From Desulfamplus magnetovallimortis (lineage in GTDB: Bacteria; Desulfobacterota; Desulfobacteria; Desulfobacterales; Desulfobacteraceae), in contig NZ_LT828560.1 in NCBI RefSeq assembly GCF_900170035.1, forward strand, positions 1 through 57,746: a stretch of DNA of 57,746 nt. Reading direction: 5' to 3'. Below, piece by piece: positions 1 to 57,746 of this stretch. Within the stretch, counting starts at the first letter, position 1. Every line of letters starts with the position of its first letter. Below the pieces are notes generated by a model. The model worked only from the letters and a program-made list of their open reading frames with translations, searched no databases and was not told where the DNA came from. Position numbers and translations under genes: made by a program.

Positions 1-38
1 AAAAACAAAGCTTAAAATGGCAATAACAAAATCAAACG

Positions 39-71
39 GGGACAGTACATGCATTATGTATCTGTCCCTGT
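39..71. repeat. imperfect palindrome GGGACAG...CTGTCCC
   Basis: An inverted repeat with arms GGGACAGTACAT and ATGTATCTGTCCC (one bulge) around a GCATT centre. It lies just past the stop of the small RTX-like gene at 86-871, so it could end that transcript, although the T-tract on the minus strand is poor. Related GGGACAG/CTGTCCC palindromes with a similar GCATTAT centre occur at 6029-6057 and 35805-35829. Confidence 0.5.
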
Positions 72-85
72 CGCCTTTTTTACCC

Positions 86-871
86 TTAAACAAGCTGAAA
101 TGCATTAAAGCCAATATAAGCCTCAAAAGCTGCCTCTGTCTCTCCGACTACATCTTCAGAATTCATGACTCCAATCAATGTAACAACATTAACCGTATCT
201 CCATCAGCAACATAAGATATACGCATATCATCCCCATCATGGGAAAAAAAATAATCTCCGTCTGAAGCATTGGAAACCTGTATAACATCATCCAATGCAA
301 AACCGGAAATTTCAACATTGTTTCCCACTGTGGCATCGTCAGTAAAAACAAAGCTGCCCAAAGAAGCATCAATTTCCACGGGACTTTCTGAATAATGTCC
401 CTGATCAATCGACATTGTTACCTGATCCAGCTCATCTACTGTTCCATCATCATTAATTGTTCCGGCAATTCCTGAAACAACATCCATTCCCTGAACTTGA
501 GAAGGGTCAACACCAAAGGCTGTCATAGTGGCTTCAAAGTCGTTTGCAAATCCACCCTCCTGTGGATTAAAGGGATCACTGCCTCCACCAAAAACAAAAC
601 TGAATGACGACATATCTCCGAGTATCTGCAGCACTCCACCAGAAGCATATGTCAATTCAACACCAGAACTGAAAAATCTGGATCCCGCAATCACCGCTTC
701 CCCCAATACCACAACATTACTACCTGAAGAGTCCTGGATTCTAACATCTTCCGTCAAATTAGGATTAACTGTATAAGTATCGTTTCCACCCATTCCTCTG
801 TATTCTTCGTAATCGTCCCCGGCCGTTACCGTAAAATTATTATTTCCTTGTGTTCCAAATGATATAGCCAT
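86..871 (-). CDS. small secreted surface protein with the shared RTX-like N-terminal domain
   Basis: A 261-residue acidic, Asn/Asp/Gly-rich protein without a Sec signal peptide, as expected for a type I secretion substrate. Residues 1-125 (start MAISFGTQGNNNFTVT, then EEYRGMGGNDTYTVNPNL and FVFGGGSDPFNP) are clearly homologous to the N-termini of the proteins at 6154-10365 and 10487-11317. The remainder is beta-rich, and the C-terminus is hydrophobic with a LIGV motif, plausible as an uncleaved export signal. The start has a good ribosome site (AAGGAG, 8 nt). It probably leaves the cell through the SapC/TolC/ABC/HlyD system at 16794-22974. The secretion route is inferred and the molecular role is unknown. 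Confidence 0.8.
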   Translation of the reverse strand: MAISFGTQGNNNFTVTAGDDYEEYRGMGGNDTYTVNPNLTEDVRIQDSSGSNVVVLGEAVIAGSRFFSSGVELTYASGGVLQILGDMSSFSFVFGGGSDPFNPQEGGFANDFEATMTAFGVDPSQVQGMDVVSGIAGTINDDGTVDELDQVTMSIDQGHYSESPVEIDASLGSFVFTDDATVGNNVEISGFALDDVIQVSNASDGDYFFSHDGDDMRISYVADGDTVNVVTLIGVMNSEDVVGETEAAFEAYIGFNAFQLV

Positions 872-1093
872 TAGCCTCTCCTTTTCATTTTTAAAAGCAA
901 CTATAAACTCTTTAATCTATTATTAACGTCAGTCTAAATCAATCATAGTATTTTTAAGGCAACTCAAAACACAATATATTGTGGCAGATCCAAATATTAC
1001 TATTCTTAAGCTTTATTTGAAAGTCTCCATAAAGTATTGTTATATAAAGACTTTCATGCATCGTTGTGATGTTCTCTCAATCATGAGGGTTTA
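872..1093. other. intergenic region with a repeat copy
   Basis: This is the upstream region of the gene at 86-871. It holds a 75-bp repeat (942-1015), listed separately, and at about 1047-1070 a degenerate stretch (GACTTTCATGCATCGTTGTG) that resembles the hairpin element at 48237-48305 in reverse orientation. No convincing sigma70 or sigma54 promoter was seen. Confidence 0.4.
942..1015. repeat. 75-bp intergenic repeat, copy 1
   Basis: About three quarters identical to 20695-20770. Both copies centre on a palindrome (CACAATATATTGTG here, CACAATATGTTGTG there) followed by GCAGAT, and both lie upstream of a minus-strand gene start. Confidence 0.6.
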
Positions 1094-2326
1094 TTAAAAA
1101 AGCAATCCTTCCACCCAATCAAGTTGTTTTGGCAAACAAACACGTTTAAGATCATAATTTTCAATTGCAAACTGCCGTGCATTTTTTGACAGACGATGCC
1201 GTACCGAAGGCTCATCAAGCAAAGAACAAACCTCCTTTGCAAAGCCATCTGAATCGAAAAAATTCACCAGACGACCATTCACGTCATGCTCAATTGCCTC
1301 ATGCAAAGGAAGAGTATCACTTGCAACAACAGCACAACCAGCGCTCATGGCTTCAAGAAGACTCCAGGACAATACAAAAGGATATGTCAAATAGACGTGA
1401 ACCGCAGATAACTGCAAAAGCGGAATAAAATGCTGGTAGGGAATGGTTCCCAAAAAATGAATTCTATTCCAGTCTTCATCGCTTATTTGAGGCCTTACTT
1501 CCTCGGCAAAGAGATCTTTCCATGTCCGTCCGTCAGGAGGTCTCGCGCCATAACTTACACCGTCACCTCCAACTATCAGGATATGAGCTTTAGGACGCTT
1601 AGACAATATCTCCGGCAAAGAACGCATAAAAATATGATACCCGCGATAAGGTTCCAGATTCCGATTGACAAAAGTAATAATTTCATCATTCTTTGTCAGG
1701 GTGATACAGCCATTAAGAGTTATGCTCACATCCGGATTAGGCCTCACAGCATCCGTATCAATTCCATCATGGATCACGGTGATCTTTTTTCTAAAAAATT
1801 CCGGAAAGGTACTTGCCTGCCAATGAGTAGGGCTGATGCCGGCATCGGCAACATCAAAATGAAGCTTATTGTTCAGGTTTTTAAGGTGTAAACGGCACAC
1901 ATCCCCGGGATCGTTGGCTGGAAATTCCGCATCGAAGCCAACATCTGCCCCCTCTGGGTGATAATAAAATTCGCAAAAGATACCCAGAACAGCCTTTGGC
2001 CACACCTCTTTTATAAACAGACTCTCTCCCCAGCCGTGATGAGCAATGATCACATCAGGAACAAAATCTTGTGCCTTTAGCTGCAGTGATGCCCTAAAAC
2101 ATGCTTCGCCGCGTATGACTTTGGTCTCGAAATCACTTACCCAGGGATGAACGTCTTGAGAGGTGCCCCGCATGGCAGCATAGGGTATCAACCGGATACC
2201 TTGCCAGGTTGAACTTTCACATTTTTGCATGGTCATGGCCACCACAGTATGACCCTTTTCCGCAAGAGCTGGAGCCAAAAACTTGAACTGACCTGGAAAA
2301 TTCTGATGAATAAAAAGTATTTTCAT
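1094..2326 (-). CDS. family 4 glycosyltransferase
   Basis: A 410-residue GT-B glycosyltransferase, predicted cytoplasmic, that should transfer a sugar from a nucleotide-sugar donor. The N-terminal half, starting MKILFIHQNFPGQFKFLAP and with a HHGWGESLF segment, matches the Glyco_trans_4_3 N-domain. The C-terminal half has the GT1-type donor site, with GGDGVSYG and the ExxxxxxxE-like stretch SWSLLEAMSAGCAVVASD near residue 320. AGGGAG stands 12 nt before the ATG. It follows the methyltransferase/glycosyltransferase operon at 2654-5723 after a 327-bp repeat-bearing gap. Its place among type I secreted surface proteins suggests glycosylation of S-layer or surface material, which is inference. 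Donor and acceptor cannot be read from the sequence. Confidence 0.88.
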   Translation of the reverse strand: MKILFIHQNFPGQFKFLAPALAEKGHTVVAMTMQKCESSTWQGIRLIPYAAMRGTSQDVHPWVSDFETKVIRGEACFRASLQLKAQDFVPDVIIAHHGWGESLFIKEVWPKAVLGIFCEFYYHPEGADVGFDAEFPANDPGDVCRLHLKNLNNKLHFDVADAGISPTHWQASTFPEFFRKKITVIHDGIDTDAVRPNPDVSITLNGCITLTKNDEIITFVNRNLEPYRGYHIFMRSLPEILSKRPKAHILIVGGDGVSYGARPPDGRTWKDLFAEEVRPQISDEDWNRIHFLGTIPYQHFIPLLQLSAVHVYLTYPFVLSWSLLEAMSAGCAVVASDTLPLHEAIEHDVNGRLVNFFDSDGFAKEVCSLLDEPSVRHRLSKNARQFAIENYDLKRVCLPKQLDWVEGLLF

Positions 2327-2370
2327 GAAAAAAACATACTCCCTGTCAATGCAACAGACTATTTACACAT

Positions 2371-2521
2371 AGTGCTCTGTCAAATCTTAATTTTAGGGTT
2401 AATTCTATTAATAGAGCACCCTAAATCTTAGTCTTGACGAAGCAATAGTGCTCTGTCAAAGCTTAATTTTGGGTTAATTCTATTAATAGAGTACCCTAAA
2501 TCTTAGTCTTGACGAAGCAAT
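2371..2521. repeat. tandem direct repeat, 76 + 75 bp, with nested palindromes
   Basis: Two near-identical copies, 2371-2446 and 2447-2521, differ by four substitutions or gaps. Each contains an inverted repeat with arms GGGT and ACCC (TTAGGGT/ACCCTAA in copy 1) around the perfect palindrome CTATTAATAG. Each copy also carries TTGACA on the minus strand, the strand of the downstream glycosyltransferase. A regulatory role for that gene is possible. The rest of the 2327-2653 gap (2522-2653) includes a coding-like fragment described in the findings. Confidence 0.75.
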
Positions 2522-2653
2522 AGTCATAAATTCCACTATGCTTTTTCATACTTACTCCAAAGAATTTAGCTGAAGTGGCTGATAAAAAGCAAATGATGAC
2601 TTACGCCGAGCTGTTCTATAGCATTGCCAGTTATGACGATAGCAGTTGCGATT

Positions 2654-4306
2654 TTATGGATAAATCTTCAATAAGCCAAGCTTCAGCAGCCAAATCAGGT
2701 TACGAAAAACAAAAGGCTGACGTTGTAAAGCAACACCAGCAACAATCTCAACAGCTCTCCTTGGACTGTCAGCAGCAGCAATCAGCACAGAGCGAACCTC
2801 ATCATCGGTTAGAAGAATATCCCTGGCATAGTCGATCATGGTCAATTTCCGCAAGGCTATAGCGCGATTAAAAGCCGTTTCTGCATCATTATCCACCAGG
2901 CCCAGCAAAGTGTTTTCGGTCAAAGTATTAGTAGGATAATTGCCAAAAGCATGAAAGGGATCCATCCTGGCAGGCCAGGGACGGGAAAGGTTTGGAAGAT
3001 TTATGGCTTGAACTGCCCTTATTTCATTCAATCTGTTCCACAAAGCTTCGTATTGGGGAATGATAACAGACCAGTCATAATGTTTTATTGCCCGGTCACG
3101 ACCAGCGTCTCCCATCTTACGGCGCAGTTCAGTTGACTGAAACAGACTAATGAAAGCCTTTGCCGCAGCCTCAACTTCAACTGCCACCAAGGAGCAGGTA
3201 TGACCGCAGTACATGTCGTATGTGTCAATGTCCAGGGCATGGCGAAAGGCCAGATCTCCACCCAGGCCGCTACCTGGCATCAGTGTTGGAATGCAAAAAC
3301 CGTCAATACCGTCCCGTACAGTGTCTCTATAACCGTCCCAGTCACTCACCACCACAGGCAAACCTGCGGCCATGGCCTCTATGGGAACAATACCAAAGGT
3401 CTCCTGAATGTTGTCCGAAAGAGAACAGAATATGTCCGCACCAGCCCATGCTGCATGCCTGTCTTCAGCCTTTCTGCCGTCAAGGGTAATGACCCGAACG
3501 CTGGGGCAGACAAGTCTTGCGGCCTCTTCATATGCCCTGGCAATGTACTCATTGGCGTGCCAGCCGCACTCCACCAGCACGACATCCTTGCCGCTCTTTT
3601 GTACAGCTTTTTCCAGAGCCTGATACATAGCCAGAGGATGTGCCTTGGCATGGAATGAAAGCCGTCCCATGAATAGAACCACCAGGGATTCGCTCGTCAC
3701 TCTAAGTATTTTTCGAGCTTCTAATTTTTTTTGCTCTGTAAACACAAAATCCTGGGTATTTATACCTAAAGGAATTATTGGCAATTGAGGCAGCACCATA
3801 CGGGCTATCCCCAGCCTAGAATTCAGGTAATCAACCTGTGCCTGTAAAAGCCGCTCCACGTTATTTTTAACTGCCGTGCTGGTGCAGATTAGTGCATCCC
3901 AGGGCTGCACAGGTTCTGTTATCAAGGCGGTCAAAGCATCCATGGAGGCTGCACTTGAGGTGGTGTGGGTAATACCGCACAGGCTCCATAAGCCATGACC
4001 AAAAAATGCACGGTGCAAGGAGTGTTTTCCAATACCAGGCCCCGGGTAATAGACAACCCCGATCTCTTTAAGAGCCGCCATACTGTTCCTGTCCACTACC
4101 TTGACAGTTTCTTTCCTGCCATAAAGCTGAAGCTTTTGAGCAAAATGTGAAGCATGCTCGGTTTTTTGTACCTTTACCCAGAATTCCTTAGTTTGGCTGT
4201 GAGCAAAAAATCCCCGCAAAAAAGATTCCCCTGCGGCATTGCGACCCATTAATCTTGGGCCTGTGGTGGTGTATGCCTCGGGATGGTAAAAAATACAGGC
4301 ATTCAT
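2654..4306 (-). CDS. family 4 glycosyltransferase with C-terminal extension
   Basis: A 550-residue glycosyltransferase. The chosen ATG (4306) overlaps the previous stop as TAATG and has GGAG 8 nt upstream. An in-frame ATG 54 nt further up is less likely. The N-terminal domain begins MNACIFYHPEAYTTTGPRL. The GT-B C-domain shows VVLFMGRLSFHAKAHP and the donor-site E-x7-E motif in ETFGIVPIEAMAAGLPVVVS, followed by DWDGYRDTV. About 130 residues beyond the core GT domain have no recognisable motif. It is the third gene of a translationally coupled operon with two methyltransferases (5723 to 2654). The operon probably builds and decorates a glycan. Targets may be the neighbouring surface proteins (inference). 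Confidence 0.87.
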   Translation of the reverse strand: MNACIFYHPEAYTTTGPRLMGRNAAGESFLRGFFAHSQTKEFWVKVQKTEHASHFAQKLQLYGRKETVKVVDRNSMAALKEIGVVYYPGPGIGKHSLHRAFFGHGLWSLCGITHTTSSAASMDALTALITEPVQPWDALICTSTAVKNNVERLLQAQVDYLNSRLGIARMVLPQLPIIPLGINTQDFVFTEQKKLEARKILRVTSESLVVLFMGRLSFHAKAHPLAMYQALEKAVQKSGKDVVLVECGWHANEYIARAYEEAARLVCPSVRVITLDGRKAEDRHAAWAGADIFCSLSDNIQETFGIVPIEAMAAGLPVVVSDWDGYRDTVRDGIDGFCIPTLMPGSGLGGDLAFRHALDIDTYDMYCGHTCSLVAVEVEAAAKAFISLFQSTELRRKMGDAGRDRAIKHYDWSVIIPQYEALWNRLNEIRAVQAINLPNLSRPWPARMDPFHAFGNYPTNTLTENTLLGLVDNDAETAFNRAIALRKLTMIDYARDILLTDDEVRSVLIAAADSPRRAVEIVAGVALQRQPFVFRNLIWLLKLGLLKIYP

Positions 4307-5115
4307 TAAGATTTCTCCAATGCTTTCATAACCAGCCACGGAGTCGGGCCTGACCGCCACTCCCAGGTTGCCAGAAGCTGATCCAGATGTGCAAGATTAT
4401 TAAACCAGTCTGGTGCGTGTCCAAGTTGACGCTGCCCATTATCCTGTACCAGAACTATCCTGTGGCTATCCTTAAAACGGCGGATCATTTCCATGGTAAT
4501 ACCCGGAATCAGGCACTCATGAGACTCCAGAATGATATCCATGCCTTTTAATGCAGGCGATCCGGCTGGATCCAGAAGATCGCGCTCTCCGCCTTCAATA
4601 TCACATAAAATAAGCACTTTCCGGTTAATGTAGTCTTTAAAATCTTCTTGCCTGAAAAGTCCTCCAACCTCTATCCTGTCAATAACGCCGTTTTTTGCGG
4701 CCAAAGCCTTACACTTTTCCCTTGCCCCCTCATCCACATCAAAAGCCATAACCCGTATATCCGGCATTTTAAGGGCAAACCCCACTGCATAGTAACCCTC
4801 GGCACAACCGATGTTGATAATTTTCTGATAAGGTGTTTGAAATGCCTCTTCAATAAAGGGGTGCAGGGGCTGTTCGTAACAGCCAAGCAATTTGGCTATA
4901 TGGCACCCCTCAGAGGACTGGGCGAGGTAGTCCATCCCATGCAGAGGCCCCTCCATAACCACAGTGCCATTGTGCTGAAGCAGGGTATTCTGGATCAACA
5001 CGCTGCGCCATTTTCCCAAAAGGCGAAGAAGATCGTTTAATCGGGATGGTTCATCGCGATAATCAGCACCTAACATCTCCTTAACCTGTTGGTTGACATG
5101 GGTATGCAGATTCAT
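4306..5115 (-). CDS. SAM-dependent methyltransferase (FkbM-like)
   Basis: A 269-residue class I methyltransferase. The SAM-binding motif I is IINIGCAEGYYAVGFAL, followed by an acidic end of strand 2 (VMAFDVDEGARE) and a LILCDIEGGERDLL segment typical of FkbM-type sugar O-methyltransferases, where the acidic DxEG pair lies near the active site. The start at 5115 overlaps the upstream stop by 4 nt (ATGA) with GGAAG before it. A 21-residue longer reading frame would run deep into the previous gene. It is flanked by another methyltransferase and a glycosyltransferase in the same operon. Methylation of a glycan is likely; the substrate is unknown. Confidence 0.82.
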   Translation of the reverse strand: MNLHTHVNQQVKEMLGADYRDEPSRLNDLLRLLGKWRSVLIQNTLLQHNGTVVMEGPLHGMDYLAQSSEGCHIAKLLGCYEQPLHPFIEEAFQTPYQKIINIGCAEGYYAVGFALKMPDIRVMAFDVDEGAREKCKALAAKNGVIDRIEVGGLFRQEDFKDYINRKVLILCDIEGGERDLLDPAGSPALKGMDIILESHECLIPGITMEMIRRFKDSHRIVLVQDNGQRQLGHAPDWFNNLAHLDQLLATWEWRSGPTPWLVMKALEKS

Positions 5116-5723
5116 CTTACACTTCCAGGTATATGTCCGGAAGCCAAATATCGCATACCCTCTTCCGTCATTTCGCATTTACTGGCAACTGCCCAGATGT
5201 CAAAAAAGGGATTACCACGTCCTGTGGCTGCCACTGTTTTAAATCCAGATGCATGTAAAGAGCTGGAGAGAACCTTTTTGGTAAATCCGCAGCGATGGGC
5301 CATAAATAGATTTCCTTTGGCCATGGATGGCCTGTGGCCATAGAGAATATCCAGAGGAGCTATGGGGCCTGCCGGTGAAGAATAGGCAGGTTCAGTAAGT
5401 TTATCCTGGGCAATCAAGGCACACACCGATTGCAGATCCGGACAGGTGATAACAGCAAAACCATCTGGTTTAAGTACCCGCTTAAACTCTGCCAGGGCAG
5501 CAGGCACTTCATGGGGATAGAGATGTTCAATGTTGTGGCTGGAAAAGAGAGCATCCATTGATTCAGACATTACCATTGACATATCGGTCATGGTACCTGT
5601 AATATCAGGAGATACTTTTGGGTCTATATCTAACCGTACTTCCTCCCAGGCATCAGAATTAAAACCCGAAGTAGTGTTATTTTTTCGTTTTGAGCCACAG
5701 CCCACATGAAGAAACAGCTTCAT
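5112..5723 (-). CDS. class I SAM-dependent methyltransferase (type 11)
   Basis: A 203-residue methyltransferase. It starts MKLFLHVGCGSKRKNN, where HVGCG is the SAM-binding motif I, followed by VRLDIDPKVSPDI (motif with acidic ribose-binding residue) and SSHNIEHLYPHEVPAALAEF, the post-II region of the Methyltransf_11 family. VLKPDGFAVITCPD is the usual motif near the fourth strand. It is the first gene of the 5723-2654 operon, overlapping the next by 4 nt. Such short Methyltransf_11 proteins are common in capsule, O-antigen and surface-glycan clusters. The role as a sugar or glycan methyltransferase is inferred from context. Confidence 0.85.
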   Translation of the reverse strand: MKLFLHVGCGSKRKNNTTSGFNSDAWEEVRLDIDPKVSPDITGTMTDMSMVMSESMDALFSSHNIEHLYPHEVPAALAEFKRVLKPDGFAVITCPDLQSVCALIAQDKLTEPAYSSPAGPIAPLDILYGHRPSMAKGNLFMAHRCGFTKKVLSSSLHASGFKTVAATGRGNPFFDIWAVASKCEMTEEGMRYLASGHIPGSVR

Positions 5724-5933
5724 AACTTCACTCCAACAAAATGATAAATAAAGTATTTATCAAAACTCATCCCATATCGAAATGATGGTTTAAGAAAATT
5801 TTTGTTTAAATCGGTTAATTGAAATTAATAAGCTCATTATTACCACAAAGCAACGCAAAAAAAAACAGACTTCAGAAACAAAAAAAGAGACATGCATTAT
5901 TTAGCTGCCTCCTTCCTTTTGCTTCCCCCACTT

Positions 5934-6026
5934 TCTGAATCACTGATTACCACTGATTAAATGATTACACAGATTAAAAAATCAGTGAAATCCGTGCAAT
6001 CAGGTTAAGCCGTGATTCAGACAAGA
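5934..6026. repeat. nested inverted repeat ending CTGAATCA/TGATTCAG
   Basis: An imperfect 93-bp inverted repeat built from CTGATTACCACTGATTAA-like units on one side and AATCAGTGAAATCCGTG on the other. Its termini match the core ends of the 174-bp element family (TGTCTGAATCA/TGATTCAGACA), so it may be a distant relative. Confidence 0.5.
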
Positions 6027-6072
6027 ATAAGGGCACATGCATAATGTTCCTGTCCCTCTTCAAAGGTTTAAT

Positions 6073-6113
6073 AAAAAAACCCCATCTCTATTATAATAAT
6101 AGGGATGGGGTTT
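6073..6113 (-). terminator. rho-independent terminator
   Basis: On the minus strand the arms AACCCCATC and GATGGGGTT enclose a second pairing (CTATTA/TAATAG) and are followed by TTTTTTTATT. It lies about 45 nt past the stop of the 1403-residue RTX-like gene at 6154 and is the strongest intrinsic terminator in the window. Confidence 0.9.
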
Positions 6114-6153
6114 ACGCAAATAAAAACTAATTTATACGACTATTAAAATTCAA

Positions 6154-9100
6154 CTATACTACATCGCCAACAGCAAGAACGGTTGTACCCCTGTCAACGA
6201 CACCAATCAATGTTAACTCAGCGGCCTGTAACACGTTGTCAGCACCATCATTCACAAATTCGTATACATATGAAGTTGTAGAGGAGCCTGCTGTCCAGTT
6301 CACGACAACTACAGAATCGTTGGCATTAGCTCCACTTGTGTCAGTACTAAAACGTTCTCCAAGATATGCGGCCACATTGGTTAGAGTAGTAGCTGTCATG
6401 TCTGCTTGATTCAACGTTGCAGCACCACCAGTTGTCAAATTGGCAGCTGCACCATTGAATGAGATATAATGAACAGTATCGCTAGCAGCCAATGTTGTTG
6501 ACAAAGCTTGAGCAGCTGCTGCTGCTGTTATGGTTTGTCCGGCATTTAATCCACCCAAAAGACCACCAGTCTGAACATCCAAGTCATCCACAGTGGAAAC
6601 AAAACCTGAAATGGTATCAACACCATTTGAAGCTGCTTCAAAAACAAAGTCATCTGCACCATCATCACCACTCAAGGTATCGTTTCCAACGCCACCTGTA
6701 ATGGTGTCATCACCAATACCGCCTGAGATGCTGTCGTTTCCGATACCACCGAGCAATGCATCAGCTCCACCGCCACCGCTGATGGTGTCAGCACCGTTTC
6801 CACCGGTTAATGAATCTGCGGCAGAACCACCAGTGATGCTGTCTGTTCCAGTACCACCGGTAATAGTGGCAGCTGCAGTTTGAGGTCCGGTAAAGGTTCC
6901 ATTGGCAGTACTTGTAGAAGCATTAACAAGCAATGTACCAGTGGATGTCGAGGCATCAACTGTAGCTAGATTAGCAGCACCAGCTATAGCATTGGTAATC
7001 GCTACGTTATTGCTTCCGGTTACTGTCAAACTGGTAAGATCCGCTGCATTCAAAGTGGTGATAGTTAGATTATCGCCAGCTGTTGTGCCGGTGTTAATGG
7101 CAAGTGTTTCCTCATCATCAACAGTCATTGTTGTAACAACCCTTGCTCCACCAGTAAGAGGTACAACATTCAAACTATTTGAGGACGTATCAATCAGACG
7201 AGCAAGACTGTAAACGTTTGCACCTGAAGTGGTAACCTGAACTGTATCCACAGAAGCAGATGCATTGGTGATGTTAACATTGCCTGCAACATTATAATTA
7301 ATTCGGGTAAAACCGGGATTATTGGTGAACTGCTCCAGTCCCTGGTCCAATGCCGTATCAATCTGCAATGTCTCAAAACCGGTTACGCCGGCAGCGGTCG
7401 CGGCAGTAGCGGCTGCATCATAGATCAGGGTATCGGTTCCATCTCCACCAGCAAGGGTATCACCGGCAGTCAGTGTCGCCTGAATATCAACAATATCGTT
7501 ACCTGCGCCGCCATCAATACTAACTGTCCCAGCAGCAACGGTTATAGTATCATTACCGTCATTACCTGTTACTGTATCGTTTCCACCAGCAGCAGTAATC
7601 TGGTCATTTCCGGCACCACCGTCGATGCTATCTGCACCGGTTCCACCTGTAATCGTATCAAGGCCAGCTCCACCAGCTACTGTGGAAGCAACTGTTGCAT
7701 GACCAAGCAGCGTATCGTTATTACCAGTTCCGGTAATACTGACAGTTCCATTTGCTCCAGAGAATGTAGGTGCACCACCCATTGTAAGAGTAGCTGTTCC
7801 AGTCATACCGGAAGCATCAATGGTGAAAAGACCTGTGGAGTTTGATGTCGGGACACCAATGGTCAAAGGATTTGCACCTGTAAAATTCAATGTATTGGCA
7901 CCAGTGGCACTGTCACCGTTAAATCCGATGGTTCCGAGAGTTTGCGCAACAGTAAAAGAAGCACCGGTATTAATGGTTGTGGTCTCAAATCCATTGATTA
8001 CCAGATTCTGCCCATTAAGGTTATTTGTAGCAGAGGCAGTGTCTGTATCTCTATTGGTTATAGTCAGAGTGTCTGTTGTTGCTGTTCCGGTATCATTTAC
8101 CGTCAAGGCACCACCAAGTTGTGCATTGGTAGCGGCAGTAGGTTCTGCAACACCAACGGTCTGTGCACCGGCGTTCATTGTTACTGTATATGCACCAGCA
8201 GTTCCATGGTCAAGTCTTACAGTGTCAATTGCGCTGCCGAATCGTGTTGCATTCAACGTAGCAGCAGCAGTACCTGCAACATTCATGGAAATCTGCTCAA
8301 AATTTGTGATATTGGTCATATCAGTGACCAGACCTTCGGCATTGGCAGCGGTCTGGATATCAAGCCTGTCAGTACCATCACCACCATTGATTGTATCGTT
8401 GTTATCAAGGTTATTAATGGCAATCATATCATTGCCTGCACCTGCATCGATACTTGAATTGGCAGCGTTGGCAGCAAATGTCAAGCTGTCAGCACCGGCA
8501 CTTCCCATAACATTGAGAACAGTGGTCGCTGCAAATGGTGATGTCAATCCCAACGCACCTGTCATGCCTGATGCATCAATATTAACTACACTTGCCTCAA
8601 ATGCATTAGTTACCTGAAGTCCCTGTGCTCCGGTTACATTCAAGGAAGTCAGCAAGCTGGTTCCTGCAGCATTTTGGGCTGTTACAGTTTGCAAAAAGTT
8701 GGTGTTACTGCCGGAAGACATCAGATTCAGGGTCTCAAGACCAGATGTATCTGTACCTGCCTGCTGTGCAATGGTAAGTGTAGGTCCACCAAGAGCATCA
8801 GACTGGGAATTGTTCAGATTCAGGGTAAATGAATTTGATCCAACCAGTGCGGCATTCTCAAAGTTCAGGGTTAAATCAGCGGATTGATCCTGAATTGTAT
8901 AAGTAGTATCTGTTGTGGAATCAATATTCTGTATCGTTAATCCATTGGTTGAGTTACGAACGAGAATAGAGGTCATTCCAGTTGTATTTGCCAAGTCAAA
9001 AGTTGCTCCTGCTGTATCAATAAGTTCAGCGCTTTCAATACTGGCAAGGAAAGGAGCAATTGTAGTGGCAGCACCCAGGCCAGCCAACAGAAGGTCATCA

Positions 9101-10365
9101 CCATCTCCACCGTTTAGATTATCGACAGAGGTAAGAGTTTGCTGTCCATTGGCATTAACTGAACCATCAAAAATATCATCTCCTGTGGTACCAATTTTCA
9201 CATCAGAGCCTGTGGTCAGGAGAATTGTGTCACCGGCAGATTCGCCATCAATAACAGATGCAGTCTGGGAACCAATAAGTTGGAGATCGCCATCCAGGAC
9301 AGAGAATTTCCATCCCTCAAGACCTTCTGTAGTACCGTCATCAGTTGCATTGATGGTAACGGTTTTGGATGTCTCGCCAACAGCAAAAGTTACCTGGCCA
9401 GATGCAGGTGAATAATCACCGGTTGACGCTGCAGTGGCTGCACCGTTAAGCGTGTCGCCAGTTACAGAATATGTCAAGGTGGTCTCTTCACTTACAGGGG
9501 TAGAAGAAGAGATTGTATAAACAATACCATTTCCTTCTACAACCGAGTTCGCAGAGGCAGATATGGAGAAAGTTGCCGGAGGCAGATCCATAAAATCAAC
9601 TGCGGCAACGCCACCGCCGGAGATAGAGGTTCCATCCGGAGCATCGGAAAGTGTCAGTGAAAGACCTTCGCCGGTCTCATCAACACCGTCAATGGTGACA
9701 GGAACAGTAACCGTCTGTGTTGTTTCGCCGGCAATGAAAGTCAAAGTACCAGTTTCAGCCACAGCATCGGTGTCAGTACCAATCACAGCACCACCAACAC
9801 CAGCCAGTGTATATGTAATATCGGCATCCGCAGCCAGTGCCTCACTTAATGTAACTGTAAAAACCGCACTTTCGCCTTCATATACTTCAGCTGCAGAAGC
9901 TGCCACCGAAAAAGAAGGTCCTGTTACACCAACTGTACCATCAGCATTAACAACACCTGAAACAGGTGCATCGGCAGGTGTCAGGCCAAGAGTAGCCGGA
10001 TCAAGTCCAAAAGTTGTTACTGTTTCATCAAAAGACTGTCCTGTTCCACCGGAAACTGGATTGAAGGGGTCGGTTCCGCCACCATAGTAAAAGGTAAAAT
10101 TGGACATATCTCCAAGTACCTGAAGTACACCACCAGATGCATAGGTAAACTGCGCGCCACCTGTAAAAAACTGGGCTAAAGCGATATCAGCCGTACCCAG
10201 CACAACTGTATTGATTCCATCGGAATCAGAGATTCGGACGGTGTCGGTAAGATTCGGATTCACATTATAGACATCATCTCCACCAAGGCCACGATACTCT
10301 TCAAAGTCGTCGCCGTTGGTAACTGTCATGGTTTGTGAACCTGGAGTACCAAATTGAATAGCCAT
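6154..10365 (-). CDS. large type I secreted Calx-beta/RTX surface protein
   Basis: A 1403-residue acidic protein with almost no Cys and no Sec signal. Residues 1-125 are the N-terminal domain shared with the proteins at 86-871 and 10487-11317. Two Calx-beta-like domains follow (about 150-262 and 265-372, with VYEGESAVFTVTLSEAL and VVEGNGIVYTISSST). Residues 380-890 are a long beta-strand repeat region like that of S-layer and adhesin proteins. Hemolysin-type Ca-binding blocks (GGxGxDxxx) lie at about 890-960 and 1170-1240, and a C-terminal region of about 160 residues contains the probable export signal. The ribosome site is AGGAG, 9 nt before the ATG. It is probably exported by the SapC/TolC/ABC/HlyD machine and bound to the surface in a Ca-dependent way. 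An adhesin or S-layer-associated role is inferred. Confidence 0.88.
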   Translation of the reverse strand: MAIQFGTPGSQTMTVTNGDDFEEYRGLGGDDVYNVNPNLTDTVRISDSDGINTVVLGTADIALAQFFTGGAQFTYASGGVLQVLGDMSNFTFYYGGGTDPFNPVSGGTGQSFDETVTTFGLDPATLGLTPADAPVSGVVNADGTVGVTGPSFSVAASAAEVYEGESAVFTVTLSEALAADADITYTLAGVGGAVIGTDTDAVAETGTLTFIAGETTQTVTVPVTIDGVDETGEGLSLTLSDAPDGTSISGGGVAAVDFMDLPPATFSISASANSVVEGNGIVYTISSSTPVSEETTLTYSVTGDTLNGAATAASTGDYSPASGQVTFAVGETSKTVTINATDDGTTEGLEGWKFSVLDGDLQLIGSQTASVIDGESAGDTILLTTGSDVKIGTTGDDIFDGSVNANGQQTLTSVDNLNGGDGDDLLLAGLGAATTIAPFLASIESAELIDTAGATFDLANTTGMTSILVRNSTNGLTIQNIDSTTDTTYTIQDQSADLTLNFENAALVGSNSFTLNLNNSQSDALGGPTLTIAQQAGTDTSGLETLNLMSSGSNTNFLQTVTAQNAAGTSLLTSLNVTGAQGLQVTNAFEASVVNIDASGMTGALGLTSPFAATTVLNVMGSAGADSLTFAANAANSSIDAGAGNDMIAINNLDNNDTINGGDGTDRLDIQTAANAEGLVTDMTNITNFEQISMNVAGTAAATLNATRFGSAIDTVRLDHGTAGAYTVTMNAGAQTVGVAEPTAATNAQLGGALTVNDTGTATTDTLTITNRDTDTASATNNLNGQNLVINGFETTTINTGASFTVAQTLGTIGFNGDSATGANTLNFTGANPLTIGVPTSNSTGLFTIDASGMTGTATLTMGGAPTFSGANGTVSITGTGNNDTLLGHATVASTVAGGAGLDTITGGTGADSIDGGAGNDQITAAGGNDTVTGNDGNDTITVAAGTVSIDGGAGNDIVDIQATLTAGDTLAGGDGTDTLIYDAAATAATAAGVTGFETLQIDTALDQGLEQFTNNPGFTRINYNVAGNVNITNASASVDTVQVTTSGANVYSLARLIDTSSNSLNVVPLTGGARVVTTMTVDDEETLAINTGTTAGDNLTITTLNAADLTSLTVTGSNNVAITNAIAGAANLATVDASTSTGTLLVNASTSTANGTFTGPQTAAATITGGTGTDSITGGSAADSLTGGNGADTISGGGGADALLGGIGNDSISGGIGDDTITGGVGNDTLSGDDGADDFVFEAASNGVDTISGFVSTVDDLDVQTGGLLGGLNAGQTITAAAAAQALSTTLAASDTVHYISFNGAAANLTTGGAATLNQADMTATTLTNVAAYLGERFSTDTSGANANDSVVVVNWTAGSSTTSYVYEFVNDGADNVLQAAELTLIGVVDRGTTVLAVGDVV

Positions 10366-10486
10366 ATGCTTCTCTCCTAAAAATTAATTAATTTTGTTGC
10401 AAAATTCCATATTTCAAATCCAGCAGGAAACATGATTGTCCGACTGGACAAAACATCAAATTTAAGTTTTAGAATCAGTTTAAGGA

Positions 10487-11317
10487 TTATACCACTTCGA
10501 TCTGAACCGTCTCGGTGACCACTCCGGCAAGAATTACATCGGCTGACCCCACCGGGGACACTGTCCCGTCCTCACCCATCCATGGTACTAACGAAACCAC
10601 TGTCTGAACAGGATCAAACGCATTGGGCGTCACCTGATAGCCAGAGGTCTGAAACTGAGTGAGGGTCGGCGGCGTTCCATCCTGATCTACAAAACGAATG
10701 ATATCATGATCAGGGTCAAACCCTTCAATGGTGACAGCACCATCCAGTCCGACCATGGAGATATCGCCATAATTTCCTCCGGAATAGTCGCTGAAATCAT
10801 AGAGAAAGATATCATCTTCTCCGGTTGCGGTATAATTTCCGCCCGCCACCATGGAAATCCCCTCTTCGCCTGAAGATTGCTGAACTGTTCCATCAGATTC
10901 AATGATCACGCCACCACCTTCTACAGGCGTAGTAGGAGACAAACCGGAAGGATCAACATTAAATGCCGTCACGGTATCTTCAAAGGTTTTGAGAACTCCC
11001 CCCTCCACCGGAGCAAAGGGATCACTCCCTCCGCCAAAGACAAATTCAATACTGGACATGTCCCCCAGCACTGTCAATTTGCCGCCCGTAGCATAAGTGA
11101 ATTCGGCTCCACCTGAAAAAAAACGGGAAGAAGTTATCTCCGCCGCACCCAGAACAACTTTATCAGCACCACGAGAATCCGAGATTTTAACCGCTTCAGT
11201 CAAATTAGGATTGACATTATAGACATCATCTCCGCCAAGACCGCGATACTCTTCATACCCATCGGCATGGGTTACCGTAAAATTATTGTTTCCATCCGTA
11301 CCGAAATTAATTGCCAT
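10487..11317 (-). CDS. small secreted surface protein with shared N- and C-terminal domains
   Basis: A 276-residue acidic protein. Residues 1-125 match the N-domain of the proteins at 86-871 and 6154-10365 (EEYRGLGGDDVYNVNPNL, FVFGGGSDPFAP). The last 122 residues match the C-terminus of the 1628-residue S-layer-like protein next door: both have MVAGG-Y-AT, YDF, GGNYG, DIIRFVD and an LAG(V/I)V end. It therefore looks like a two-module protein linking the two families. The start has GGGAGA 7 nt upstream. The conserved C-terminus is the likely type I export signal. No enzymatic motif is visible, and the role on the cell surface is unknown. Confidence 0.82.
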   Translation of the reverse strand: MAINFGTDGNNNFTVTHADGYEEYRGLGGDDVYNVNPNLTEAVKISDSRGADKVVLGAAEITSSRFFSGGAEFTYATGGKLTVLGDMSSIEFVFGGGSDPFAPVEGGVLKTFEDTVTAFNVDPSGLSPTTPVEGGGVIIESDGTVQQSSGEEGISMVAGGNYTATGEDDIFLYDFSDYSGGNYGDISMVGLDGAVTIEGFDPDHDIIRFVDQDGTPPTLTQFQTSGYQVTPNAFDPVQTVVSLVPWMGEDGTVSPVGSADVILAGVVTETVQIEVV

Positions 11318-11498
11318 TTCGTTCTCCCTTTGATTTACAAAGAAATTTAGTCTTTAAAGGACTCTATCCATCATAAGACATCGGTAAAGAATAGCCCCCC
11401 CTTTTCTCAACATAATATCGCTCGTTGTACGAACAGCATATATAAAAAAAGAGAGGGGAAGGAAAGGATCAACTATTTACAGATAAAAAGAGAGTACC

Positions 11499-14400
11499 TT
11501 AGGCAATCTCAAACGTTACAGCATCCACAACAATACCTGCAAGAACGATATCTGAAGCAACAGCTGCCTCATCACCGGCTGCACCCTGATATGGAATCAG
11601 CTCAACAACGGTTTCTCCATCAAAGCCGTTGGGGACAACGGCATAGCCATTGGCCTCGAAATCACCCTGTGCGGGTGGATTACCATCAGAATCAACAAAA
11701 CGGATGATATCATTAGCAACATCAAAATTATTGATGGTCACAGTACCGTCTTCACCAACCATTGAGAGGGTGCCATAATTTCCGCCGGTCATGTCTGTAA
11801 AATCATAAACAAAAATATCAGCATCTGCGGTGGCCTCATAGGTACCGCCTGCCACCATTTCCACACCGTCTGAAGCAGCTGCTGCAGTGGTGAAGTTGAA
11901 AGTTGTAGCATCCATAACACCGGCAAACGCGTTACCTGCCATATCCTCTACTGCTGTGGGCTGCACCCTTACAAAATAGTCTGTACCGGCATCCAGATCA
12001 GCAGCTGGATTCAGGGTTACTGTGGCGCCATCAAAAACTGCATTCGCAGCCGAAATAGTTGCAACAGGAGCTGTTGTGTCAGCTGCATCAAATATAGCAA
12101 ATGCTCCAGCACCTGCCTGAACATCCTCATTAAATGTGAGAACAATATTTGCATCCACAGCAACATCTGTTGCATCATCTGCAGGAGTTGTACTTTCCAG
12201 AGTTGGAGCATCAGTATCTGGAGGCAGAGTAATGTTATCAACATCAGTTGAGAAGCTATCTGCATCATAGCCGTTAAGCTGAGTCTGAATTGCAAGAAGA
12301 TCATTGCCATTTGTAGGATCAGTATAGGAAACAGATACCTCATCTCCTTCTACAACTGCCTCTGCAAGGGTCAGGACAACCATATCGTCAACCACAGTAC
12401 GTGCAGTTACAGCAACATCATCATCTCCAACAGTAACAGCAAACGTATCAAGAGTAGGCTGGGCATCGGCAGCAAGAACAGAATCAAAGGTAAGGGTAAT
12501 GGTATCACCATCCACAACTGCTGTTTCAAGAACAGGCGGTATTACCTCTTCACCGTTCATGATGATGTTTCCAGTAGCATCATCAGCTTTAACAACATAA
12601 AGGCCGCTCAAGTCAGTACCTGTTATATTGAGATTGCCACTTCCCTTAAGAATAATATTTACATCTGAAAGATCGCCGCCATCATCAATAATTGTCAATG
12701 TATGTTCCTCGTCTCCTGCAAAGGTGAAGCTTGGTATTGCAGCCAGAAGCGAAGCATTTATGGTAATTTCTGAGTATGCAATAGCAGCATCAACACCCTT
12801 GAAGTTAGTGTTGACATTGACAGTTGTGAGATCAAGAGAGCCATAAAAGGCAACAGTGTTGTCACCAGCACCAAGACTCAATGTGTTATCATATACAAGA
12901 GGTGTCAAGCCATCTGCATCTGTACCACCGGGCTGATCAGCATCAATCAAGCCATCGTTATCATCATCTTTATCATCAATCCAGTTAGCAACTTCATCCA
13001 TATCAAACCCGGTGGTTGGATCTACAGCATACTTGCCATCCACATAGTTGCCGGCAATAACAACAACATCATCACCATCTCCGGTCTCAATAACATTTTC
13101 TCCTCTGCCAAGAAGCACATGAACATTGGATTTAGCTGTCAGTGTATTGGCCTGCAGATTAAGCTCGGACAAAGCACCATTGGTCAGATTGTCAACAGCC
13201 GCAACCTTGATGGTTTCAGACTGTGCCGAAGAAGAGGCATGGCTTGCATCAACCAGGGAATCAACAATTGCGTCTGTCAAGGTCATATTAACAAGCTGGG
13301 CATCCCCAAGATCATTCATTATACGTATAGTCTTGAAGTTGCTAACATTTGCAAGGTCGCCCACTGTAATTTCTGCATCGTTGTAAATTTCAAGTATATT
13401 GTTATTGGCATCATTTTGAACACCTACAAAATCAGCAGCATTCAAAGCAGCCCCACCTGCATCAAGCACACTGTCAGCAGCTGCCATAATAACAGCGTCT
13501 GCAATTGTCATCTGACCGGATGCAACATGCCACGCAAGGTCAGCATATGCAGATGATGGCTTGCCATCAACTGTTGCAACATAATCTGCAGCTGTGTAGG
13601 TCTGAACTACATTATTATCTCCGCCATTAAGAACACTTGCACCGCTCATTGTCACTTCATTGACCTGAAGGGTATTAACGGATTCATCACCGCCATCACC
13701 ATTAGCACCATAGAAATCCACAAAATGAGAATCATCAAGGGCACGGATATTGATTGTAGCGTCGCTGTTGACAGCAGTTGTTAAATCACCATCATTATTT
13801 ATAATAACGATTCTATCACCGGCATCTGTCTGGGAAACAAGCTTATTTGATATACCAAGCCTGTAGTCACCGGCTCCGGCAGTTCCAAGGCGGATGGCAT
13901 CAACACCTGTAAGATATGTCCACTCAGTGGCATCCAGACCAATAACTTCTGTTGCACCCACATCACCATCAATAATAATGGTATCAAAACCATCACCCAT
14001 GGCAACCTTGTCAGAAATATTTAGACCTGCTGTGAGGCGTGATGAATCAGTTACTCCAACAGCATCAAAAATCACAGTGTCATCACCGCTGCCTGTTGCG
14101 ATATCCTGATTTTTCTCACCAACACGAACAATAAGATCCCCAACAAACTCAGATGCTTCAATTGTGGAAGCGACAATGCGCTCTGCTGCTCCGGCATCAA
14201 TATCAGTATATATATACCCTGCTCCTGCTGCACTAACATAGCCAGTGTCGGCATAAGCAGCAGCAAATACCGAATCCTGATTAGCAACCGCAGTGTTTGA
14301 AAGCGTATTATTTGAAACAGCAAAATTATCAGGATCAACACCAAAACTGTCACCATTGGCATCCAGATTAAGATAAGTTCCTGCCACACCGGAATTAACA

Positions 14401-16385
14401 GTGATTGTTCCTGTATGCATTGCATACTGAGTCAACTCCACAGAGTTGGATTCGCTGTCAACATCTGTAAAGGTGATATTGGAAACACTATTTGTAGCAT
14501 TGGCATTATTACCATCACTGTCAGCTGTAAGTGTAAAACTGAATCTTGGAACATTATTGACACCTTCTGCAATGGTGACACCGGCGGTATCCACACCATC
14601 GGCAACATCAAGGTCAATAATATTCTCATCCATTTCGTTGTCGCCGTTAACAGCTGCGGTGGCACCGCTGTGGAGAATTGTAATTGCTGTGGCTTCTGCG
14701 GCTGTGGCATTGTCAAGATTAAATGTGGCAGCACCAGCACCAGTCTCCAGATTCATAAGGGTAATTGTCTGATCTCCCTCAATCTGATCAAGATCCACAG
14801 TGAGAGTATCTGCAGCTGCAGCACCATCCACAGCCCTAATAACCTGAATAGCCTCAAAGCCTGTGGCCTGGGGGGTTGCACTGTTTTCAAAAAATGCTGT
14901 AGTTGCGCTATTGGCCATAACCAGAAGATCACCATCTCCGTCACCAACTGCAAGCGAATCATTTACCTGAACAGTATCGGAAATTCTAACTGTATCATTA
15001 TTGACAGTACCTGTCAGAGAAAATGCCACAGAACCACTGGATGTACCATCAGGAGAAGCACCCATAATACCGGCATCAATAGTATAGTCCAGAGAGGCCT
15101 CAAGAGCAGATGCATCAACAGTTGTATAAGAACCTGCTGAATTAGCTACAGAGCCAATGGTCAAATTCTGATCACCTGTAATAATAAGTGATTGAATGGA
15201 TTCGGTGGTCATCTGAGCCAGTGCATTGGCAGCACCTGTGGACTCCAGATTTATCACTTCGTAGCCCTGGGCAGCATTTACACCTTCTATCAAGAGTTGA
15301 GCAAGCTGAGCATTAGTCAAAGTAAGAGCAAGCTCATCAGCAGAGCCAGCCAACACACTATCAACGAATGTAGCATTGTAAGTTGATGTGGGAGAGTTTG
15401 AATTACTGATGGAAAGGCTTGTCAAAGGCGCCTGAATATTAACTGTACTTGCAGCCTCAGCATCATCAATACGGGAAGCATTAATGGTTGTCACACCAGT
15501 TGCGTCCTGAAGATCAAGAATCTGGGCATCATCATTAGTAAAAGCAATATTTATAGTCTCGATATCATTCAATGTAGGCATAATGTCCCAATCACCGGTA
15601 TCGATGTCATTAACATATGTAAAGTTAAGAGTTGGATTCTCACCCGTACCTGTAAGAACATCATCATCATTGAGGGAATTCTTAGGATCATCACCCTCTA
15701 CGTCCCACACACGCGGAGCATTGAAAATATTTGCGGTTGCAACATCAACGCCGTTTGAAAGAGTATATGTCTCAGCAACACCTTGAACAAGCTCGTCACC
15801 GGAAACCGCTATTGGATCCTGATCAAAACCATTGGCTGCAAATGCGTCTGCAAAATCGACATAGAGTGTCATCGGAGTCATATCAAACTGGGGCAGCACT
15901 TCCTGAAGCATATCAACAGTAATTTCCGCCCATGCATCGGGATTGGCATCATTGGCTGCAAGAAAATCCAGAAGAGCCTGGGCATAATCTGAATCATCAA
16001 ATGCATTTGAAGGATTCACATTAAGAGCAGCGCCAACTTCAAGATAGTGCTCATATGCATTTCCACTCAAAGCTGCTGCGGCTGCGGCTGCCGGATCGGC
16101 ATACATTGCTGTTTCATTGCCTTCATCGTCAGTCTCTGTAAGAGTTCCAAGATATACTGCATATGCAAGTTCGTACTCGCCTGCATCAAAATACATATTG
16201 GGGGACAATCCCATACTGTACCCATCAGACATGTAGTGTTCTTCTGCTGTCTGACCCTGATCTACCAACCACTCCTGAACATCAACTACAGTCTTTGGAT
16301 TGCTTGACCACTCACTATAATTGGTCTTAAAGTAGTCCAGCAATGCATTTTCGTAGTATTCACTGTTAAATCCTGCTAATGTCAT
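11499..16385 (-). CDS. S-layer-like type I secreted protein with SwmB and Ig-like domains
   Basis: A 1628-residue, very acidic, Thr/Ala/Asp-rich protein with essentially no Cys, the composition of S-layer proteins. Residues 1-200 carry a repeated helical motif (EHY-x3-G-x3 followed by P(N/S)-x2-FD-x3-Y, near 55-75 and 115-140), similar to the anchoring region of RsaA-like S-layer proteins. Residues 210-1280 are beta-strand repeats. A SwmB-like domain spans about 1283-1390 and a Big_5 Ig-like domain about 1391-1506 (TPADDATDVAVDANIVLTFN). The last 122 residues are shared with the protein at 10487-11317. AGGAG lies 11 nt before the ATG. Directly upstream are the type I secretion genes, which fits an S-layer subunit and its dedicated exporter. 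The S-layer role is inferred. Confidence 0.85.
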   Translation of the reverse strand: MTLAGFNSEYYENALLDYFKTNYSEWSSNPKTVVDVQEWLVDQGQTAEEHYMSDGYSMGLSPNMYFDAGEYELAYAVYLGTLTETDDEGNETAMYADPAAAAAAALSGNAYEHYLEVGAALNVNPSNAFDDSDYAQALLDFLAANDANPDAWAEITVDMLQEVLPQFDMTPMTLYVDFADAFAANGFDQDPIAVSGDELVQGVAETYTLSNGVDVATANIFNAPRVWDVEGDDPKNSLNDDDVLTGTGENPTLNFTYVNDIDTGDWDIMPTLNDIETINIAFTNDDAQILDLQDATGVTTINASRIDDAEAASTVNIQAPLTSLSISNSNSPTSTYNATFVDSVLAGSADELALTLTNAQLAQLLIEGVNAAQGYEVINLESTGAANALAQMTTESIQSLIITGDQNLTIGSVANSAGSYTTVDASALEASLDYTIDAGIMGASPDGTSSGSVAFSLTGTVNNDTVRISDTVQVNDSLAVGDGDGDLLVMANSATTAFFENSATPQATGFEAIQVIRAVDGAAAADTLTVDLDQIEGDQTITLMNLETGAGAATFNLDNATAAEATAITILHSGATAAVNGDNEMDENIIDLDVADGVDTAGVTIAEGVNNVPRFSFTLTADSDGNNANATNSVSNITFTDVDSESNSVELTQYAMHTGTITVNSGVAGTYLNLDANGDSFGVDPDNFAVSNNTLSNTAVANQDSVFAAAYADTGYVSAAGAGYIYTDIDAGAAERIVASTIEASEFVGDLIVRVGEKNQDIATGSGDDTVIFDAVGVTDSSRLTAGLNISDKVAMGDGFDTIIIDGDVGATEVIGLDATEWTYLTGVDAIRLGTAGAGDYRLGISNKLVSQTDAGDRIVIINNDGDLTTAVNSDATINIRALDDSHFVDFYGANGDGGDESVNTLQVNEVTMSGASVLNGGDNNVVQTYTAADYVATVDGKPSSAYADLAWHVASGQMTIADAVIMAAADSVLDAGGAALNAADFVGVQNDANNNILEIYNDAEITVGDLANVSNFKTIRIMNDLGDAQLVNMTLTDAIVDSLVDASHASSSAQSETIKVAAVDNLTNGALSELNLQANTLTAKSNVHVLLGRGENVIETGDGDDVVVIAGNYVDGKYAVDPTTGFDMDEVANWIDDKDDDNDGLIDADQPGGTDADGLTPLVYDNTLSLGAGDNTVAFYGSLDLTTVNVNTNFKGVDAAIAYSEITINASLLAAIPSFTFAGDEEHTLTIIDDGGDLSDVNIILKGSGNLNITGTDLSGLYVVKADDATGNIIMNGEEVIPPVLETAVVDGDTITLTFDSVLAADAQPTLDTFAVTVGDDDVAVTARTVVDDMVVLTLAEAVVEGDEVSVSYTDPTNGNDLLAIQTQLNGYDADSFSTDVDNITLPPDTDAPTLESTTPADDATDVAVDANIVLTFNEDVQAGAGAFAIFDAADTTAPVATISAANAVFDGATVTLNPAADLDAGTDYFVRVQPTAVEDMAGNAFAGVMDATTFNFTTAAAASDGVEMVAGGTYEATADADIFVYDFTDMTGGNYGTLSMVGEDGTVTINNFDVANDIIRFVDSDGNPPAQGDFEANGYAVVPNGFDGETVVELIPYQGAAGDEAAVASDIVLAGIVVDAVTFEIA

Positions 16386-16793
16386 CTTAATTTCTCTCCT
16401 AAATGATTTTTGTTAAATGTAACGAAATTTTCAAGTTTCCATTTCATGGAATGGATAACCCTGATCCTTACGAAACCAAACCTTCACTTACCACTTTTTT
16501 TAATTATTAACTTTTAATTAATCAATTTTTCCAGCTTTTTCAAAAAATATAAAAAACCACACTGCATCATTTATGTCAATAAAAAAACGTCTCCTGAAAT
16601 TGTAATGTGGCTTCCTTAATTAAAACTTGATAGATGCGAAGTCTATTCTGCAAATATCATTCCATTTGGCAAGCACAATAAAATTTTATTATCAAACCTG
16701 CTTTTTTTTTATAATTAAGCAGGTTTGACAGTTTCAGGCTGAATACATATCCACCATATTGGTCATTTCAAGCCAGAGTTGTGTCTTTACCTA
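16386..16793. other. leader/promoter region of the S-layer-like gene
   Basis: A 408-bp AT-rich gap between hlyD and the S-layer-like gene. It contains the hlyD-side hairpin (16692-16728) and, near the gene, a perfect inverted repeat TTCCATTTCATGGAA (16437-16451) that would lie in the 5-prime untranslated leader. Long structured leaders are usual for highly expressed S-layer genes. No promoter boxes could be assigned with confidence. Confidence 0.4.
16692..16728 (-). terminator. hairpin terminator downstream of hlyD-like gene
   Basis: Perfect 12-bp arms TCAAACCTGCTT and AAGCAGGTTTGA around an A/T loop, about 65 nt past the stop of the membrane fusion gene. The minus-strand sequence after it (TAATAAAATTTTATT) is U-rich but not a clean tract, so termination is likely but may be partial. 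Confidence 0.65.
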
Positions 16794-18122
16794 TTACAGT
16801 GTCTCTCTGAGGGACTGGTCAAGATTGAGCAAAATTGGCTCCACAAGATACTGCAAGAAAGTTCTCTTTTCTGTGGTGATAAAGCAGGTTGCGGGCATTC
16901 CCGGGGATAGCCATGCATCATGCTCGTCAAGATCTTTTTTATCAACAGATATATGCAGAACATAGGCAGACATAATCTGTCCTGTGGGCATTCTCTGCTC
17001 CACCCTGTCTGCGGATATATAAGAGACTTTCCCTGGTACCGGAGGAGTTGTAATACGGTTAAATGCCCCAAGCTGCACTTTAGTCTCCTGATCAATATAT
17101 ACCTGGGTTATCTTGTCCTGACGAAGTGTACACTCTATTATGAGGTCTGCATCATCAGGCACAATATCAAGGATCGGCTCCCCGGGACGAATAACTCCAC
17201 CATGTTCGGAATGAACTGCCATGTTGAGCACCACACCTGAAACAGGGGCTCGGATGGAAAGGCGCTCATCAGCATCAATCTGTGGTGCAAGCTGCCTTCT
17301 TATCTGGAATATCTCATCCCGCACCTCGTTGAGCTGGGCTGCTGCCTCCTCACGGTAACTGTTTTCAAGGGAGAGGATGGAAAATTTTATCTCCTCAATG
17401 CTCTCCCCGATCTCGGCTATGAGCTGCTCAAGCCTTGCTTTCTGACCTGTCTGCTCGGCAAGCTGACGTTTCAGGGTTAAAACCTGTGCCTTGTCCATGT
17501 AACGCCCCTCCATGAGGGCCTCCTTGGCCTTTATCTCCTCCTCAAGGGATTCAATTATTCCGGCATTTGCCTCAACTTCCCGTTTTGTGCCCTTTGCCTT
17601 TTCTTGAAGCTGGCTGATGCGGGCTTTCTGGCTGCTTATGCGGCTTTCAAGGGATGTTTTTGCCTTTTCAAATAGATTTTTTTCCGAATTTATCCACTGC
17701 TCTATATCAGCATCATTGCCCTCAACTCCTTCGGGAATGGTCATATTTTTACGAAAATCCCTCTGGGCTTCAAGCCTTGCTGCCTCAATCTGCTTGGATG
17801 CAAGGCGGCCTTTAAGAAGTGCAACAGATGATGTTACCTGTGAGCTTCTAAGCTTTATCAAAACATCGCCTTTATTAACCCTGTCACCTTCCCTTACAAA
17901 AATCTGCTGAACAAGGCCACCTTCAAGATGCTGAACCGTCTTTTTCTCCTGTGAGACCTTAACAACACCCGGGGCAATAACAGCCCCGCTGAATGGCAGA
18001 TAAGCTGCAACTCCGCCAAGGCCGCCAAAAAAGAGAAGTATAACAAAAAGACCGGCAAATATAACCCAGCCTGGCCTGACACGATATCTTCCTGTTTTTT
18101 TCTGCTTTAAATCTTTTTCCAT
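16794..18122 (-). CDS. type I secretion membrane fusion protein (HlyD/PrtE family)
   Basis: A 442-residue periplasmic adaptor of a type I secretion system. It has a cytoplasmic N-terminus with basic residues, one membrane helix at 19-41, a lipoyl-like half (GGLVQQIFVREGDRVNKGDVLIKL is split around a hairpin), a long alpha-helical coiled coil at about 100-260, then the second lipoyl half (IRAPVSGVVLNMAVHSEHGG) and a C-terminal beta-barrel. It links the ABC ATPase in the inner membrane with the TolC-like channel. One base separates its ATG from the stop of the ABC gene (TGACATG), so the two are co-translated. The likely cargo is the S-layer-like and RTX proteins downstream. It corresponds to SapE of the C. 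fetus system by role. Confidence 0.93.
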   Translation of the reverse strand: MEKDLKQKKTGRYRVRPGWVIFAGLFVILLFFGGLGGVAAYLPFSGAVIAPGVVKVSQEKKTVQHLEGGLVQQIFVREGDRVNKGDVLIKLRSSQVTSSVALLKGRLASKQIEAARLEAQRDFRKNMTIPEGVEGNDADIEQWINSEKNLFEKAKTSLESRISSQKARISQLQEKAKGTKREVEANAGIIESLEEEIKAKEALMEGRYMDKAQVLTLKRQLAEQTGQKARLEQLIAEIGESIEEIKFSILSLENSYREEAAAQLNEVRDEIFQIRRQLAPQIDADERLSIRAPVSGVVLNMAVHSEHGGVIRPGEPILDIVPDDADLIIECTLRQDKITQVYIDQETKVQLGAFNRITTPPVPGKVSYISADRVEQRMPTGQIMSAYVLHISVDKKDLDEHDAWLSPGMPATCFITTEKRTFLQYLVEPILLNLDQSLRETL

Positions 18123-18123
18123 G

Positions 18124-19995
18124 TCAGTTCAATATCCTTTTATTCAGATTGGCACCGGTTGTTGTAATCGTAGAGTTGGCGGGCTGAATCTGGTCTCCTC
18201 CCTGTGCTGCACTATTTGCTGACTGTGGGTTTTGTACATCTGTTTGCCGAGGCTTAAGTGTTGCCTGGTGGGGCTGTTGAGCTTGAACAGCAGAGTGAGG
18301 CTGTTGCACCACGGGCTGGGGTTGCTGTATGGGTTGGGCCTGGGGCACCTGGCCTGCAAGTGCCTGAAAAACCTCCTGCCTTGTTCCAAAACGTGCAACC
18401 TGCCCATACTGCATAACCATGACCTTGTCAACAGAGATCAAAATTGAAGGCTTGTGGGTGACAATTATAGTTGTCACTTTTTCCTGCTTCAAAAGAGCTA
18501 TGGTCTGCATAAGAGCTCTTTCACCTGCCTCGTCAAGGTTGGAGTTTGGTTCATCCAGTACCACAAGCCTGGGGGAACCGTAAAGCGCCCTTGCAAGGGC
18601 CACACGCTGTCGTTGACCTCCGGAAAGAACCATGGAACCGGGAACACCTCCAACCATGGTATCATATCCATTGGGAAGATGGAGAATCATCTCGTGAAGC
18701 CCTGCCTTTTTGGCAGCTTTTATAACCTCATCGGAATCAACATCTCCAAGGCGTGCAATGTTTTGTGCAACTGTCCCTGGAAAAAGCTCCACATCCTGGG
18801 GAAGATAACCGATAAATTGGCCAAGATGTCCTTGATCCCACTGATAGACATCGGCACCGTCTAAGCGAACCTTACCGCCCATTGATGGCCAAATACCAAG
18901 AAGGACCCTGCTTAAGGTTGTTTTACCGGCAGCACTCGGGCCAATAAGCCCCATTACCTCCCCAGGGGCAAGGGCAAAGGTGATGTTACGCAGAAGATAT
19001 GTTCCGTTTACAGCAAGGGTAACACCTTCCACATCAAGCTTTCCTGTTGGATCAGGTAAACCCATACCCTGCTTTGGAGTTGCCTTTTTCATAAGCTCTT
19101 TGAGGCGGTTATAGGCGGAACGCGCTTCAAGGGTCTGTTTCCATGTTGCCATGGCCTGGTCAACAGGAGCCAAAGCACGGCCCATAATAATGGAGGCTGC
19201 AATCATAACACCTGCCGTACACTGATTTTTCAGGGTAAGCCATGCGCCGACACCATAAATAATAACCTGCATACCCATGCGGAAACTCTGGGAGATCGCC
19301 TGCAAAAAACCTGCTGCATTGCTTGCCCTGGTCTGGAGAGCTATAACCTCGTCATTTAAAGTACTCCAGCGATCCTGGGCAGCTTCAAGCATTCCCATGG
19401 AACCAATGGATTCGCTGTTTCTTAAGCAAAGCGTGGTAAAATTTCCGGCACCGGCATTTATGGAGTTGGCTTTTTCAAGTCGCTTTCTTGTCAAAAGCTC
19501 CTGGGTGATACCAAGGAGAAAAACAAGAAAAACACCGCCTGTTGATATCATCCCAAGAATCGGGTGTACCATAAATACAAAAAGAAGATAGATGGGAACC
19601 CAGGGCATGTCAAAAAGGGCAAAAATGGCATTGCCGCCAAGGTAGTTTCTCAAAATGTTCACATCCCGAAGCCCTGCTGAATATCCTGATTTCTGGAGAC
19701 TGCAACTATCTTTTAGCATCTCTGCAAAAACGGGAGATGCAAGGGTATGATCAATGTCAACACCTGCCATCACAAGAAGGCGGGAGCGCAGAAAGACAAG
19801 CATTGCATTAACCACAAGGGCAAAGATGGCAGCCACGGTAATTGTCATAAGGGTAGGCATGCTGTAGGAACTTAGTACCCTGTCATATATGGCAAGCATA
19901 TAAACAGGAAATGTAAGTGCCAGAATATTGATAAAAAGGCTGAACAGTGCGGCAAAAAGAAAGTATTTTAGCCATTTTCTGATAAATTTAAGCAT
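18124..19995 (-). CDS. type I secretion ABC transporter ATPase/permease (PrtD type)
   Basis: A 623-residue half-transporter that energises export of the type I substrates. Transmembrane helices fill residues 10-165 and 240-280. The nucleotide-binding domain has Walker A GPSAAGKTTL (352-361), signature LSGGQRQRVALARAL (457-471), Walker B LVVLDEPNSNLD (477-488) and a switch His in VTHKP. There is no N-terminal C39 peptidase domain, which fits substrates with uncleaved C-terminal signals. The last 80 residues are a Gln/Pro-rich low-complexity tail unusual for this family. The gene is directly coupled to the HlyD-like gene. The gap to tolC holds a toxin-antitoxin pair, so the original operon was probably split by insertion. 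Confidence 0.94.
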   Translation of the reverse strand: MLKFIRKWLKYFLFAALFSLFINILALTFPVYMLAIYDRVLSSYSMPTLMTITVAAIFALVVNAMLVFLRSRLLVMAGVDIDHTLASPVFAEMLKDSCSLQKSGYSAGLRDVNILRNYLGGNAIFALFDMPWVPIYLLFVFMVHPILGMISTGGVFLVFLLGITQELLTRKRLEKANSINAGAGNFTTLCLRNSESIGSMGMLEAAQDRWSTLNDEVIALQTRASNAAGFLQAISQSFRMGMQVIIYGVGAWLTLKNQCTAGVMIAASIIMGRALAPVDQAMATWKQTLEARSAYNRLKELMKKATPKQGMGLPDPTGKLDVEGVTLAVNGTYLLRNITFALAPGEVMGLIGPSAAGKTTLSRVLLGIWPSMGGKVRLDGADVYQWDQGHLGQFIGYLPQDVELFPGTVAQNIARLGDVDSDEVIKAAKKAGLHEMILHLPNGYDTMVGGVPGSMVLSGGQRQRVALARALYGSPRLVVLDEPNSNLDEAGERALMQTIALLKQEKVTTIIVTHKPSILISVDKVMVMQYGQVARFGTRQEVFQALAGQVPQAQPIQQPQPVVQQPHSAVQAQQPHQATLKPRQTDVQNPQSANSAAQGGDQIQPANSTITTTGANLNKRILN

Positions 19996-20015
19996 TTGTT
20001 TTATCTCTTGTTCAC

Positions 20016-20130
20016 AACATGTTTGTTGTTATTTTTTAAAGGAATTCTACTGCAATGTCATAAACATGTTTGTTGTAAACATGTTTGTTGCTATTTTTTA
20101 AAGTAGTTCTGATGCAACGTCATAAACATC
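20016..20130. repeat. tandem duplication of the toxin gene 3-prime end (2 x 53 bp, period 62)
   Basis: Sequence 20078-20130 (the last codons of the RelE-like toxin, its stop and the following AAAAAATAGCAACAAACATG on the minus strand) recurs at 20016-20068 with about 87 percent identity. The second copy still encodes a toxin-like C-terminus (VYDIAVEFL and stop), so it is a remnant of a duplicated or second toxin gene in the ABC transporter leader. Confidence 0.7.
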
Positions 20131-20367
20131 TCTTCGATGCCCAATGGCGCAAACAACAACTATCCTTTTTTCATTATCCACCTTATAAATTATCCTGTAG
20201 CGCTTTACTCTTAGGGAGTAAAATGATGCAAGGCAATCTTCAAGATGTTTTCCAAGCCAGGGATTATTATAAAGCTCCTTAGTTGCAGCCTTGATCTCTT
20301 TTCTAATATCAGGATGAAGAGAGTGAAACATTTCAGCAGCAACAGGGGTAAAGCTAACTCTATACAA
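20098..20367 (-). CDS. RelE/ParE-family toxin
   Basis: An 89-residue basic protein. It shows the RelE/ParE fold signature: an N-terminal strand YRVSFTPVAAEMF, a helical stretch with LHPDIRKEI, then LRVKRYRIIYKVDNEKRIVVVCAIGHRRDVYD, where the basic strand residues and the terminal HRRDVY form the RNase-like active region of RelE toxins. The only start that keeps the conserved first strand is TTG at 20367, two nt after the antitoxin stop with GAGG upstream, so it is translationally coupled. A later ATG (residue 13) would lose that strand. It is paired with the Phd/YefM-like gene. Its target is probably mRNA at the ribosome or gyrase, which the sequence does not decide. Confidence 0.85.
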   Translation of the reverse strand: MYRVSFTPVAAEMFHSLHPDIRKEIKAATKELYNNPWLGKHLEDCLASFYSLRVKRYRIIYKVDNEKRIVVVCAIGHRRDVYDVASELL

Positions 20368-20369
20368 AG

Positions 20370-20636
20370 TCAGAGTTCCTCTATATCAACAAGAGGCAAA
20401 TTCTGTGACAACTCATATCCTGATTGATAAATCTGTCTCATGACATCAGAATCACCAAGCACAGACATAGTTTCGCACATTGACTCGTATTTTTTCATGG
20501 ACATAAGGACAACCTCGGGCTTTCCATTAACGGTTATTCCAACAGCATTCATTCTATCCTTGCCTGAAATAAAACGAACAGCATCAAGCAATGAATCAGC
20601 ATTGGCAGTAACCGAAATAAATCGGCTATTTTCCAT
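20370..20636 (-). CDS. Phd/YefM-family antitoxin
   Basis: An 88-residue acidic protein. The start (SRFISVTANADSLLDAV) and the central AVGITVNGKPEVVLMSMKKYESM segment are typical of the Phd/YefM fold that binds the operator, while the acidic C-terminus (GYELSQNLPLVDIEEL) should wrap the toxin. It precedes the toxin by two bases. The pair lies between the tolC terminator and the ABC transporter gene of the type I system, so its own promoter probably also reads into that exporter. An intergenic repeat (20695-20770) lies just upstream. Confidence 0.87.
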   Translation of the reverse strand: MENSRFISVTANADSLLDAVRFISGKDRMNAVGITVNGKPEVVLMSMKKYESMCETMSVLGDSDVMRQIYQSGYELSQNLPLVDIEEL

Positions 20637-20694
20637 ATAGAAACCTCCATCACATAAAAAACTCGTCAGTAATAACTTCTATAAGTGACTACCA

Positions 20695-20770
20695 ACCATA
20701 GTATTTTAATGGCAATTGACAACACAATATGTTGTGGCAGATATGAAAACTTACGACTCTTGAGCATAAA
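20695..20770. repeat. 75-bp intergenic repeat, copy 2
   Basis: Copy of the repeat at 942-1015, with the central palindrome CACAATATGTTGTG followed by GCAGAT. It is about 60-130 nt upstream of the antitoxin start. Confidence 0.6.
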
Positions 20771-20784
20771 AAACATCAAAGTAT

Positions 20785-20821
20785 AAAATAAAGGAGGGCA
20801 GTTGCAAAGCACTCCTTATTT
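20785..20821 (-). terminator. probable intrinsic terminator overlapping the tolC stop
   Basis: On the minus strand AAATAAGGAG (which contains the tolC stop codon TAA) pairs with CTCCTTTATTT across a 15-nt loop and is followed by a U-rich stretch. It suggests sapC-tolC form one transcript and the toxin-antitoxin/ABC/HlyD genes another. Confidence 0.6.
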
Positions 20822-22228
20822 CACAGGGGTTCCCATGAGAAAATCAAGCTCGGCTCTTGCAAGCTGATAATCAAGAAGCGCCTGGGCATGGCTTCCCCTT
20901 GCACGGGTTACCCTTACCTGGGCATCAAGAACCGATGCTATTGTTGCAATTCCTGCCTGAAATCTTCGGCTCTCCCTCTCATAATACTCATCTGCTGCAA
21001 TCATACCCTCAAGGGCTGTTTTTGTCCTCTCTTGGGCTTCGGAAAGGGAAAAAAGAGCGGTTCTGATGCCGGTTCCAATATTGGATCGGATCTCCCTTAT
21101 CTGCTCTTTTACTCTTTTCATCTCTATTCCGTACTTCTCCTTCTCCTGCCATGCCCTTCCCCCGTCAAAAAGGCTCCAGGAGAAGTTTACTCCTGCACTC
21201 CAGTAGGTGTTGTGCTGGTCATAGTTTGTCGCAACAGAAGCATCATCATAATCCTTGTCCTGGTCATAGAGGCCTGCATTAAGTTTTATGATGGGATGGT
21301 ATTTTCCAAGTGCAATGTCTGCATCTTTTTCAAGCATCTCAAGCTGATGAACAAGGCTTTTAAGGTCTGATCGATTCTCAAAGGCAGCATCAATACAGGT
21401 ATCTTCTGTCATACCAAACGGTATTTTGTAGTGATGAAGCCCGCCTGCAAAGGTTGTCTTTGAGTTATAGGGTTCATCCATCAGGGCAAAAAGATCAGAA
21501 CGTTTCCTCTCAACTGTATTTTCAGCAATACTTAAATTTTGACGTGCGTCAGAAAGATCAACCCTTGCCTGAAGAACCTGGGCATAGGGTGCAAGCTCTT
21601 TTTCATAGAAGGCTTCCACAGTTGCTGCATCTGCCTCAAGACGCTTTACCGTATCCACGGCAACTGTCACATCCTCACGGGCTTTCATAAGCTCAAAAAA
21701 ACGCACACGAAGATGATAGGCAAGCTTTGCCTCCATGTAATTGCGATCTTCAGCAATAGCAAGGGATCTGTCTGATGCCCTTCTCCATGTATTTTCTATT
21801 CGCCCCCCTGCATACAGTGTCTGGGAAAGAGAGAGAACAGCATCCCTTTTTATCTGATCAACATAATCGGGATCCGCGCTTCCTGAAGCATCAATACTGC
21901 TAAGTTGGGTATAGTTGCCGGATGCTGAAAGTGTTGGCAAAAAATCTGATCTTGCAACCTTAATATCCTGTCTTGCTGATTCAAGGGAGTATTGGGATGC
22001 TTTAAGAGTTGGATTGTTTGAAAGAACAATATCCAGACACTCATTGATGGTCAATACACGGGGGCCGGCTTCAAGAGTGCTTTTTGTATCTTCCCCAAGG
22101 GCAAATGCTGGTGAAAAGTCACTATCTGCCATTAGAGGAAATCCGGAAAAAAGAACAATAAGGATACCACCAAGTAGCGTATGGCAATATTTATTTTTCA
22201 ATATGTTTTTCATTTTGAAAATTTCCAT
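20816..22228 (-). CDS. TolC-family outer membrane channel of the type I system
   Basis: A 470-residue outer membrane efflux protein. It has a Sec signal peptide (hydrophobic stretch about 18-33, ending near MADSDF), then two OEP repeats with the usual features: LTINECLDIVLSNNPTLKASQ at the start of repeat one, SLSQTLYAGGRIENTWRR, and in repeat two NRSDLKSLVHQLE and SWSLFDGGRAWQEKEKYG. The length fits the family. Its ATG overlaps the sapC stop (TAATG), so both are coupled. It should form the outer membrane tunnel for the ABC/HlyD pair encoded after the toxin-antitoxin genes, equivalent to SapF in C. fetus by role. Confidence 0.93.
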   Translation of the reverse strand: MEIFKMKNILKNKYCHTLLGGILIVLFSGFPLMADSDFSPAFALGEDTKSTLEAGPRVLTINECLDIVLSNNPTLKASQYSLESARQDIKVARSDFLPTLSASGNYTQLSSIDASGSADPDYVDQIKRDAVLSLSQTLYAGGRIENTWRRASDRSLAIAEDRNYMEAKLAYHLRVRFFELMKAREDVTVAVDTVKRLEADAATVEAFYEKELAPYAQVLQARVDLSDARQNLSIAENTVERKRSDLFALMDEPYNSKTTFAGGLHHYKIPFGMTEDTCIDAAFENRSDLKSLVHQLEMLEKDADIALGKYHPIIKLNAGLYDQDKDYDDASVATNYDQHNTYWSAGVNFSWSLFDGGRAWQEKEKYGIEMKRVKEQIREIRSNIGTGIRTALFSLSEAQERTKTALEGMIAADEYYERESRRFQAGIATIASVLDAQVRVTRARGSHAQALLDYQLARAELDFLMGTPVK

Positions 22229-22974
22229 TACTGCTGTGCCATTGGAATACCTGCAATGGAGTTAAGATGTGCTGCAATAAGAGCAATAACACCCTTTCTT
22301 ACCCAGTCAGCAAGAAGTGCATCATCAAGGGCATTGACTTTTTGCATATCAACCACACTAAAACCGCCAACAGGAACATTCTGGCCATTTACATTAAGCA
22401 TAAAACTGCGCTCGGCAAGAACATCTTTTTCCCTCATTATTCTTACAAGAGCTGATGTTGTATTTATCTCTGTCTGAAGAGCCTTCAAAAATTCAAGCCT
22501 TTTGGTGACAAGATCGGTGAACTCCCCATTTGCAGTGAACATAAGCTCTCCCTGGGGGGCTGCAAAATGAGATGCGTCCCTGTCAATGCAGAGCAAAAAT
22601 TTTTCTTCCCGTGCTTTTGCCGGGTCAGAATCTCCCGATGCTTTGCCACTGTTGCCGCCTTTGTCAGATTCTGGTGCATCTGCCATCCTGGCCAAAAGAA
22701 ATGGATATCCTCTAAAATGGGCAGGCACATAGGGCACCTTCCAGTTTCCTTCAGGTGTTACAAATCCATTTTTTTCTTTTTCAAGGGACAAAATTGCAGC
22801 AGGAAGGCCAGCATCCTTCAAAAATACAATGGGATAAAATTTTGAGGCAACAGCTATTTCGGAAAAACTTAAAGGTGCAGTGGAAATTTTTTCAGCAAAA
22901 CTGAAATTATTAACAGGGGTAAATCTTAAGTCCTGGTGATTATCTTTAGTCAATGGTTCTACTTTCTTAAACAT
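22228..22974 (-). CDS. sapC: SapC family protein
   Basis: A 248-residue cytoplasmic protein of the SapC family (PF07277). Family features are visible: a start resembling EPL-x5-HQDLRFTPVNNFSFA, ASKFYPIVF, PEGNWKVPYVPAHFRGYPFLLA, LLCIDRDASHF, GEFTDLVTKRLEFLKALQ and GGFSVVDMQKVNALDDALL near the end. In C. fetus sapC precedes the sapDEF type I secretion genes for the S-layer protein; its exact function is not established. An AAGGAG site lies 9 nt before the ATG. Here it leads tolC and, after the toxin-antitoxin pair, the ABC and HlyD genes, supporting an S-layer secretion locus. Confidence 0.88.
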   Translation of the reverse strand: MFKKVEPLTKDNHQDLRFTPVNNFSFAEKISTAPLSFSEIAVASKFYPIVFLKDAGLPAAILSLEKEKNGFVTPEGNWKVPYVPAHFRGYPFLLARMADAPESDKGGNSGKASGDSDPAKAREEKFLLCIDRDASHFAAPQGELMFTANGEFTDLVTKRLEFLKALQTEINTTSALVRIMREKDVLAERSFMLNVNGQNVPVGGFSVVDMQKVNALDDALLADWVRKGVIALIAAHLNSIAGIPMAQQ

Positions 22975-23043
22975 TAAATAAGACTCCTTTTTAAAATAAT
23001 ATTATAAAAATTTCATCATTTTTCATTATTAACTTCTATAAAT

Positions 23044-23139
23044 TGTCTGAATCAGGATACCCAGGATTAACAAGATAAAGCAGGATATCCATCTTGACCA
23101 TCCTTTGCCTTTGCATCCTGATTATCATGATACAGACAA
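23044..23139. repeat. core fragment of the 174-bp inverted-repeat element
   Basis: Begins TGTCTGAATCAGGATACCCA and ends with ATCATGATACAGACA. It lacks the outer arms with the CTCAAA-type termini. Confidence 0.75.
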
Positions 23140-23163
23140 ATGCAATCAATTCGAGTAAACAGG

Positions 23164-23356
23164 CTTGATTGATTACGTATCAATCACCCCCCAAATATAA
23201 AAATAATAGTCAATTTTACGGTAAACGGGCATGGCGGCCCTTCCGCCACCCCCTAACATGGAAATAATGTATCTATTTCCACGGTAAACGGACATGGCGG
23301 ACGTTTCGCCACCCCCGAGCATGGAAATAATGTATCCATTTCCACGGTAAATTACC
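23164..23356. repeat. hairpin-unit repeats (one degenerate, two 63-bp tandem copies, partial third)
   Basis: Units 23218-23280 and 23281-23343 each read ACGGTAAACGG-x-CATGGCGG, a hairpin, then GCCACCCCC and AGCATGGAAATAATGTAT. Stems are GGCGG/CCGCC in the first and GGCG/CGCC in the second. A degenerate unit before them has the stem GATTGAT/ATCAATC, and a third copy is cut off after ACGGTAAA. Confidence 0.75.
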
Positions 23357-23415
23357 ATATTTCGATTGCTAAAGAAAGCAACCGCTTACAGGAATTTTCT
23401 AACAAACTATTTGCA

Positions 23416-24513
23416 TCAATGTTGCTGCTGCTGCCTCTCCCTTGCCCTCTGAATGGCCTGAAGAAATGGGTTGATACCCTGGGAGGGTGCCTGTCCGCCG
23501 TCACCATCCATGACAGCACTGTTATCCGCAGGTAATTCATCACTGTTTCCGGCGTTTTCAATGGTCTTCATGAATGGATTTGCAGAAGCAGGCTTTGTTC
23601 CTGATGAAGGTGCTAATCCCTGCTGATTGGATTGAGCAGAAGAAGCACCCGCAGAAGTTCCGGATTTTGTTCCATTAGCCACTGGCTGGGCACCCTGTGA
23701 TTCACCATTTTTCTGGGATGGAAGAGCTGTGCCCTCAGAGAGATTTTCCACAGGCTCAGGTAGAGGTTCAGGGCGATCTGTGCGTTCCTGAAAAAGTCCA
23801 AGGCGTATATCCCTGTTTTCATGGGTCACAACAATGTAATTGGGAAAAACGTCTTTTAAAAGGTAGGATTCAATCATGTCACCAGAGTTATAAAGGGAGG
23901 CAGGTTCAGACTTACGCCCACGTTTTTTGTATCTTACAAGGGCTTTTTTTGATTCATGAGATATAACAATACCTGTAAGCTCTATCTCCTGTTTTATTTT
24001 TTTCAGCAAAAGATCATCAGGGCCGTTGTCATCATCAGAAGTAGCTATACCTTTTGATACAAGAGCGTTTTCTCCATCTGCATCCGGAGAAAAAAGATGT
24101 TTTTCAACCATGGGAATTGAGGGCTGCAACTCTTCTTCAAGATTATCTGTATCAGGTATATTATCCGATGATGTGTCAGAGCTTTCCACATTTGGAAGTG
24201 CATCATCCTGTTGATTATATCCCTTTTGATCTTCTTCCAGTTGATAATCCCCTATGGGATTGTCATCTTGTTGGTTATTCTCCAGACTAACCCCTTCTTC
24301 TTGTTGTTGATTATCCCGAGAAAGATGCGTTTCAAGGGTTTCGGAATTCTCAGCCTCTTCATTGAGTTCAGCAGCAACAGATTCGGCAGCAGCAGATAAA
24401 GTATCAGTATGAGCAAAAATCATAAAAAAAACAGTAACAAGAAAAAAAAGAGCCAAAAAAAAGGCTCCTTGAATTTTCATTTTTTCAGTCAACCCTGTTT
24501 TTTTAAAGTTCAT
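23416..24513 (-). CDS. gspC: type II secretion GspC-like inner membrane protein
   Basis: A 365-residue bitopic inner membrane protein. The start at 24513 has AAGGAG 9 nt upstream and gives a basic cytoplasmic tail, a membrane helix at about 14-34 and a periplasmic domain. A long Gln/Glu/Asp-rich linker is followed by VEKHLFSPD and by the GspC homology region (KQEIELTGIVISHESKKALVR, then GDMIESYLLKDVFPNYIVV and IRLGLF), which in known systems binds GspD. No PDZ domain follows; the C-terminus is low complexity and ends in RERQQQQH. It is about 9 kb from gspD, split from the other gsp genes by regulatory and receptor genes. Assignment rests on this domain and architecture. Confidence 0.75.
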   Translation of the reverse strand: MNFKKTGLTEKMKIQGAFFLALFFLVTVFFMIFAHTDTLSAAAESVAAELNEEAENSETLETHLSRDNQQQEEGVSLENNQQDDNPIGDYQLEEDQKGYNQQDDALPNVESSDTSSDNIPDTDNLEEELQPSIPMVEKHLFSPDADGENALVSKGIATSDDDNGPDDLLLKKIKQEIELTGIVISHESKKALVRYKKRGRKSEPASLYNSGDMIESYLLKDVFPNYIVVTHENRDIRLGLFQERTDRPEPLPEPVENLSEGTALPSQKNGESQGAQPVANGTKSGTSAGASSAQSNQQGLAPSSGTKPASANPFMKTIENAGNSDELPADNSAVMDGDGGQAPSQGINPFLQAIQRARERQQQQH

Positions 24514-24645
24514 GCAGTACAGCTCCTTGGTGCCACCGTAATATATCACCGGCACAGGGGTGAGTTTAAAGAAAATTTGATTTTTTTTAACACAAAAAAC
24601 TTCGTAAAATTAATACACTTTAAGAGATTGTCAACAAACAAGTTA
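24514..24645 (-). promoter_or_regulatory. putative gspC promoter and leader inverted repeat
   Basis: On the minus strand TTGACA (24629-24634) is followed after 16 nt by TAATTT, a weak sigma70-like pair. Between it and the gspC ribosome site lies an inverted repeat, GTGCC (24551-24555) with GGCAC (24530-24534), around a near-palindromic ATATAT centre. It could be an operator or a leader hairpin. Confidence 0.3.
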
Positions 24646-24993
24646 TTATATATACAACTTCTTGACTTCATCCATAACATCAATAAGGTTTCTTATATTT
24701 GAAGCAGAGACATGGTTGTTTACTCCACTATGAACATGATGTGGGAATGTTGAAATATCCGGCCAGTGCGGTGCGTTATCCCACCTTGCAATCAAAGTAC
24801 CGTCCCGATGTTGCCAATGGTAAGAGTATTTTCTATTTCCATCCATAAACAGATAATCCCTGATGCAAATAAAGGAACCATCCTTCAATGTGACCTCTGA
24901 AACAAATTCATATGACAAATTGTCTTGCCTGAAGCGAATAACTCTCATTTCCAATACAACATCGGGGTAAACTTTTGGTAAATTTAAAAACAT
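24646..24993 (-). CDS. DUF6516/TumE-like toxin candidate
   Basis: A 115-residue protein. The YLFMDGNRKYSYHWQHRDG and ARWDNAPHWPDISTFPHHVH segments, with the conserved HWQ, RWDNAPH and FPHH motifs, are characteristic of the DUF6516 (TumE-like) family, whose members occur in two-gene toxin-antitoxin-like modules. Its start overlaps the stop of the upstream 102-residue gene by 10 nt, so the two are coupled. It stands between the CAP-domain gene and gspC. Toxin activity is inferred from family and arrangement. Confidence 0.7.
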   Translation of the reverse strand: MFLNLPKVYPDVVLEMRVIRFRQDNLSYEFVSEVTLKDGSFICIRDYLFMDGNRKYSYHWQHRDGTLIARWDNAPHWPDISTFPHHVHSGVNNHVSASNIRNLIDVMDEVKKLYI

Positions 24994-25292
24994 TGATCTA
25001 ATTCTTTGACTTTATTTTCCCAATATTGCAACGCATCATATACATATTGCCAGGCCATTAAATCATCTTCTTCCTCAAAAACTTCATCTCTTTTTTTGCC
25101 AGCAATGTGTTTCTTGAATGATTCATAGCTCATTCCATATTTTTTCTGATAAAGCAGACAATCCTTCCTGTATTCAGATATTTTGGCAAGAGAAGAAAGA
25201 TACAAAAAATTCAAACCCGCATCTTCCAGCGACGAAAAATGAAAAGGTGCCAACAAATCTTTAGTTATTTTTACAGCATTTGAATTATCCAT
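24984..25292 (-). CDS. partner of the DUF6516 protein (antitoxin candidate)
   Basis: A 102-residue, mostly helical acidic protein with LAKISEYRKDCLLYQKKYGM, a central YESFKKHIAG and EEEDDLMAWQYVYDALQYW. Small proteins with KYGMS and DD-x2-W motifs are often encoded next to DUF6516 proteins. It has no obvious DNA-binding domain. It directly precedes and overlaps its partner. I call it the antitoxin side because it comes first and is acidic, which is inference. Confidence 0.65.
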   Translation of the reverse strand: MDNSNAVKITKDLLAPFHFSSLEDAGLNFLYLSSLAKISEYRKDCLLYQKKYGMSYESFKKHIAGKKRDEVFEEEDDLMAWQYVYDALQYWENKVKELDQCF

Positions 25293-25319
25293 AAGTTAAA
25301 CACGCTCCATAAACTACAA

Positions 25320-26321
25320 CTATAACCCCAGATCAAAATCCAGCATTATATTTTCATTGCGGCCATAATCCACAATTTTTTCAACAGGTGTCTCATCGTT
25401 ATTGCTAAAAAGAGAGAACTTGTAATACGTGCCAACAGGTATCTCTATCTGATAGCCTGCAAGAGCTGAATGTGGTACTTCAACAAGCCATTTTTCCGTC
25501 ATGTTTTCAACCATGATTTTAAAGGAGTAATCAGCATATTCAGGTAACCATTTTTTATAAGATATCAAGTTGCCGGCATAATCAGGCCCTGAATCATAAT
25601 CGCCACGCCTCTGCTGCTCAACCGGAACAGGCGCTGTCGAGTTATATATATTTCCCAGAATATAGCTTCTGCTTTCAGATGGTTTTGCAAAGTCAACTGT
25701 CACCACGTAGGCATTAAAAGGATTCTCCTCATCAAACGAAAACTGTGTGGAAACAAACGATATACCGATCTCCGTAAAGGCTGTGCTGAAAATATTCTTG
25801 CTGTATCCGGGGGCAGGGTCAAGCTCATCTCTTATCATGTTACTGAATATATCTTCCACAGCTTCCATGGGATCAACATAGAGATAAAATGAGAGTATTC
25901 CAAGGGTTTCACCTGTTTCAGAGGCAATGTATCCCTGTCGGCTTACGCGCTCTTTAACACCATCTCCTTCAGGTGATGTATAGCTGTAGTAATACCTCTC
26001 TATCATATCCAGATTATGCGCAGAAGCAGAATCAGCAAGCATTGGATTCCATGCAAGGGGAGGCAGACCTGATTTTAAATCAAGTATCCAGGAATTCTCA
26101 CCTAAAGCTTCCTTTGCTGTCTCTTTGTCAATATCCCATGCATCAACAGCAGCAGACGGCCTTGAACGTGCTTCATTTATAAGTTTCCAAAGATAAGCTT
26201 CTGCATCATCGTCACTAAATGCAGAGACATCAAAAGAGCCAAACAACAAAATGGAAAAGCAAAGCGCAACCCCGGCAATATTAGATTTAATACTATATTT
26301 TGACTTAAATTTTAGTTTCAT
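25320..26321 (-). CDS. secreted CAP-domain (SCP/PR-1) protein
   Basis: A 333-residue exported protein. It has a Sec signal peptide (basic start, hydrophobic core about 15-30, cleavage near VSAFS). The CAP domain covers about 35-215: YLWKLINEARSRPSAAVDA, then LPPLAWNPMLADSASAHNLDM with the conserved His of the family, GDGVKERVSRQGYI and ETLG. The HNLDM and the later TEIGISFV/YVVTVDFA segments match bacterial CYSTM-like CAP proteins. The last 110 residues form a separate beta-rich domain. CAP proteins are extracellular; ligand or enzymatic role is not predictable. Lying inside the type II secretion neighbourhood, it is a plausible substrate. Confidence 0.8.
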   Translation of the reverse strand: MKLKFKSKYSIKSNIAGVALCFSILLFGSFDVSAFSDDDAEAYLWKLINEARSRPSAAVDAWDIDKETAKEALGENSWILDLKSGLPPLAWNPMLADSASAHNLDMIERYYYSYTSPEGDGVKERVSRQGYIASETGETLGILSFYLYVDPMEAVEDIFSNMIRDELDPAPGYSKNIFSTAFTEIGISFVSTQFSFDEENPFNAYVVTVDFAKPSESRSYILGNIYNSTAPVPVEQQRRGDYDSGPDYAGNLISYKKWLPEYADYSFKIMVENMTEKWLVEVPHSALAGYQIEIPVGTYYKFSLFSNNDETPVEKIVDYGRNENIMLDFDLGL

Positions 26322-26402
26322 GGCAGCCCCCCACCCAAAGAGCTTGTTTTATATCTATTTTCACTGCAAAGTAATGATGACTTATCCTGAATATCTTTTT
26401 TA

Positions 26403-26524
26403 CTCAAAATCGACATTTGTTAGCATTTATTGAATTTGTCTGAATCAGGATAACCAGGATTTACAGGATGCTCAAGATTTTTATCCTGTAATTCCTGGTT
26501 ATACTGAGCATACTGATTCAGACA
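26403..26524 (-). repeat. 174-bp element, inverted and truncated copy
   Basis: Starts CTCAAAATCGACATTTGTTA, runs into TGTCTGAATCAGGATAACCA and stops at GATTCAGACA. It corresponds to the reverse complement of the other copies, missing the last arm. Confidence 0.75.
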
Positions 26525-26698
26525 CTCAAAGTCGACACCTATGATCTTGTAAGCCTTGTAAACACTGTCTGAATCAGGATTCCCAAGATTAACAAGATAA
26601 GGCAGGATTATCTATCCTGAGCATCCTATCCATCCTGGTTATCCTGGTTCAGACAACTGCAATAACTTCTGAAAAAGCAATAAGATGTCGATTTTGAG
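26525..26698 (+). repeat. 174-bp inverted-repeat element, complete copy
   Basis: Outer termini CTCAAAGTCGACACCT and AGATGTCGATTTTGAG form a terminal inverted repeat. An inner, longer inverted repeat begins TGTCTGAATCAGGATT and ends ATCCTGGTTCAGACA. No coding capacity was seen, so it is a MITE/REP-like element. Confidence 0.85.
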
Positions 26699-26754
26699 CA
26701 GACAAATTGCCAATCAAAAACTAATATTATTAAAGCAATTTATATGCCAGACAA

Positions 26755-28851
26755 TCAGAATGAATATTTAACAACCCCATAAATCACCAAAGGCTCTCCA
26801 TCTACAGGGCCATAAATGCCCGGGTACTGAAAATCTCCGTCAAGCATGTTCCTGCACCCAACTGTCAAAATAAGGTTGTTTTTAAACAGCTCCGGAAATT
26901 TCATCTCGCTGTTCACCATTAAAGGATTTTTGTATTCACCTGTTATTGTGTTCTCACCATACGAATATGGAACCGCAGATGCCCATGAGGCATTCAATGA
27001 GAAGTTAAAAAACGAATATGGACTCCATACAACTCCTGAACTTACAACTGCATCTGCACCTGGATCATAGGATTCTGTCCATTCATCGTAATCGTCAACG
27101 GTTGTACCATCGGGCCTGAGCCATGATTGCCTTAACACTTTAAAGCTGTAATCATCCCCTGAAAAAAAAACTCTGGAAATGGAAACATAACCTTCAATTT
27201 TTTCATTTATCTTTTTTCTGTAATTGAGTTCAACGCCAGCATAATCATGATCAGAAGGCTCTGATACCCCCCATCCATAAGGATCTGTCTGAACATTGTC
27301 AGAAACCCTTGTACAAAAAAGAGTTGCAGAAAAAGAGTCTCCCCTGCCGGAGCTTCTTTCTGCTTCAATATTTAAAGTGGCAATGTGATCCCTTGTAAGT
27401 GGGGTCTCTTCCTTTAACTGAAGGGAGTACGGAGTCCTGTAACCTGTTCCAAAAACAGTTTTGATCCGCCACAAATTATTAACAGGAACATTCAACCCCA
27501 TTGTATAGCTTGTGGCATAATCATCATACATTGAGTTGTCATCAAGCCTGAAGCCTGACCAGAACTCGCCCCATGCAAATGGATGACGGTACTGCGCAAA
27601 TATTGATTTTAATGTGTTTCTGTAATCCTTCTGAATCGGAGATGGCTGTTTGAATCCTCCTGTATCGAGAAGCAGTTCAGGAATAAATCCGCCACTTAAA
27701 AGTGCTCCATCAACCCTGTTTTCCCTGAAGGATATTCCTGTTGTCATAAGCCCTTTTTCAAAAAGCCTTCTGTCCCAAAGAAGCTCTCCATAAAAGATGT
27801 CTGCCTTTTCTTCAACTAATGATTCTGCGTTAATATGGCTGTATGATACATCTTCATAATACCCTGTCAGGTTCCAGTGGGAACGACCTGATGTTTTTGA
27901 CCAGTTGATTTTGAAAAAATTTACAGGAGCCTTTTTCTCGCTTGGCCAGTCAATGGAGCCTGTCTCATAGAATGTATTAAGGGTATAGGGTCTTTTAAAG
28001 TCGGAAAACCTGCCTGAAAAGGAAAATGAGTCCCTGTAATTGAGATTAAAGGTCATCTCGTAATATCTTGAATCATCAATAGTTGCATCAGCTATATTCC
28101 ATCTGTCATCTTCTTCTGAGTAGATGAGATCAAAAAATGAATCACTGTTGAAACGATTCTGGGCAGCATACAAGGAGATAAAGGCATCCCAGTTATCTTT
28201 TTTAAAACCCTTTGCGGCAAATCCTTTAAGGGTATTTTCCGAGCCTGCGGCAAACTCAAGTTCACCGCCATTTTCATTGTCAAGATCCGCGGCTTTCATG
28301 GGAACAATATTGACAATACCGGCAAAGGCATCAGGTCCCCACAGAACAGAACCAGGGCCTCTTATTATCTCAACCTGCCTGACACTGTTGAGGCTCAGTT
28401 CATAGTCAAGGGGATAATAACTTCTGTTTCCGCTTGTGGGAATGGGGACACCGTCATAAAGGATTAAAACTCCATTTGCAATGCCACGAAGATATGGAAG
28501 AGACCCTGAACCCTGGCTTGATATGTAAAAGCCAGGCTCTGCTGAGAGAAGTTGTGCCAGTGTAGCGTAGCCATATTTAAGTATCTCGCTTCTGTCAATA
28601 ACCCGTACCACAGCAGGTGCAGTGGAGGGGGATTCTGGGGTTCTTGAGGCCACTGTAACAACATCAATCTCTTCGCCCACAAACATAAGCATTGTGCCAT
28701 CTGACGACTCTGCAAAGGATACTGTATCCCAACAGATCACCGTTGCCGTAAAGATAATGCAAAGCAAAATCAAAGCAGATGACGAATGTATAAAACCAAG
28801 AATAGTTGTGGACAAAAATTTAATATATTTCAAAATTTCAAGCATCCTCAA
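26755..28851 (-). CDS. TonB-dependent outer membrane receptor
   Basis: A 698-residue receptor. The N-terminal hydrophobic stretch ends near VSFAESS (signal peptide), followed by a TonB-box-like segment EEIDVVTVASR (60-70). The plug domain covers about 75-185 with IDRSEILKYGYATLAQLL, PYLRGIANGVLILYDGVPI and VEIIRGPGSVLWGPDAFAGI. The 22-strand barrel fills the rest and ends in Phe (VKYSF), as required for barrel assembly. It overlaps the regulator gene upstream by 14 nt, so it is coupled to it. The ligand is unknown. Linkage to a two-component system and a periplasmic binding-like protein suggests regulated uptake or sensing of a metal chelate, cobalamin or similar. Confidence 0.92.
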   Translation of the reverse strand: MRMLEILKYIKFLSTTILGFIHSSSALILLCIIFTATVICWDTVSFAESSDGTMLMFVGEEIDVVTVASRTPESPSTAPAVVRVIDRSEILKYGYATLAQLLSAEPGFYISSQGSGSLPYLRGIANGVLILYDGVPIPTSGNRSYYPLDYELSLNSVRQVEIIRGPGSVLWGPDAFAGIVNIVPMKAADLDNENGGELEFAAGSENTLKGFAAKGFKKDNWDAFISLYAAQNRFNSDSFFDLIYSEEDDRWNIADATIDDSRYYEMTFNLNYRDSFSFSGRFSDFKRPYTLNTFYETGSIDWPSEKKAPVNFFKINWSKTSGRSHWNLTGYYEDVSYSHINAESLVEEKADIFYGELLWDRRLFEKGLMTTGISFRENRVDGALLSGGFIPELLLDTGGFKQPSPIQKDYRNTLKSIFAQYRHPFAWGEFWSGFRLDDNSMYDDYATSYTMGLNVPVNNLWRIKTVFGTGYRTPYSLQLKEETPLTRDHIATLNIEAERSSGRGDSFSATLFCTRVSDNVQTDPYGWGVSEPSDHDYAGVELNYRKKINEKIEGYVSISRVFFSGDDYSFKVLRQSWLRPDGTTVDDYDEWTESYDPGADAVVSSGVVWSPYSFFNFSLNASWASAVPYSYGENTITGEYKNPLMVNSEMKFPELFKNNLILTVGCRNMLDGDFQYPGIYGPVDGEPLVIYGVVKYSF

Positions 28852-30196
28852 GCAGTTTAAGCAGAGTTCTGAAACGTGCCCTGGAGAGTCCTAAAAGCCT
28901 TGCGGCACTGCTTTGATTACCCGCTGTCATATCCATTGCCTGCTGTACGATATTTCTCTGGATCTCGTCGTAGTCAATACCTGTGGGGGGGATTGAAAAG
29001 AGATCATCCTGAAGATCCTGCCGATCCTGCCCTACTGATATGAATCTTAAATCATCTGATGTCATGGGAAGAGCGCCTGCCTTTAATATCATGACCCTCT
29101 CCATTACATTGGCAAGCTCCCTTACATTTCCGGGCCATGAATATTCAGAAAGCTTTTTCAATGCCCCCTTGGTAATGGCATCAGAGGTAACATCATTTAT
29201 ATTTGCAAATTTTTCCACAAAAAAACGGGTCAATGGAAGAATATCCTCCTTTCGCTCCCTTAAAGGCGGAACATGTATGGGAAAAACCGCAAGTCTGTAG
29301 TAGAGATCCTGACGAAATTTCTTCTCTGAAGCCATGCGCCCGAGATCCTGATTGGTTGCACAGATAATACGGGTATTTACAGGAATTTCCTGATTTCCGC
29401 CAACTCTTTGAAACTTTCTCTCCTGTATGGCCCTTAAAAGCTTTGCCTGGGAATTCAGGGGCAGTTCCCCTACTTCATCAAGAAAAAGGGTACCACCGTC
29501 AGCATACTCAAATTTTCCCTCTTTTCTTGCGTTGGCACCGGTAAAAGAACCTTTTTCATGACCAAAAAGCTCAGCTTCAACAAGTGTTTCTGTTATGGCT
29601 GCACAGTTGACAGCAACAAAGCGGTTAGATGCTCTGGAGCTTGCCCTGTGGATAAGGCGGGCAATCACCTCTTTTCCGGTGCCTGACTCCCCTGTTATTA
29701 GCACTGTGGCATCACTTTGAGCAACCTTAAGTGACATCTCTTCAACCGACTTCATGGCTGATGATGCAAAAATAAAGTGATCATTTGTACCATTTTGTAT
29801 GGCAAGTTTCAGTTGCCTGTTTTCACTTAACAGCCTGCCAACGCCAAGGGCACGCTCCACTGCAACCTCAACATGCTTTTCATCAAAGGGTTTTACAAGA
29901 TAGTCAACCGCTCCAAGGCGCAGGGCTTCAACAACAGATTCCGTTGATGCAAAGGCAGTTATAAATACCACAGGACATGGAATATCCTCCTCTTTTATCT
30001 TTTTTAAGAGTCCTCTTCCATCAAGTCTGTCCATGCGGATATCTGAAATTACAAGATCAAAATAGTCCTTCTCAAGCTTTTCAAATGCATCCCTGCCGTC
30101 AAATGCCTCATCTATATCGTGCCCCAGGGACATAAGCATAAGCTTAAGGATTTGTCGAATACGCTCTTCATCGTCAACAACCAGTATTTTCGCCAT
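28838..30196 (-). CDS. sigma54-dependent response regulator (NtrC family)
   Basis: A 452-residue transcription activator. The receiver domain spans 1-120 with phosphoacceptor D52 (LVISDIRM), T80 and K102. The AAA domain has Walker A GESGTGKE (169-176), the sigma54-contact loop at 216-221 reading GSFTGA, and Walker B GGTLFLDE (234-241). The arginine-finger and sensor regions are intact. A Fis-type helix-turn-helix closes the protein (NQSSAARLLGLSRARFRTLL). It is encoded 29 bp after the histidine kinase, its probable partner, and overlaps the TonB receptor gene. The regulon is unknown; the receptor may be transcribed with it or controlled by it. Confidence 0.94.
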   Translation of the reverse strand: MAKILVVDDEERIRQILKLMLMSLGHDIDEAFDGRDAFEKLEKDYFDLVISDIRMDRLDGRGLLKKIKEEDIPCPVVFITAFASTESVVEALRLGAVDYLVKPFDEKHVEVAVERALGVGRLLSENRQLKLAIQNGTNDHFIFASSAMKSVEEMSLKVAQSDATVLITGESGTGKEVIARLIHRASSRASNRFVAVNCAAITETLVEAELFGHEKGSFTGANARKEGKFEYADGGTLFLDEVGELPLNSQAKLLRAIQERKFQRVGGNQEIPVNTRIICATNQDLGRMASEKKFRQDLYYRLAVFPIHVPPLRERKEDILPLTRFFVEKFANINDVTSDAITKGALKKLSEYSWPGNVRELANVMERVMILKAGALPMTSDDLRFISVGQDRQDLQDDLFSIPPTGIDYDEIQRNIVQQAMDMTAGNQSSAARLLGLSRARFRTLLKLLEDA

Positions 30197-30225
30197 AAGA
30201 TGTTACTCTTCCTGAATAAAATTTT

Positions 30226-31737
30226 CTACCCTGTCAAAAATGACGGAATTGAATGTTTAACCATTTTTATGGAAAAACAAGCTCCTCCCGAAGGTCTGTT
30301 TTCAACCATGACTGTTCCGTTATGAACAGCTACTATATCACGGACAATGGCAAGCCCCAGACCTGTTCCCTTTGCTCTTGTTGTAAAAAAGGGATTAAAA
30401 ATATCTTCAATGATATCTTCATCAATTCCCGGCCCGCTGTCCAGAACCTTTATTATATAATATACCCCTTCTGAGAAACCCTGCACCTCGATATCGGAAA
30501 AATCCCCTTTCAGTTGACCGGCAGCATTTTCCTCCCTTTTTTTTGCGCAACTGTCACCTGAATTTTCAACCGCATTTTTAAGGATATTTAGAAGCACCCT
30601 CTCCATCAGGACAATATCACATTCAACCTGGGCTTCTTCATCACTTAAAGAGAGTTTAATATTTTTTTCCGGAACTGTAAACCTGAACCTCTCAACAGCA
30701 TCTTCAAGAAACATTGCCATTGAAACCGGGTAAAGGGAAGGATTTTTGGGCTTTGAAAAGAGAAGAAACTCTTCAACAAGGCGGTTGAGTCTCTGTACCT
30801 CCTCATCAACATAGACAATCATTGACTGCTTTGTCTTTTCATCAATACCCTTTTTTTTGAAAATATCAATGCTTCCCTTTATAATGGATATCGGGTTTTT
30901 CAACTCATGGGCCACCATCATGGAGAATTTGCCGATCTCGGCAAGGCTCTTCTGTTTTGCCATCTCAATGTGAACCTTCTCCATCTCCTGCTGATGTTTT
31001 TTTACAGCATCCAGCATCTCATTAAAGCCCCTTGCAAGGGTACGCGTCTCCTGAAGATCCCCTCCCTTTGCCCTTACATCAAAGTCTCCCTTTGAAACAC
31101 GTCGGGATACAGCCACAAGATCCATAAGCGGTGATGTAATGCTTCCTGCAAAAAACCAGTACCAGAGAACAGACATAAGGGAGAGCATAAAGGATATCAC
31201 AATAAAAAAAAGGGTCATATCCTGTGTAAGTTCATTTAGTCCTGATGTGGTATAATAGAGTTCAACTGAACCTATGACCTCCTTGGGAAAGGTCATGGCA
31301 TAAAGGGTCATCTCCCCTGCATCGGGCTGTATCTGAAGCACGGGAAGTTCAATTTTTACTTCAGATGACCCTGTTTTATCATCATTTTTATGATCTTCAC
31401 CTGATTGTCTTGAGGTCTCGGTCAGAACTGCTCCTGTATCGTCCCTTATCACAACCCTTAAAATATCATCCTGCTGAACAAGGTTGGAGGTAAGACTTTC
31501 CAGCATATCGGGATTTTTAAGGAGCACGCCAAGTTCTGCATTTCTTGCAAGATACTGGGAGAGAACCACAAAGTTATCGTGAAAACGCTCTCTTACAAAT
31601 TTGTGTGTGAGCCACAGCCCCACACATCCCATGGTGATTGATGTGCCTATGATAAAAAGAACAGCAATTCCGGATAACTGGCTTTTAATTGAGTCTGGCC
31701 TTAGGGCATCCCACTTTTCTTTGATAAATCCGAGCAT
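30226..31737 (-). CDS. membrane sensor histidine kinase
   Basis: A 503-residue sensor kinase. Membrane helices lie at about 21-44 and 175-198 and enclose a periplasmic sensing region of about 130 residues. HAMP is at about 200-250. The HisKA box [16 protein letters not shown] has phospho-acceptor H277. The ATPase domain has an N-box ([11 protein letters not shown]), G1 box DSGPGI (433-438), FFTT and G2 GTGLGLAIV (457-465). It is the first gene of a three-gene unit with the NtrC-type regulator and the TonB receptor. The gene upstream, across a repeat element, encodes an ABC_sub_bind protein that could supply the signal. Confidence 0.93.
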
Positions 31738-32003
31738 AAAACTCTCTTACTAAACGGGCATGATTGCCTATCAATCACCCCCAAGTATAAACTCAAAGTC
31801 GACACCTGTGATCTTGTAAGCCTTGTCAACACTGTCTGAATCAGGATTCCCAAGATTATCAAGATAAGGCAGGATTATTTATCCTGAGCATCCTTTTCAT
31901 CCTGGTTATCCTGATTCAGACAAATTCAATAACTGCTCAAAAAGCAATAAGGTGTCGATTTTGAGAAAAAAGCAATAAGATGTCGATTTTGAGTGATAAA
32001 GGC
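31738..32003. other. intergenic region with hairpin unit and complete 174-bp element
   Basis: It contains a degenerate hairpin unit (31754-31788, arms GATTG/CAATC between ACGGGCAT and CACCCCCAAG), a complete 174-bp element (31792-31965), and an extra copy of that element's right end (31971-31993). No promoter was assigned. Confidence 0.65.
31792..31993 (+). repeat. 174-bp inverted-repeat element with duplicated right end
   Basis: The complete copy at 31792-31965 has termini CTCAAAGTCGACACCT and AGGTGTCGATTTTGAG, which form a 16-bp terminal inverted repeat with one mismatch. The last 23 bp (AGCAATAAGATGTCGATTTT onward) recur at 31971-31993, as if a second element had been almost fully deleted. 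Confidence 0.85.
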
Positions 32004-33101
32004 TCAATCCTTATGAATGACAGGTTTTTTGCCAAATAGTTCAAGAACCTTTTCATTCAACATTATACTGTAAGGAGGCGCTGAGGTCATACATGATTCC
32101 CCCCGAAGCACCCCCTCAACCATAACAGCCATCTGCTCTCCTGTACCTTCATAGTCAATAACAAAACTCAATGCAGCTCCAGATTTATCAAAAAAACTGT
32201 TATATCCAATAACAGGTATTTTTCGTGCAATGGACTGCTTTATAACATGGCGGATAATAGTTGGAGATGTAACTGTCTGATCAGGTATAAATAAAAGGGC
32301 ATCAACACCATAAAACCCCTGCTGGTAGAGCTCTATGATATCAGACTGCTTCTGGATGTGCATGGGAATAATTTCAATATTGCTGAACAACTGGCCTGCA
32401 ACTGCATTGTCAAACCACTGGCTGTTGTTTTCAGGGTCAAACAGAATGCCGATTTTTTTCACAAAGGGAAGTATCCGGGGAATCTCAGAAAGGGGTTTTG
32501 CAGTAAAGGGGTCAAGTGATATACCGCAAAGGGAGACGTTGTCAGGAATAATTTTTTCCGGATTGAGTACCATAGAATAGAGTATTTTAGAAGAGTTATA
32601 TGCTGCATCCACTGATTCAGGGTTATCAGGCTCTTCTGTTCCACTGGACAAAGTTGCAGAGGATATTGTTGAAGAAGATGGTTTTGCAGTCGATGGTTTT
32701 TCAGAGGAAGCACTCTTTGCCATGCCGGAAAAATTTTTCTCCACAAGATATGAAAGAGCTTCCGGACCCACCGCAACAACAACGGAATAGTTGCTGGGAT
32801 CCGTCCCCTTATAAAGAAGATCGTGGCTGAACGGGTTCTTTTCCCTGTCCAGAAAGATCCTTACAACAGAACGTTTTAGGCTGTTTTCAAAACCTTCAAC
32901 CATCTCAATAAATGGCTTTATTTCACGGGATATCAATACAGCCACAGGAAGCTCATCGCCTGACACAGTTTTTGAGTGACAAAAAACAGACAGCAAAAAG
33001 AGCAGGCATGCCAACACCCTGCCTTGTTGAAGCAGAGCTTTTTGGCCATGAAAATTTCTGCTCAATCCCCTTCTATGCTCTGTGTCACTGCCCTGTTCCA
33101 A
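32004..33101 (-). CDS. ABC_sub_bind-family periplasmic binding-like protein
   Basis: A protein of up to 365 residues resembling the ABC_sub_bind family (PF04392): ELPVAVLISREIKPFIEMVEGF at the mature N-terminus, YSVVVAVGPEALSYLVE, KIGILFDPENNSQWFDNAV, VDALLFIPDQTVTSPTIIRHV, KIPVIGYNSFFDKSGAALSFV and a YEGTGEQMAVMVEGVLRG segment near the end. The start is uncertain: the longest frame uses TTG at 33101 inside the gspD end and has a long basic leader before the signal-peptide core (VLACLLFLLSVF); a GTG just before that core is an alternative. No ABC permease or ATPase is nearby. Its neighbours are the kinase, regulator and TonB receptor, so it may bind the ligand for signalling rather than transport (inference). 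Confidence 0.75.
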   Translation of the reverse strand: MEQGSDTEHRRGLSRNFHGQKALLQQGRVLACLLFLLSVFCHSKTVSGDELPVAVLISREIKPFIEMVEGFENSLKRSVVRIFLDREKNPFSHDLLYKGTDPSNYSVVVAVGPEALSYLVEKNFSGMAKSASSEKPSTAKPSSSTISSATLSSGTEEPDNPESVDAAYNSSKILYSMVLNPEKIIPDNVSLCGISLDPFTAKPLSEIPRILPFVKKIGILFDPENNSQWFDNAVAGQLFSNIEIIPMHIQKQSDIIELYQQGFYGVDALLFIPDQTVTSPTIIRHVIKQSIARKIPVIGYNSFFDKSGAALSFVIDYEGTGEQMAVMVEGVLRGESCMTSAPPYSIMLNEKVLELFGKKPVIHKD

Positions 33102-35727
33102 TGAATTCCCTGATATCCTTTATTTTTCCTGAAAACTCCCTGGTCACCCTGTCAGCATCACTTCGGGAATCCACAACATGGGGAGTTAAAAGGAATATTA
33201 GCTCTGTTTTTGTAGTTTTGCTTTGATATGATTTAAATAAACTTCCAATAAAAGGGATATCCTTTAAAAAAGGAATACCTGAATCTCTGCTGTCGGTTGT
33301 TCTCTCCATCAAGCCACCAAGAATAATTGTCTGGCCATCACTTACAACAAGTGATGTTTCAGCCTTTCTTGTATTTATGGAGTAATTTCCTCCGGCTCCT
33401 GTTGTACTTCCTGCACTGCTCACCTCCTGGGAAAGCTCCATCTTTACAAGCCCGCTGGAGTTTATGTGAGGAGTCACCTTCAGTATTATACCAGTCTTCT
33501 GATACTGAACAGTATTGGTTACCCCGCCATTTGAATCAGTAACAGTTCCTGTAACTGTAGGGACATCTTGTCCAACCTCTATATATGCCTCTTTGTTGTC
33601 AACAGCCATGATATTGGGAGAAGAGAGGACATTTAGTTCTGAATCCTCATCAAGAGCTGTAATAAGAGCCTTTAGTGCGTCGGCAGAGCCTGCAAGAATA
33701 TCTGCGGTGCTGTATATGCCATATGTAAAATTTGAATTACTGCCAAGGGTCTGGTTAAAAGCCCTTGATGACTCACTTCCGTCCCAGCTTCCCTGTGCTT
33801 CATAATCGCCAATAGTGTTGTTCATCAACCACTGAACACCATACTCAATATTGTCGGAAAGAGTAACTTCTGCAATTACAACATTTATAAGTACTTGCCT
33901 TGGAACAACATCAAGCTCCTTGAGTACAGATTTTATAATCTTGTAGTCTCGCTGGGATGCCTTGAATACAATGGCATTGTTGGTCTCATCTGCTATGATC
34001 TCAATTTCACCGGAAATATCTCCTGAACCACTTGAGCCAGGAAGTTCAGGAAGCTCCGGAAGCTCTGGCTCCTCGTTCTGGTCTGAAGCTTTTTTTTCAT
34101 CTGGCTTATCCCTGGGAGCAGGTGCAACAGGCTTTACAATCTGTGTTTTGTTGTCAGAGGATGATTTCTTGCCCCCGTAGAGCTGCTTTAAAATCTCAGA
34201 TAGCTCTGCTGCTGTGCCATTCTCAACAAAATAGATAAAAACACCGGTTCCACCTCCTGCATCTCCGCCCATGTGATCCATTGCTGCAACCCACTTTTCA
34301 ACAAGATCAAGCATCTCAGGCCAGCGGGTGACAAGAAGAATGGCATTCATGCTGTCAATTGCAAGTATCTGATATCCCCCCCTAACAGCACCTGGTCGAT
34401 AGTAAAGACCTGAGCTTCTGATGATCTTTGTAATATCAGATACAAGATCCTTTGCTTCAGCCTCCTTTACCGGAAATATTCTCCATGCAATATCCGTGAA
34501 ATATGGAATATCCATAAGCGATATGACAGTTAGAACCTTTTCTATATTTTCACGGGTATCTGTTACAACCACACTGTTGTTAACAGTATCTGTGGAGATC
34601 TGGCTCCCCTTGGTTGTAAAGTGTCTGATATTTTTGGCAACCGCCGATGCATCAAGGTACTTAAGTTTAATAAGGCGGGAGATATCCCCTGATGCATCGG
34701 GAAGATCATCCTGGAAAAGAGGTTCTGAACTTAAAGATGCACTTTCGCTTTTCCGCACCACCTTATAGATATCCCCGGGCCCACGGGTTATTGAAAGATT
34801 GCTCAACTGCAGGATTTCATTCAATAACTCTATAAACTCAACCTTTGTGTAATCACCGGAAAAATGAAAAGTAAGCTTTGCCTTTACATGGGGATCAATG
34901 ATGTAGTTGACTTTAAAAAGCTCAAAAAGCGTTGCATCCAGTACCTCAAAAAGATCGGCATTATCAAAGGCAAGCTCCACTTTTACGGTTTCTGAGTTCT
35001 CTGTCTTGCTGACTGCATCACCAATATCAGCGGTTTTAGAGATTCTTGCACCATTTTCTGCATCATCAACACTCGCTGTTTTAGAGCTATTTTCTTCATT
35101 TACCGTTTTTATCAATGATTGATCGGAATTTTTTGTCAATGATTGGTCGGGACTCTTTGTCAACGATTGGTTGGGACTTTTTGTCAATGATTGATTGGAA
35201 CTTTCAGGTGTGACAAGTGACTCTTCATGATCTTCAGAGTCAAACAGTGATTTTTCCTGCTCTTCAGGCTTAATCAATGATTTTAATGAACTGTCATCTT
35301 TGCTGAGTGATGTATTACTCTTTGACCTGTCAATGGCCTTTGCCTTATGGGCCTTGATAAAACTTTCAAACGGGTTTGAAGGCGGTGTTTTTTTCTTGTC
35401 ACCCTCAGCAACATCAACATCATTCCCAGGGACATTTTGACTCTCTGACTCATCAACAGGAGTACCCACTTCGCTTTTATATGCTGCAAACTCTTCAACC
35501 ATACCATGGGAAACCTTGAGCTGCGGTTTTTTGTTCAGCGCCATTTTTGAGTCAGACATATGAAGGGAGCATCCGGAAAAGAGAAAGAGTGCTGCAAACA
35601 GCAATAACGTTACATGGGCACTCAACAACAGTGTTCCAGGCGCACGCGAAAAGAGTGTTCCAGAAGTACACAAAAATATATTTTTAAATCTTCTGATGTT
35701 GTAATAAATAGTTGAGTCAAAAATCAT
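33085..35727 (-). CDS. gspD: type II secretion secretin (GspD), predicted lipoprotein
   Basis: An 880-residue outer membrane secretin forming the exit pore. The start at 35727 has AGGGAGA 7 nt upstream. The signal peptide ends in a lipobox (FLFSGC), so it is probably lipidated. A low-complexity region with four 24-bp repeats (NQSLTKSP) precedes N0 (VELAFDNADLFEVLDATL), N1 (LIKLKYLDASAVAKNI), N2 and N3 (IYFVENGTAAELSEILKQL). The secretin domain has VVPRQVLINVVIAEVTL, SSPNIMAVDNKEAYIEVG, and VSDGQTIILGGLMERTTDSR near the C-terminus, followed by IPFLKDIPFIGSLF. It belongs to the gsp run but is split from gspM by a small gene pair and overlaps the next gene. Confidence 0.95.
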   Translation of the reverse strand: MIFDSTIYYNIRRFKNIFLCTSGTLFSRAPGTLLLSAHVTLLLFAALFLFSGCSLHMSDSKMALNKKPQLKVSHGMVEEFAAYKSEVGTPVDESESQNVPGNDVDVAEGDKKKTPPSNPFESFIKAHKAKAIDRSKSNTSLSKDDSSLKSLIKPEEQEKSLFDSEDHEESLVTPESSNQSLTKSPNQSLTKSPDQSLTKNSDQSLIKTVNEENSSKTASVDDAENGARISKTADIGDAVSKTENSETVKVELAFDNADLFEVLDATLFELFKVNYIIDPHVKAKLTFHFSGDYTKVEFIELLNEILQLSNLSITRGPGDIYKVVRKSESASLSSEPLFQDDLPDASGDISRLIKLKYLDASAVAKNIRHFTTKGSQISTDTVNNSVVVTDTRENIEKVLTVISLMDIPYFTDIAWRIFPVKEAEAKDLVSDITKIIRSSGLYYRPGAVRGGYQILAIDSMNAILLVTRWPEMLDLVEKWVAAMDHMGGDAGGGTGVFIYFVENGTAAELSEILKQLYGGKKSSSDNKTQIVKPVAPAPRDKPDEKKASDQNEEPELPELPELPGSSGSGDISGEIEIIADETNNAIVFKASQRDYKIIKSVLKELDVVPRQVLINVVIAEVTLSDNIEYGVQWLMNNTIGDYEAQGSWDGSESSRAFNQTLGSNSNFTYGIYSTADILAGSADALKALITALDEDSELNVLSSPNIMAVDNKEAYIEVGQDVPTVTGTVTDSNGGVTNTVQYQKTGIILKVTPHINSSGLVKMELSQEVSSAGSTTGAGGNYSINTRKAETSLVVSDGQTIILGGLMERTTDSRDSGIPFLKDIPFIGSLFKSYQSKTTKTELIFLLTPHVVDSRSDADRVTREFSGKIKDIREFIGTGQ

Positions 35728-35804
35728 AAATTTCTCCCTGAAACAGCACATACACAATTTTTACCTAAATGAAGTTCAAATCCTGCGTTAAGTAAAAAGA
35801 AAAA

Positions 35805-35829
35805 GGGACAGGCATTATAAACCTGTCCC
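35805..35829 (-). terminator. palindromic hairpin, probable terminator
   Basis: Perfect arms GGGACAGG and CCTGTCCC around a 9-nt loop, followed on the minus strand by TTTTTCTTTTT. It lies about 40 nt after the stop of the small gene at 35868 and before gspD. Confidence 0.75.
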
Positions 35830-35867
35830 CTCTCCCTTACCGGGTACTGGAGTGTATCTTTTCATGC

Positions 35868-36113
35868 CTATGCTGCTTCAGCCACTATTGACTTTAACAG
35901 CTTTGTCTCTATTTCATCTGAAAACTCTACAATAAGAAAACTATCGGTCGGATAAAGATAATCTTCACCCGATTCATCAATTACACGAAGGCAACCAGCC
36001 AACAACGCCTTCTCGTCCGGAACAATACGGTATATTTTCCTGTTTTCCAGATCATTATATCCTTCACTTGTTATACAAATAGCAAATTTCAATTTATCAT
36101 TACTCCAAAACAT
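35868..36113 (-). CDS. conserved hypothetical small protein (VIDESGEDYLYP family)
   Basis: An 81-residue protein with ENRKIYRIVPDEKALLAG and RVIDESGEDYLYPTDSF, a combination seen in a widespread family of small uncharacterised proteins. It starts within the last 14 nt of the 83-residue gene upstream, so the two are coupled. Members of the two families are often adjacent, which resembles a toxin-antitoxin layout, but no functional motif supports that. The pair interrupts the gsp operon between gspM and gspD and ends at a strong hairpin. No function assigned. Confidence 0.7.
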   Translation of the reverse strand: MFWSNDKLKFAICITSEGYNDLENRKIYRIVPDEKALLAGCLRVIDESGEDYLYPTDSFLIVEFSDEIETKLLKSIVAEAA

Positions 36114-36351
36114 GCTTAATCTTCATCTTTCGACGTCCAACCCCATGAGCTTCATACCAGTGTATTTCTGCTTTATAAATTTTTCCATTTGGAAATCGAA
36201 CATGAGCAACACCTTTTAACTTTTTCCAGCGAAAATTTCCAAATTGGCTTTTTAATCTATCTCGTTCTCGTATTGATAAATTTACAGCAATAGTTTCAAT
36301 TACTGATATTTCGGATATTAATTCAAAACCTTCTATATGCTCATTGTTCAT
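36100..36351 (-). CDS. conserved hypothetical small protein (RWKKLKG...HWYEAHG family)
   Basis: An 83-residue basic protein. The C-terminal half has NFRWKKLKGVAHVRFPNGKI and IHWYEAHGVGRRKMKIKHVL, which matches a family of small uncharacterised proteins. It is the upstream member of a coupled pair with the gene at 35868-36113 (14-nt overlap). It may be a nucleic-acid-binding or toxin-like protein judging by its basic charge, but I cannot assign a function. Confidence 0.68.
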   Translation of the reverse strand: MNNEHIEGFELISEISVIETIAVNLSIRERDRLKSQFGNFRWKKLKGVAHVRFPNGKIYKAEIHWYEAHGVGRRKMKIKHVLE

Positions 36352-36491
36352 AAAATTAATTTAGCACAACATTTATTGAGACTCAAGGCAATATGACAAC
36401 TACAGACAAAAATGGAGACGACACACACAAAATGTAACTATCTAATTTTCTTTTTTTGCCATTTTGGTGTTGTGGATTTTTTACGCGACCA

Positions 36492-37043
36492 TCAATCTTT
36501 ATCAACAAAAAGAGTTTCAACCCTGAATGTCATGTTGAGGTTATCTTCCCTGCTTTTTCTGTAATTTATACTGACCCTTCCGATTCTGACAAGCTGCCTG
36601 AAATCCTCAAGGAACTTCAACAAAGTAGCAATACCCTTATGATCTGTCTTAACAGTAAACTCAAGAACCCCCATATCATAATCCTGCCATTTTGTACTGC
36701 GCAAAACCTGATATTTTTGCAAAGATATGTTATTTTCTCCTGTGACATTTTGAATTTTTTGCTGAACTACGGCATTAATCTCCTCAAGATTTTCACCAGA
36801 TACCATGAGTTCAGCAAAATTCTCAACCTCATTGTCCTGAATCATATTCTCAGCATGAAGCTTTTCAAGCTCACGGATCTTCTCCTTGACCTTCATCTTT
36901 TTATTAAGCTGAATGGCATATTCATCCTCTGCCTGTTCAATCTCAAGAACCACCGGATCAAATAGATATACCCACCATACAATAATAACAAGCAGTGCAA
37001 GAAGCCCCCCCATAAACCACTGGCGGTTTCTTCGGTTTTTCAT
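36492..37043 (-). CDS. gspM: type II secretion GspM/PilO-like protein
   Basis: A 183-residue bitopic inner membrane protein: a basic cytoplasmic start (MKNRRNRQ), a membrane helix at about 9-27, a coiled-coil linker (VLEIEQAEDEYAIQLNKKM) and a ferredoxin-like periplasmic domain with ISLQKYQVL and VLEFTVKTDHKGIATLLKFL. This layout matches the GspM/PilO group (T2SSM_b). The ATG overlaps the gspL stop by 4 nt. It should partner GspL in the inner membrane platform. Sequence divergence of the family limits the call to the GspM or PilO group. Confidence 0.82.
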   Translation of the reverse strand: MKNRRNRQWFMGGLLALLVIIVWWVYLFDPVVLEIEQAEDEYAIQLNKKMKVKEKIRELEKLHAENMIQDNEVENFAELMVSGENLEEINAVVQQKIQNVTGENNISLQKYQVLRSTKWQDYDMGVLEFTVKTDHKGIATLLKFLEDFRQLVRIGRVSINYRKSREDNLNMTFRVETLFVDKD

Positions 37044-38572
37044 AAAGTATCTCCTTGCTCTCTAAGTAAATTCTGTTTAAGCTCAAGACTTACTGTAAAG
37101 TGTTCATCTCCTGTATTTCTTCTGTTAACAGAACCCTTCAGCATAACATCGCTGAAAATATCAGAAGAGCGCAAAAGCTCAACAATTTTTAAGGCATCCT
37201 CCCCTCGTCCTCTCAAAATCAAGCTATTGCCATTAAATGTAAGATTTGAAAACCAAGTTCCTTCAGGTACAAGCTCTGCAATCTCATTAATGGCTGTATA
37301 AAGCGCCGGACGGCTCTGCATGAACTGTTCAACATCAGTCTTGAATTTTGATGCCTTCTTTAATGTGTCAATCTGCTCCTGCAATGGAGCAAGCTCACCT
37401 TCAAGGCGCGTTACCTGCTCTCTTGTCTCAGCAAGATTTGCCCTTGCCACTTCAAGTTTTGTATCCATTTTAACTGACACAAAATATAGTGAAACTGCAA
37501 TAATGCATATAATCGGCAAAATATAGTAAATTGGATTAAAAACCCTGATTTTAACCGGCTGGTCATCCAGAGAGATCTGCTGTACACCAAGAAAATGGTG
37601 AGCAAGTGCGGCTGATGCACGATTTAACTCAAATGGGGGAAATTTCTTGAACTTTCTGTGATTTTCAGCAGAGGCCCTGAAGGCATCTGAAGCATCAACA
37701 GGTTTAATAATGGTAACAGTTTCGGGAGAGGAGTTACTATCTTTTGATAAAACTGAAGGTGAACTAGCATCTTTGAGCAAAACAGGCGAAGAACTACTAT
37801 CTTGTGATAAAGTAGGAAAGGAACTACCTTTTGACAAAACAGGAGAAGAACTACTATCTTTTGACAAAACAGGAGAAACTTTGCCATCTTTTGATAAAAA
37901 TGGAAATCTTTGCTGAAGGGTAGAAATTACAATCTGCTTCTCTTCCTCGGAATCCCCTGACAGCGACATTGAGAATCGCATCTTTGCATCTTTCAGTACA
38001 ACAAGCTCAAAAATCGACTCCTGATCAAGGGAAAAAAGCATACCGCCGGATTCAGCACCAGGCACTCCTGCTCCAAGCACCAATGAAACACCGTAACTTA
38101 AAGGGAATATTGCCTTCAGGGATGAATCATGACCTGTTTCACTGAATATCTCTGCATATCTGTCCATCTCATCCTTAGATGCGTAGAACAGTAAAATATT
38201 GAGAGTATCGGTATCCTCTTCTGTTACAATAAGATCATAGTAAATTGCATCAGGTGAAAGGTGTGAATATATGGCAAGACTATTCTGTACAGAGAGAAGA
38301 GCATCCTCAACCGGCATTGCAGGAAGAGATATTTCCCTTGTAAAGACCCTGCTCCTTGGAATTGCAAGGTATATCACCCTTGAACTATCCTCGGGAATTT
38401 CTTTTAAAAATTCCTTGAGATGAGCGTAACCATTACCTTTGCGACGATCAAAAGCCGGAATCCCGGAAGCAGGAGATTTAAGGGAACAGCCACCAAATAT
38501 CCCGTTTGTCATGGATACATAATGCAGGGCATCCCTGTCGCAGTATATCCCCAGCAGTTTTTTCTTAAACAA
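37040..38572 (-). CDS. gspL: type II secretion GspL-like protein (PilM/PilN fusion layout)
   Basis: A protein of about 510 residues. The preferred start is TTG at 38572, with GGGG 7 nt upstream; a TTG 45 nt earlier has no ribosome site. The N-terminal actin-like cytoplasmic domain (LLGIYCDRDALHYVSM, SRVIYLAIPRSRVFTREI, YSHLSPDAIYYDL) binds GspE in known systems. A Ser/Lys-rich stretch of near repeats (SPVLSKDSS) follows. A membrane helix (YYILPIICIIAVSLYFVSV) precedes a coiled coil and a PilN-like ferredoxin domain (GTWFSNLTFNGNSLILRGRG). It overlaps gspM by 4 nt. Confidence 0.88.
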   Translation of the reverse strand: MFKKKLLGIYCDRDALHYVSMTNGIFGGCSLKSPASGIPAFDRRKGNGYAHLKEFLKEIPEDSSRVIYLAIPRSRVFTREISLPAMPVEDALLSVQNSLAIYSHLSPDAIYYDLIVTEEDTDTLNILLFYASKDEMDRYAEIFSETGHDSSLKAIFPLSYGVSLVLGAGVPGAESGGMLFSLDQESIFELVVLKDAKMRFSMSLSGDSEEEKQIVISTLQQRFPFLSKDGKVSPVLSKDSSSSPVLSKGSSFPTLSQDSSSSPVLLKDASSPSVLSKDSNSSPETVTIIKPVDASDAFRASAENHRKFKKFPPFELNRASAALAHHFLGVQQISLDDQPVKIRVFNPIYYILPIICIIAVSLYFVSVKMDTKLEVARANLAETREQVTRLEGELAPLQEQIDTLKKASKFKTDVEQFMQSRPALYTAINEIAELVPEGTWFSNLTFNGNSLILRGRGEDALKIVELLRSSDIFSDVMLKGSVNRRNTGDEHFTVSLELKQNLLREQGDTL

Positions 38573-38645
38573 ATTTTTTCCCCTGTTGATTCCTGTCTCA
38601 GTTGATTCCTTTCTCAATTGAAATTAACAGGAATATTAATTGTTC

Positions 38646-38927
38646 TCAGAGCACGAGTCTCTTTAAATCAAAAAACATTGCTCTGGTCTTTTTATTTTTA
38701 TCCTTCTCAGAGAACAAACTAAAATCATTTTTTTGATAAAATTTCAGCACCTTTGAGTCATTGTAGGCATCTACAGTTATCAACCTGCACCCGGTTCTGT
38801 TATCAAGCAGGAAGAGTTGTGTCGGCAGAAGATGCACAGGCTTTTTAAGATCATTTTCAATCCTTCTGGCGAAATCTACAGCATCCTGACCCACTAAAAC
38901 AGGGGTTGGAGTTACAGGCTGTGCCAT
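38646..38927 (-). pseudogene. GNAT acetyltransferase remnant fused to an unrelated small-protein start
   Basis: A 93-residue frame. GGAGG 11 nt before the ATG at 38927 makes it translatable. Residues 1-35 (MAQPVTPTPVLVGQDAVDFA then RRIENDLKKPV) resemble the start of small proteins often encoded before GNAT toxins. The rest (LFLLDNRTGCRLITVDAYND, VLKFYQKNDF, AMFFDLKRL) is only the C-terminal third of a GNAT fold, without the acetyl-CoA-binding loop. The simplest reading is a deletion that joined the first gene of a GNAT toxin-antitoxin pair to the tail of the second. It lies between gspK and gspL beside a fragment of the 174-bp element. Confidence 0.65.
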
Positions 38928-38951
38928 GATATTTTTCCTCCATTTCATTAT

Positions 38952-39009
38952 TGAGTCAAAATCGACACCTTATTGCTTTTTCAAAAGTTATTGCATTTGT
39001 CTCAATCAG
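38952..39009 (-). repeat. end fragment of the 174-bp element
   Basis: TCAAAATCGACACCTTATTG and the following TTTTTCAAAAGTTATTGCA match one outer arm and the beginning of the core (TTGTCTCAATCAG). The rest of the element is missing. Confidence 0.7.
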
Positions 39010-39088
39010 CCAGAAAAACCGGCATTGTATTCATGAAAATGTAAACTGGCAAATGAAAGATGCCCCTTTTCCAAGGTAAAAAATTTTG

Positions 39089-40108
39089 TCACCAGAAAAC
39101 CCTGCTCATATGTTCAACAATTTTATAGTTTCGTCCTTCCCTTGTGATAAAAAAGAACTCACCATACAGTCTATCATCCTCCGGAAAAAAAAGAGAGACC
39201 CTTGTGTACTGTCCTGGGTAAACAGTAAATTTATCAAAAATGGTTCCTTCATCAATATAGTCTGCATCACTGCTGATTTCCGGCAAAAGGGAAGTCTCAT
39301 CACCTGCCAAGGCTGCTGTCCTGCTTTTCAACAGAGATAAAAGAGCATAAATATCATCTGCCCCTTTCTCCGCTGATGAATATTGCCCCCAGAAAAGTCC
39401 CTCATTAAAATCCTTTAATAAAAATAGTTCTGACATGCTCTTAAATGGAGCATTGGCTGGCTCACAGGAAGGATACCTGTCATTATAATAATCTTTTTCA
39501 GCACCATTAAGACGTACAAGATCATCCGGATCAACCCAATCAAGAAGGGCATCTGCAAAGGCATCTGCATCTTGTTCGCGATCCTCACCATAGATATTTT
39601 TTAAAGCTGTTCGTATGTTATTCTCTCTATCAAGCGCTATAAATACCCTGGATGACTCTCTTTCAATTTTTACAAAACACTCTGTCTCCCCTACCATCAA
39701 TCGCATCCATGATAGAAGCTCTTTTTCTGCTCCATCAGAATTTAAGGCACTTGAATCAGAATTACCTGAAACTCCATCTGCACCGGCTCTATTGGTGCCA
39801 CTTTCTCCGGATGTTTCCCCTGACTGGCCTGCTGCATCAGTTCCTGAAGCATCAATATTCTGATTCTCTGCATTGGCTCTTGCCTTGAGCATATCATATC
39901 TGGCAGATGCAATCAGGGAGAGTATTGAAAAAGCAGCATTCTCATGCTCAAAATGTCCCATTGCATTAATAACAATCGAACCTTTTTGCCTGTTATGCGC
40001 AACATATTCGCCTGCAAGAAAGGATATGATAACAAGTATCCATAGAACAAGAATAAGAACACTGCCTCTTTCTAAACTCCTTTCTAAAAATAACTTTTCA
40101 GAAGACAC
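39089..40108 (-). CDS. gspK: type II secretion minor pseudopilin GspK
   Basis: A GspK-type pseudopilin of about 340 residues. The preferred start is GTG at 40108 (AAGGA 11 nt upstream), which gives a 15-residue leader ending SLERG, cleavage before SVLILVLWILVIISFLAGEY. A GTG 87 nt further up would add an unlikely extra hydrophobic segment. GspK lacks Glu5, as seen here. The large periplasmic domain contains the T2SSK features DREQDADAFADALLDWVDPD, NDRYPSCEPANAPF and SMSELFLLKDF, including the acidic residues used for calcium binding in the family. A Gly/Ser/Asp-rich insert lies at about 85-130. It follows gspJ. Confidence 0.9.
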   Translation of the reverse strand: MSSEKLFLERSLERGSVLILVLWILVIISFLAGEYVAHNRQKGSIVINAMGHFEHENAAFSILSLIASARYDMLKARANAENQNIDASGTDAAGQSGETSGESGTNRAGADGVSGNSDSSALNSDGAEKELLSWMRLMVGETECFVKIERESSRVFIALDRENNIRTALKNIYGEDREQDADAFADALLDWVDPDDLVRLNGAEKDYYNDRYPSCEPANAPFKSMSELFLLKDFNEGLFWGQYSSAEKGADDIYALLSLLKSRTAALAGDETSLLPEISSDADYIDEGTIFDKFTVYPGQYTRVSLFFPEDDRLYGEFFFITREGRNYKIVEHMSRVFW

Positions 40109-40226
40109 ATCTATCGCATTCCTTATTAATAAAAATGAAGAAGCACCACTTGCAAGGATGGTAAAAACATATAAAACCATTACATGGATTTCCACAAAAA
40201 AGTTTTATTATCACAGCATGAGGTCA

Positions 40227-41195
40227 TCAGAGTATTTCACCACCTGTCCTGAAAAGCCAAAAAGTATCGTTATTCAAATCCTTTTGTGTCTGGGCAAACT
40301 GAAGTTTTACAAATTCCGGAACAATCGTTGGATCATCCCATGTCTCCTGAAATGACTCCTTATCAATTTTGGCAAAGGCACTGCTTCCGGATGTATAAGA
40401 GGCATTTGAGGCTGAAGCAGAAGATGAAGCAGATGCTGACAGTGATAAACCCCTCTCTCTGCTGTCAGGAGGTGAAGTAAATAATACATTAAAACGCTCC
40501 ACATCTGTAATAACAGAAAGTGTTTCCATTTCATGATCTTTGCCGGTTCCTGATGATTTTTTTTTACTGCCTGCCGAACCTGACTTTAAAGAACCGCTTT
40601 TTGCAAGAGAATCACTTTGTTCAATATCTTCAACACTGCTGATAATATTTTCGTATATCTCCAGACGTTTCCCGTCAGGGTCATAAATATAAACTACACG
40701 CATCAAACCACCTGAAGGTGTTCCCTGCGGTGAATAGAGCGTATAAAATGAGAAGATATTATCTTTTTTGACAAATTCAAGTGACTCTTTCACCCCTCCA
40801 GAAGCTGCGGAGAGGTATCCTGAAAAAGAAAAACTTGTCACAAGAAAACGCAACTGCCGTTCCATAAGAGCCGGAAGCACAAGTTTTATCTGTGTTTTCT
40901 CTCCCTCATCCACACCTCTTTCCCATGCCTGCATGGTTATACGCAGGGAGACTGCCATGATAAGAGTAACCATTGAGACCAAAACCATGGCAACGATAAC
41001 CTCAATCAGGGTAAAGCCAGAACTCTCTCTCATCAGGCATTTACCAGAACTCTCTCTCATCAGGCGTTTACCGGAACTCTCTCTCATCAAACGTTTAGAG
41101 GAGTTATCCTGCAATGTCCGTTTACCGTAAAAAGAGATTTGACTCTCATAGCTGGAGGCGGAAATTGAAGACACCAATGGAAGTTTATTTTTCAT
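40227..41195 (-). CDS. gspJ: type II secretion minor pseudopilin GspJ with repeated leader
   Basis: A GspJ pseudopilin of about 322 residues. The start ATG at 41195 overlaps the gspI stop (ATGA), with AAGGG upstream. The prepilin signal is G|FTLIEVIVAMVLVSM, with Glu5 present. The cytoplasmic leader is unusually long (about 60 residues) and includes three 27-bp repeats encoding a (K/R)-x-LMRESSG unit, the last Gly of which is the cleavage-site residue. After the hydrophobic helix come QAWERGVDEG, SGGLMRVVYIYDPDGKRLEI and the ERFNVLF segment typical of GspJ. Ser-rich inserts are present near the end. Confidence 0.9.
   Translation of the reverse strand: MKNKLPLVSSISASSYESQISFYGKRTLQDNSSKRLMRESSGKRLMRESSGKCLMRESSGFTLIEVIVAMVLVSMVTLIMAVSLRITMQAWERGVDEGEKTQIKLVLPALMERQLRFLVTSFSFSGYLSAASGGVKESLEFVKKDNIFSFYTLYSPQGTPSGGLMRVVYIYDPDGKRLEIYENIISSVEDIEQSDSLAKSGSLKSGSAGSKKKSSGTGKDHEMETLSVITDVERFNVLFTSPPDSRERGLSLSASASSSASASNASYTSGSSAFAKIDKESFQETWDDPTIVPEFVKLQFAQTQKDLNNDTFWLFRTGGEIL
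41017..41097. repeat. three 27-bp tandem repeats in the gspJ leader
   Basis: Units 41017-41043, 41044-41070 and 41071-41097 share CCAGAACTCTCTCTCATCAG with few changes. They keep the reading frame and duplicate the RESSG segment that precedes the prepilin peptidase site. Confidence 0.9.
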
Positions 41196-41617
41196 GGTTC
41201 CCTTACCCATCTGTGGATGCAATACTCTTTTCCGGCAGACTCCTGAAGATTAACAACACATATTGTGACACTCAGCATCCCTTCCACCTCAATCTCCTCG
41301 CCATCAGTATCCTCTTCTGAACCTGTTAAAAGCATATCAGAGCTGTTTACAACAAGCGGCACAGATTCAGCACGGCATATCCAGCCAGTCTCACTTTCAA
41401 GGTTGCCTTCAAAACTTTTCTCTTCTGCAATTTCAACCATAAGCCCTGGATTATTTACAATATTTTTAAGAACACGTATTGCTTCCACAGCATGGTCTGC
41501 CCTTGCTGAAAGGGATTTTGCAGATGACAATGCCCCTGTTACAGCGGTAATTGAGATACCAATAATCACCAAAGCAACTGTTACCTCTATCAGAGTATAT
41601 GCGTTTTCATTTTGCAT
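41192..41617 (-). CDS. gspI: type II secretion minor pseudopilin GspI
   Basis: A 141-residue pseudopilin. The leader is only six residues, MQNENA, followed by YTLIEVTVALVIIGISITAV with Glu5 kept. The residue before the cleavage site is Ala, not the usual Gly. The rest fits GspI: a hydrophobic helix, ARADHAVEAIRVLKNIV, ETGWICRAE and a C-terminal strand region. It lies 9 bp after gspH and overlaps gspJ by 4 nt. GspI, J and K form the pseudopilus tip in characterised systems. Confidence 0.88.
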   Translation of the reverse strand: MQNENAYTLIEVTVALVIIGISITAVTGALSSAKSLSARADHAVEAIRVLKNIVNNPGLMVEIAEEKSFEGNLESETGWICRAESVPLVVNSSDMLLTGSEEDTDGEEIEVEGMLSVTICVVNLQESAGKEYCIHRWVREP

Positions 41618-41626
41618 TGTAATTTC

Positions 41627-42256
41627 TTAGTCAGCCTCAACCGTCCTTATGATTCCGGTGAGCATATCAACCTGAAAGGTAAACTCAAATTGATCCTCAA
41701 CAACCACCGTTACAAGGCCACCGCTTGAACTGCCGTCCGGATAGAAACATATATAATATATACCTTCATCACTTGATCTTATATTTTCGCCCTTTATCTC
41801 AACTGTTTCAGGTATTGATGCAAAATGATTATCCGACAGCATAGGAAAAGCATCATTGTCCATATCACTGCCATCTCCTCGATACTCTCTGCTTTCTTCT
41901 CCACTGTTTCCATTAGAAGCGAAATTCATACCATTACCGGAGGTTATTTCATTCATGCTAAGCACCCTGCACTCCCTATCATCCGGCAAAATGGTCATGC
42001 ATACCGGAAAAGAGCGGTTCGTGGCCTCTATGCGTGCTGTTTTACATAACTTGACAAGTTTTTCCGCAAAAAGCCGGCTCTGCTTCATCCTGCCGGAGTG
42101 TCCCACATTCATAAGAACCAGAGAAGAGGCAATGGCAAGAAGAATCATCACCACCATGATCTCAATAAGCGTAAACCCTGATTTTCCGGAATGAATTTTA
42201 AAAAGAATAGAGTTGGGAAAAAACTTTTTAAAAACAGCTCCCATAAGCATAACCAT
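41627..42256 (-). CDS. gspH: type II secretion minor pseudopilin GspH
   Basis: A 209-residue pseudopilin. A 27-residue leader ends KSG, followed by FTLIEIMVVMILLAIASSLV with Glu5. The globular part contains KLVKLCKTARIEATNRSFPV, matching the GspH segment after the helix, then ECRVLSMNE, a Ser/Gly/Asp-rich insert, and IYYICFYPDGSSSGG, the usual late GspH motif with FxPDGxSxGG. It lies between gspF (130 bp gap) and gspI. Confidence 0.9.
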   Translation of the reverse strand: MVMLMGAVFKKFFPNSILFKIHSGKSGFTLIEIMVVMILLAIASSLVLMNVGHSGRMKQSRLFAEKLVKLCKTARIEATNRSFPVCMTILPDDRECRVLSMNEITSGNGMNFASNGNSGEESREYRGDGSDMDNDAFPMLSDNHFASIPETVEIKGENIRSSDEGIYYICFYPDGSSSGGLVTVVVEDQFEFTFQVDMLTGIIRTVEAD

Positions 42257-42386
42257 TATCTTAAATAGTGCTTCTTAAAGTTATATGAAAAATGCCAAGA
42301 TTTTCATTGCTTCGATTGTGGCTGTGAGCCGCCATGTATGTTTAAACTGTCGGGTGTTTTTTCAGACAATACAAAAACATGCCTGA

Positions 42387-43610
42387 TTAAAACTGTATCT
42401 CATTTATGCCAAATATTGTTGAGAGCATTGAGACAACAACCCCGCCGATGAGAAGCCCTAGAAACAAAATGGAGAATGGTTCAAGAAGGGCAAGATATGT
42501 CTTTATTTTGGACTGTATTTTTCGATCCAGATCTTCTGCAACTGAAACAAGCATCTCCCCTGTCTTTCCTGTCTCCTCACCAAGGGATACCATCTGAACA
42601 ACCATAGGCGGAAAAACATCACGTTCACGCATAAGAGCACTTACACTTCTTCCCTCCCTGACCTGATTGTAGATGTGTGTAACAGCCTCCTTTACCCTGC
42701 TGTTTGAGACAACAGCACGAACAATATGAAGGGCCTTCATCAATGGAACCCCGCTTTGGACAAGGGTACCAAGGGTTCTTGAGAAACGGCTCATCTCAAT
42801 ATCAAGAAGTACCTCTCCAACATAGGGAAACCTCAATATATTTTTGTCATACAGCGCACGCCCCCCAGGGGTCTTCATAAATCTCCACAAAAAAAGTGAG
42901 AATAAAATTGCAAGGGAGAGAACAAGCCACCACCATTTAGTTATAAATTGACTCAGCTCCAGCAAAACAAGCGTGGAAAAAGGAATCTCCTGGCCAAGAT
43001 CTGCAAATATACCGGCAAACTTTGGAACAACAAAGCCAAGAATCACCACAAGGGAGAGCATGCCAACTGATAAAAGTATGGCAGGATAGATGGAAGATGA
43101 AATGACATATTTCTTGATCTCTTCACTGCGCTCAATAAATTCAGACAGGCGCTCCATGACAGAAGGCAGAATCCCACCCATCTCTCCCACTCTGACCATA
43201 TTGACATAAAGATCATTAAAGTCTTCTGGCCTGTCTGCCATGGCATCAGAAAGGTTGGTCCCTTTTTTAAGTGCATTCTGCAGATATGCAGTCATGGATT
43301 TTATCTTGACATCTGCTGTTGCACTGCCGGCAATGGCAAGTGCCCTGTCAACCGGAAGCCCTGACCTGAAAAGATGGGCAAGATCAGAGGTGAGCTTAAG
43401 AAGCCTTGGGTTATTAAGTGTCTTTGGTTTGTTGGAAGGGTTGCGGAACAATGTGGAAAAGAGAGGAAGAGAAGTGTTGTCGAGCCAGCGGATAAGTGTT
43501 GAGCTTCTGGCCTGAAGTATCATCAGCACCTCGGCTTTGTCCCTTGCATCCAGGGTTTCAATGCCCTTTTTACCCTGGGCATTTATATATTCAAATCTGA
43601 ACTGCGGCAT
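42387..43610 (-). CDS. gspF: type II secretion inner membrane platform protein GspF
   Basis: A 407-residue polytopic protein with two T2SSF domains (about 72-194 and 275-397). Features include LAHLFRSGLPVDRALAIAG and MVRVGEMGGILPSVMERL in the first, and RTLGTLVQSGVPLMKALHIV and MVSLGEETGKTGEMLVSVAE in the second, with three to four membrane helices (172-195, 222-240, 375-397). The ATG overlaps the gspE stop (TGATG), so the two are coupled, as is typical. GspF connects the ATPase to the pseudopilus assembly site. Confidence 0.95.
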   Translation of the reverse strand: MPQFRFEYINAQGKKGIETLDARDKAEVLMILQARSSTLIRWLDNTSLPLFSTLFRNPSNKPKTLNNPRLLKLTSDLAHLFRSGLPVDRALAIAGSATADVKIKSMTAYLQNALKKGTNLSDAMADRPEDFNDLYVNMVRVGEMGGILPSVMERLSEFIERSEEIKKYVISSSIYPAILLSVGMLSLVVILGFVVPKFAGIFADLGQEIPFSTLVLLELSQFITKWWWLVLSLAILFSLFLWRFMKTPGGRALYDKNILRFPYVGEVLLDIEMSRFSRTLGTLVQSGVPLMKALHIVRAVVSNSRVKEAVTHIYNQVREGRSVSALMRERDVFPPMVVQMVSLGEETGKTGEMLVSVAEDLDRKIQSKIKTYLALLEPFSILFLGLLIGGVVVSMLSTIFGINEIQF

Positions 43611-45142
43611 CAGCGGGAGACCCTCAGAACCTCTTCATAGGTGGTAACACCATCTGCCACCTTTGCAAGGCCATCCATTTTCAGGGAAGCCATGCCCTTT
43701 TCCACCGCTTTTTTGAAAATCCGGTTTCTGTCGGAACCTGCCACAATTTCCCCCTGAATATCTTCATCAAGAACCATAAGTTCAAAAATACCAACCCTGC
43801 CCTTATAACCTGTCTCGCCACAGAGCTTGCAGCCATCTCCTCGAAAATAGCTGAAAGGAAGAATGTCCGCTGCAACGGAAAAGTCACTGGCAAGCCCCTG
43901 ACGCTGCTCTTCTGTAAGAGTCACCTGCCTTGAGCAGTGGCGGCAGTTTTTCCGGACAAGACGCTGGGCAAGAACACCAACAAGGGAAGATGATATCATG
44001 AAACGCTCAATCCCCATATCCTCAAGACGGGTAACAGCTCCGGCAGCATCGTTTGTATGAAGTGTAGAAAAGACCATGTGGCCTGTCAAGGCGGCCTGAA
44101 CAGCTATCTCTGCTGTCTCACCATCTCTTATCTCTCCCACCAGCATAACATCTGGATCATGGCGAAGAAACGAGCGAAGGGTGCTTGCAAAGGTCAGGCC
44201 AATGGATGAATGTACCTGAACCTGATTGACGCCATCCATTTGATACTCCACAGGATCCTCAACTGTTACAATCTTCTTGTCCGGAGTGTTGATCTCGTTA
44301 AGAGCTGCATACAAGGTTGTGGTTTTGCCGGAACCTGTAGGGCCTGTAACAAGAAGGATACCAAAGGGAGTGGAGATAACCGATCTGAACCTTTTCAGAA
44401 GAGCTCCGTTAAATCCAAGTTCTTTTAAATCAAGGGAGACATTCTCCTTGTTGAGAAGCCTTAAAACAATGCTCTCACCAAAATGCGTGGGAACAGTTGA
44501 TACACGAATATCAACCTCATCATGACCGGCACGGATTTTTATCCTGCCATCCTGGGGAAGACGGCGCTCTGCAATATCAAGTTTTGCCATGAGTTTCACA
44601 CGGGAAATAATGGCAGCTTTGAGCCTTGGAGCAATTGACTCCTGATCATGGAGAACTCCGTCAATACGGTAACGGACAAGCACATTGTGACGCCGTGGCT
44701 CTATGTGAATATCCGAAACCCCAAGCTCTAGGGCACGGTTTATCACATGGTTAACCATACGGATAACAGGCGCTTCAGATGCCATACCCTTAAGCTGCTC
44801 AGGGTCATCCCAGAGAGCATCTTCAAGTGAGAGATCAAGGGAATCTGCATCCTCTTCACCTGTCATGTCAGCATCTGCCTCATACCAGCGGTAAAGATAC
44901 TGACTTACAAGCTCGCCCGATGCCCTGAAAACATCAATGGGCCTGGAATAGGTACTCCTGATAATCTCCCTTGTATTAAAATCAAGAGGGTCTGCCATCA
45001 TAACCTGAAGCTTTTCCCCTGAATCATTAACAGGCAAAAACTGAAACCGCTTCATGAAATTTACGGATAGCAGTTGTACAGCAGGGGGATTTTCAGGAAT
45101 ATCCTTTTCATCCATTTCAGGGATAAACAGTTCTACTCCCAA
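43610..45142 (-). CDS. gspE: type II secretion ATPase GspE
   Basis: A 510-residue hexameric ATPase of the secretion system. The N-terminal N1/N2 domains contain FQFLPVNDSGEKLQVMMADP. The core has Walker A GPTGSGKTTT, an Asp box (IVTVEDPVEYQMDGVNQVQV), Walker B DVMLVGEIRD and a His box (GHMVFSTLHTNDAAGAV). A tetracysteine zinc motif is present, CRHC about 30 residues before CKLCGETGYKGRVGIFEL. The start is TTG at 45142, with AAGGA 9 nt upstream and a 10-nt overlap with gspG; the first internal ATG has no ribosome site. Confidence 0.96.
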   Translation of the reverse strand: MGVELFIPEMDEKDIPENPPAVQLLSVNFMKRFQFLPVNDSGEKLQVMMADPLDFNTREIIRSTYSRPIDVFRASGELVSQYLYRWYEADADMTGEEDADSLDLSLEDALWDDPEQLKGMASEAPVIRMVNHVINRALELGVSDIHIEPRRHNVLVRYRIDGVLHDQESIAPRLKAAIISRVKLMAKLDIAERRLPQDGRIKIRAGHDEVDIRVSTVPTHFGESIVLRLLNKENVSLDLKELGFNGALLKRFRSVISTPFGILLVTGPTGSGKTTTLYAALNEINTPDKKIVTVEDPVEYQMDGVNQVQVHSSIGLTFASTLRSFLRHDPDVMLVGEIRDGETAEIAVQAALTGHMVFSTLHTNDAAGAVTRLEDMGIERFMISSSLVGVLAQRLVRKNCRHCSRQVTLTEEQRQGLASDFSVAADILPFSYFRGDGCKLCGETGYKGRVGIFELMVLDEDIQGEIVAGSDRNRIFKKAVEKGMASLKMDGLAKVADGVTTYEEVLRVSR

Positions 45143-45603
45143 CTGACAATATCCTTGTCCATCTTGTCCTCTCCGCCCTCAACTCCATCTCCGGCATAGC
45201 TGAAAAGATCATATTTTCCATGCTCTCCCGGGGAGACATAGTGATATTCATTATCCCATGCATCCTTTGGCACAGGCTTGGGCAGATAAGGGCCATCCCA
45301 GTTTTTCAGCTCTCCTGGATTTTCACGAAGAGCTTCAAGCCCCTCATCGGTTGTTGGATAGCGGCCATTATCAAGCCTGAAGCTGTCTAAAGCTGATCCA
45401 AGAAGCTCTATCTGGGTCTTTGTGGTCTTGATTTTGGCCTGGTCAATTTTTCCGAAAAACTTCGGGGCAACAAGGGCAGACAGAAGCCCTACAATGATTA
45501 TAACCACCATGATCTCAATGAGAGTAAAGCCCTGTTGCCGTCTCTTCTCCATCAGATATTCCAGATTTCCTGAACCTGAGTTTACCTTTTCTTCTACTTC
45601 CAT
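45133..45603 (-). CDS. gspG: type II secretion major pseudopilin GspG
   Basis: The major pseudopilin, up to 156 residues. The cleavage site is RRQQG|FTLIEIMVVIIIVGLLSAL with Glu5, followed by the GspG signature APKFFGKIDQAKIKTTKTQI, FRLDNGRYPTTDEGLEAL, GPYLPKPVPKDAWDNEYHY and the calcium-site region near the C-terminus (DLFSYAGDGVEGGEDKMDKD). Two starts are possible: ATG at 45603 (AAGGA 11 nt upstream, 25-residue leader) or ATG at 45552 (8-residue leader, the usual GspG size, weak ribosome site). It is followed by overlapping gspE. Confidence 0.95.
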   Translation of the reverse strand: MEVEEKVNSGSGNLEYLMEKRRQQGFTLIEIMVVIIIVGLLSALVAPKFFGKIDQAKIKTTKTQIELLGSALDSFRLDNGRYPTTDEGLEALRENPGELKNWDGPYLPKPVPKDAWDNEYHYVSPGEHGKYDLFSYAGDGVEGGEDKMDKDIVSWE

Positions 45604-45674
45604 TTCACACTAAATCCTTATTTTCGGGGATCTTTCATTTATCAGTTTGCGCTTTGTCTGAAGCATGAAGATCA

Positions 45675-46796
45675 TCACTCAGCAGGTTTTTCTTCTTTTG
45701 CCTTTTTCTCCTGGGCCTGCTTTATCAGCTCTTCAAATTTTTTCTTCAACTCAGCAGCCTTTTCTGGATCCTGAACCGGCTTTGAACCAGGCTCAGGAGG
45801 AGAAGATGCGGAGTTGCTATCTCCTGCAGCTCTCTGCTGCTGAATCTGCTGAATCAGCTCAACAAAGCCAGCATTGCCTTTACCTCCACTGTTTCCTGAA
45901 TTGCCGCCATTATTTGCAGCTCCATCAATATTTTTTCCGGAAGATTTGCCATCATTGCCAGGAGCAGGTTTATTGGGATCAACAAGTCTTGCCATGACAT
46001 TAATCTTTATCTCCGGCTGAATTTTGCTGTCTGTCTCAATAACCATCACATCATAGTATGCTCCGGCATCCTTTTTGGTATTTTCAATGGAGATCTGATA
46101 ATTTTTTACACCATTATCTCCGGCTTTTTCGGAAAGTTCATATTTTATAAACTCTCCTCTTTGTGCCTTTATACCCTTGATGGAAAAAGAGTATTCTGGC
46201 TCAGGCACTATTGTTATTGTCTCTTTAAGAGGCTCCCCTGCATTTCCGTTGAGTCGTACAACCCTTGGAGTTATTGCTGCGAAAACTGCAACAGGGCCGC
46301 CTATCTTTAGTGATGACTGTGGTGTTACAGGGTCATCTGTCATAACAGTTATTGTTTTGCCAAGATTGCGTCCGCCATATCCTCTTGTATTTACTTTAAT
46401 TGTGATCTTTCCCTCTTCACCTGGAGGGATTTCTCTTGAATAAGAGACGGTTGTGCACCCTCAACCGGTTTTTACCTTCTGTATGTGAAGGGGCGCTGTT
46501 CCCTTGTTAATCACAACAAAGTCATGGGTTATCTCCACCCCCTCAACAACCTTTTCAAAGGTGTAACCAGAATCCGGAAAAAAGACAACAGGTGCCTGAG
46601 TCTGCTCCTTATCCACTTGATTATTTTCAGTTTCTGCCTGAGAACTATTCTTTACTGCCTTTCCTGTATCTTTTTTTACTGAAGCTTCTTTTGGCGCTTC
46701 TTCCTTTGCTTTTTCAGTCTCGGTTGCATGACCGTAAGACAGAAAAAGAAGGGATAGAGCCAGACAAAAAATAGCTGTTCTAAATAGATTTGACAT
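45675..46796 (-). CDS. DUF1573-like exported protein, probable selenoprotein (in-frame TGA = Sec112)
   Basis: A 373-codon frame with one internal TGA (46461-46463). It has a signal peptide (1-24), a Glu/Lys-rich stretch, then a DUF1573 domain: VEITHDFVVINKGTAPLHIQ, KVKTG-TGA-GCTTVSYSREI, PPGEEGKITIKVNTRGYGG and KTITVMTDDP. DUF1573 proteins have CGC at this point, so TGA replaces the first Cys and leaves a Sec-Gly-Cys redox-like motif. The frame is intact for 261 codons after it. The C-terminus is Gly/Asn/Lys low complexity and helical. It heads the gsp operon, so it may serve envelope or secretion functions. If TGA is a stop, the products are a 111-residue fragment and a silent remainder. The selenocysteine reading is inferred. 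Confidence 0.72.
46410..46447 (-). promoter_or_regulatory. candidate SECIS hairpins downstream of the in-frame TGA
   Basis: Two hairpins follow the TGA on the coding strand. The first (46432-46447) has arms TCTCTT/AAGAGA and loop ATTC, 20-23 nt after TGA, a suitable distance but without the expected G in the loop. The second (46410-46429) has arms TCCCTC/GAGGGA with loop CAGGTGAA, containing GGT but about 40 nt away. Neither fits the bacterial SECIS consensus perfectly. Confidence 0.4.
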
Positions 46797-47164
46797 ATTT
46801 TTTATTCCTTACCTTAAGTTTGATAGTGTCGTAAAAAGTCCAACAGAGGAAAACATCTATTAATAATTTAAGTGTTTTACAGTTCCAAAAGACTTAAGCT
46901 GGGCTTTTAACAGGTTAATCAGATTTAACTTTTTCATGATTAAATGATTTTCATACCCCTATTTTTTAAATGAAAAATCTGGAAAGAAAGAGTGCCATAA
47001 GCTATACTGAAAGTCAAATCATTGATGAATTTAAAAGCACACCCAACCGCAATTTTACAAAATAAATTAACGTTTTTGAAAAACAAAGCATAAGGAGTAT
47101 TTTCGCGGTCAGCTGACTTCTAACCATGATCGTTAAGACAGACTTTTAAACCAGGGAGGTGACA
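46797..47164. other. divergent intergenic region
   Basis: About 365 bp of AT-rich sequence between the minus-strand gsp operon and the plus-strand lipoprotein gene, so it must contain both promoters. AAGGTAAGGA stands before the DUF1573 gene and GGGAGG before the lipoprotein. I could not place promoter boxes with confidence and saw no repeats. Confidence 0.4.
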
Positions 47165-47401
47165 ATGTATAAAACAGTAATAACCATTATCATTACAGCT
47201 TTTCTCACAACTGTAATAATTACGGGATGCACAGCAATAATTCGTCCAGATCTGCCAAGGCCACACCCTCCAGTCCCAAATGGACCGCCACCACCACATC
47301 CTCCTCCGCCACCACATGCCGATGTCTGGGTTCCTGGTCACTACAACCATCACGGTGTCTGGATACCAGGCCACTGGGAAAGGCGGCCACGAATCAACTG
47401 A
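47165..47401 (+). CDS. small Pro-rich lipoprotein with VPGHY/IPGHWE tail
   Basis: A 78-residue lipoprotein. The ATG at 47165 has GAGG 6 nt upstream; a GTG two codons earlier overlaps the ribosome site. The signal peptide ends in IITGC, a lipobox with Cys22. The mature part is a Pro/His stretch (VPNGPPPPHPPPPPHADV) followed by WVPGHYNHHGVWIPGHWE. The same tail, PGHY-x4-G-x-WIPGHWE, ends the next plus-strand gene. Such W-x-PG-H-W tails occur in YXWGQ-type envelope lipoproteins. Role unknown; outer membrane or periplasmic location is likely. Confidence 0.75.
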   Translation: MYKTVITIIITAFLTTVIITGCTAIIRPDLPRPHPPVPNGPPPPHPPPPPHADVWVPGHYNHHGVWIPGHWERRPRIN

Positions 47402-47477
47402 TTCATACTTTGAAAGTGTGTCTTTTTACAAAGGACTTACTTCTACTTTGTTAAGTTGCAACTTTAGTGTTATTTTT

Positions 47478-47508
47478 GTAGGGCAGACACACAGGTCTTG
47501 CCCCTAAC
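47478..47508. repeat. small hairpin GGGCAGAC...GTCTTGCCC
   Basis: An inverted repeat GTAGGGCAGAC/GTCTTGCCCCTAAC with one extra T, between the two plus-strand genes. There is no U-tract, so it is more likely a REP-like unit than a terminator. Confidence 0.45.
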
Positions 47509-47568
47509 ATTTGAATAACAATTTTTGAAGAAAACAAATTATAATTACTCAATACGGAGATTTGATCA

Positions 47569-48150
47569 ATGCCTAAAAATGCAATCACAACACTATTTAT
47601 AACAATAAGTATTCTCATCTCATCTCTATTTTTTTCTTTGAATGCATGGTCAATGGATGTGGGAATAGCCCGTGGCGGTGCCCCTCCCGTGCCTGGTACT
47701 GCTGCATTTTATAGCTTATGGAAGGATGGAGCCGGCTGGCATCTTCGATGGGGAACGCATGGAATACATCACGATTTTTTCGGAAGAATATGGACACCTG
47801 AGGGAATGGTACATCTTGGCAGAAAAGTAAACACAGAACCCAATGACTCCATATATCCTGAAAACAGAGGTATAAATTTCAATGCCACTGTAAAAAACGG
47901 AGATGATGGCTTTGACTTTCAGTGGGATGGGCCTGCTCTATGGCTGGATCTCAAGATAAACGGCAATCATTTAAGACAATCTGTTTTTATAGGGCCAGGC
48001 TCTGTTCACCCTGACAGTATGCCTTTTGTTCTAACCAGAGACAGGCAGGGGCCGCCCCCACCACCTGCAGGGCCACCTCCTCCTGTAAAAAGATGGGTTC
48101 CTGGCCATTACAATCCAATGGGACACTGGATTCCGGGGCACTGGGAGTAG
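47569..48150 (+). CDS. secreted protein with VPGHY/IPGHWE tail
   Basis: A 193-residue exported protein. CGGAG lies 9 nt before the ATG. The signal peptide (hydrophobic core about 6-23) ends near NAWSMD. The central part is beta-rich and Trp-rich (YSLWKDGAGWHLRWGTHGIH, FFGRIWTPEGMVHLG, FQWDGPALWLDLKI), a compact single domain I do not recognise. A Pro-rich linker (GPPPPPAGPPPPVKR) leads to WVPGHYNPMGHWIPGHWE, the same tail as the lipoprotein upstream. The two genes probably form one transcript and may work together on the surface or in the periplasm. No function assigned. Confidence 0.78.
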   Translation: MPKNAITTLFITISILISSLFFSLNAWSMDVGIARGGAPPVPGTAAFYSLWKDGAGWHLRWGTHGIHHDFFGRIWTPEGMVHLGRKVNTEPNDSIYPENRGINFNATVKNGDDGFDFQWDGPALWLDLKINGNHLRQSVFIGPGSVHPDSMPFVLTRDRQGPPPPPAGPPPPVKRWVPGHYNPMGHWIPGHWE

Positions 48151-48208
48151 TGAGAAAACAAGACAAAGGTTAACATTTGTAAAAATTCCCGTGTATCTTA
48201 GATATTTA

Positions 48209-48462
48209 CTCAAAGTCGACAACTATTATCTTATAACGGCCATGGCAGATTCATCTGCCACAACGAAGCATGAAAGTCCTCATGAGTCTTAAAATACGGG
48301 GACTTTCTTATAAAAGCCTTGTCAACACTGCCTGAATCAGGATTCCCAAGATTAACAAAGATAAGGCAGGATTATCTATCCTGAGCATCTTATCCATCCT
48401 GGTTATCCTGATTCAGACAACTGCAATAACTTCTGAAAAAGCAACAAGATGTCTATTTTGAG
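48209..48462 (+). repeat. 174-bp element interrupted by another repeat
   Basis: The left terminus CTCAAAGTCGAC (48209) and right terminus GTCTATTTTGAG (to 48462) match the family. The left arm is cut after TCTTATAA and resumes at TAAAAGCCTTGTCAACACTG; the foreign segment lies between. Confidence 0.8.
48229..48313. mobile_element. hairpin element inserted in the 174-bp repeat, flanked by TCTTATAA duplication
   Basis: The inserted DNA at 48237-48305 is bounded by TCTTATAA on both sides (48229-48236 and 48306-48313), like an 8-bp target duplication. It contains hairpins GGCAGAT/ATCTGCC and AAAGTCC/GGACTTT and has the CGGCCATGG and GAAGCATGAAA flanks of the hairpin-unit family at 23218-23343. 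Confidence 0.6.
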
Positions 48463-48587
48463 TATTTAGATTTCCAGACAAATAACTTTCTTGTAAAGTC
48501 ACAAAGAACCGTCCCCTATCATAAACACCTAAAAACCTACCATAAAAACCTAAAAATATATTAATATGGAGTGCAATATAAACAACA

Positions 48588-49244
48588 CTATGAATCACAT
48601 CTCTGGCGATAAAGAGCACTATCTAAAACATCAACCATTTTGGATTCATCCATTGCATTATTAATAAACCTGTTGATATTTGTTATATTTTTCAAAGGTT
48701 CTTTTAATATATCGTTATAGCTTACATTAATGAACTCAATATTTGATTGATTATCAAGCCACTTTTCAATCTCTCCGAGATGATTAAAAAATTTTACAGA
48801 AAGCTCTTTATCAGAGATATGGTTTCCATTTTTACCTTTTCTGAGAAGCATTTTTGATTGCGATAAAAGTATCTCATCCATGTTTCTGTGCATGAAAATC
48901 ACTTTATAGGAATACCTTGATGGCAGATTGTACAGAAGCATGGAGATAATTTTAACAGCCTTGCCTTTTGCTTCATACAGCCACTCATTATCCCTTTCAA
49001 GGGACTTTATCCTCTCCAGCTCATAATATCCATTTGGGTTATCTTCATCCGGAACTCTTTTATTATCAATAAATGGTTCAATCCCTCCTGCTTCAAGCAT
49101 TCTCATCATCATTGATGTTCCGGAGCGTGGAAGCCCTGAGACAACGACAATATCCTTATTGATGTTTTTGCCCCTGTTTACAGTTTTTATAAAATTGCTC
49201 TTGCTCCCATGTAAAGAGTTTAAAGATTTTCTTAAAATTCCCAT
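48588..49244 (-). CDS. short sulfotransferase-like P-loop protein
   Basis: A 218-residue protein with a sulfotransferase-type nucleotide loop near the N-terminus: DIVVVSGLPRSGTSMMMRML (residues 31-50), where GLPRSGTS binds the 5-prime phosphosulfate group of PAPS in the family. The PNGYYELERI segment and VIFMHRNMDEILLSQ (the 3-prime phosphate-binding strand with Arg and Ser) follow. It is shorter than typical sulfotransferases (about 250-350). It is the last gene of the 57643-48588 glycan cluster, so it may sulfate a polysaccharide or act as an accessory protein; activity is inferred. Confidence 0.75.
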   Translation of the reverse strand: MGILRKSLNSLHGSKSNFIKTVNRGKNINKDIVVVSGLPRSGTSMMMRMLEAGGIEPFIDNKRVPDEDNPNGYYELERIKSLERDNEWLYEAKGKAVKIISMLLYNLPSRYSYKVIFMHRNMDEILLSQSKMLLRKGKNGNHISDKELSVKFFNHLGEIEKWLDNQSNIEFINVSYNDILKEPLKNITNINRFINNAMDESKMVDVLDSALYRQRCDS

Positions 49245-49264
49245 AACAACACCATTTAGATGAC

Positions 49265-50503
49265 TTAATAAAGCTCTGCTGTCAATTTGCCATACTGCTT
49301 TACCTGTTCACTGAAAAATCCCATCTCACCTGTAAATTTTACAGCCTGCAGAGGACATGCAGAGTAGCAGTACATGCATTTAATGCATCTCTCTTTCATT
49401 TCCGGATCTCCTGGAAGATCAAGATTTAATGGGCAGAGAGCCTTGCATATACCGCACTCGTTACAGATGCTATGATCAATTGCAAGTTCCCTGCAAAGCA
49501 TCTCCTCTGACTTAAAAACATCCTGCCTCAAATTTGTAAGAAACAAAAACTTTCCAAACCACTCTGTGGATGCAAGGTAGCTGAAAAAAGGTGTATTGCG
49601 GATTTTGAGAAAAAACTTCTGCCTTTCCGGACTGTGAATAAAAGCTGCAAGAGGGCCTGCCTTTGGAGGAGCAAATTTTTTGCTGTCACAGGAAAGATCA
49701 AGTGAATCCACAAAATCAAAATAGTCTTTGGTTACAATCTCTTTTTTAACAGCAAGAGAAAGTGTTCTCACCTTTTTAAAATCAAACATTGTCATACGGG
49801 CAGATAAAAGATCAATCAGATAGGGGTCTGTTCCTATTAAAATTCTGTCCATACGAACTGGAGTTCCTTTTGTAGGGCCAAGCCCTTCCATTGCCACAAG
49901 AGCATCTACAATATGAAGATGCGGCTTTATAAAATTGTTAAGCCTTAAAATATTTTCAGGCAGATTATCATGTATCTTCTTTTTATTCTCTTGCCCAACA
50001 AGGCACCCCATGAGGTTTTTCAGGCACACTGACATCCCGTTTTCAAAATGAGTCTTAAGCTTGGGCAGATTTATAAGAAGCTGTGCATCCATGACATCCC
50101 CTGCCACATGCGCCTTTACTCCCCTGTCCAGAACAATCTTACGAAGATCACCTGATCTGTTGAGATCTTTTACCTTGACGCCATAATATTGAGCAAGCCT
50201 GTCAACACCAAGCCTTGAAATAACGCTTATATTGTTTCTGTAAAATCCGCTGTTGGTGCCATCTCCTATCACTATATTGGTGTACCCTTCATCTTTTAAA
50301 AACAGCACAAGAGATGCCAGAATCCTCAGATCAGTTGTATTTCCTGTAAGGGCATTCATATTGGAGTTTAAATTTGGTTTCAGCAATATCAGGGCATCTT
50401 TGTCACAAGGTAAAATATCCCTGTAAGCATCAAGGGCATCCGCAAGTTTTTTTCTGATATCCTGAACAGTTATGCACTGGATCATATTAAATCTGAACGT
50501 CAT
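49265..50503 (-). CDS. DUF362 domain protein with C-terminal 2[4Fe-4S] ferredoxin
   Basis: A 412-residue protein. The start at 50503 has AGGGA 7 nt upstream. The N-terminal DUF362 domain contains ALILLKPNLNSNMNALTGNT, NIVIGDGTNSGFYRNN, DAQLLINLPKLKTHFENGMS and LKNLMGCLVGQENKK. The ferredoxin domain at the C-terminus has two Cys clusters, CNECGICKALCP and CIKCMYCYSACP. DUF362 proteins with ferredoxin domains are widespread in anaerobes and probably catalyse redox steps, but no reaction is established for this type. Its place in a glycan cluster after a GT9 gene suggests a role in modification of a sugar or lipid carrier. Confidence 0.85.
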   Translation of the reverse strand: MTFRFNMIQCITVQDIRKKLADALDAYRDILPCDKDALILLKPNLNSNMNALTGNTTDLRILASLVLFLKDEGYTNIVIGDGTNSGFYRNNISVISRLGVDRLAQYYGVKVKDLNRSGDLRKIVLDRGVKAHVAGDVMDAQLLINLPKLKTHFENGMSVCLKNLMGCLVGQENKKKIHDNLPENILRLNNFIKPHLHIVDALVAMEGLGPTKGTPVRMDRILIGTDPYLIDLLSARMTMFDFKKVRTLSLAVKKEIVTKDYFDFVDSLDLSCDSKKFAPPKAGPLAAFIHSPERQKFFLKIRNTPFFSYLASTEWFGKFLFLTNLRQDVFKSEEMLCRELAIDHSICNECGICKALCPLNLDLPGDPEMKERCIKCMYCYSACPLQAVKFTGEMGFFSEQVKQYGKLTAELY

Positions 50504-50555
50504 ATTGTATTCCCTGTCTCTCTCTCCAATAACCTGTTCATATTTTTTTTGGGGA

Positions 50556-51881
50556 CTACAAACTCCTGTTTTCAATGGCATTTACTGTGGCATCAAATAC
50601 CTGCTCAATTGTAATTTCTCTCATGCATCTTCTGTCATGCATGCAGATATGAACATTAAGCCCGCATGGACTGCATGGAACCCCTGCTGACACAGGATAG
50701 TTTTTTCTGCCTCCTGGGCCTGTAACATGTGCTGAAGTGGGGCCATGCATGTGGACAGTGGGGATTTTCAATGCACCTGAAATATCCGAAGGGCAGGAAT
50801 CCATACCCACAATAACATTACATCTTGCAATAACAGATGCGGCCTTGAGCAGGGAAAGGGTTGTGTCATAAATAATTTTTTCTTTATGGTTTATGGCGTT
50901 ATATATAAGGTCAAGTGTTGACCTGTCACTTTCGGTTCCAATAAGCCATACCCTTATATCCTTGTAGTGATCAATCAAAGTGTCGGCAAGTCCTGCAAAA
51001 TATTCCGGCGGCCAATTACGAAACATGTTAAGACAAACCGGATGGAAGCCTGCAAGCAGCTCTTCCTTCTTTATCCTGTGCTTTGAAAAAAATTCATCTG
51101 CATACTCACCTGCCTCTGACGGCAAAAAAAGTTCAGTATCTATGCGGTCAGAAATATCAATACCCAGGGGAACTGCGGCCTTAAGCGCCCTTACAATAAG
51201 GGGTTCGTCGCAAAACCAAGTGATTTTTCCAGAAGCTTTAAGTCCCCTAACTTCAGAAGATTTAAGCCTCCCCACTTCAGAAGATTTAAGCCTCCCCACT
51301 TCAGAAGATTTAAGCCTCCCCGCTTCAGAAGATTCAAGCTTCCTCGCTTCAGAAGATTTAAGCCTCCCCGCTTCAGAAGATTTAAGTCCCCTCACTTCAA
51401 CCGGTTGATCGTGGTAGTTTGTGGGAAGAAAACAGAAATCATTGATATAACCAGTAATAACTTTTGCACCGCAAACAGCAGCAATCATATTGTTACGCAC
51501 ACTGGGGCTGAAACTTACCACAAGGTCATATTTTTTTTTACGATAATGAATTGAAGTACGGAAAAGTTGCAGATAGGAAGTGATATTGTCAACTCCCAGT
51601 ACACTGTCAAGGTTTGGATTAAATCTCACCATATCAATGGATTTATTCTGAACAAGCATATCAATTATTGCCCGTGGGAATCGCTTTCTTATCTGGCGTA
51701 TGGCAGGAGATGCAATGATTGTGTCACCAATATCCTGAACCTCCACAAGCAGTATTGTGTGTATCTTCTCCAGGGGAAAATCTTTTTTTCCTGAATTGAA
51801 AACAAGGTCAAGGAATCTGACCATTCTGAAATATAAGTACCTGAAGAGGGTCCTTGCAAAGAGACTTATCTGACTTCTCAT
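50556..51881 (-). CDS. family 9 glycosyltransferase (heptosyltransferase-like) with repeat insert
   Basis: A 441-residue GT9 (ADP-heptose:LPS heptosyltransferase-like) enzyme. The N-domain begins with HTILLVEVQDIGDTIIASPA, IRQIRKRFPRAIIDMLV and VSFSPSVRNNMIAAV. A linker of 8-residue repeats (VGRLKSSE-like, at least six clean copies from DNA 51251-51394) separates it from the second Rossmann domain, which has AGFHPVCLNMFRNWPPEYFA, VWLIGTESDRS, ARCNVIVGMDSCPSDISGAL and IPTVHMHGPTSAHVTGP. A late Cys-rich segment (GVPCSPCGLNVHICMHDRRC) matches GT9 enzymes such as WaaC/WaaQ relatives. It probably transfers a heptose or other sugar to a glycolipid. Confidence 0.88.
   Translation of the reverse strand: MRSQISLFARTLFRYLYFRMVRFLDLVFNSGKKDFPLEKIHTILLVEVQDIGDTIIASPAIRQIRKRFPRAIIDMLVQNKSIDMVRFNPNLDSVLGVDNITSYLQLFRTSIHYRKKKYDLVVSFSPSVRNNMIAAVCGAKVITGYINDFCFLPTNYHDQPVEVRGLKSSEAGRLKSSEARKLESSEAGRLKSSEVGRLKSSEVGRLKSSEVRGLKASGKITWFCDEPLIVRALKAAVPLGIDISDRIDTELFLPSEAGEYADEFFSKHRIKKEELLAGFHPVCLNMFRNWPPEYFAGLADTLIDHYKDIRVWLIGTESDRSTLDLIYNAINHKEKIIYDTTLSLLKAASVIARCNVIVGMDSCPSDISGALKIPTVHMHGPTSAHVTGPGGRKNYPVSAGVPCSPCGLNVHICMHDRRCMREITIEQVFDATVNAIENRSL
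51251..51394. repeat. six 24-bp tandem repeats inside the GT9 gene
   Basis: The unit CTTCAGAAGATTTAAGCCTC plus four bases recurs six times with few changes, with degenerate units on both sides. The number of units does not disturb the frame. Confidence 0.9.
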
Positions 51882-51903
51882 AGTAAAACACCTGTTTTTT
51901 AAA

Positions 51904-52017
51904 CTGTCTGAACCACGATTAACAGGATAAGGCAGGATTATCTATCTTGAACATCTTGTTTATCCTGATTCAGACAAATTCAGTAAATGGAAAAAAGCAA
52001 TAAGATGTCGATTTTGA
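51904..52017 (+). repeat. 174-bp element, left-truncated copy
   Basis: It begins at the core (TGTCTGAACCACGATTAACA) and ends with the usual right terminus AGATGTCGATTTTGAG. The left arm is missing. It sits in the 192-bp gap between the radical SAM and GT9 genes. Confidence 0.8.
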
Positions 52018-52073
52018 GTATATAAGTGAAAAAAGTGTAAATCGACAAATGAAATTACTTGTTTTTCAATATA

Positions 52074-53180
52074 TTAAAGAAAACTGTAAAACGGTGTCGG
52101 GTTTTTCATATCCCATAAAAATTCATTCAAAGGAGAATTTCTGCATATATGGCCACATGGATTGTTGTGTACATACTCCAGCACTTCAGCTCTTCTTTTA
52201 CTGTGCCATATATCCATGAGATTGCTGCTGTTAAGATCTCCAAGAAGATAGTTTAGGTTGCCCTTTTTATCAACGCAGTACCACACACGGCCATCTGCCT
52301 CAACATATGGAGAAAACGTTGTAAGGCACGGCAGCGAAGCCTTTTGTCTCAGGTCAATCCCATCAATATAATTTTGGAACTGATCAAACCGCACATTGAT
52401 CATAAAACCATTGTCCTGAAGATTATTGACAACCGCCTGAACCCTTTCAAGCCATCCGGCCATTATTTGTTTACTATCCTTTAAGTCGGGATAATAATAA
52501 TCAAACGGAATTGTGGGCTTGATCTGCTGGTAATCTACTCCTGCTGATTTTGAAAGTTCAACACATGATTCAATCTCCATCTCGTTTTCAGGGCAGATAA
52601 CCATCTGTGTTCCTATGGAGATTCTTGAGTCTCTCTCATTTTTCAGGGCAACAAGCCTTTTAATTCCTTCAACTGTTTTATTAAGGTCAGCCACACCATG
52701 AACCTTTTTCCTTACAGCCTCTGATGATGCATCAAGGCTTACCCTGACCCAGGTCACGGTTTCAACTATTATCCTGCATATATCATCTGACAGTCTGCTG
52801 CCGTTGGTATTGAGGCCAATAAAAATACCTGCTCTGTTCAACTGTTCAAGAAAATCTATAAAATCAGGGTGAAGGGTCTGCTCACCGCTTCCTGAAACAA
52901 CCACTGATCTTACATCCATTTCCGAAATACTTGAAACAAACCTTTCTATAACATCTTTTTGGAGATAACTTTTACGGTCAATCTCCTTGGGTTTTATGGA
53001 GCACCAGCAGCAGTTATGATTGCAGTTTGATGTAAGACCTATCTCAATGGAGATGGGATAGATATCTTTGTTCATATACCAGTCATAAAGTTTTGGGATA
53101 TGGCTGTATATTTTAAATGGATTGGCAGACCAGTATGTTCTGAATTTTTTATGGGGATTGCATTTATTGCTGCTCGACAT
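52074..53180 (-). CDS. radical SAM/SPASM protein
   Basis: A 368-residue radical SAM enzyme. The cluster-binding motif CxxxCxxC is CNHNCCWC (C53, C57, C60). VVVSGSGEQTLHPDF supplies the GxGE-like SAM-binding segment, and GLNTNGSRLS with VRVSLDASSEAV are standard strands. The C-terminal part has Cys residues spaced as in SPASM or twitch domains (LPCLTTFSPYVEADGRVWYC, later NPCGHICR), which would bind auxiliary clusters. It overlaps the aminotransferase gene by 17 nt, so it is coupled to it. SPASM proteins in glycan clusters may modify sugars or peptides; the substrate is unknown. Confidence 0.88.
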   Translation of the reverse strand: MSSSNKCNPHKKFRTYWSANPFKIYSHIPKLYDWYMNKDIYPISIEIGLTSNCNHNCCWCSIKPKEIDRKSYLQKDVIERFVSSISEMDVRSVVVSGSGEQTLHPDFIDFLEQLNRAGIFIGLNTNGSRLSDDICRIIVETVTWVRVSLDASSEAVRKKVHGVADLNKTVEGIKRLVALKNERDSRISIGTQMVICPENEMEIESCVELSKSAGVDYQQIKPTIPFDYYYPDLKDSKQIMAGWLERVQAVVNNLQDNGFMINVRFDQFQNYIDGIDLRQKASLPCLTTFSPYVEADGRVWYCVDKKGNLNYLLGDLNSSNLMDIWHSKRRAEVLEYVHNNPCGHICRNSPLNEFLWDMKNPTPFYSFL

Positions 53181-54279
53181 GAGTTAACACCCTGGATATT
53201 ACGTAGTTTATTTTTTCTTCAGATATTCCGGAAAAGACAGGAAGGGATAGGATCTCCCGGGCAGCATCTTCTGCCTCAGGAAGCTCACAATAAGTATTTG
53301 GCGGTTTCTTTTCAATCCACGGCTTTTGGCGATGAATAGGCACAGGATACTGTACCTCTGTCACAATACCATCCTCTGCAAGTTTATCCTTCAGAATGTC
53401 TCGATTTTTAACCCTTATAACATAAAGATGATAAACATGTTTGCCCCCGCTGATCACCTTTTGAATCTTGATCTTAGGATGTTCCTCAAATGCATTGTTG
53501 TACATGGATGCATTTTTGATACGCATATCATTCCATTGATCAAGCATTTTCAATTTTTCCAGAAGAAAAGCGGCATTAAATTCACTCATCCTGTAGTTAA
53601 AGCCCATCATGATATGATCATGCTTTGTTTTCTGTCCTACATCATGAAGGATTCTCATCTTTTCTGCAAGCTCTGCATCATCTGTGAGAACCATTCCGCC
53701 ATCGCTCAGGCCTCCCATGTTTTTTGTCTGAAAAAAGCTGAAGCAGGATACAAGGCCAAGGGAGCCTGTTTTTCTGCCATCAAGATCTCCGCCATGGGCA
53801 TGGGCAGCATCTTCAATCACCGGAATGCCAAGTTTTTCGTATGCCCCCATATCAACGGGATTTCCATACATGTGGACAGCCATTACAGCTTTTGTATTGC
53901 TGGTTACCCGCTCTTCAACGCTTTTTAAATCCATGTTAAGTGTCTCAGGATCAATATCGGCAAAACTTACAGATGCACCTGTATAGTGAGCAGCAAGAGC
54001 TGTTGCTGCAAATGTGTTGGTGGGACAGATCACTTCATGCCCGTAGCGAAGCCCCATTCCGGCAGTGGCAAGATGCAGGGCAGCAAGGCCGGAACTGCAT
54101 GCCACAGCATATTTTCTGCCACAGTAATCTGCAAAGGCTGACTCCAGCTTTCTTACAAATCTGCCGTTAATAAAAAATCCGGAATCGTAAATCTCATTGA
54201 AATGAGAAAAGACCTTTTCCTTGATAAACGGGTGCATCTCATCAAATAGAACAAAAGGGACTTTCACAATATTCTCCAT
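53164..54279 (-). CDS. DegT/DnrJ/EryC1/StrS-family aminotransferase
   Basis: A 371-residue PLP-dependent sugar aminotransferase. The start is the usual FINGRFVRKLESAFADYCGRK, followed by ACSSGLAALHLA, EVICPTNTFAATALA, PVIEDAAHAHGGDLDGRKTG and SCFSFFQTKNMGGLSDGGMV, where Lys186 is the Schiff-base residue in the conserved QTKNM segment. The GFNYRMSEFNAAFLLEKL and VHYPVPIHRQ-like (VQYPVPIHRQKPW) motifs complete the family. It should transaminate a nucleotide-linked keto sugar, forming an amino sugar for the surface glycan. It is directly coupled to the radical SAM gene downstream. Confidence 0.94.
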   Translation of the reverse strand: MENIVKVPFVLFDEMHPFIKEKVFSHFNEIYDSGFFINGRFVRKLESAFADYCGRKYAVACSSGLAALHLATAGMGLRYGHEVICPTNTFAATALAAHYTGASVSFADIDPETLNMDLKSVEERVTSNTKAVMAVHMYGNPVDMGAYEKLGIPVIEDAAHAHGGDLDGRKTGSLGLVSCFSFFQTKNMGGLSDGGMVLTDDAELAEKMRILHDVGQKTKHDHIMMGFNYRMSEFNAAFLLEKLKMLDQWNDMRIKNASMYNNAFEEHPKIKIQKVISGGKHVYHLYVIRVKNRDILKDKLAEDGIVTEVQYPVPIHRQKPWIEKKPPNTYCELPEAEDAAREILSLPVFSGISEEKINYVISRVLTHVEQQ

Positions 54280-54301
54280 CTATTTTTCATTTTCACTCTT
54301 A

Positions 54302-55126
54302 TTAAAGTAATGCCAACCCACGCATTATTTCGGCAAATTCAGCATTTTTTTCAGCAAACTGTCTCAATGCCTGAAGCTGCCTTCTCAAAAGAGAACCATC
54401 TGAATGATCGAGATCAAGATCATCATGCACTTTTCGCTCCAGGAGGTTGAGCTGATCAACTACAGGCTTAACCATTGTTCGACGATCCCAGGCAATATAT
54501 GCAAAAAGAGCAACAATCAAAGTGACAAGAGAAGCAAAAAAAACAAGCATCGTGTTATAGGAATCATCCAATCTACGGTTAAGAGCTTCGTTGCTTGACT
54601 TCATCTCATCTCTCAAATCGGATATCCTTGCAGAAAGGGCTTCATTGTTTGATCTCATCTCATCTCTCAAGTCGGATATCCTTGCAGAAAGGGCTTCATT
54701 GCTTGATTTCATCTCATCTCTCAAGTCGGATATTCTTGATGATAGAGCTTCATTGATTGATTTCAACTCGGATCTAAGGGCATCATTGCTTGATTTCATC
54801 TCGGATCTCAGAGCATCATTACTTGATTTCATCTCGGATCTAAGGTCATCATTGCTTGATTTCATCTCTGATCTAAGAGCATCATTGCTTGATTTCATCT
54901 CTGATCTAAGAGCATCATTGCTTGATTTCATCTCGGATCTAAGGGCATCATTGCTTAATTTTATTTCGGCTCTAAGGGCTTCCTGACCTGCCTCTAATCT
55001 TACAAGCTTTTCGGTAATCTCACGATCAGAAATTCGAGGTGCAGTTTCCACTGCAAAGGTTATGAACGGAAACAAACAATTAACAAACACAAGTATCATA
55101 AAGTTTAAAAATTTAAAATTCTTCAT
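54302..55126 (-). CDS. coiled-coil membrane protein with hendecad repeats
   Basis: A 274-residue protein. A signal peptide or N-terminal anchor (about 5-25) is followed by a repetitive coiled coil. About seven 11-residue units (SNDALRSEMKS-like) precede three 18-residue units (EALSARISDLRDEMKSSN). A membrane helix (TMLVFFASLVTLIVALFAYI) and a charged C-terminal domain of about 60 residues follow. The DNA shows 33-bp and 54-bp repeats. Hendecad repeats form right-handed or straight coiled coils. It sits between the acyltransferase and the aminotransferase genes; it may be a membrane scaffold or length-control protein, but no function can be assigned. Confidence 0.75.
   Translation of the reverse strand: MKNFKFLNFMILVFVNCLFPFITFAVETAPRISDREITEKLVRLEAGQEALRAEIKLSNDALRSEMKSSNDALRSEMKSSNDALRSEMKSSNDDLRSEMKSSNDALRSEMKSSNDALRSELKSINEALSSRISDLRDEMKSSNEALSARISDLRDEMRSNNEALSARISDLRDEMKSSNEALNRRLDDSYNTMLVFFASLVTLIVALFAYIAWDRRTMVKPVVDQLNLLERKVHDDLDLDHSDGSLLRRQLQALRQFAEKNAEFAEIMRGLALL
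54594..54980. repeat. 54-bp and 33-bp tandem repeats coding for the coiled coil
   Basis: Three 54-bp units (54594-54647, 54648-54701, 54702-54755) are followed by about seven 33-bp units up to about 54980. All stay in frame. The opposite strand also shows a long open frame across the repeats, which is an artefact. Confidence 0.9.
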
Positions 55127-55211
55127 GGGTAATCCTCACATTAACAATCTGATAATATCAAAATATTGGAGTTTACCTGCCCAATTTTCAATTTATCAAA
55201 AATATTAATAT

Positions 55212-56129
55212 TTACTCAATTAACAGCCCCTGTTCAAACTCCTCCCAGAACTCCCACATGGAGGGTTCAAGGTAAACATATTTTTCAAGTATCCTGATAT
55301 ATTTCCTTAATGCATCATCTGTTTCAAGTTCGGCATCAATTGGAGATTCAATTATTATCTTGTGCCGATGCTTGTTCCTCATGGCAAATACAGGGAGCAA
55401 CGCTGCTTTTGTAAATTTTGCCATTCCCACACTTCCTGCAGGAAAAAGCATTGTTCTTCCTAAGAACGGAAAAGATTTATATCCTTTGCTCATATGTTCT
55501 TTAATGCCAATGCCATCTCCTGCTATCAAAAGTATCTCATTCCTTTTCAACGCCTTTACTGCCGACATCAGAGAACCCTTAGATGAAATAAATCTGACCG
55601 GAATTTTATCTTCAATCTGCAATCTGTATTTCTGAGATACATTTTTCTGAACCCATGACAGCTCTTCGCTCTCCATGTGGTAATTTAACTGAATCAAAGG
55701 ATAACCAAGCAGGCCAAATGCCACCTGAAGAATCTGCTTTGCTCCAAAATGCCCTGTCAGCATGATTACACCATTACCCTTTTTAAGAGCAGAGTCAAGA
55801 TACTCAATGCCCTTCAGCTCGACATTTTCAGAGAAATTCTTTTTATTTATTTGGGGATACTTGATCAGCTCCATAACATTTCTGCTGTGATTCTGAAGGC
55901 TTTGAAGAACAATCATGCTGGCTTTATCTTTACTGTACCCAAGTGTCTGCATTATATTTTTCTTCATCTTTTCAACACAGCTTCTTCCGGAAATATAGTA
56001 GTCAAGGATACCCAAAAATGTTCCAAAGGTATAAACAGCCCGAAAACTCATCATGTTGATACACCATCTAACCGGAAACCAAAAAACAAGACGCCCCACA
56101 TCCTTTATTATGTTTTTATGTGCAATCAT
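55212..56129 (-). CDS. LpxL/HtrB-like lysophospholipid acyltransferase
   Basis: A 305-residue membrane-associated acyltransferase of the Lip_A_acyltrans family (PF03279). Visible family features are VFWFPVRWCINMMSF, RSCVEKMKKNIMQTLGYS, the catalytic-type block GVIMLTGHFGAKQILQVAFG, LLIAGDGIGIKEHMSKGYKS and FPFLGRTMLFPAGSVGMAKF. The catalytic His is present in GHFG, but the acidic residue usual in the H-x4-(D/E) motif is replaced by Gln (HFGAKQ). It overlaps the flippase gene by 4 nt (ATGA). It may acylate a glycolipid, or the change may mark a subfamily with a different role. Confidence 0.85.
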   Translation of the reverse strand: MIAHKNIIKDVGRLVFWFPVRWCINMMSFRAVYTFGTFLGILDYYISGRSCVEKMKKNIMQTLGYSKDKASMIVLQSLQNHSRNVMELIKYPQINKKNFSENVELKGIEYLDSALKKGNGVIMLTGHFGAKQILQVAFGLLGYPLIQLNYHMESEELSWVQKNVSQKYRLQIEDKIPVRFISSKGSLMSAVKALKRNEILLIAGDGIGIKEHMSKGYKSFPFLGRTMLFPAGSVGMAKFTKAALLPVFAMRNKHRHKIIIESPIDAELETDDALRKYIRILEKYVYLEPSMWEFWEEFEQGLLIE

Positions 56130-57643
56130 AATTTTTTTTTCAAATCCCCCAGCTCTTCATCTGTAAATGCCTGAAGCAGAAAAAGTATTGTAAAATATAT
56201 TACACTGCAAATTAGGATAAGGATTACACCATTGATTTCATCCAGCCCCAAAAACAGTATTGCAGCAAAAACACCTGAAGCAAAAAGCGGTTTTATTACA
56301 ATCCTATGCACTGGTATAACTCCAAGATCTCTTGACACAAAATAAAAATTGGAACAGACAAGAACAGCATAAGAGAGCAACGTTGCCCAGCATGCTCCTT
56401 GATAACCGTATCTCCATACAAGCACAAAACCAATAGATGAACTTGCTGCAAGACACAGGGCATTGCTTATCATCAGAAGATTCTGTTTTTTCATGGATGT
56501 TAAAACAAAATCAAACAAAATATTTACAAAAAGAAGATTAATTGACCATATTAGTATCTTCAGGGCAACCGTTGCCCTGACAAAATCCAAACCAAAAGCC
56601 AGAATAATAAACTGTTCTGCAAAGGCTGTGACAAAAAGACTTACAGGCAGTGTAAAAACAAATATATATTTTAATATCCTGCAGTTGACACTACTCAAAA
56701 GAGTTAATGAGTGACAATCCATGGCCATGCGTGAAAGTGTAGGAACATATGCCAGAAAAAGAGAACGTGGAATCATTAGGCATGGCTGAATAAGACGCTG
56801 GGGAGCCTGAAAAAATGAAACTTCGGCACTATCTCTCAGCAGTTTTAATAAAAAGACAAAAATATTGTTGTACCCCTGGGTCATGAAAGTTGCTATGGCA
56901 ATGGGAAACGCTTGCCTTACAAGATATATGATTAAGCTTAAATTCAAATGAGATACAGATCTGATCAACCTATTTACGATAACAACGCTGATAATAAATG
57001 CAACCAAATTTGCAACTGCAAAAACATAAAACATACAAATGCCGGGCATTTCAAACCAGACAACAGCAATGATCAGAAGGATTATTAAAACTCTTGAAAT
57101 AATAACATTTATAAGGTCAAATTGTATCTTTTCATATGCTATAAATACAGAACTTGCTGTTTTTGTCATAACTTCAAACAACTGTGCTGCTATGGCTACA
57201 AGGAATACAGATTTCGGGAAAATTCCGGCTTCATAAAAAAAATGAGGTACAATAAACAATATTAGACATAATGGAATTCCTACAATGAGATTAACCACAA
57301 GCCCTGCGCAAAAAAAATTAAGGGACTGATTCCTGTCAACTGAAATTTCTCTTACAAGTATTGGAAAAACGCCAAAAGTGATCACCGGTGCAAGAATAAA
57401 GCATACAGCCCTTATAAAGGCAAATTCACCAAATCCTTCCACTCCAAAAAATCTGGCTGCAAGGATTATAGTAACAAAACCCGCTAAAAGCTCAGAAAGA
57501 CGTGCAGTAAGTGAAAAAAAGGAGTTTAATAAAATCGTTTTCTTAGATTTAAAATTTCTAAAACGGCCATGACAGATCGCCGTCACAATAGAAGTTAAGT
57601 ACCAAACTCCTTTTAACTCTCCCTGATTGCTCAATATAGCCAA
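56126..57643 (-). CDS. polysaccharide flippase (Wzx/MATE-like)
   Basis: A protein of up to 505 residues with about 12-14 hydrophobic helices, typical of Wzx-type flippases (Polysacc_synt family). The core begins LNSFFSLTARLSELLAGFVT and AARFFGVEGFGEFAFIRAV, a common start for these proteins, and contains VTFGVFPILVREIS. The start is unclear: the longest frame uses TTG at 57643 inside a tandem repeat, and its first 30 codons run through what looks like a hairpin-unit repeat (57552-57590), so the true start may be the GTG at 57586 or a rarer codon. It should flip a lipid-linked glycan across the inner membrane. It leads the cluster down to 48588. Confidence 0.87.
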   Translation of the reverse strand: MAILSNQGELKGVWYLTSIVTAICHGRFRNFKSKKTILLNSFFSLTARLSELLAGFVTIILAARFFGVEGFGEFAFIRAVCFILAPVITFGVFPILVREISVDRNQSLNFFCAGLVVNLIVGIPLCLILFIVPHFFYEAGIFPKSVFLVAIAAQLFEVMTKTASSVFIAYEKIQFDLINVIISRVLIILLIIAVVWFEMPGICMFYVFAVANLVAFIISVVIVNRLIRSVSHLNLSLIIYLVRQAFPIAIATFMTQGYNNIFVFLLKLLRDSAEVSFFQAPQRLIQPCLMIPRSLFLAYVPTLSRMAMDCHSLTLLSSVNCRILKYIFVFTLPVSLFVTAFAEQFIILAFGLDFVRATVALKILIWSINLLFVNILFDFVLTSMKKQNLLMISNALCLAASSSIGFVLVWRYGYQGACWATLLSYAVLVCSNFYFVSRDLGVIPVHRIVIKPLFASGVFAAILFLGLDEINGVILILICSVIYFTILFLLQAFTDEELGDLKKKL

Positions 57644-57746
57644 GCCCCTTCAGTCTCTCTATGATTACTCAATATAACCAAGCCCCTTCTGTCTCTCTAT
57701 GATTACTCAATATAACCAAGCCCCTTCTGTCTCTCTATGATTACTC
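57625..57746. repeat. 38-bp tandem repeat, three units and part of a fourth at the window edge
   Basis: Units 57625-57662, 57663-57700, 57701-57738 and the start of another share GATTACTCAATATAACCAAG followed by CCCCTTCTGTCTCTCTAT. They have no unique spacers. They lie at the 5-prime end of the flippase gene and continue beyond the window. Confidence 0.9.

Follow-up and report, generated by a model that had tools for sequence, protein, structure and literature searches.

A tail-bearing branch of the OS_HP2 (DUF1573) selenoprotein family in a type II secretion operon of Desulfamplus, with a non-consensus SECIS region

Gene content of the locus

The window, i.e., the whole stretch of 57,746 nucleotides analyzed here, comes from Desulfamplus magnetovallimortis and carries on its minus strand a type II secretion operon headed by a gene with an in-frame TGA codon (Table 1). 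Read from 46796 to 45675, this gene specifies 373 residues with a single internal TGA at codon 112 (46463–46461). An earlier note on this DNA, made from the letters alone, had described the frame as open apart from that codon, which translation bears out; the strand, unstated there, is minus. The flanks quoted around the TGA (NKGTAPLHIQKVKTG-U-GCTTVSYSREIPPGEEGK) and the count of 261 intact codons 3' of it are exact. At the gene end (45672–45677, minus strand), two consecutive in-frame TGA codons serve as the stop, while the TGA at codon 112 would be recoded.

Downstream and in the same direction follow gspG, gspE, gspF, three pseudopilin genes, gspK, the genes for a PilN/GspL-like and a GspM-like protein, and gspD. 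Three small open reading frames within the operon (38646–38948, 36100–36351, and 35868–36113, minus strand) are without a Pfam match, and phmmer searches of the operon regions from 10 other genomes did not match them either.

Table 1. Features of the Sec-DUF1573 gene and the secretion operon downstream of it (positions in the window).
Feature	Position	Strand	Remarks
Sec-DUF1573 (OS_HP2) gene	45675..46796	minus	373 codons; terminal stop TGA 45675-45677
In-frame TGA, codon 112, predicted Sec of Sec-Gly-Cys motif	46461..46463	minus	TGA at same residue in 74/86 loci
Putative signal peptide	46725..46796	minus	hydrophobic N-terminus; helix 2-19 in model
DUF1573 Ig-like domain with U112-G-C114	46296..46571	minus	profile match and model
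Second Ig-like domain	45972..46280	minus	model; most blocks pLDDT 96-98
Low-confidence linker and C-terminal helix (residues 344-368)	45678..45971	minus	model
Hairpin 1, UCUCUU-AUUC-AAGAGA	46432..46447	minus	covaries in Sec relatives; absent from most Cys relatives
Hairpin 2, UCCCUC-CAGGUGAA-GAGGGA, GG in loop	46410..46429	minus	conserved in family; p 0.10 for this gene alone
GspG (T2SSG, N_methyl), next gene, 71 nt downstream of Sec gene	45133..45603	minus	Pfam
GspE ATPase	43610..45142	minus	
GspF	42387..43610	minus	
GspH-like pseudopilin	41627..42256	minus	named by gene order; Pfam N_methyl only
GspI-like pseudopilin	41192..41617	minus	named by gene order; N_methyl only
GspJ-like pseudopilin	40227..41222	minus	named by gene order; N_methyl only
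GspK	39089..40195	minus	
PilN/GspL-like protein	37040..38617	minus	
GspM-like protein	36492..37043	minus	Pfam match under curated cut-off
GspD secretin	33085..35757	minus	

The gene belongs to a known selenoprotein family

The product matches Pfam DUF1573 (PF07610) over residues 76–167 with 70.2 bits (cut-off 26.1), in agreement with its earlier description as DUF1573-like, and NCBIfam NF041425, "OS_HP2 family (seleno)protein", over residues 74–169 with 139.3 bits (curated cut-off 100). It combines the features of an OS_HP2 member: a score above the cut-off, a UGC (UxC) motif in the DUF1573 domain, and Sec machinery in its genome. DUF1573/OS_HP2 is tabulated as a selenoprotein family with the motif UxC/UGC (PMC2398784, PMC9312934, PMC13188914), for which the reviews PMC9312934 and PMC13188914 give Zhang & Gladyshev 2007 as the source. 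The NF041425 match and these published tables rule out a new family; the "probable new selenoprotein" of the earlier note stands as to Sec-Gly-Cys for Cys-Gly-Cys and falls as to novelty, and the type II secretion operon went unmentioned there.

Within the order, 343 of the 389 genomes sampled gave a match to NF041425, 320 of them above the cut-off; among the matches listed, 12 rows are without a stop and all others carry exactly one TGA, the TGA-bearing ones numbering more than 100. A second sample of the same order, which overlaps with the first and is not independent of it, gave matches in 135 of 147 genomes at E ≤ 1e-20. For comparison at the level of DNA, 80 stretches were retrieved, of which 79 contained the domain; 7 loci that also contain it were added later, for a set of 86. 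At the residue corresponding to codon 112, which the earlier note had proposed to survey in homologues, 74 loci (the window's gene included) have TGA and 12 have a Cys codon; 12/86 is no unbiased rate, since four of the seven added loci were picked for having Cys, and for a few of the first 79 the absence of a stop was likewise known beforehand. The TGA indeed takes the place of the first Cys of the DUF1573 CGC motif, the second Cys being kept. Further stop-free OS_HP2 matches occur in genomes of the same genus (G154:C77:11989-12279 and G192:C73:4482-4772), and the window's genome (G000) contains weak stop-free DUF1573 matches in very long frames (C6:283807-284115 and C19:118551-118850; 1789 and 3258 aa).

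The canonical copy of the order adjoins priA and a HAD hydrolase gene, not secretion genes: among the first 79 loci, the HAD hydrolase lies just downstream in 48 and PriA upstream in 38 (assigned with Pfam from one example each). Three copies occur in the window's genome, i.e., the canonical TGA-containing copy on C13 (237 aa, with the HAD hydrolase gene next downstream), a Cys copy on C10 beside a molybdopterin oxidoreductase gene, and the window's copy. The last shares with the family the DUF1573 domain with U-G-C and the TGA conserved across the order; its branch differs from canonical OS_HP2 in having a long linker plus a helix at the C-terminus and in its place at the head of a type II secretion operon. 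We found no description of this operon-linked, tail-bearing branch with its non-consensus SECIS region in the openly licensed PMC papers searched, though one may exist.

Two conserved RNA hairpins follow the TGA

Two hairpins had been noticed after the TGA, neither a textbook SECIS; this holds, and both are conserved RNA structures in the family. Counting the T of the TGA as column 0, hairpin 1 pairs columns 15–19 with 26–30, and hairpin 2 pairs columns 34–39 with 48–53. Cells of hairpin 1 are paired in 90% of cases in Sec loci and 40% in Cys loci, falling to at most 52% (Sec) when the partners are slid by 1–3 columns. The corresponding values for hairpin 2 are 88% and 67%; because its slid versions reach up to 73%, hairpin 2 is less sharply defined by pairing. 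Hairpin 1 is formed (5/5 pairs, or at least 5/6 in a register shifted by one) in 64/74 Sec loci and 1/12 Cys loci, and in the seven Desulfamplus operon copies it has the one-column shift and a four-base loop. The canonical TGA-bearing copy at L043:8813-9523, followed by a HAD hydrolase gene, is among the 10 of 74 Sec loci without a fully formed hairpin 1.

Hairpin 1 shows the conserved pairing with compensatory changes that serves as a criterion for bacterial SECIS elements (bSECIS). Columns 16 and 29 form U-A in 42, C-G in 22, and U-G in 9 of the 74 Sec loci, with a single non-pair (Fisher p = 8e-12, uncorrected for relatedness). Column 16 is the second base of a Val/Ala codon and column 29 a third base, of an Arg or Lys codon in 69/74 loci; the coupling joins an amino-acid choice to a mostly synonymous base 13 nt away, so selection on the protein is no explanation for it. 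On the best tree of the 74 Sec rows, the pair type changes 10 times (9–11 on bootstrap trees), with only 2 changes forced by well-supported branches.

Stability was compared with that of codon-synonymous recodings. Hairpin 1 was more stable (p ≤ 0.05) in 62/74 Sec loci and 1/12 Cys loci, and hairpin 2 in 56/74 and 1/12, respectively; the hairpin 1 window was set after the pairing table had been viewed, which makes the Cys loci the fair control. In the two Cys members L044 and L048, hairpin 1 was not significant (p = 0.14 and p = 1.00). An earlier version of the test, which set the hairpin window somewhat differently and covered fewer loci (L063 was left out), gave 55/70 Sec loci and 1/8 Cys loci, with p = 0.07 for hairpin 1 of the window's gene. 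For this gene alone, folding of the nucleotides after the TGA, as the earlier note had suggested, gave a divided outcome: hairpin 1 surpassed its recodings (p ≤ 0.05), hairpin 2 did not (p = 0.10), and the 54 nt from the TGA were unremarkable by dinucleotide shuffling (z = −1.27, 20/200 shuffles as good).

The published model of the bSECIS places a G in the first two loop positions and the loop 16–37 nt after the UGA, and elements outside the model are taken there to point to distinct bacterial SECIS classes (PMC13188914). Like the consensus, the family has a stem-loop just 3' of the UGA, and the loop of hairpin 1 starts at 17 nt (common register) or 19 nt (the window's gene), within that range; the loop of hairpin 2, starting after 37 nt, is at its edge. 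Unlike the consensus, the loop of hairpin 1 has the G at its first two positions in only 14/74 Sec loci (it is absent there from 60/74, including the window's gene), the GG of hairpin 2 is at positions 3–4 of an 8-nt loop, one position late, and a second conserved hairpin follows the first. No SECIS match was obtained from Rfam for the 6 loci searched. A lower stem that pairs the UGA itself with columns 36–39 was rejected, since its outer pairs fail uncompensated in about one quarter of the Sec loci and it is incompatible with hairpin 2. In the mechanism we propose, the two conserved tandem hairpins, which lie within 54 nt from the start of the UGA, would together direct translation past it, presumably by binding SelB, and hairpin 1 would shorten the path to the GG loop of hairpin 2.

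The TGA is predicted to encode selenocysteine

The earlier note had named selA, selB, selC, and selD as genes to look for. All four are present above curated cut-offs in the genome of the window (6.68 Mb, 97.3% complete): tRNA-Sec (selC) at 76.6 bits, selB at 361.5 bits, selA at 595.6 bits, and selD, which has one in-frame TGA of its own, at 370.4 bits. Codon comparisons indicate that the part after the TGA is under purifying selection. Among seven Desulfamplus orthologues (152–154 codons after the TGA), dN/dS 3' of the TGA was 0.09–0.31 in 20/21 pairs (one not computable), synonymous sites being near saturation in most pairs, with L047/L051 a clean exception (dN/dS 0.11). In 17 of the 18 pairs with both values, dN/dS was lower after the TGA than before it.

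The TGA at codon 112 is almost certainly read as selenocysteine, given the Sec machinery, the TGA-bearing relatives, the hairpins kept in Sec relatives, and the purifying selection 3' of the TGA. That it is a true stop, leaving a pseudogene or two separate products, is very improbable. The standard code does allow such a reading, with a first frame that stops at 46461 (111 aa) and a separate ATG frame of 222 aa (46343–45675), but it is at odds with a TGA in the same place across the order, with covarying hairpins that are frequent in Sec and rare in Cys relatives, with the selection on the downstream part, and with a genome that holds the full Sec machinery. A pseudogene or sequencing error was rejected in view of the TGA across relatives, the hairpin covariation, the synonymous-recoding test, and the dN/dS values. 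We conclude that this is a real selenoprotein gene of a known family; the papers searched gave no description of the operon-linked, tail-bearing branch, whose non-consensus SECIS region is well supported.

The gene stands at the head of type II secretion operons in Desulfamplus

The orthologous GspF (E ≤ 1e-95) was found in 20 of the 389 genomes of the order; it occurs in 8 of the 10 Desulfamplus genomes searched and was not found in the other two, which are 69% and 72% complete. The Sec gene stands first in all seven Desulfamplus operons with DNA upstream of gspG (L046, L047, L049-L052, and L144); L145, whose sequence ends before gspG, was left out of this count. The other six operon copies are 50–55% identical to the window's protein. 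All 14 cases outside Desulfamplus were examined. In 12 of them (L146-L148, L162-L164, and L166-L171) the G-E-F order was the same and gspG was preceded by 2.9 kb or more of sequence, the remainder being L165, which ends before gspG, and L172, with another gene order. A phmmer search with the window's domain detected DUF1573 upstream of gspG in none of these 12 operons. The link was also considered as a trait of the whole family and rejected: type II secretion genes lie near 6/79 loci of the first set, all six from Desulfamplus, the window included. The Sec gene is not a constant member of type II secretion operons and is an accessory of one genus at most.

In the phylogenetic tree, two Cys copies group with the seven operon copies in a single clade (support 100/99, bootstrap unsettled) and lie inside it. 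Most simply, as judged from the tree, Sec would have been lost in these two Cys copies, whose exact positions within the Desulfamplus clade are uncertain. The two (L044:9288-10229 and L048:8617-9567) are tail-bearing Cys members located outside the operon; L044 has a molybdopterin oxidoreductase gene and one for a large FAD/Fe-S protein as neighbors, and those of L048 look similar.

Predicted structure and chemistry of the Sec-Gly-Cys site

An AlphaFold2 model (mean pLDDT 82, pTM 0.59), computed with C read for U, contains two confident beta domains, U112-G-C114 lying between strands 103–110 and 115–119, followed by a tail with a low-confidence linker and two helices. The Desulfamplus clade has such a tail in common, and a few members outside it (L056, L072, and L100) have longer ones. 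Foldseek matched the model to tandem Ig/ASH-like domains of ciliary proteins, CEP192, adhesion proteins, and Porphyromonas 2qsv, with low whole-chain TM-scores; a PDB profile search returned nothing significant (best E 0.046, for 2qsv, among 9 matches). An alignment of 45 members shows no variation at C112, G113, or C114, and H91 is the only other invariant possible ligand. The product is probably exported, an OS_HP2/DUF1573 selenoprotein built from two Ig-like domains, the first of which carries Sec-Gly-Cys between two of its strands.

The periplasmic redox role proposed in the earlier note is reasonable. A CGC tripeptide is reported to have a potential of −167 mV, near that of PDI (PMC4316792), and for CsgC, an Ig-fold CxC protein with a potential of −139 mV, action on the curli pore CsgG has been proposed (PMC3173608). 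CsgC resembles the window's protein in its Ig-like fold and CxC-type motif, a working likeness only, and in being an accessory of a secretion apparatus, as we propose here; it differs in having Cys instead of Sec, and its redox role is itself a proposal. It was absent from the best 50 Foldseek matches listed for the window's protein and from the 9 PDB profile matches. Later work on CsgC stresses amyloid inhibition. The proposed job of setting the thiol/disulfide state of exported proteins is that of DsbA/DsbC, which have a thioredoxin fold and CxxC, in contrast to the Ig-like predicted fold and CxC-type UGC found here; the window's protein is not a thioredoxin-fold CxxC enzyme of the Dsb system. 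By analogy with CGC-type motifs, which do so with sulfur, Sec112 and Cys114 would alternate between selenol/thiol and selenenylsulfide; such cycling, with exchange with periplasmic protein thiols, is probable.

Genus-specific pseudopilin cysteines and the Dsb pathway

When Cys columns of the secretion proteins were compared, three pseudopilins had cysteines specific to the genus. GspH has Cys86 (41999–42001) and Cys170 (41747–41749) in 8/8 Desulfamplus rows and 0/14 outgroup rows, GspI has Cys81 (41375–41377) in 6/6 and 0/13, and GspK has Cys244 (39464–39466) in 5/5 (the window and four others, one fragment row being dropped) and 0/13; row numbers fall where contigs end. The GspK cysteine is less clean, a Cys being present two columns off in three distant outgroup GspK proteins. 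Among columns with at least three Cys, none in GspE, F, G, J, L, M, and D had Cys in all Desulfamplus rows while lacking it in the three sister rows. Searches for DsbA, DsbB, and VKOR gave no match in the window's genome, of which 2.7% may be missing; on 14 control genomes, the DsbB, VKOR, and DsbA searches gave matches in 6, 3, and 8, respectively. The type II pseudopilin PulK is a reported client of DsbA (PMC5792426).

Proposed role and alternative explanations

In our best explanation, the type II secretion operon of Desulfamplus acquired a paralogue with a tail as its leading gene, and the Sec protein made from it would tune the thiol/disulfide state of the secretion machine, for which the extra cysteines of the minor pseudopilins are the obvious candidate substrates. 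The explanation as a whole, i.e., Sec at position 112, redox cycling, tuning of secretion thiols, and tandem hairpins, we hold at a probability of roughly 0.75; taken by itself, the tuning of secretion thiols by the Desulfamplus paralogue, with pseudopilin cysteines as substrates, is a tentative proposal. The CGC potential, CsgC, and the PulK/DsbA pair are the precedents for an Ig-fold protein with Sec-Gly-Cys that would work in the periplasm on thiols of the secretion machine encoded alongside it, and with modest confidence we regard CsgC-like work on pseudopilus thiols as the most likely mechanism for this branch. The Sec part of the account is strong; the secretion role we infer from one lineage, within which the operon link and the cysteine gains count as one coincidence, not many, making them a lead and not proof.

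The chief competitor, which has a substantial chance though short of even, is that the link arose by chance: in an ancestor of Desulfamplus, a second copy of the canonical gene would have been inserted ahead of gspG and kept there with no part in secretion. Its confinement to one lineage and the two Cys members of the clade that lie elsewhere, L044 beside molybdopterin oxidoreductase and FAD/Fe-S protein genes, fit such an accident, whereas conservation of the position in 7/7 Desulfamplus operons despite 50–55% identity to the window's protein, and the coincident Cys gains in three pseudopilins, do not. Should the UGC site instead bind a metal or metalloid (Cu, Hg) and not exchange thiols, its place before gspG would reflect co-expression only. 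Mercuric transport and metal-binding selenoproteins stand in the same published tables (PMC9312934, PMC13188914), and two soft ligands in an invariant C112-G113-C114 could hold a soft metal; but H91 is the sole further candidate ligand, CGC and CxC pairs are known redox couples (PMC4316792, PMC3173608), and the genus-specific pseudopilin cysteines would be left without explanation, which makes metal binding unlikely.

It is improbable that Sec is inserted into a structural protein, an Ig-like scaffold of the pseudopilus or secretin docked by its C-terminal helix, with Sec and Cys in one permanent link. The Foldseek matches to tandem Ig/ASH-like domains of structural ciliary and adhesion proteins and the tail helix common to the Desulfamplus clade speak for this. 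Against it, Sec is costly and usually retained at catalytic positions, and the Cys forms in the family imply that a static link would need no Sec. At the other extreme, the Sec Ig-fold protein might be a dedicated disulfide catalyst of the pseudopilus, with new cysteines in GspH, GspI, and GspK to match, in a Desulfamplus without detectable DsbA, DsbB, or VKOR, and with a tandem-hairpin SECIS in which hairpin 1 brings the GG loop of hairpin 2 to SelB; we consider this a long shot.

On the preferred reading of a Sec protein that tunes secretion thiols, a selenoprotein family of DUF or hypothetical status gains a functional lead, namely a place in a known machine and candidate substrates, and the Cys paralogues in the same genome offer natural controls for the Sec protein. 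If this reading holds, a bacterium that has no classical Dsb pathway would possess a disulfide route based on selenium. The double hairpin, which covaries across an order and lies outside the published consensus, provides a test case for distinct bacterial SECIS classes. In selD, the in-frame TGA (L132, about 1531–1533) precedes a stem capped by a GGGAU loop, a structure that comes near the published consensus.
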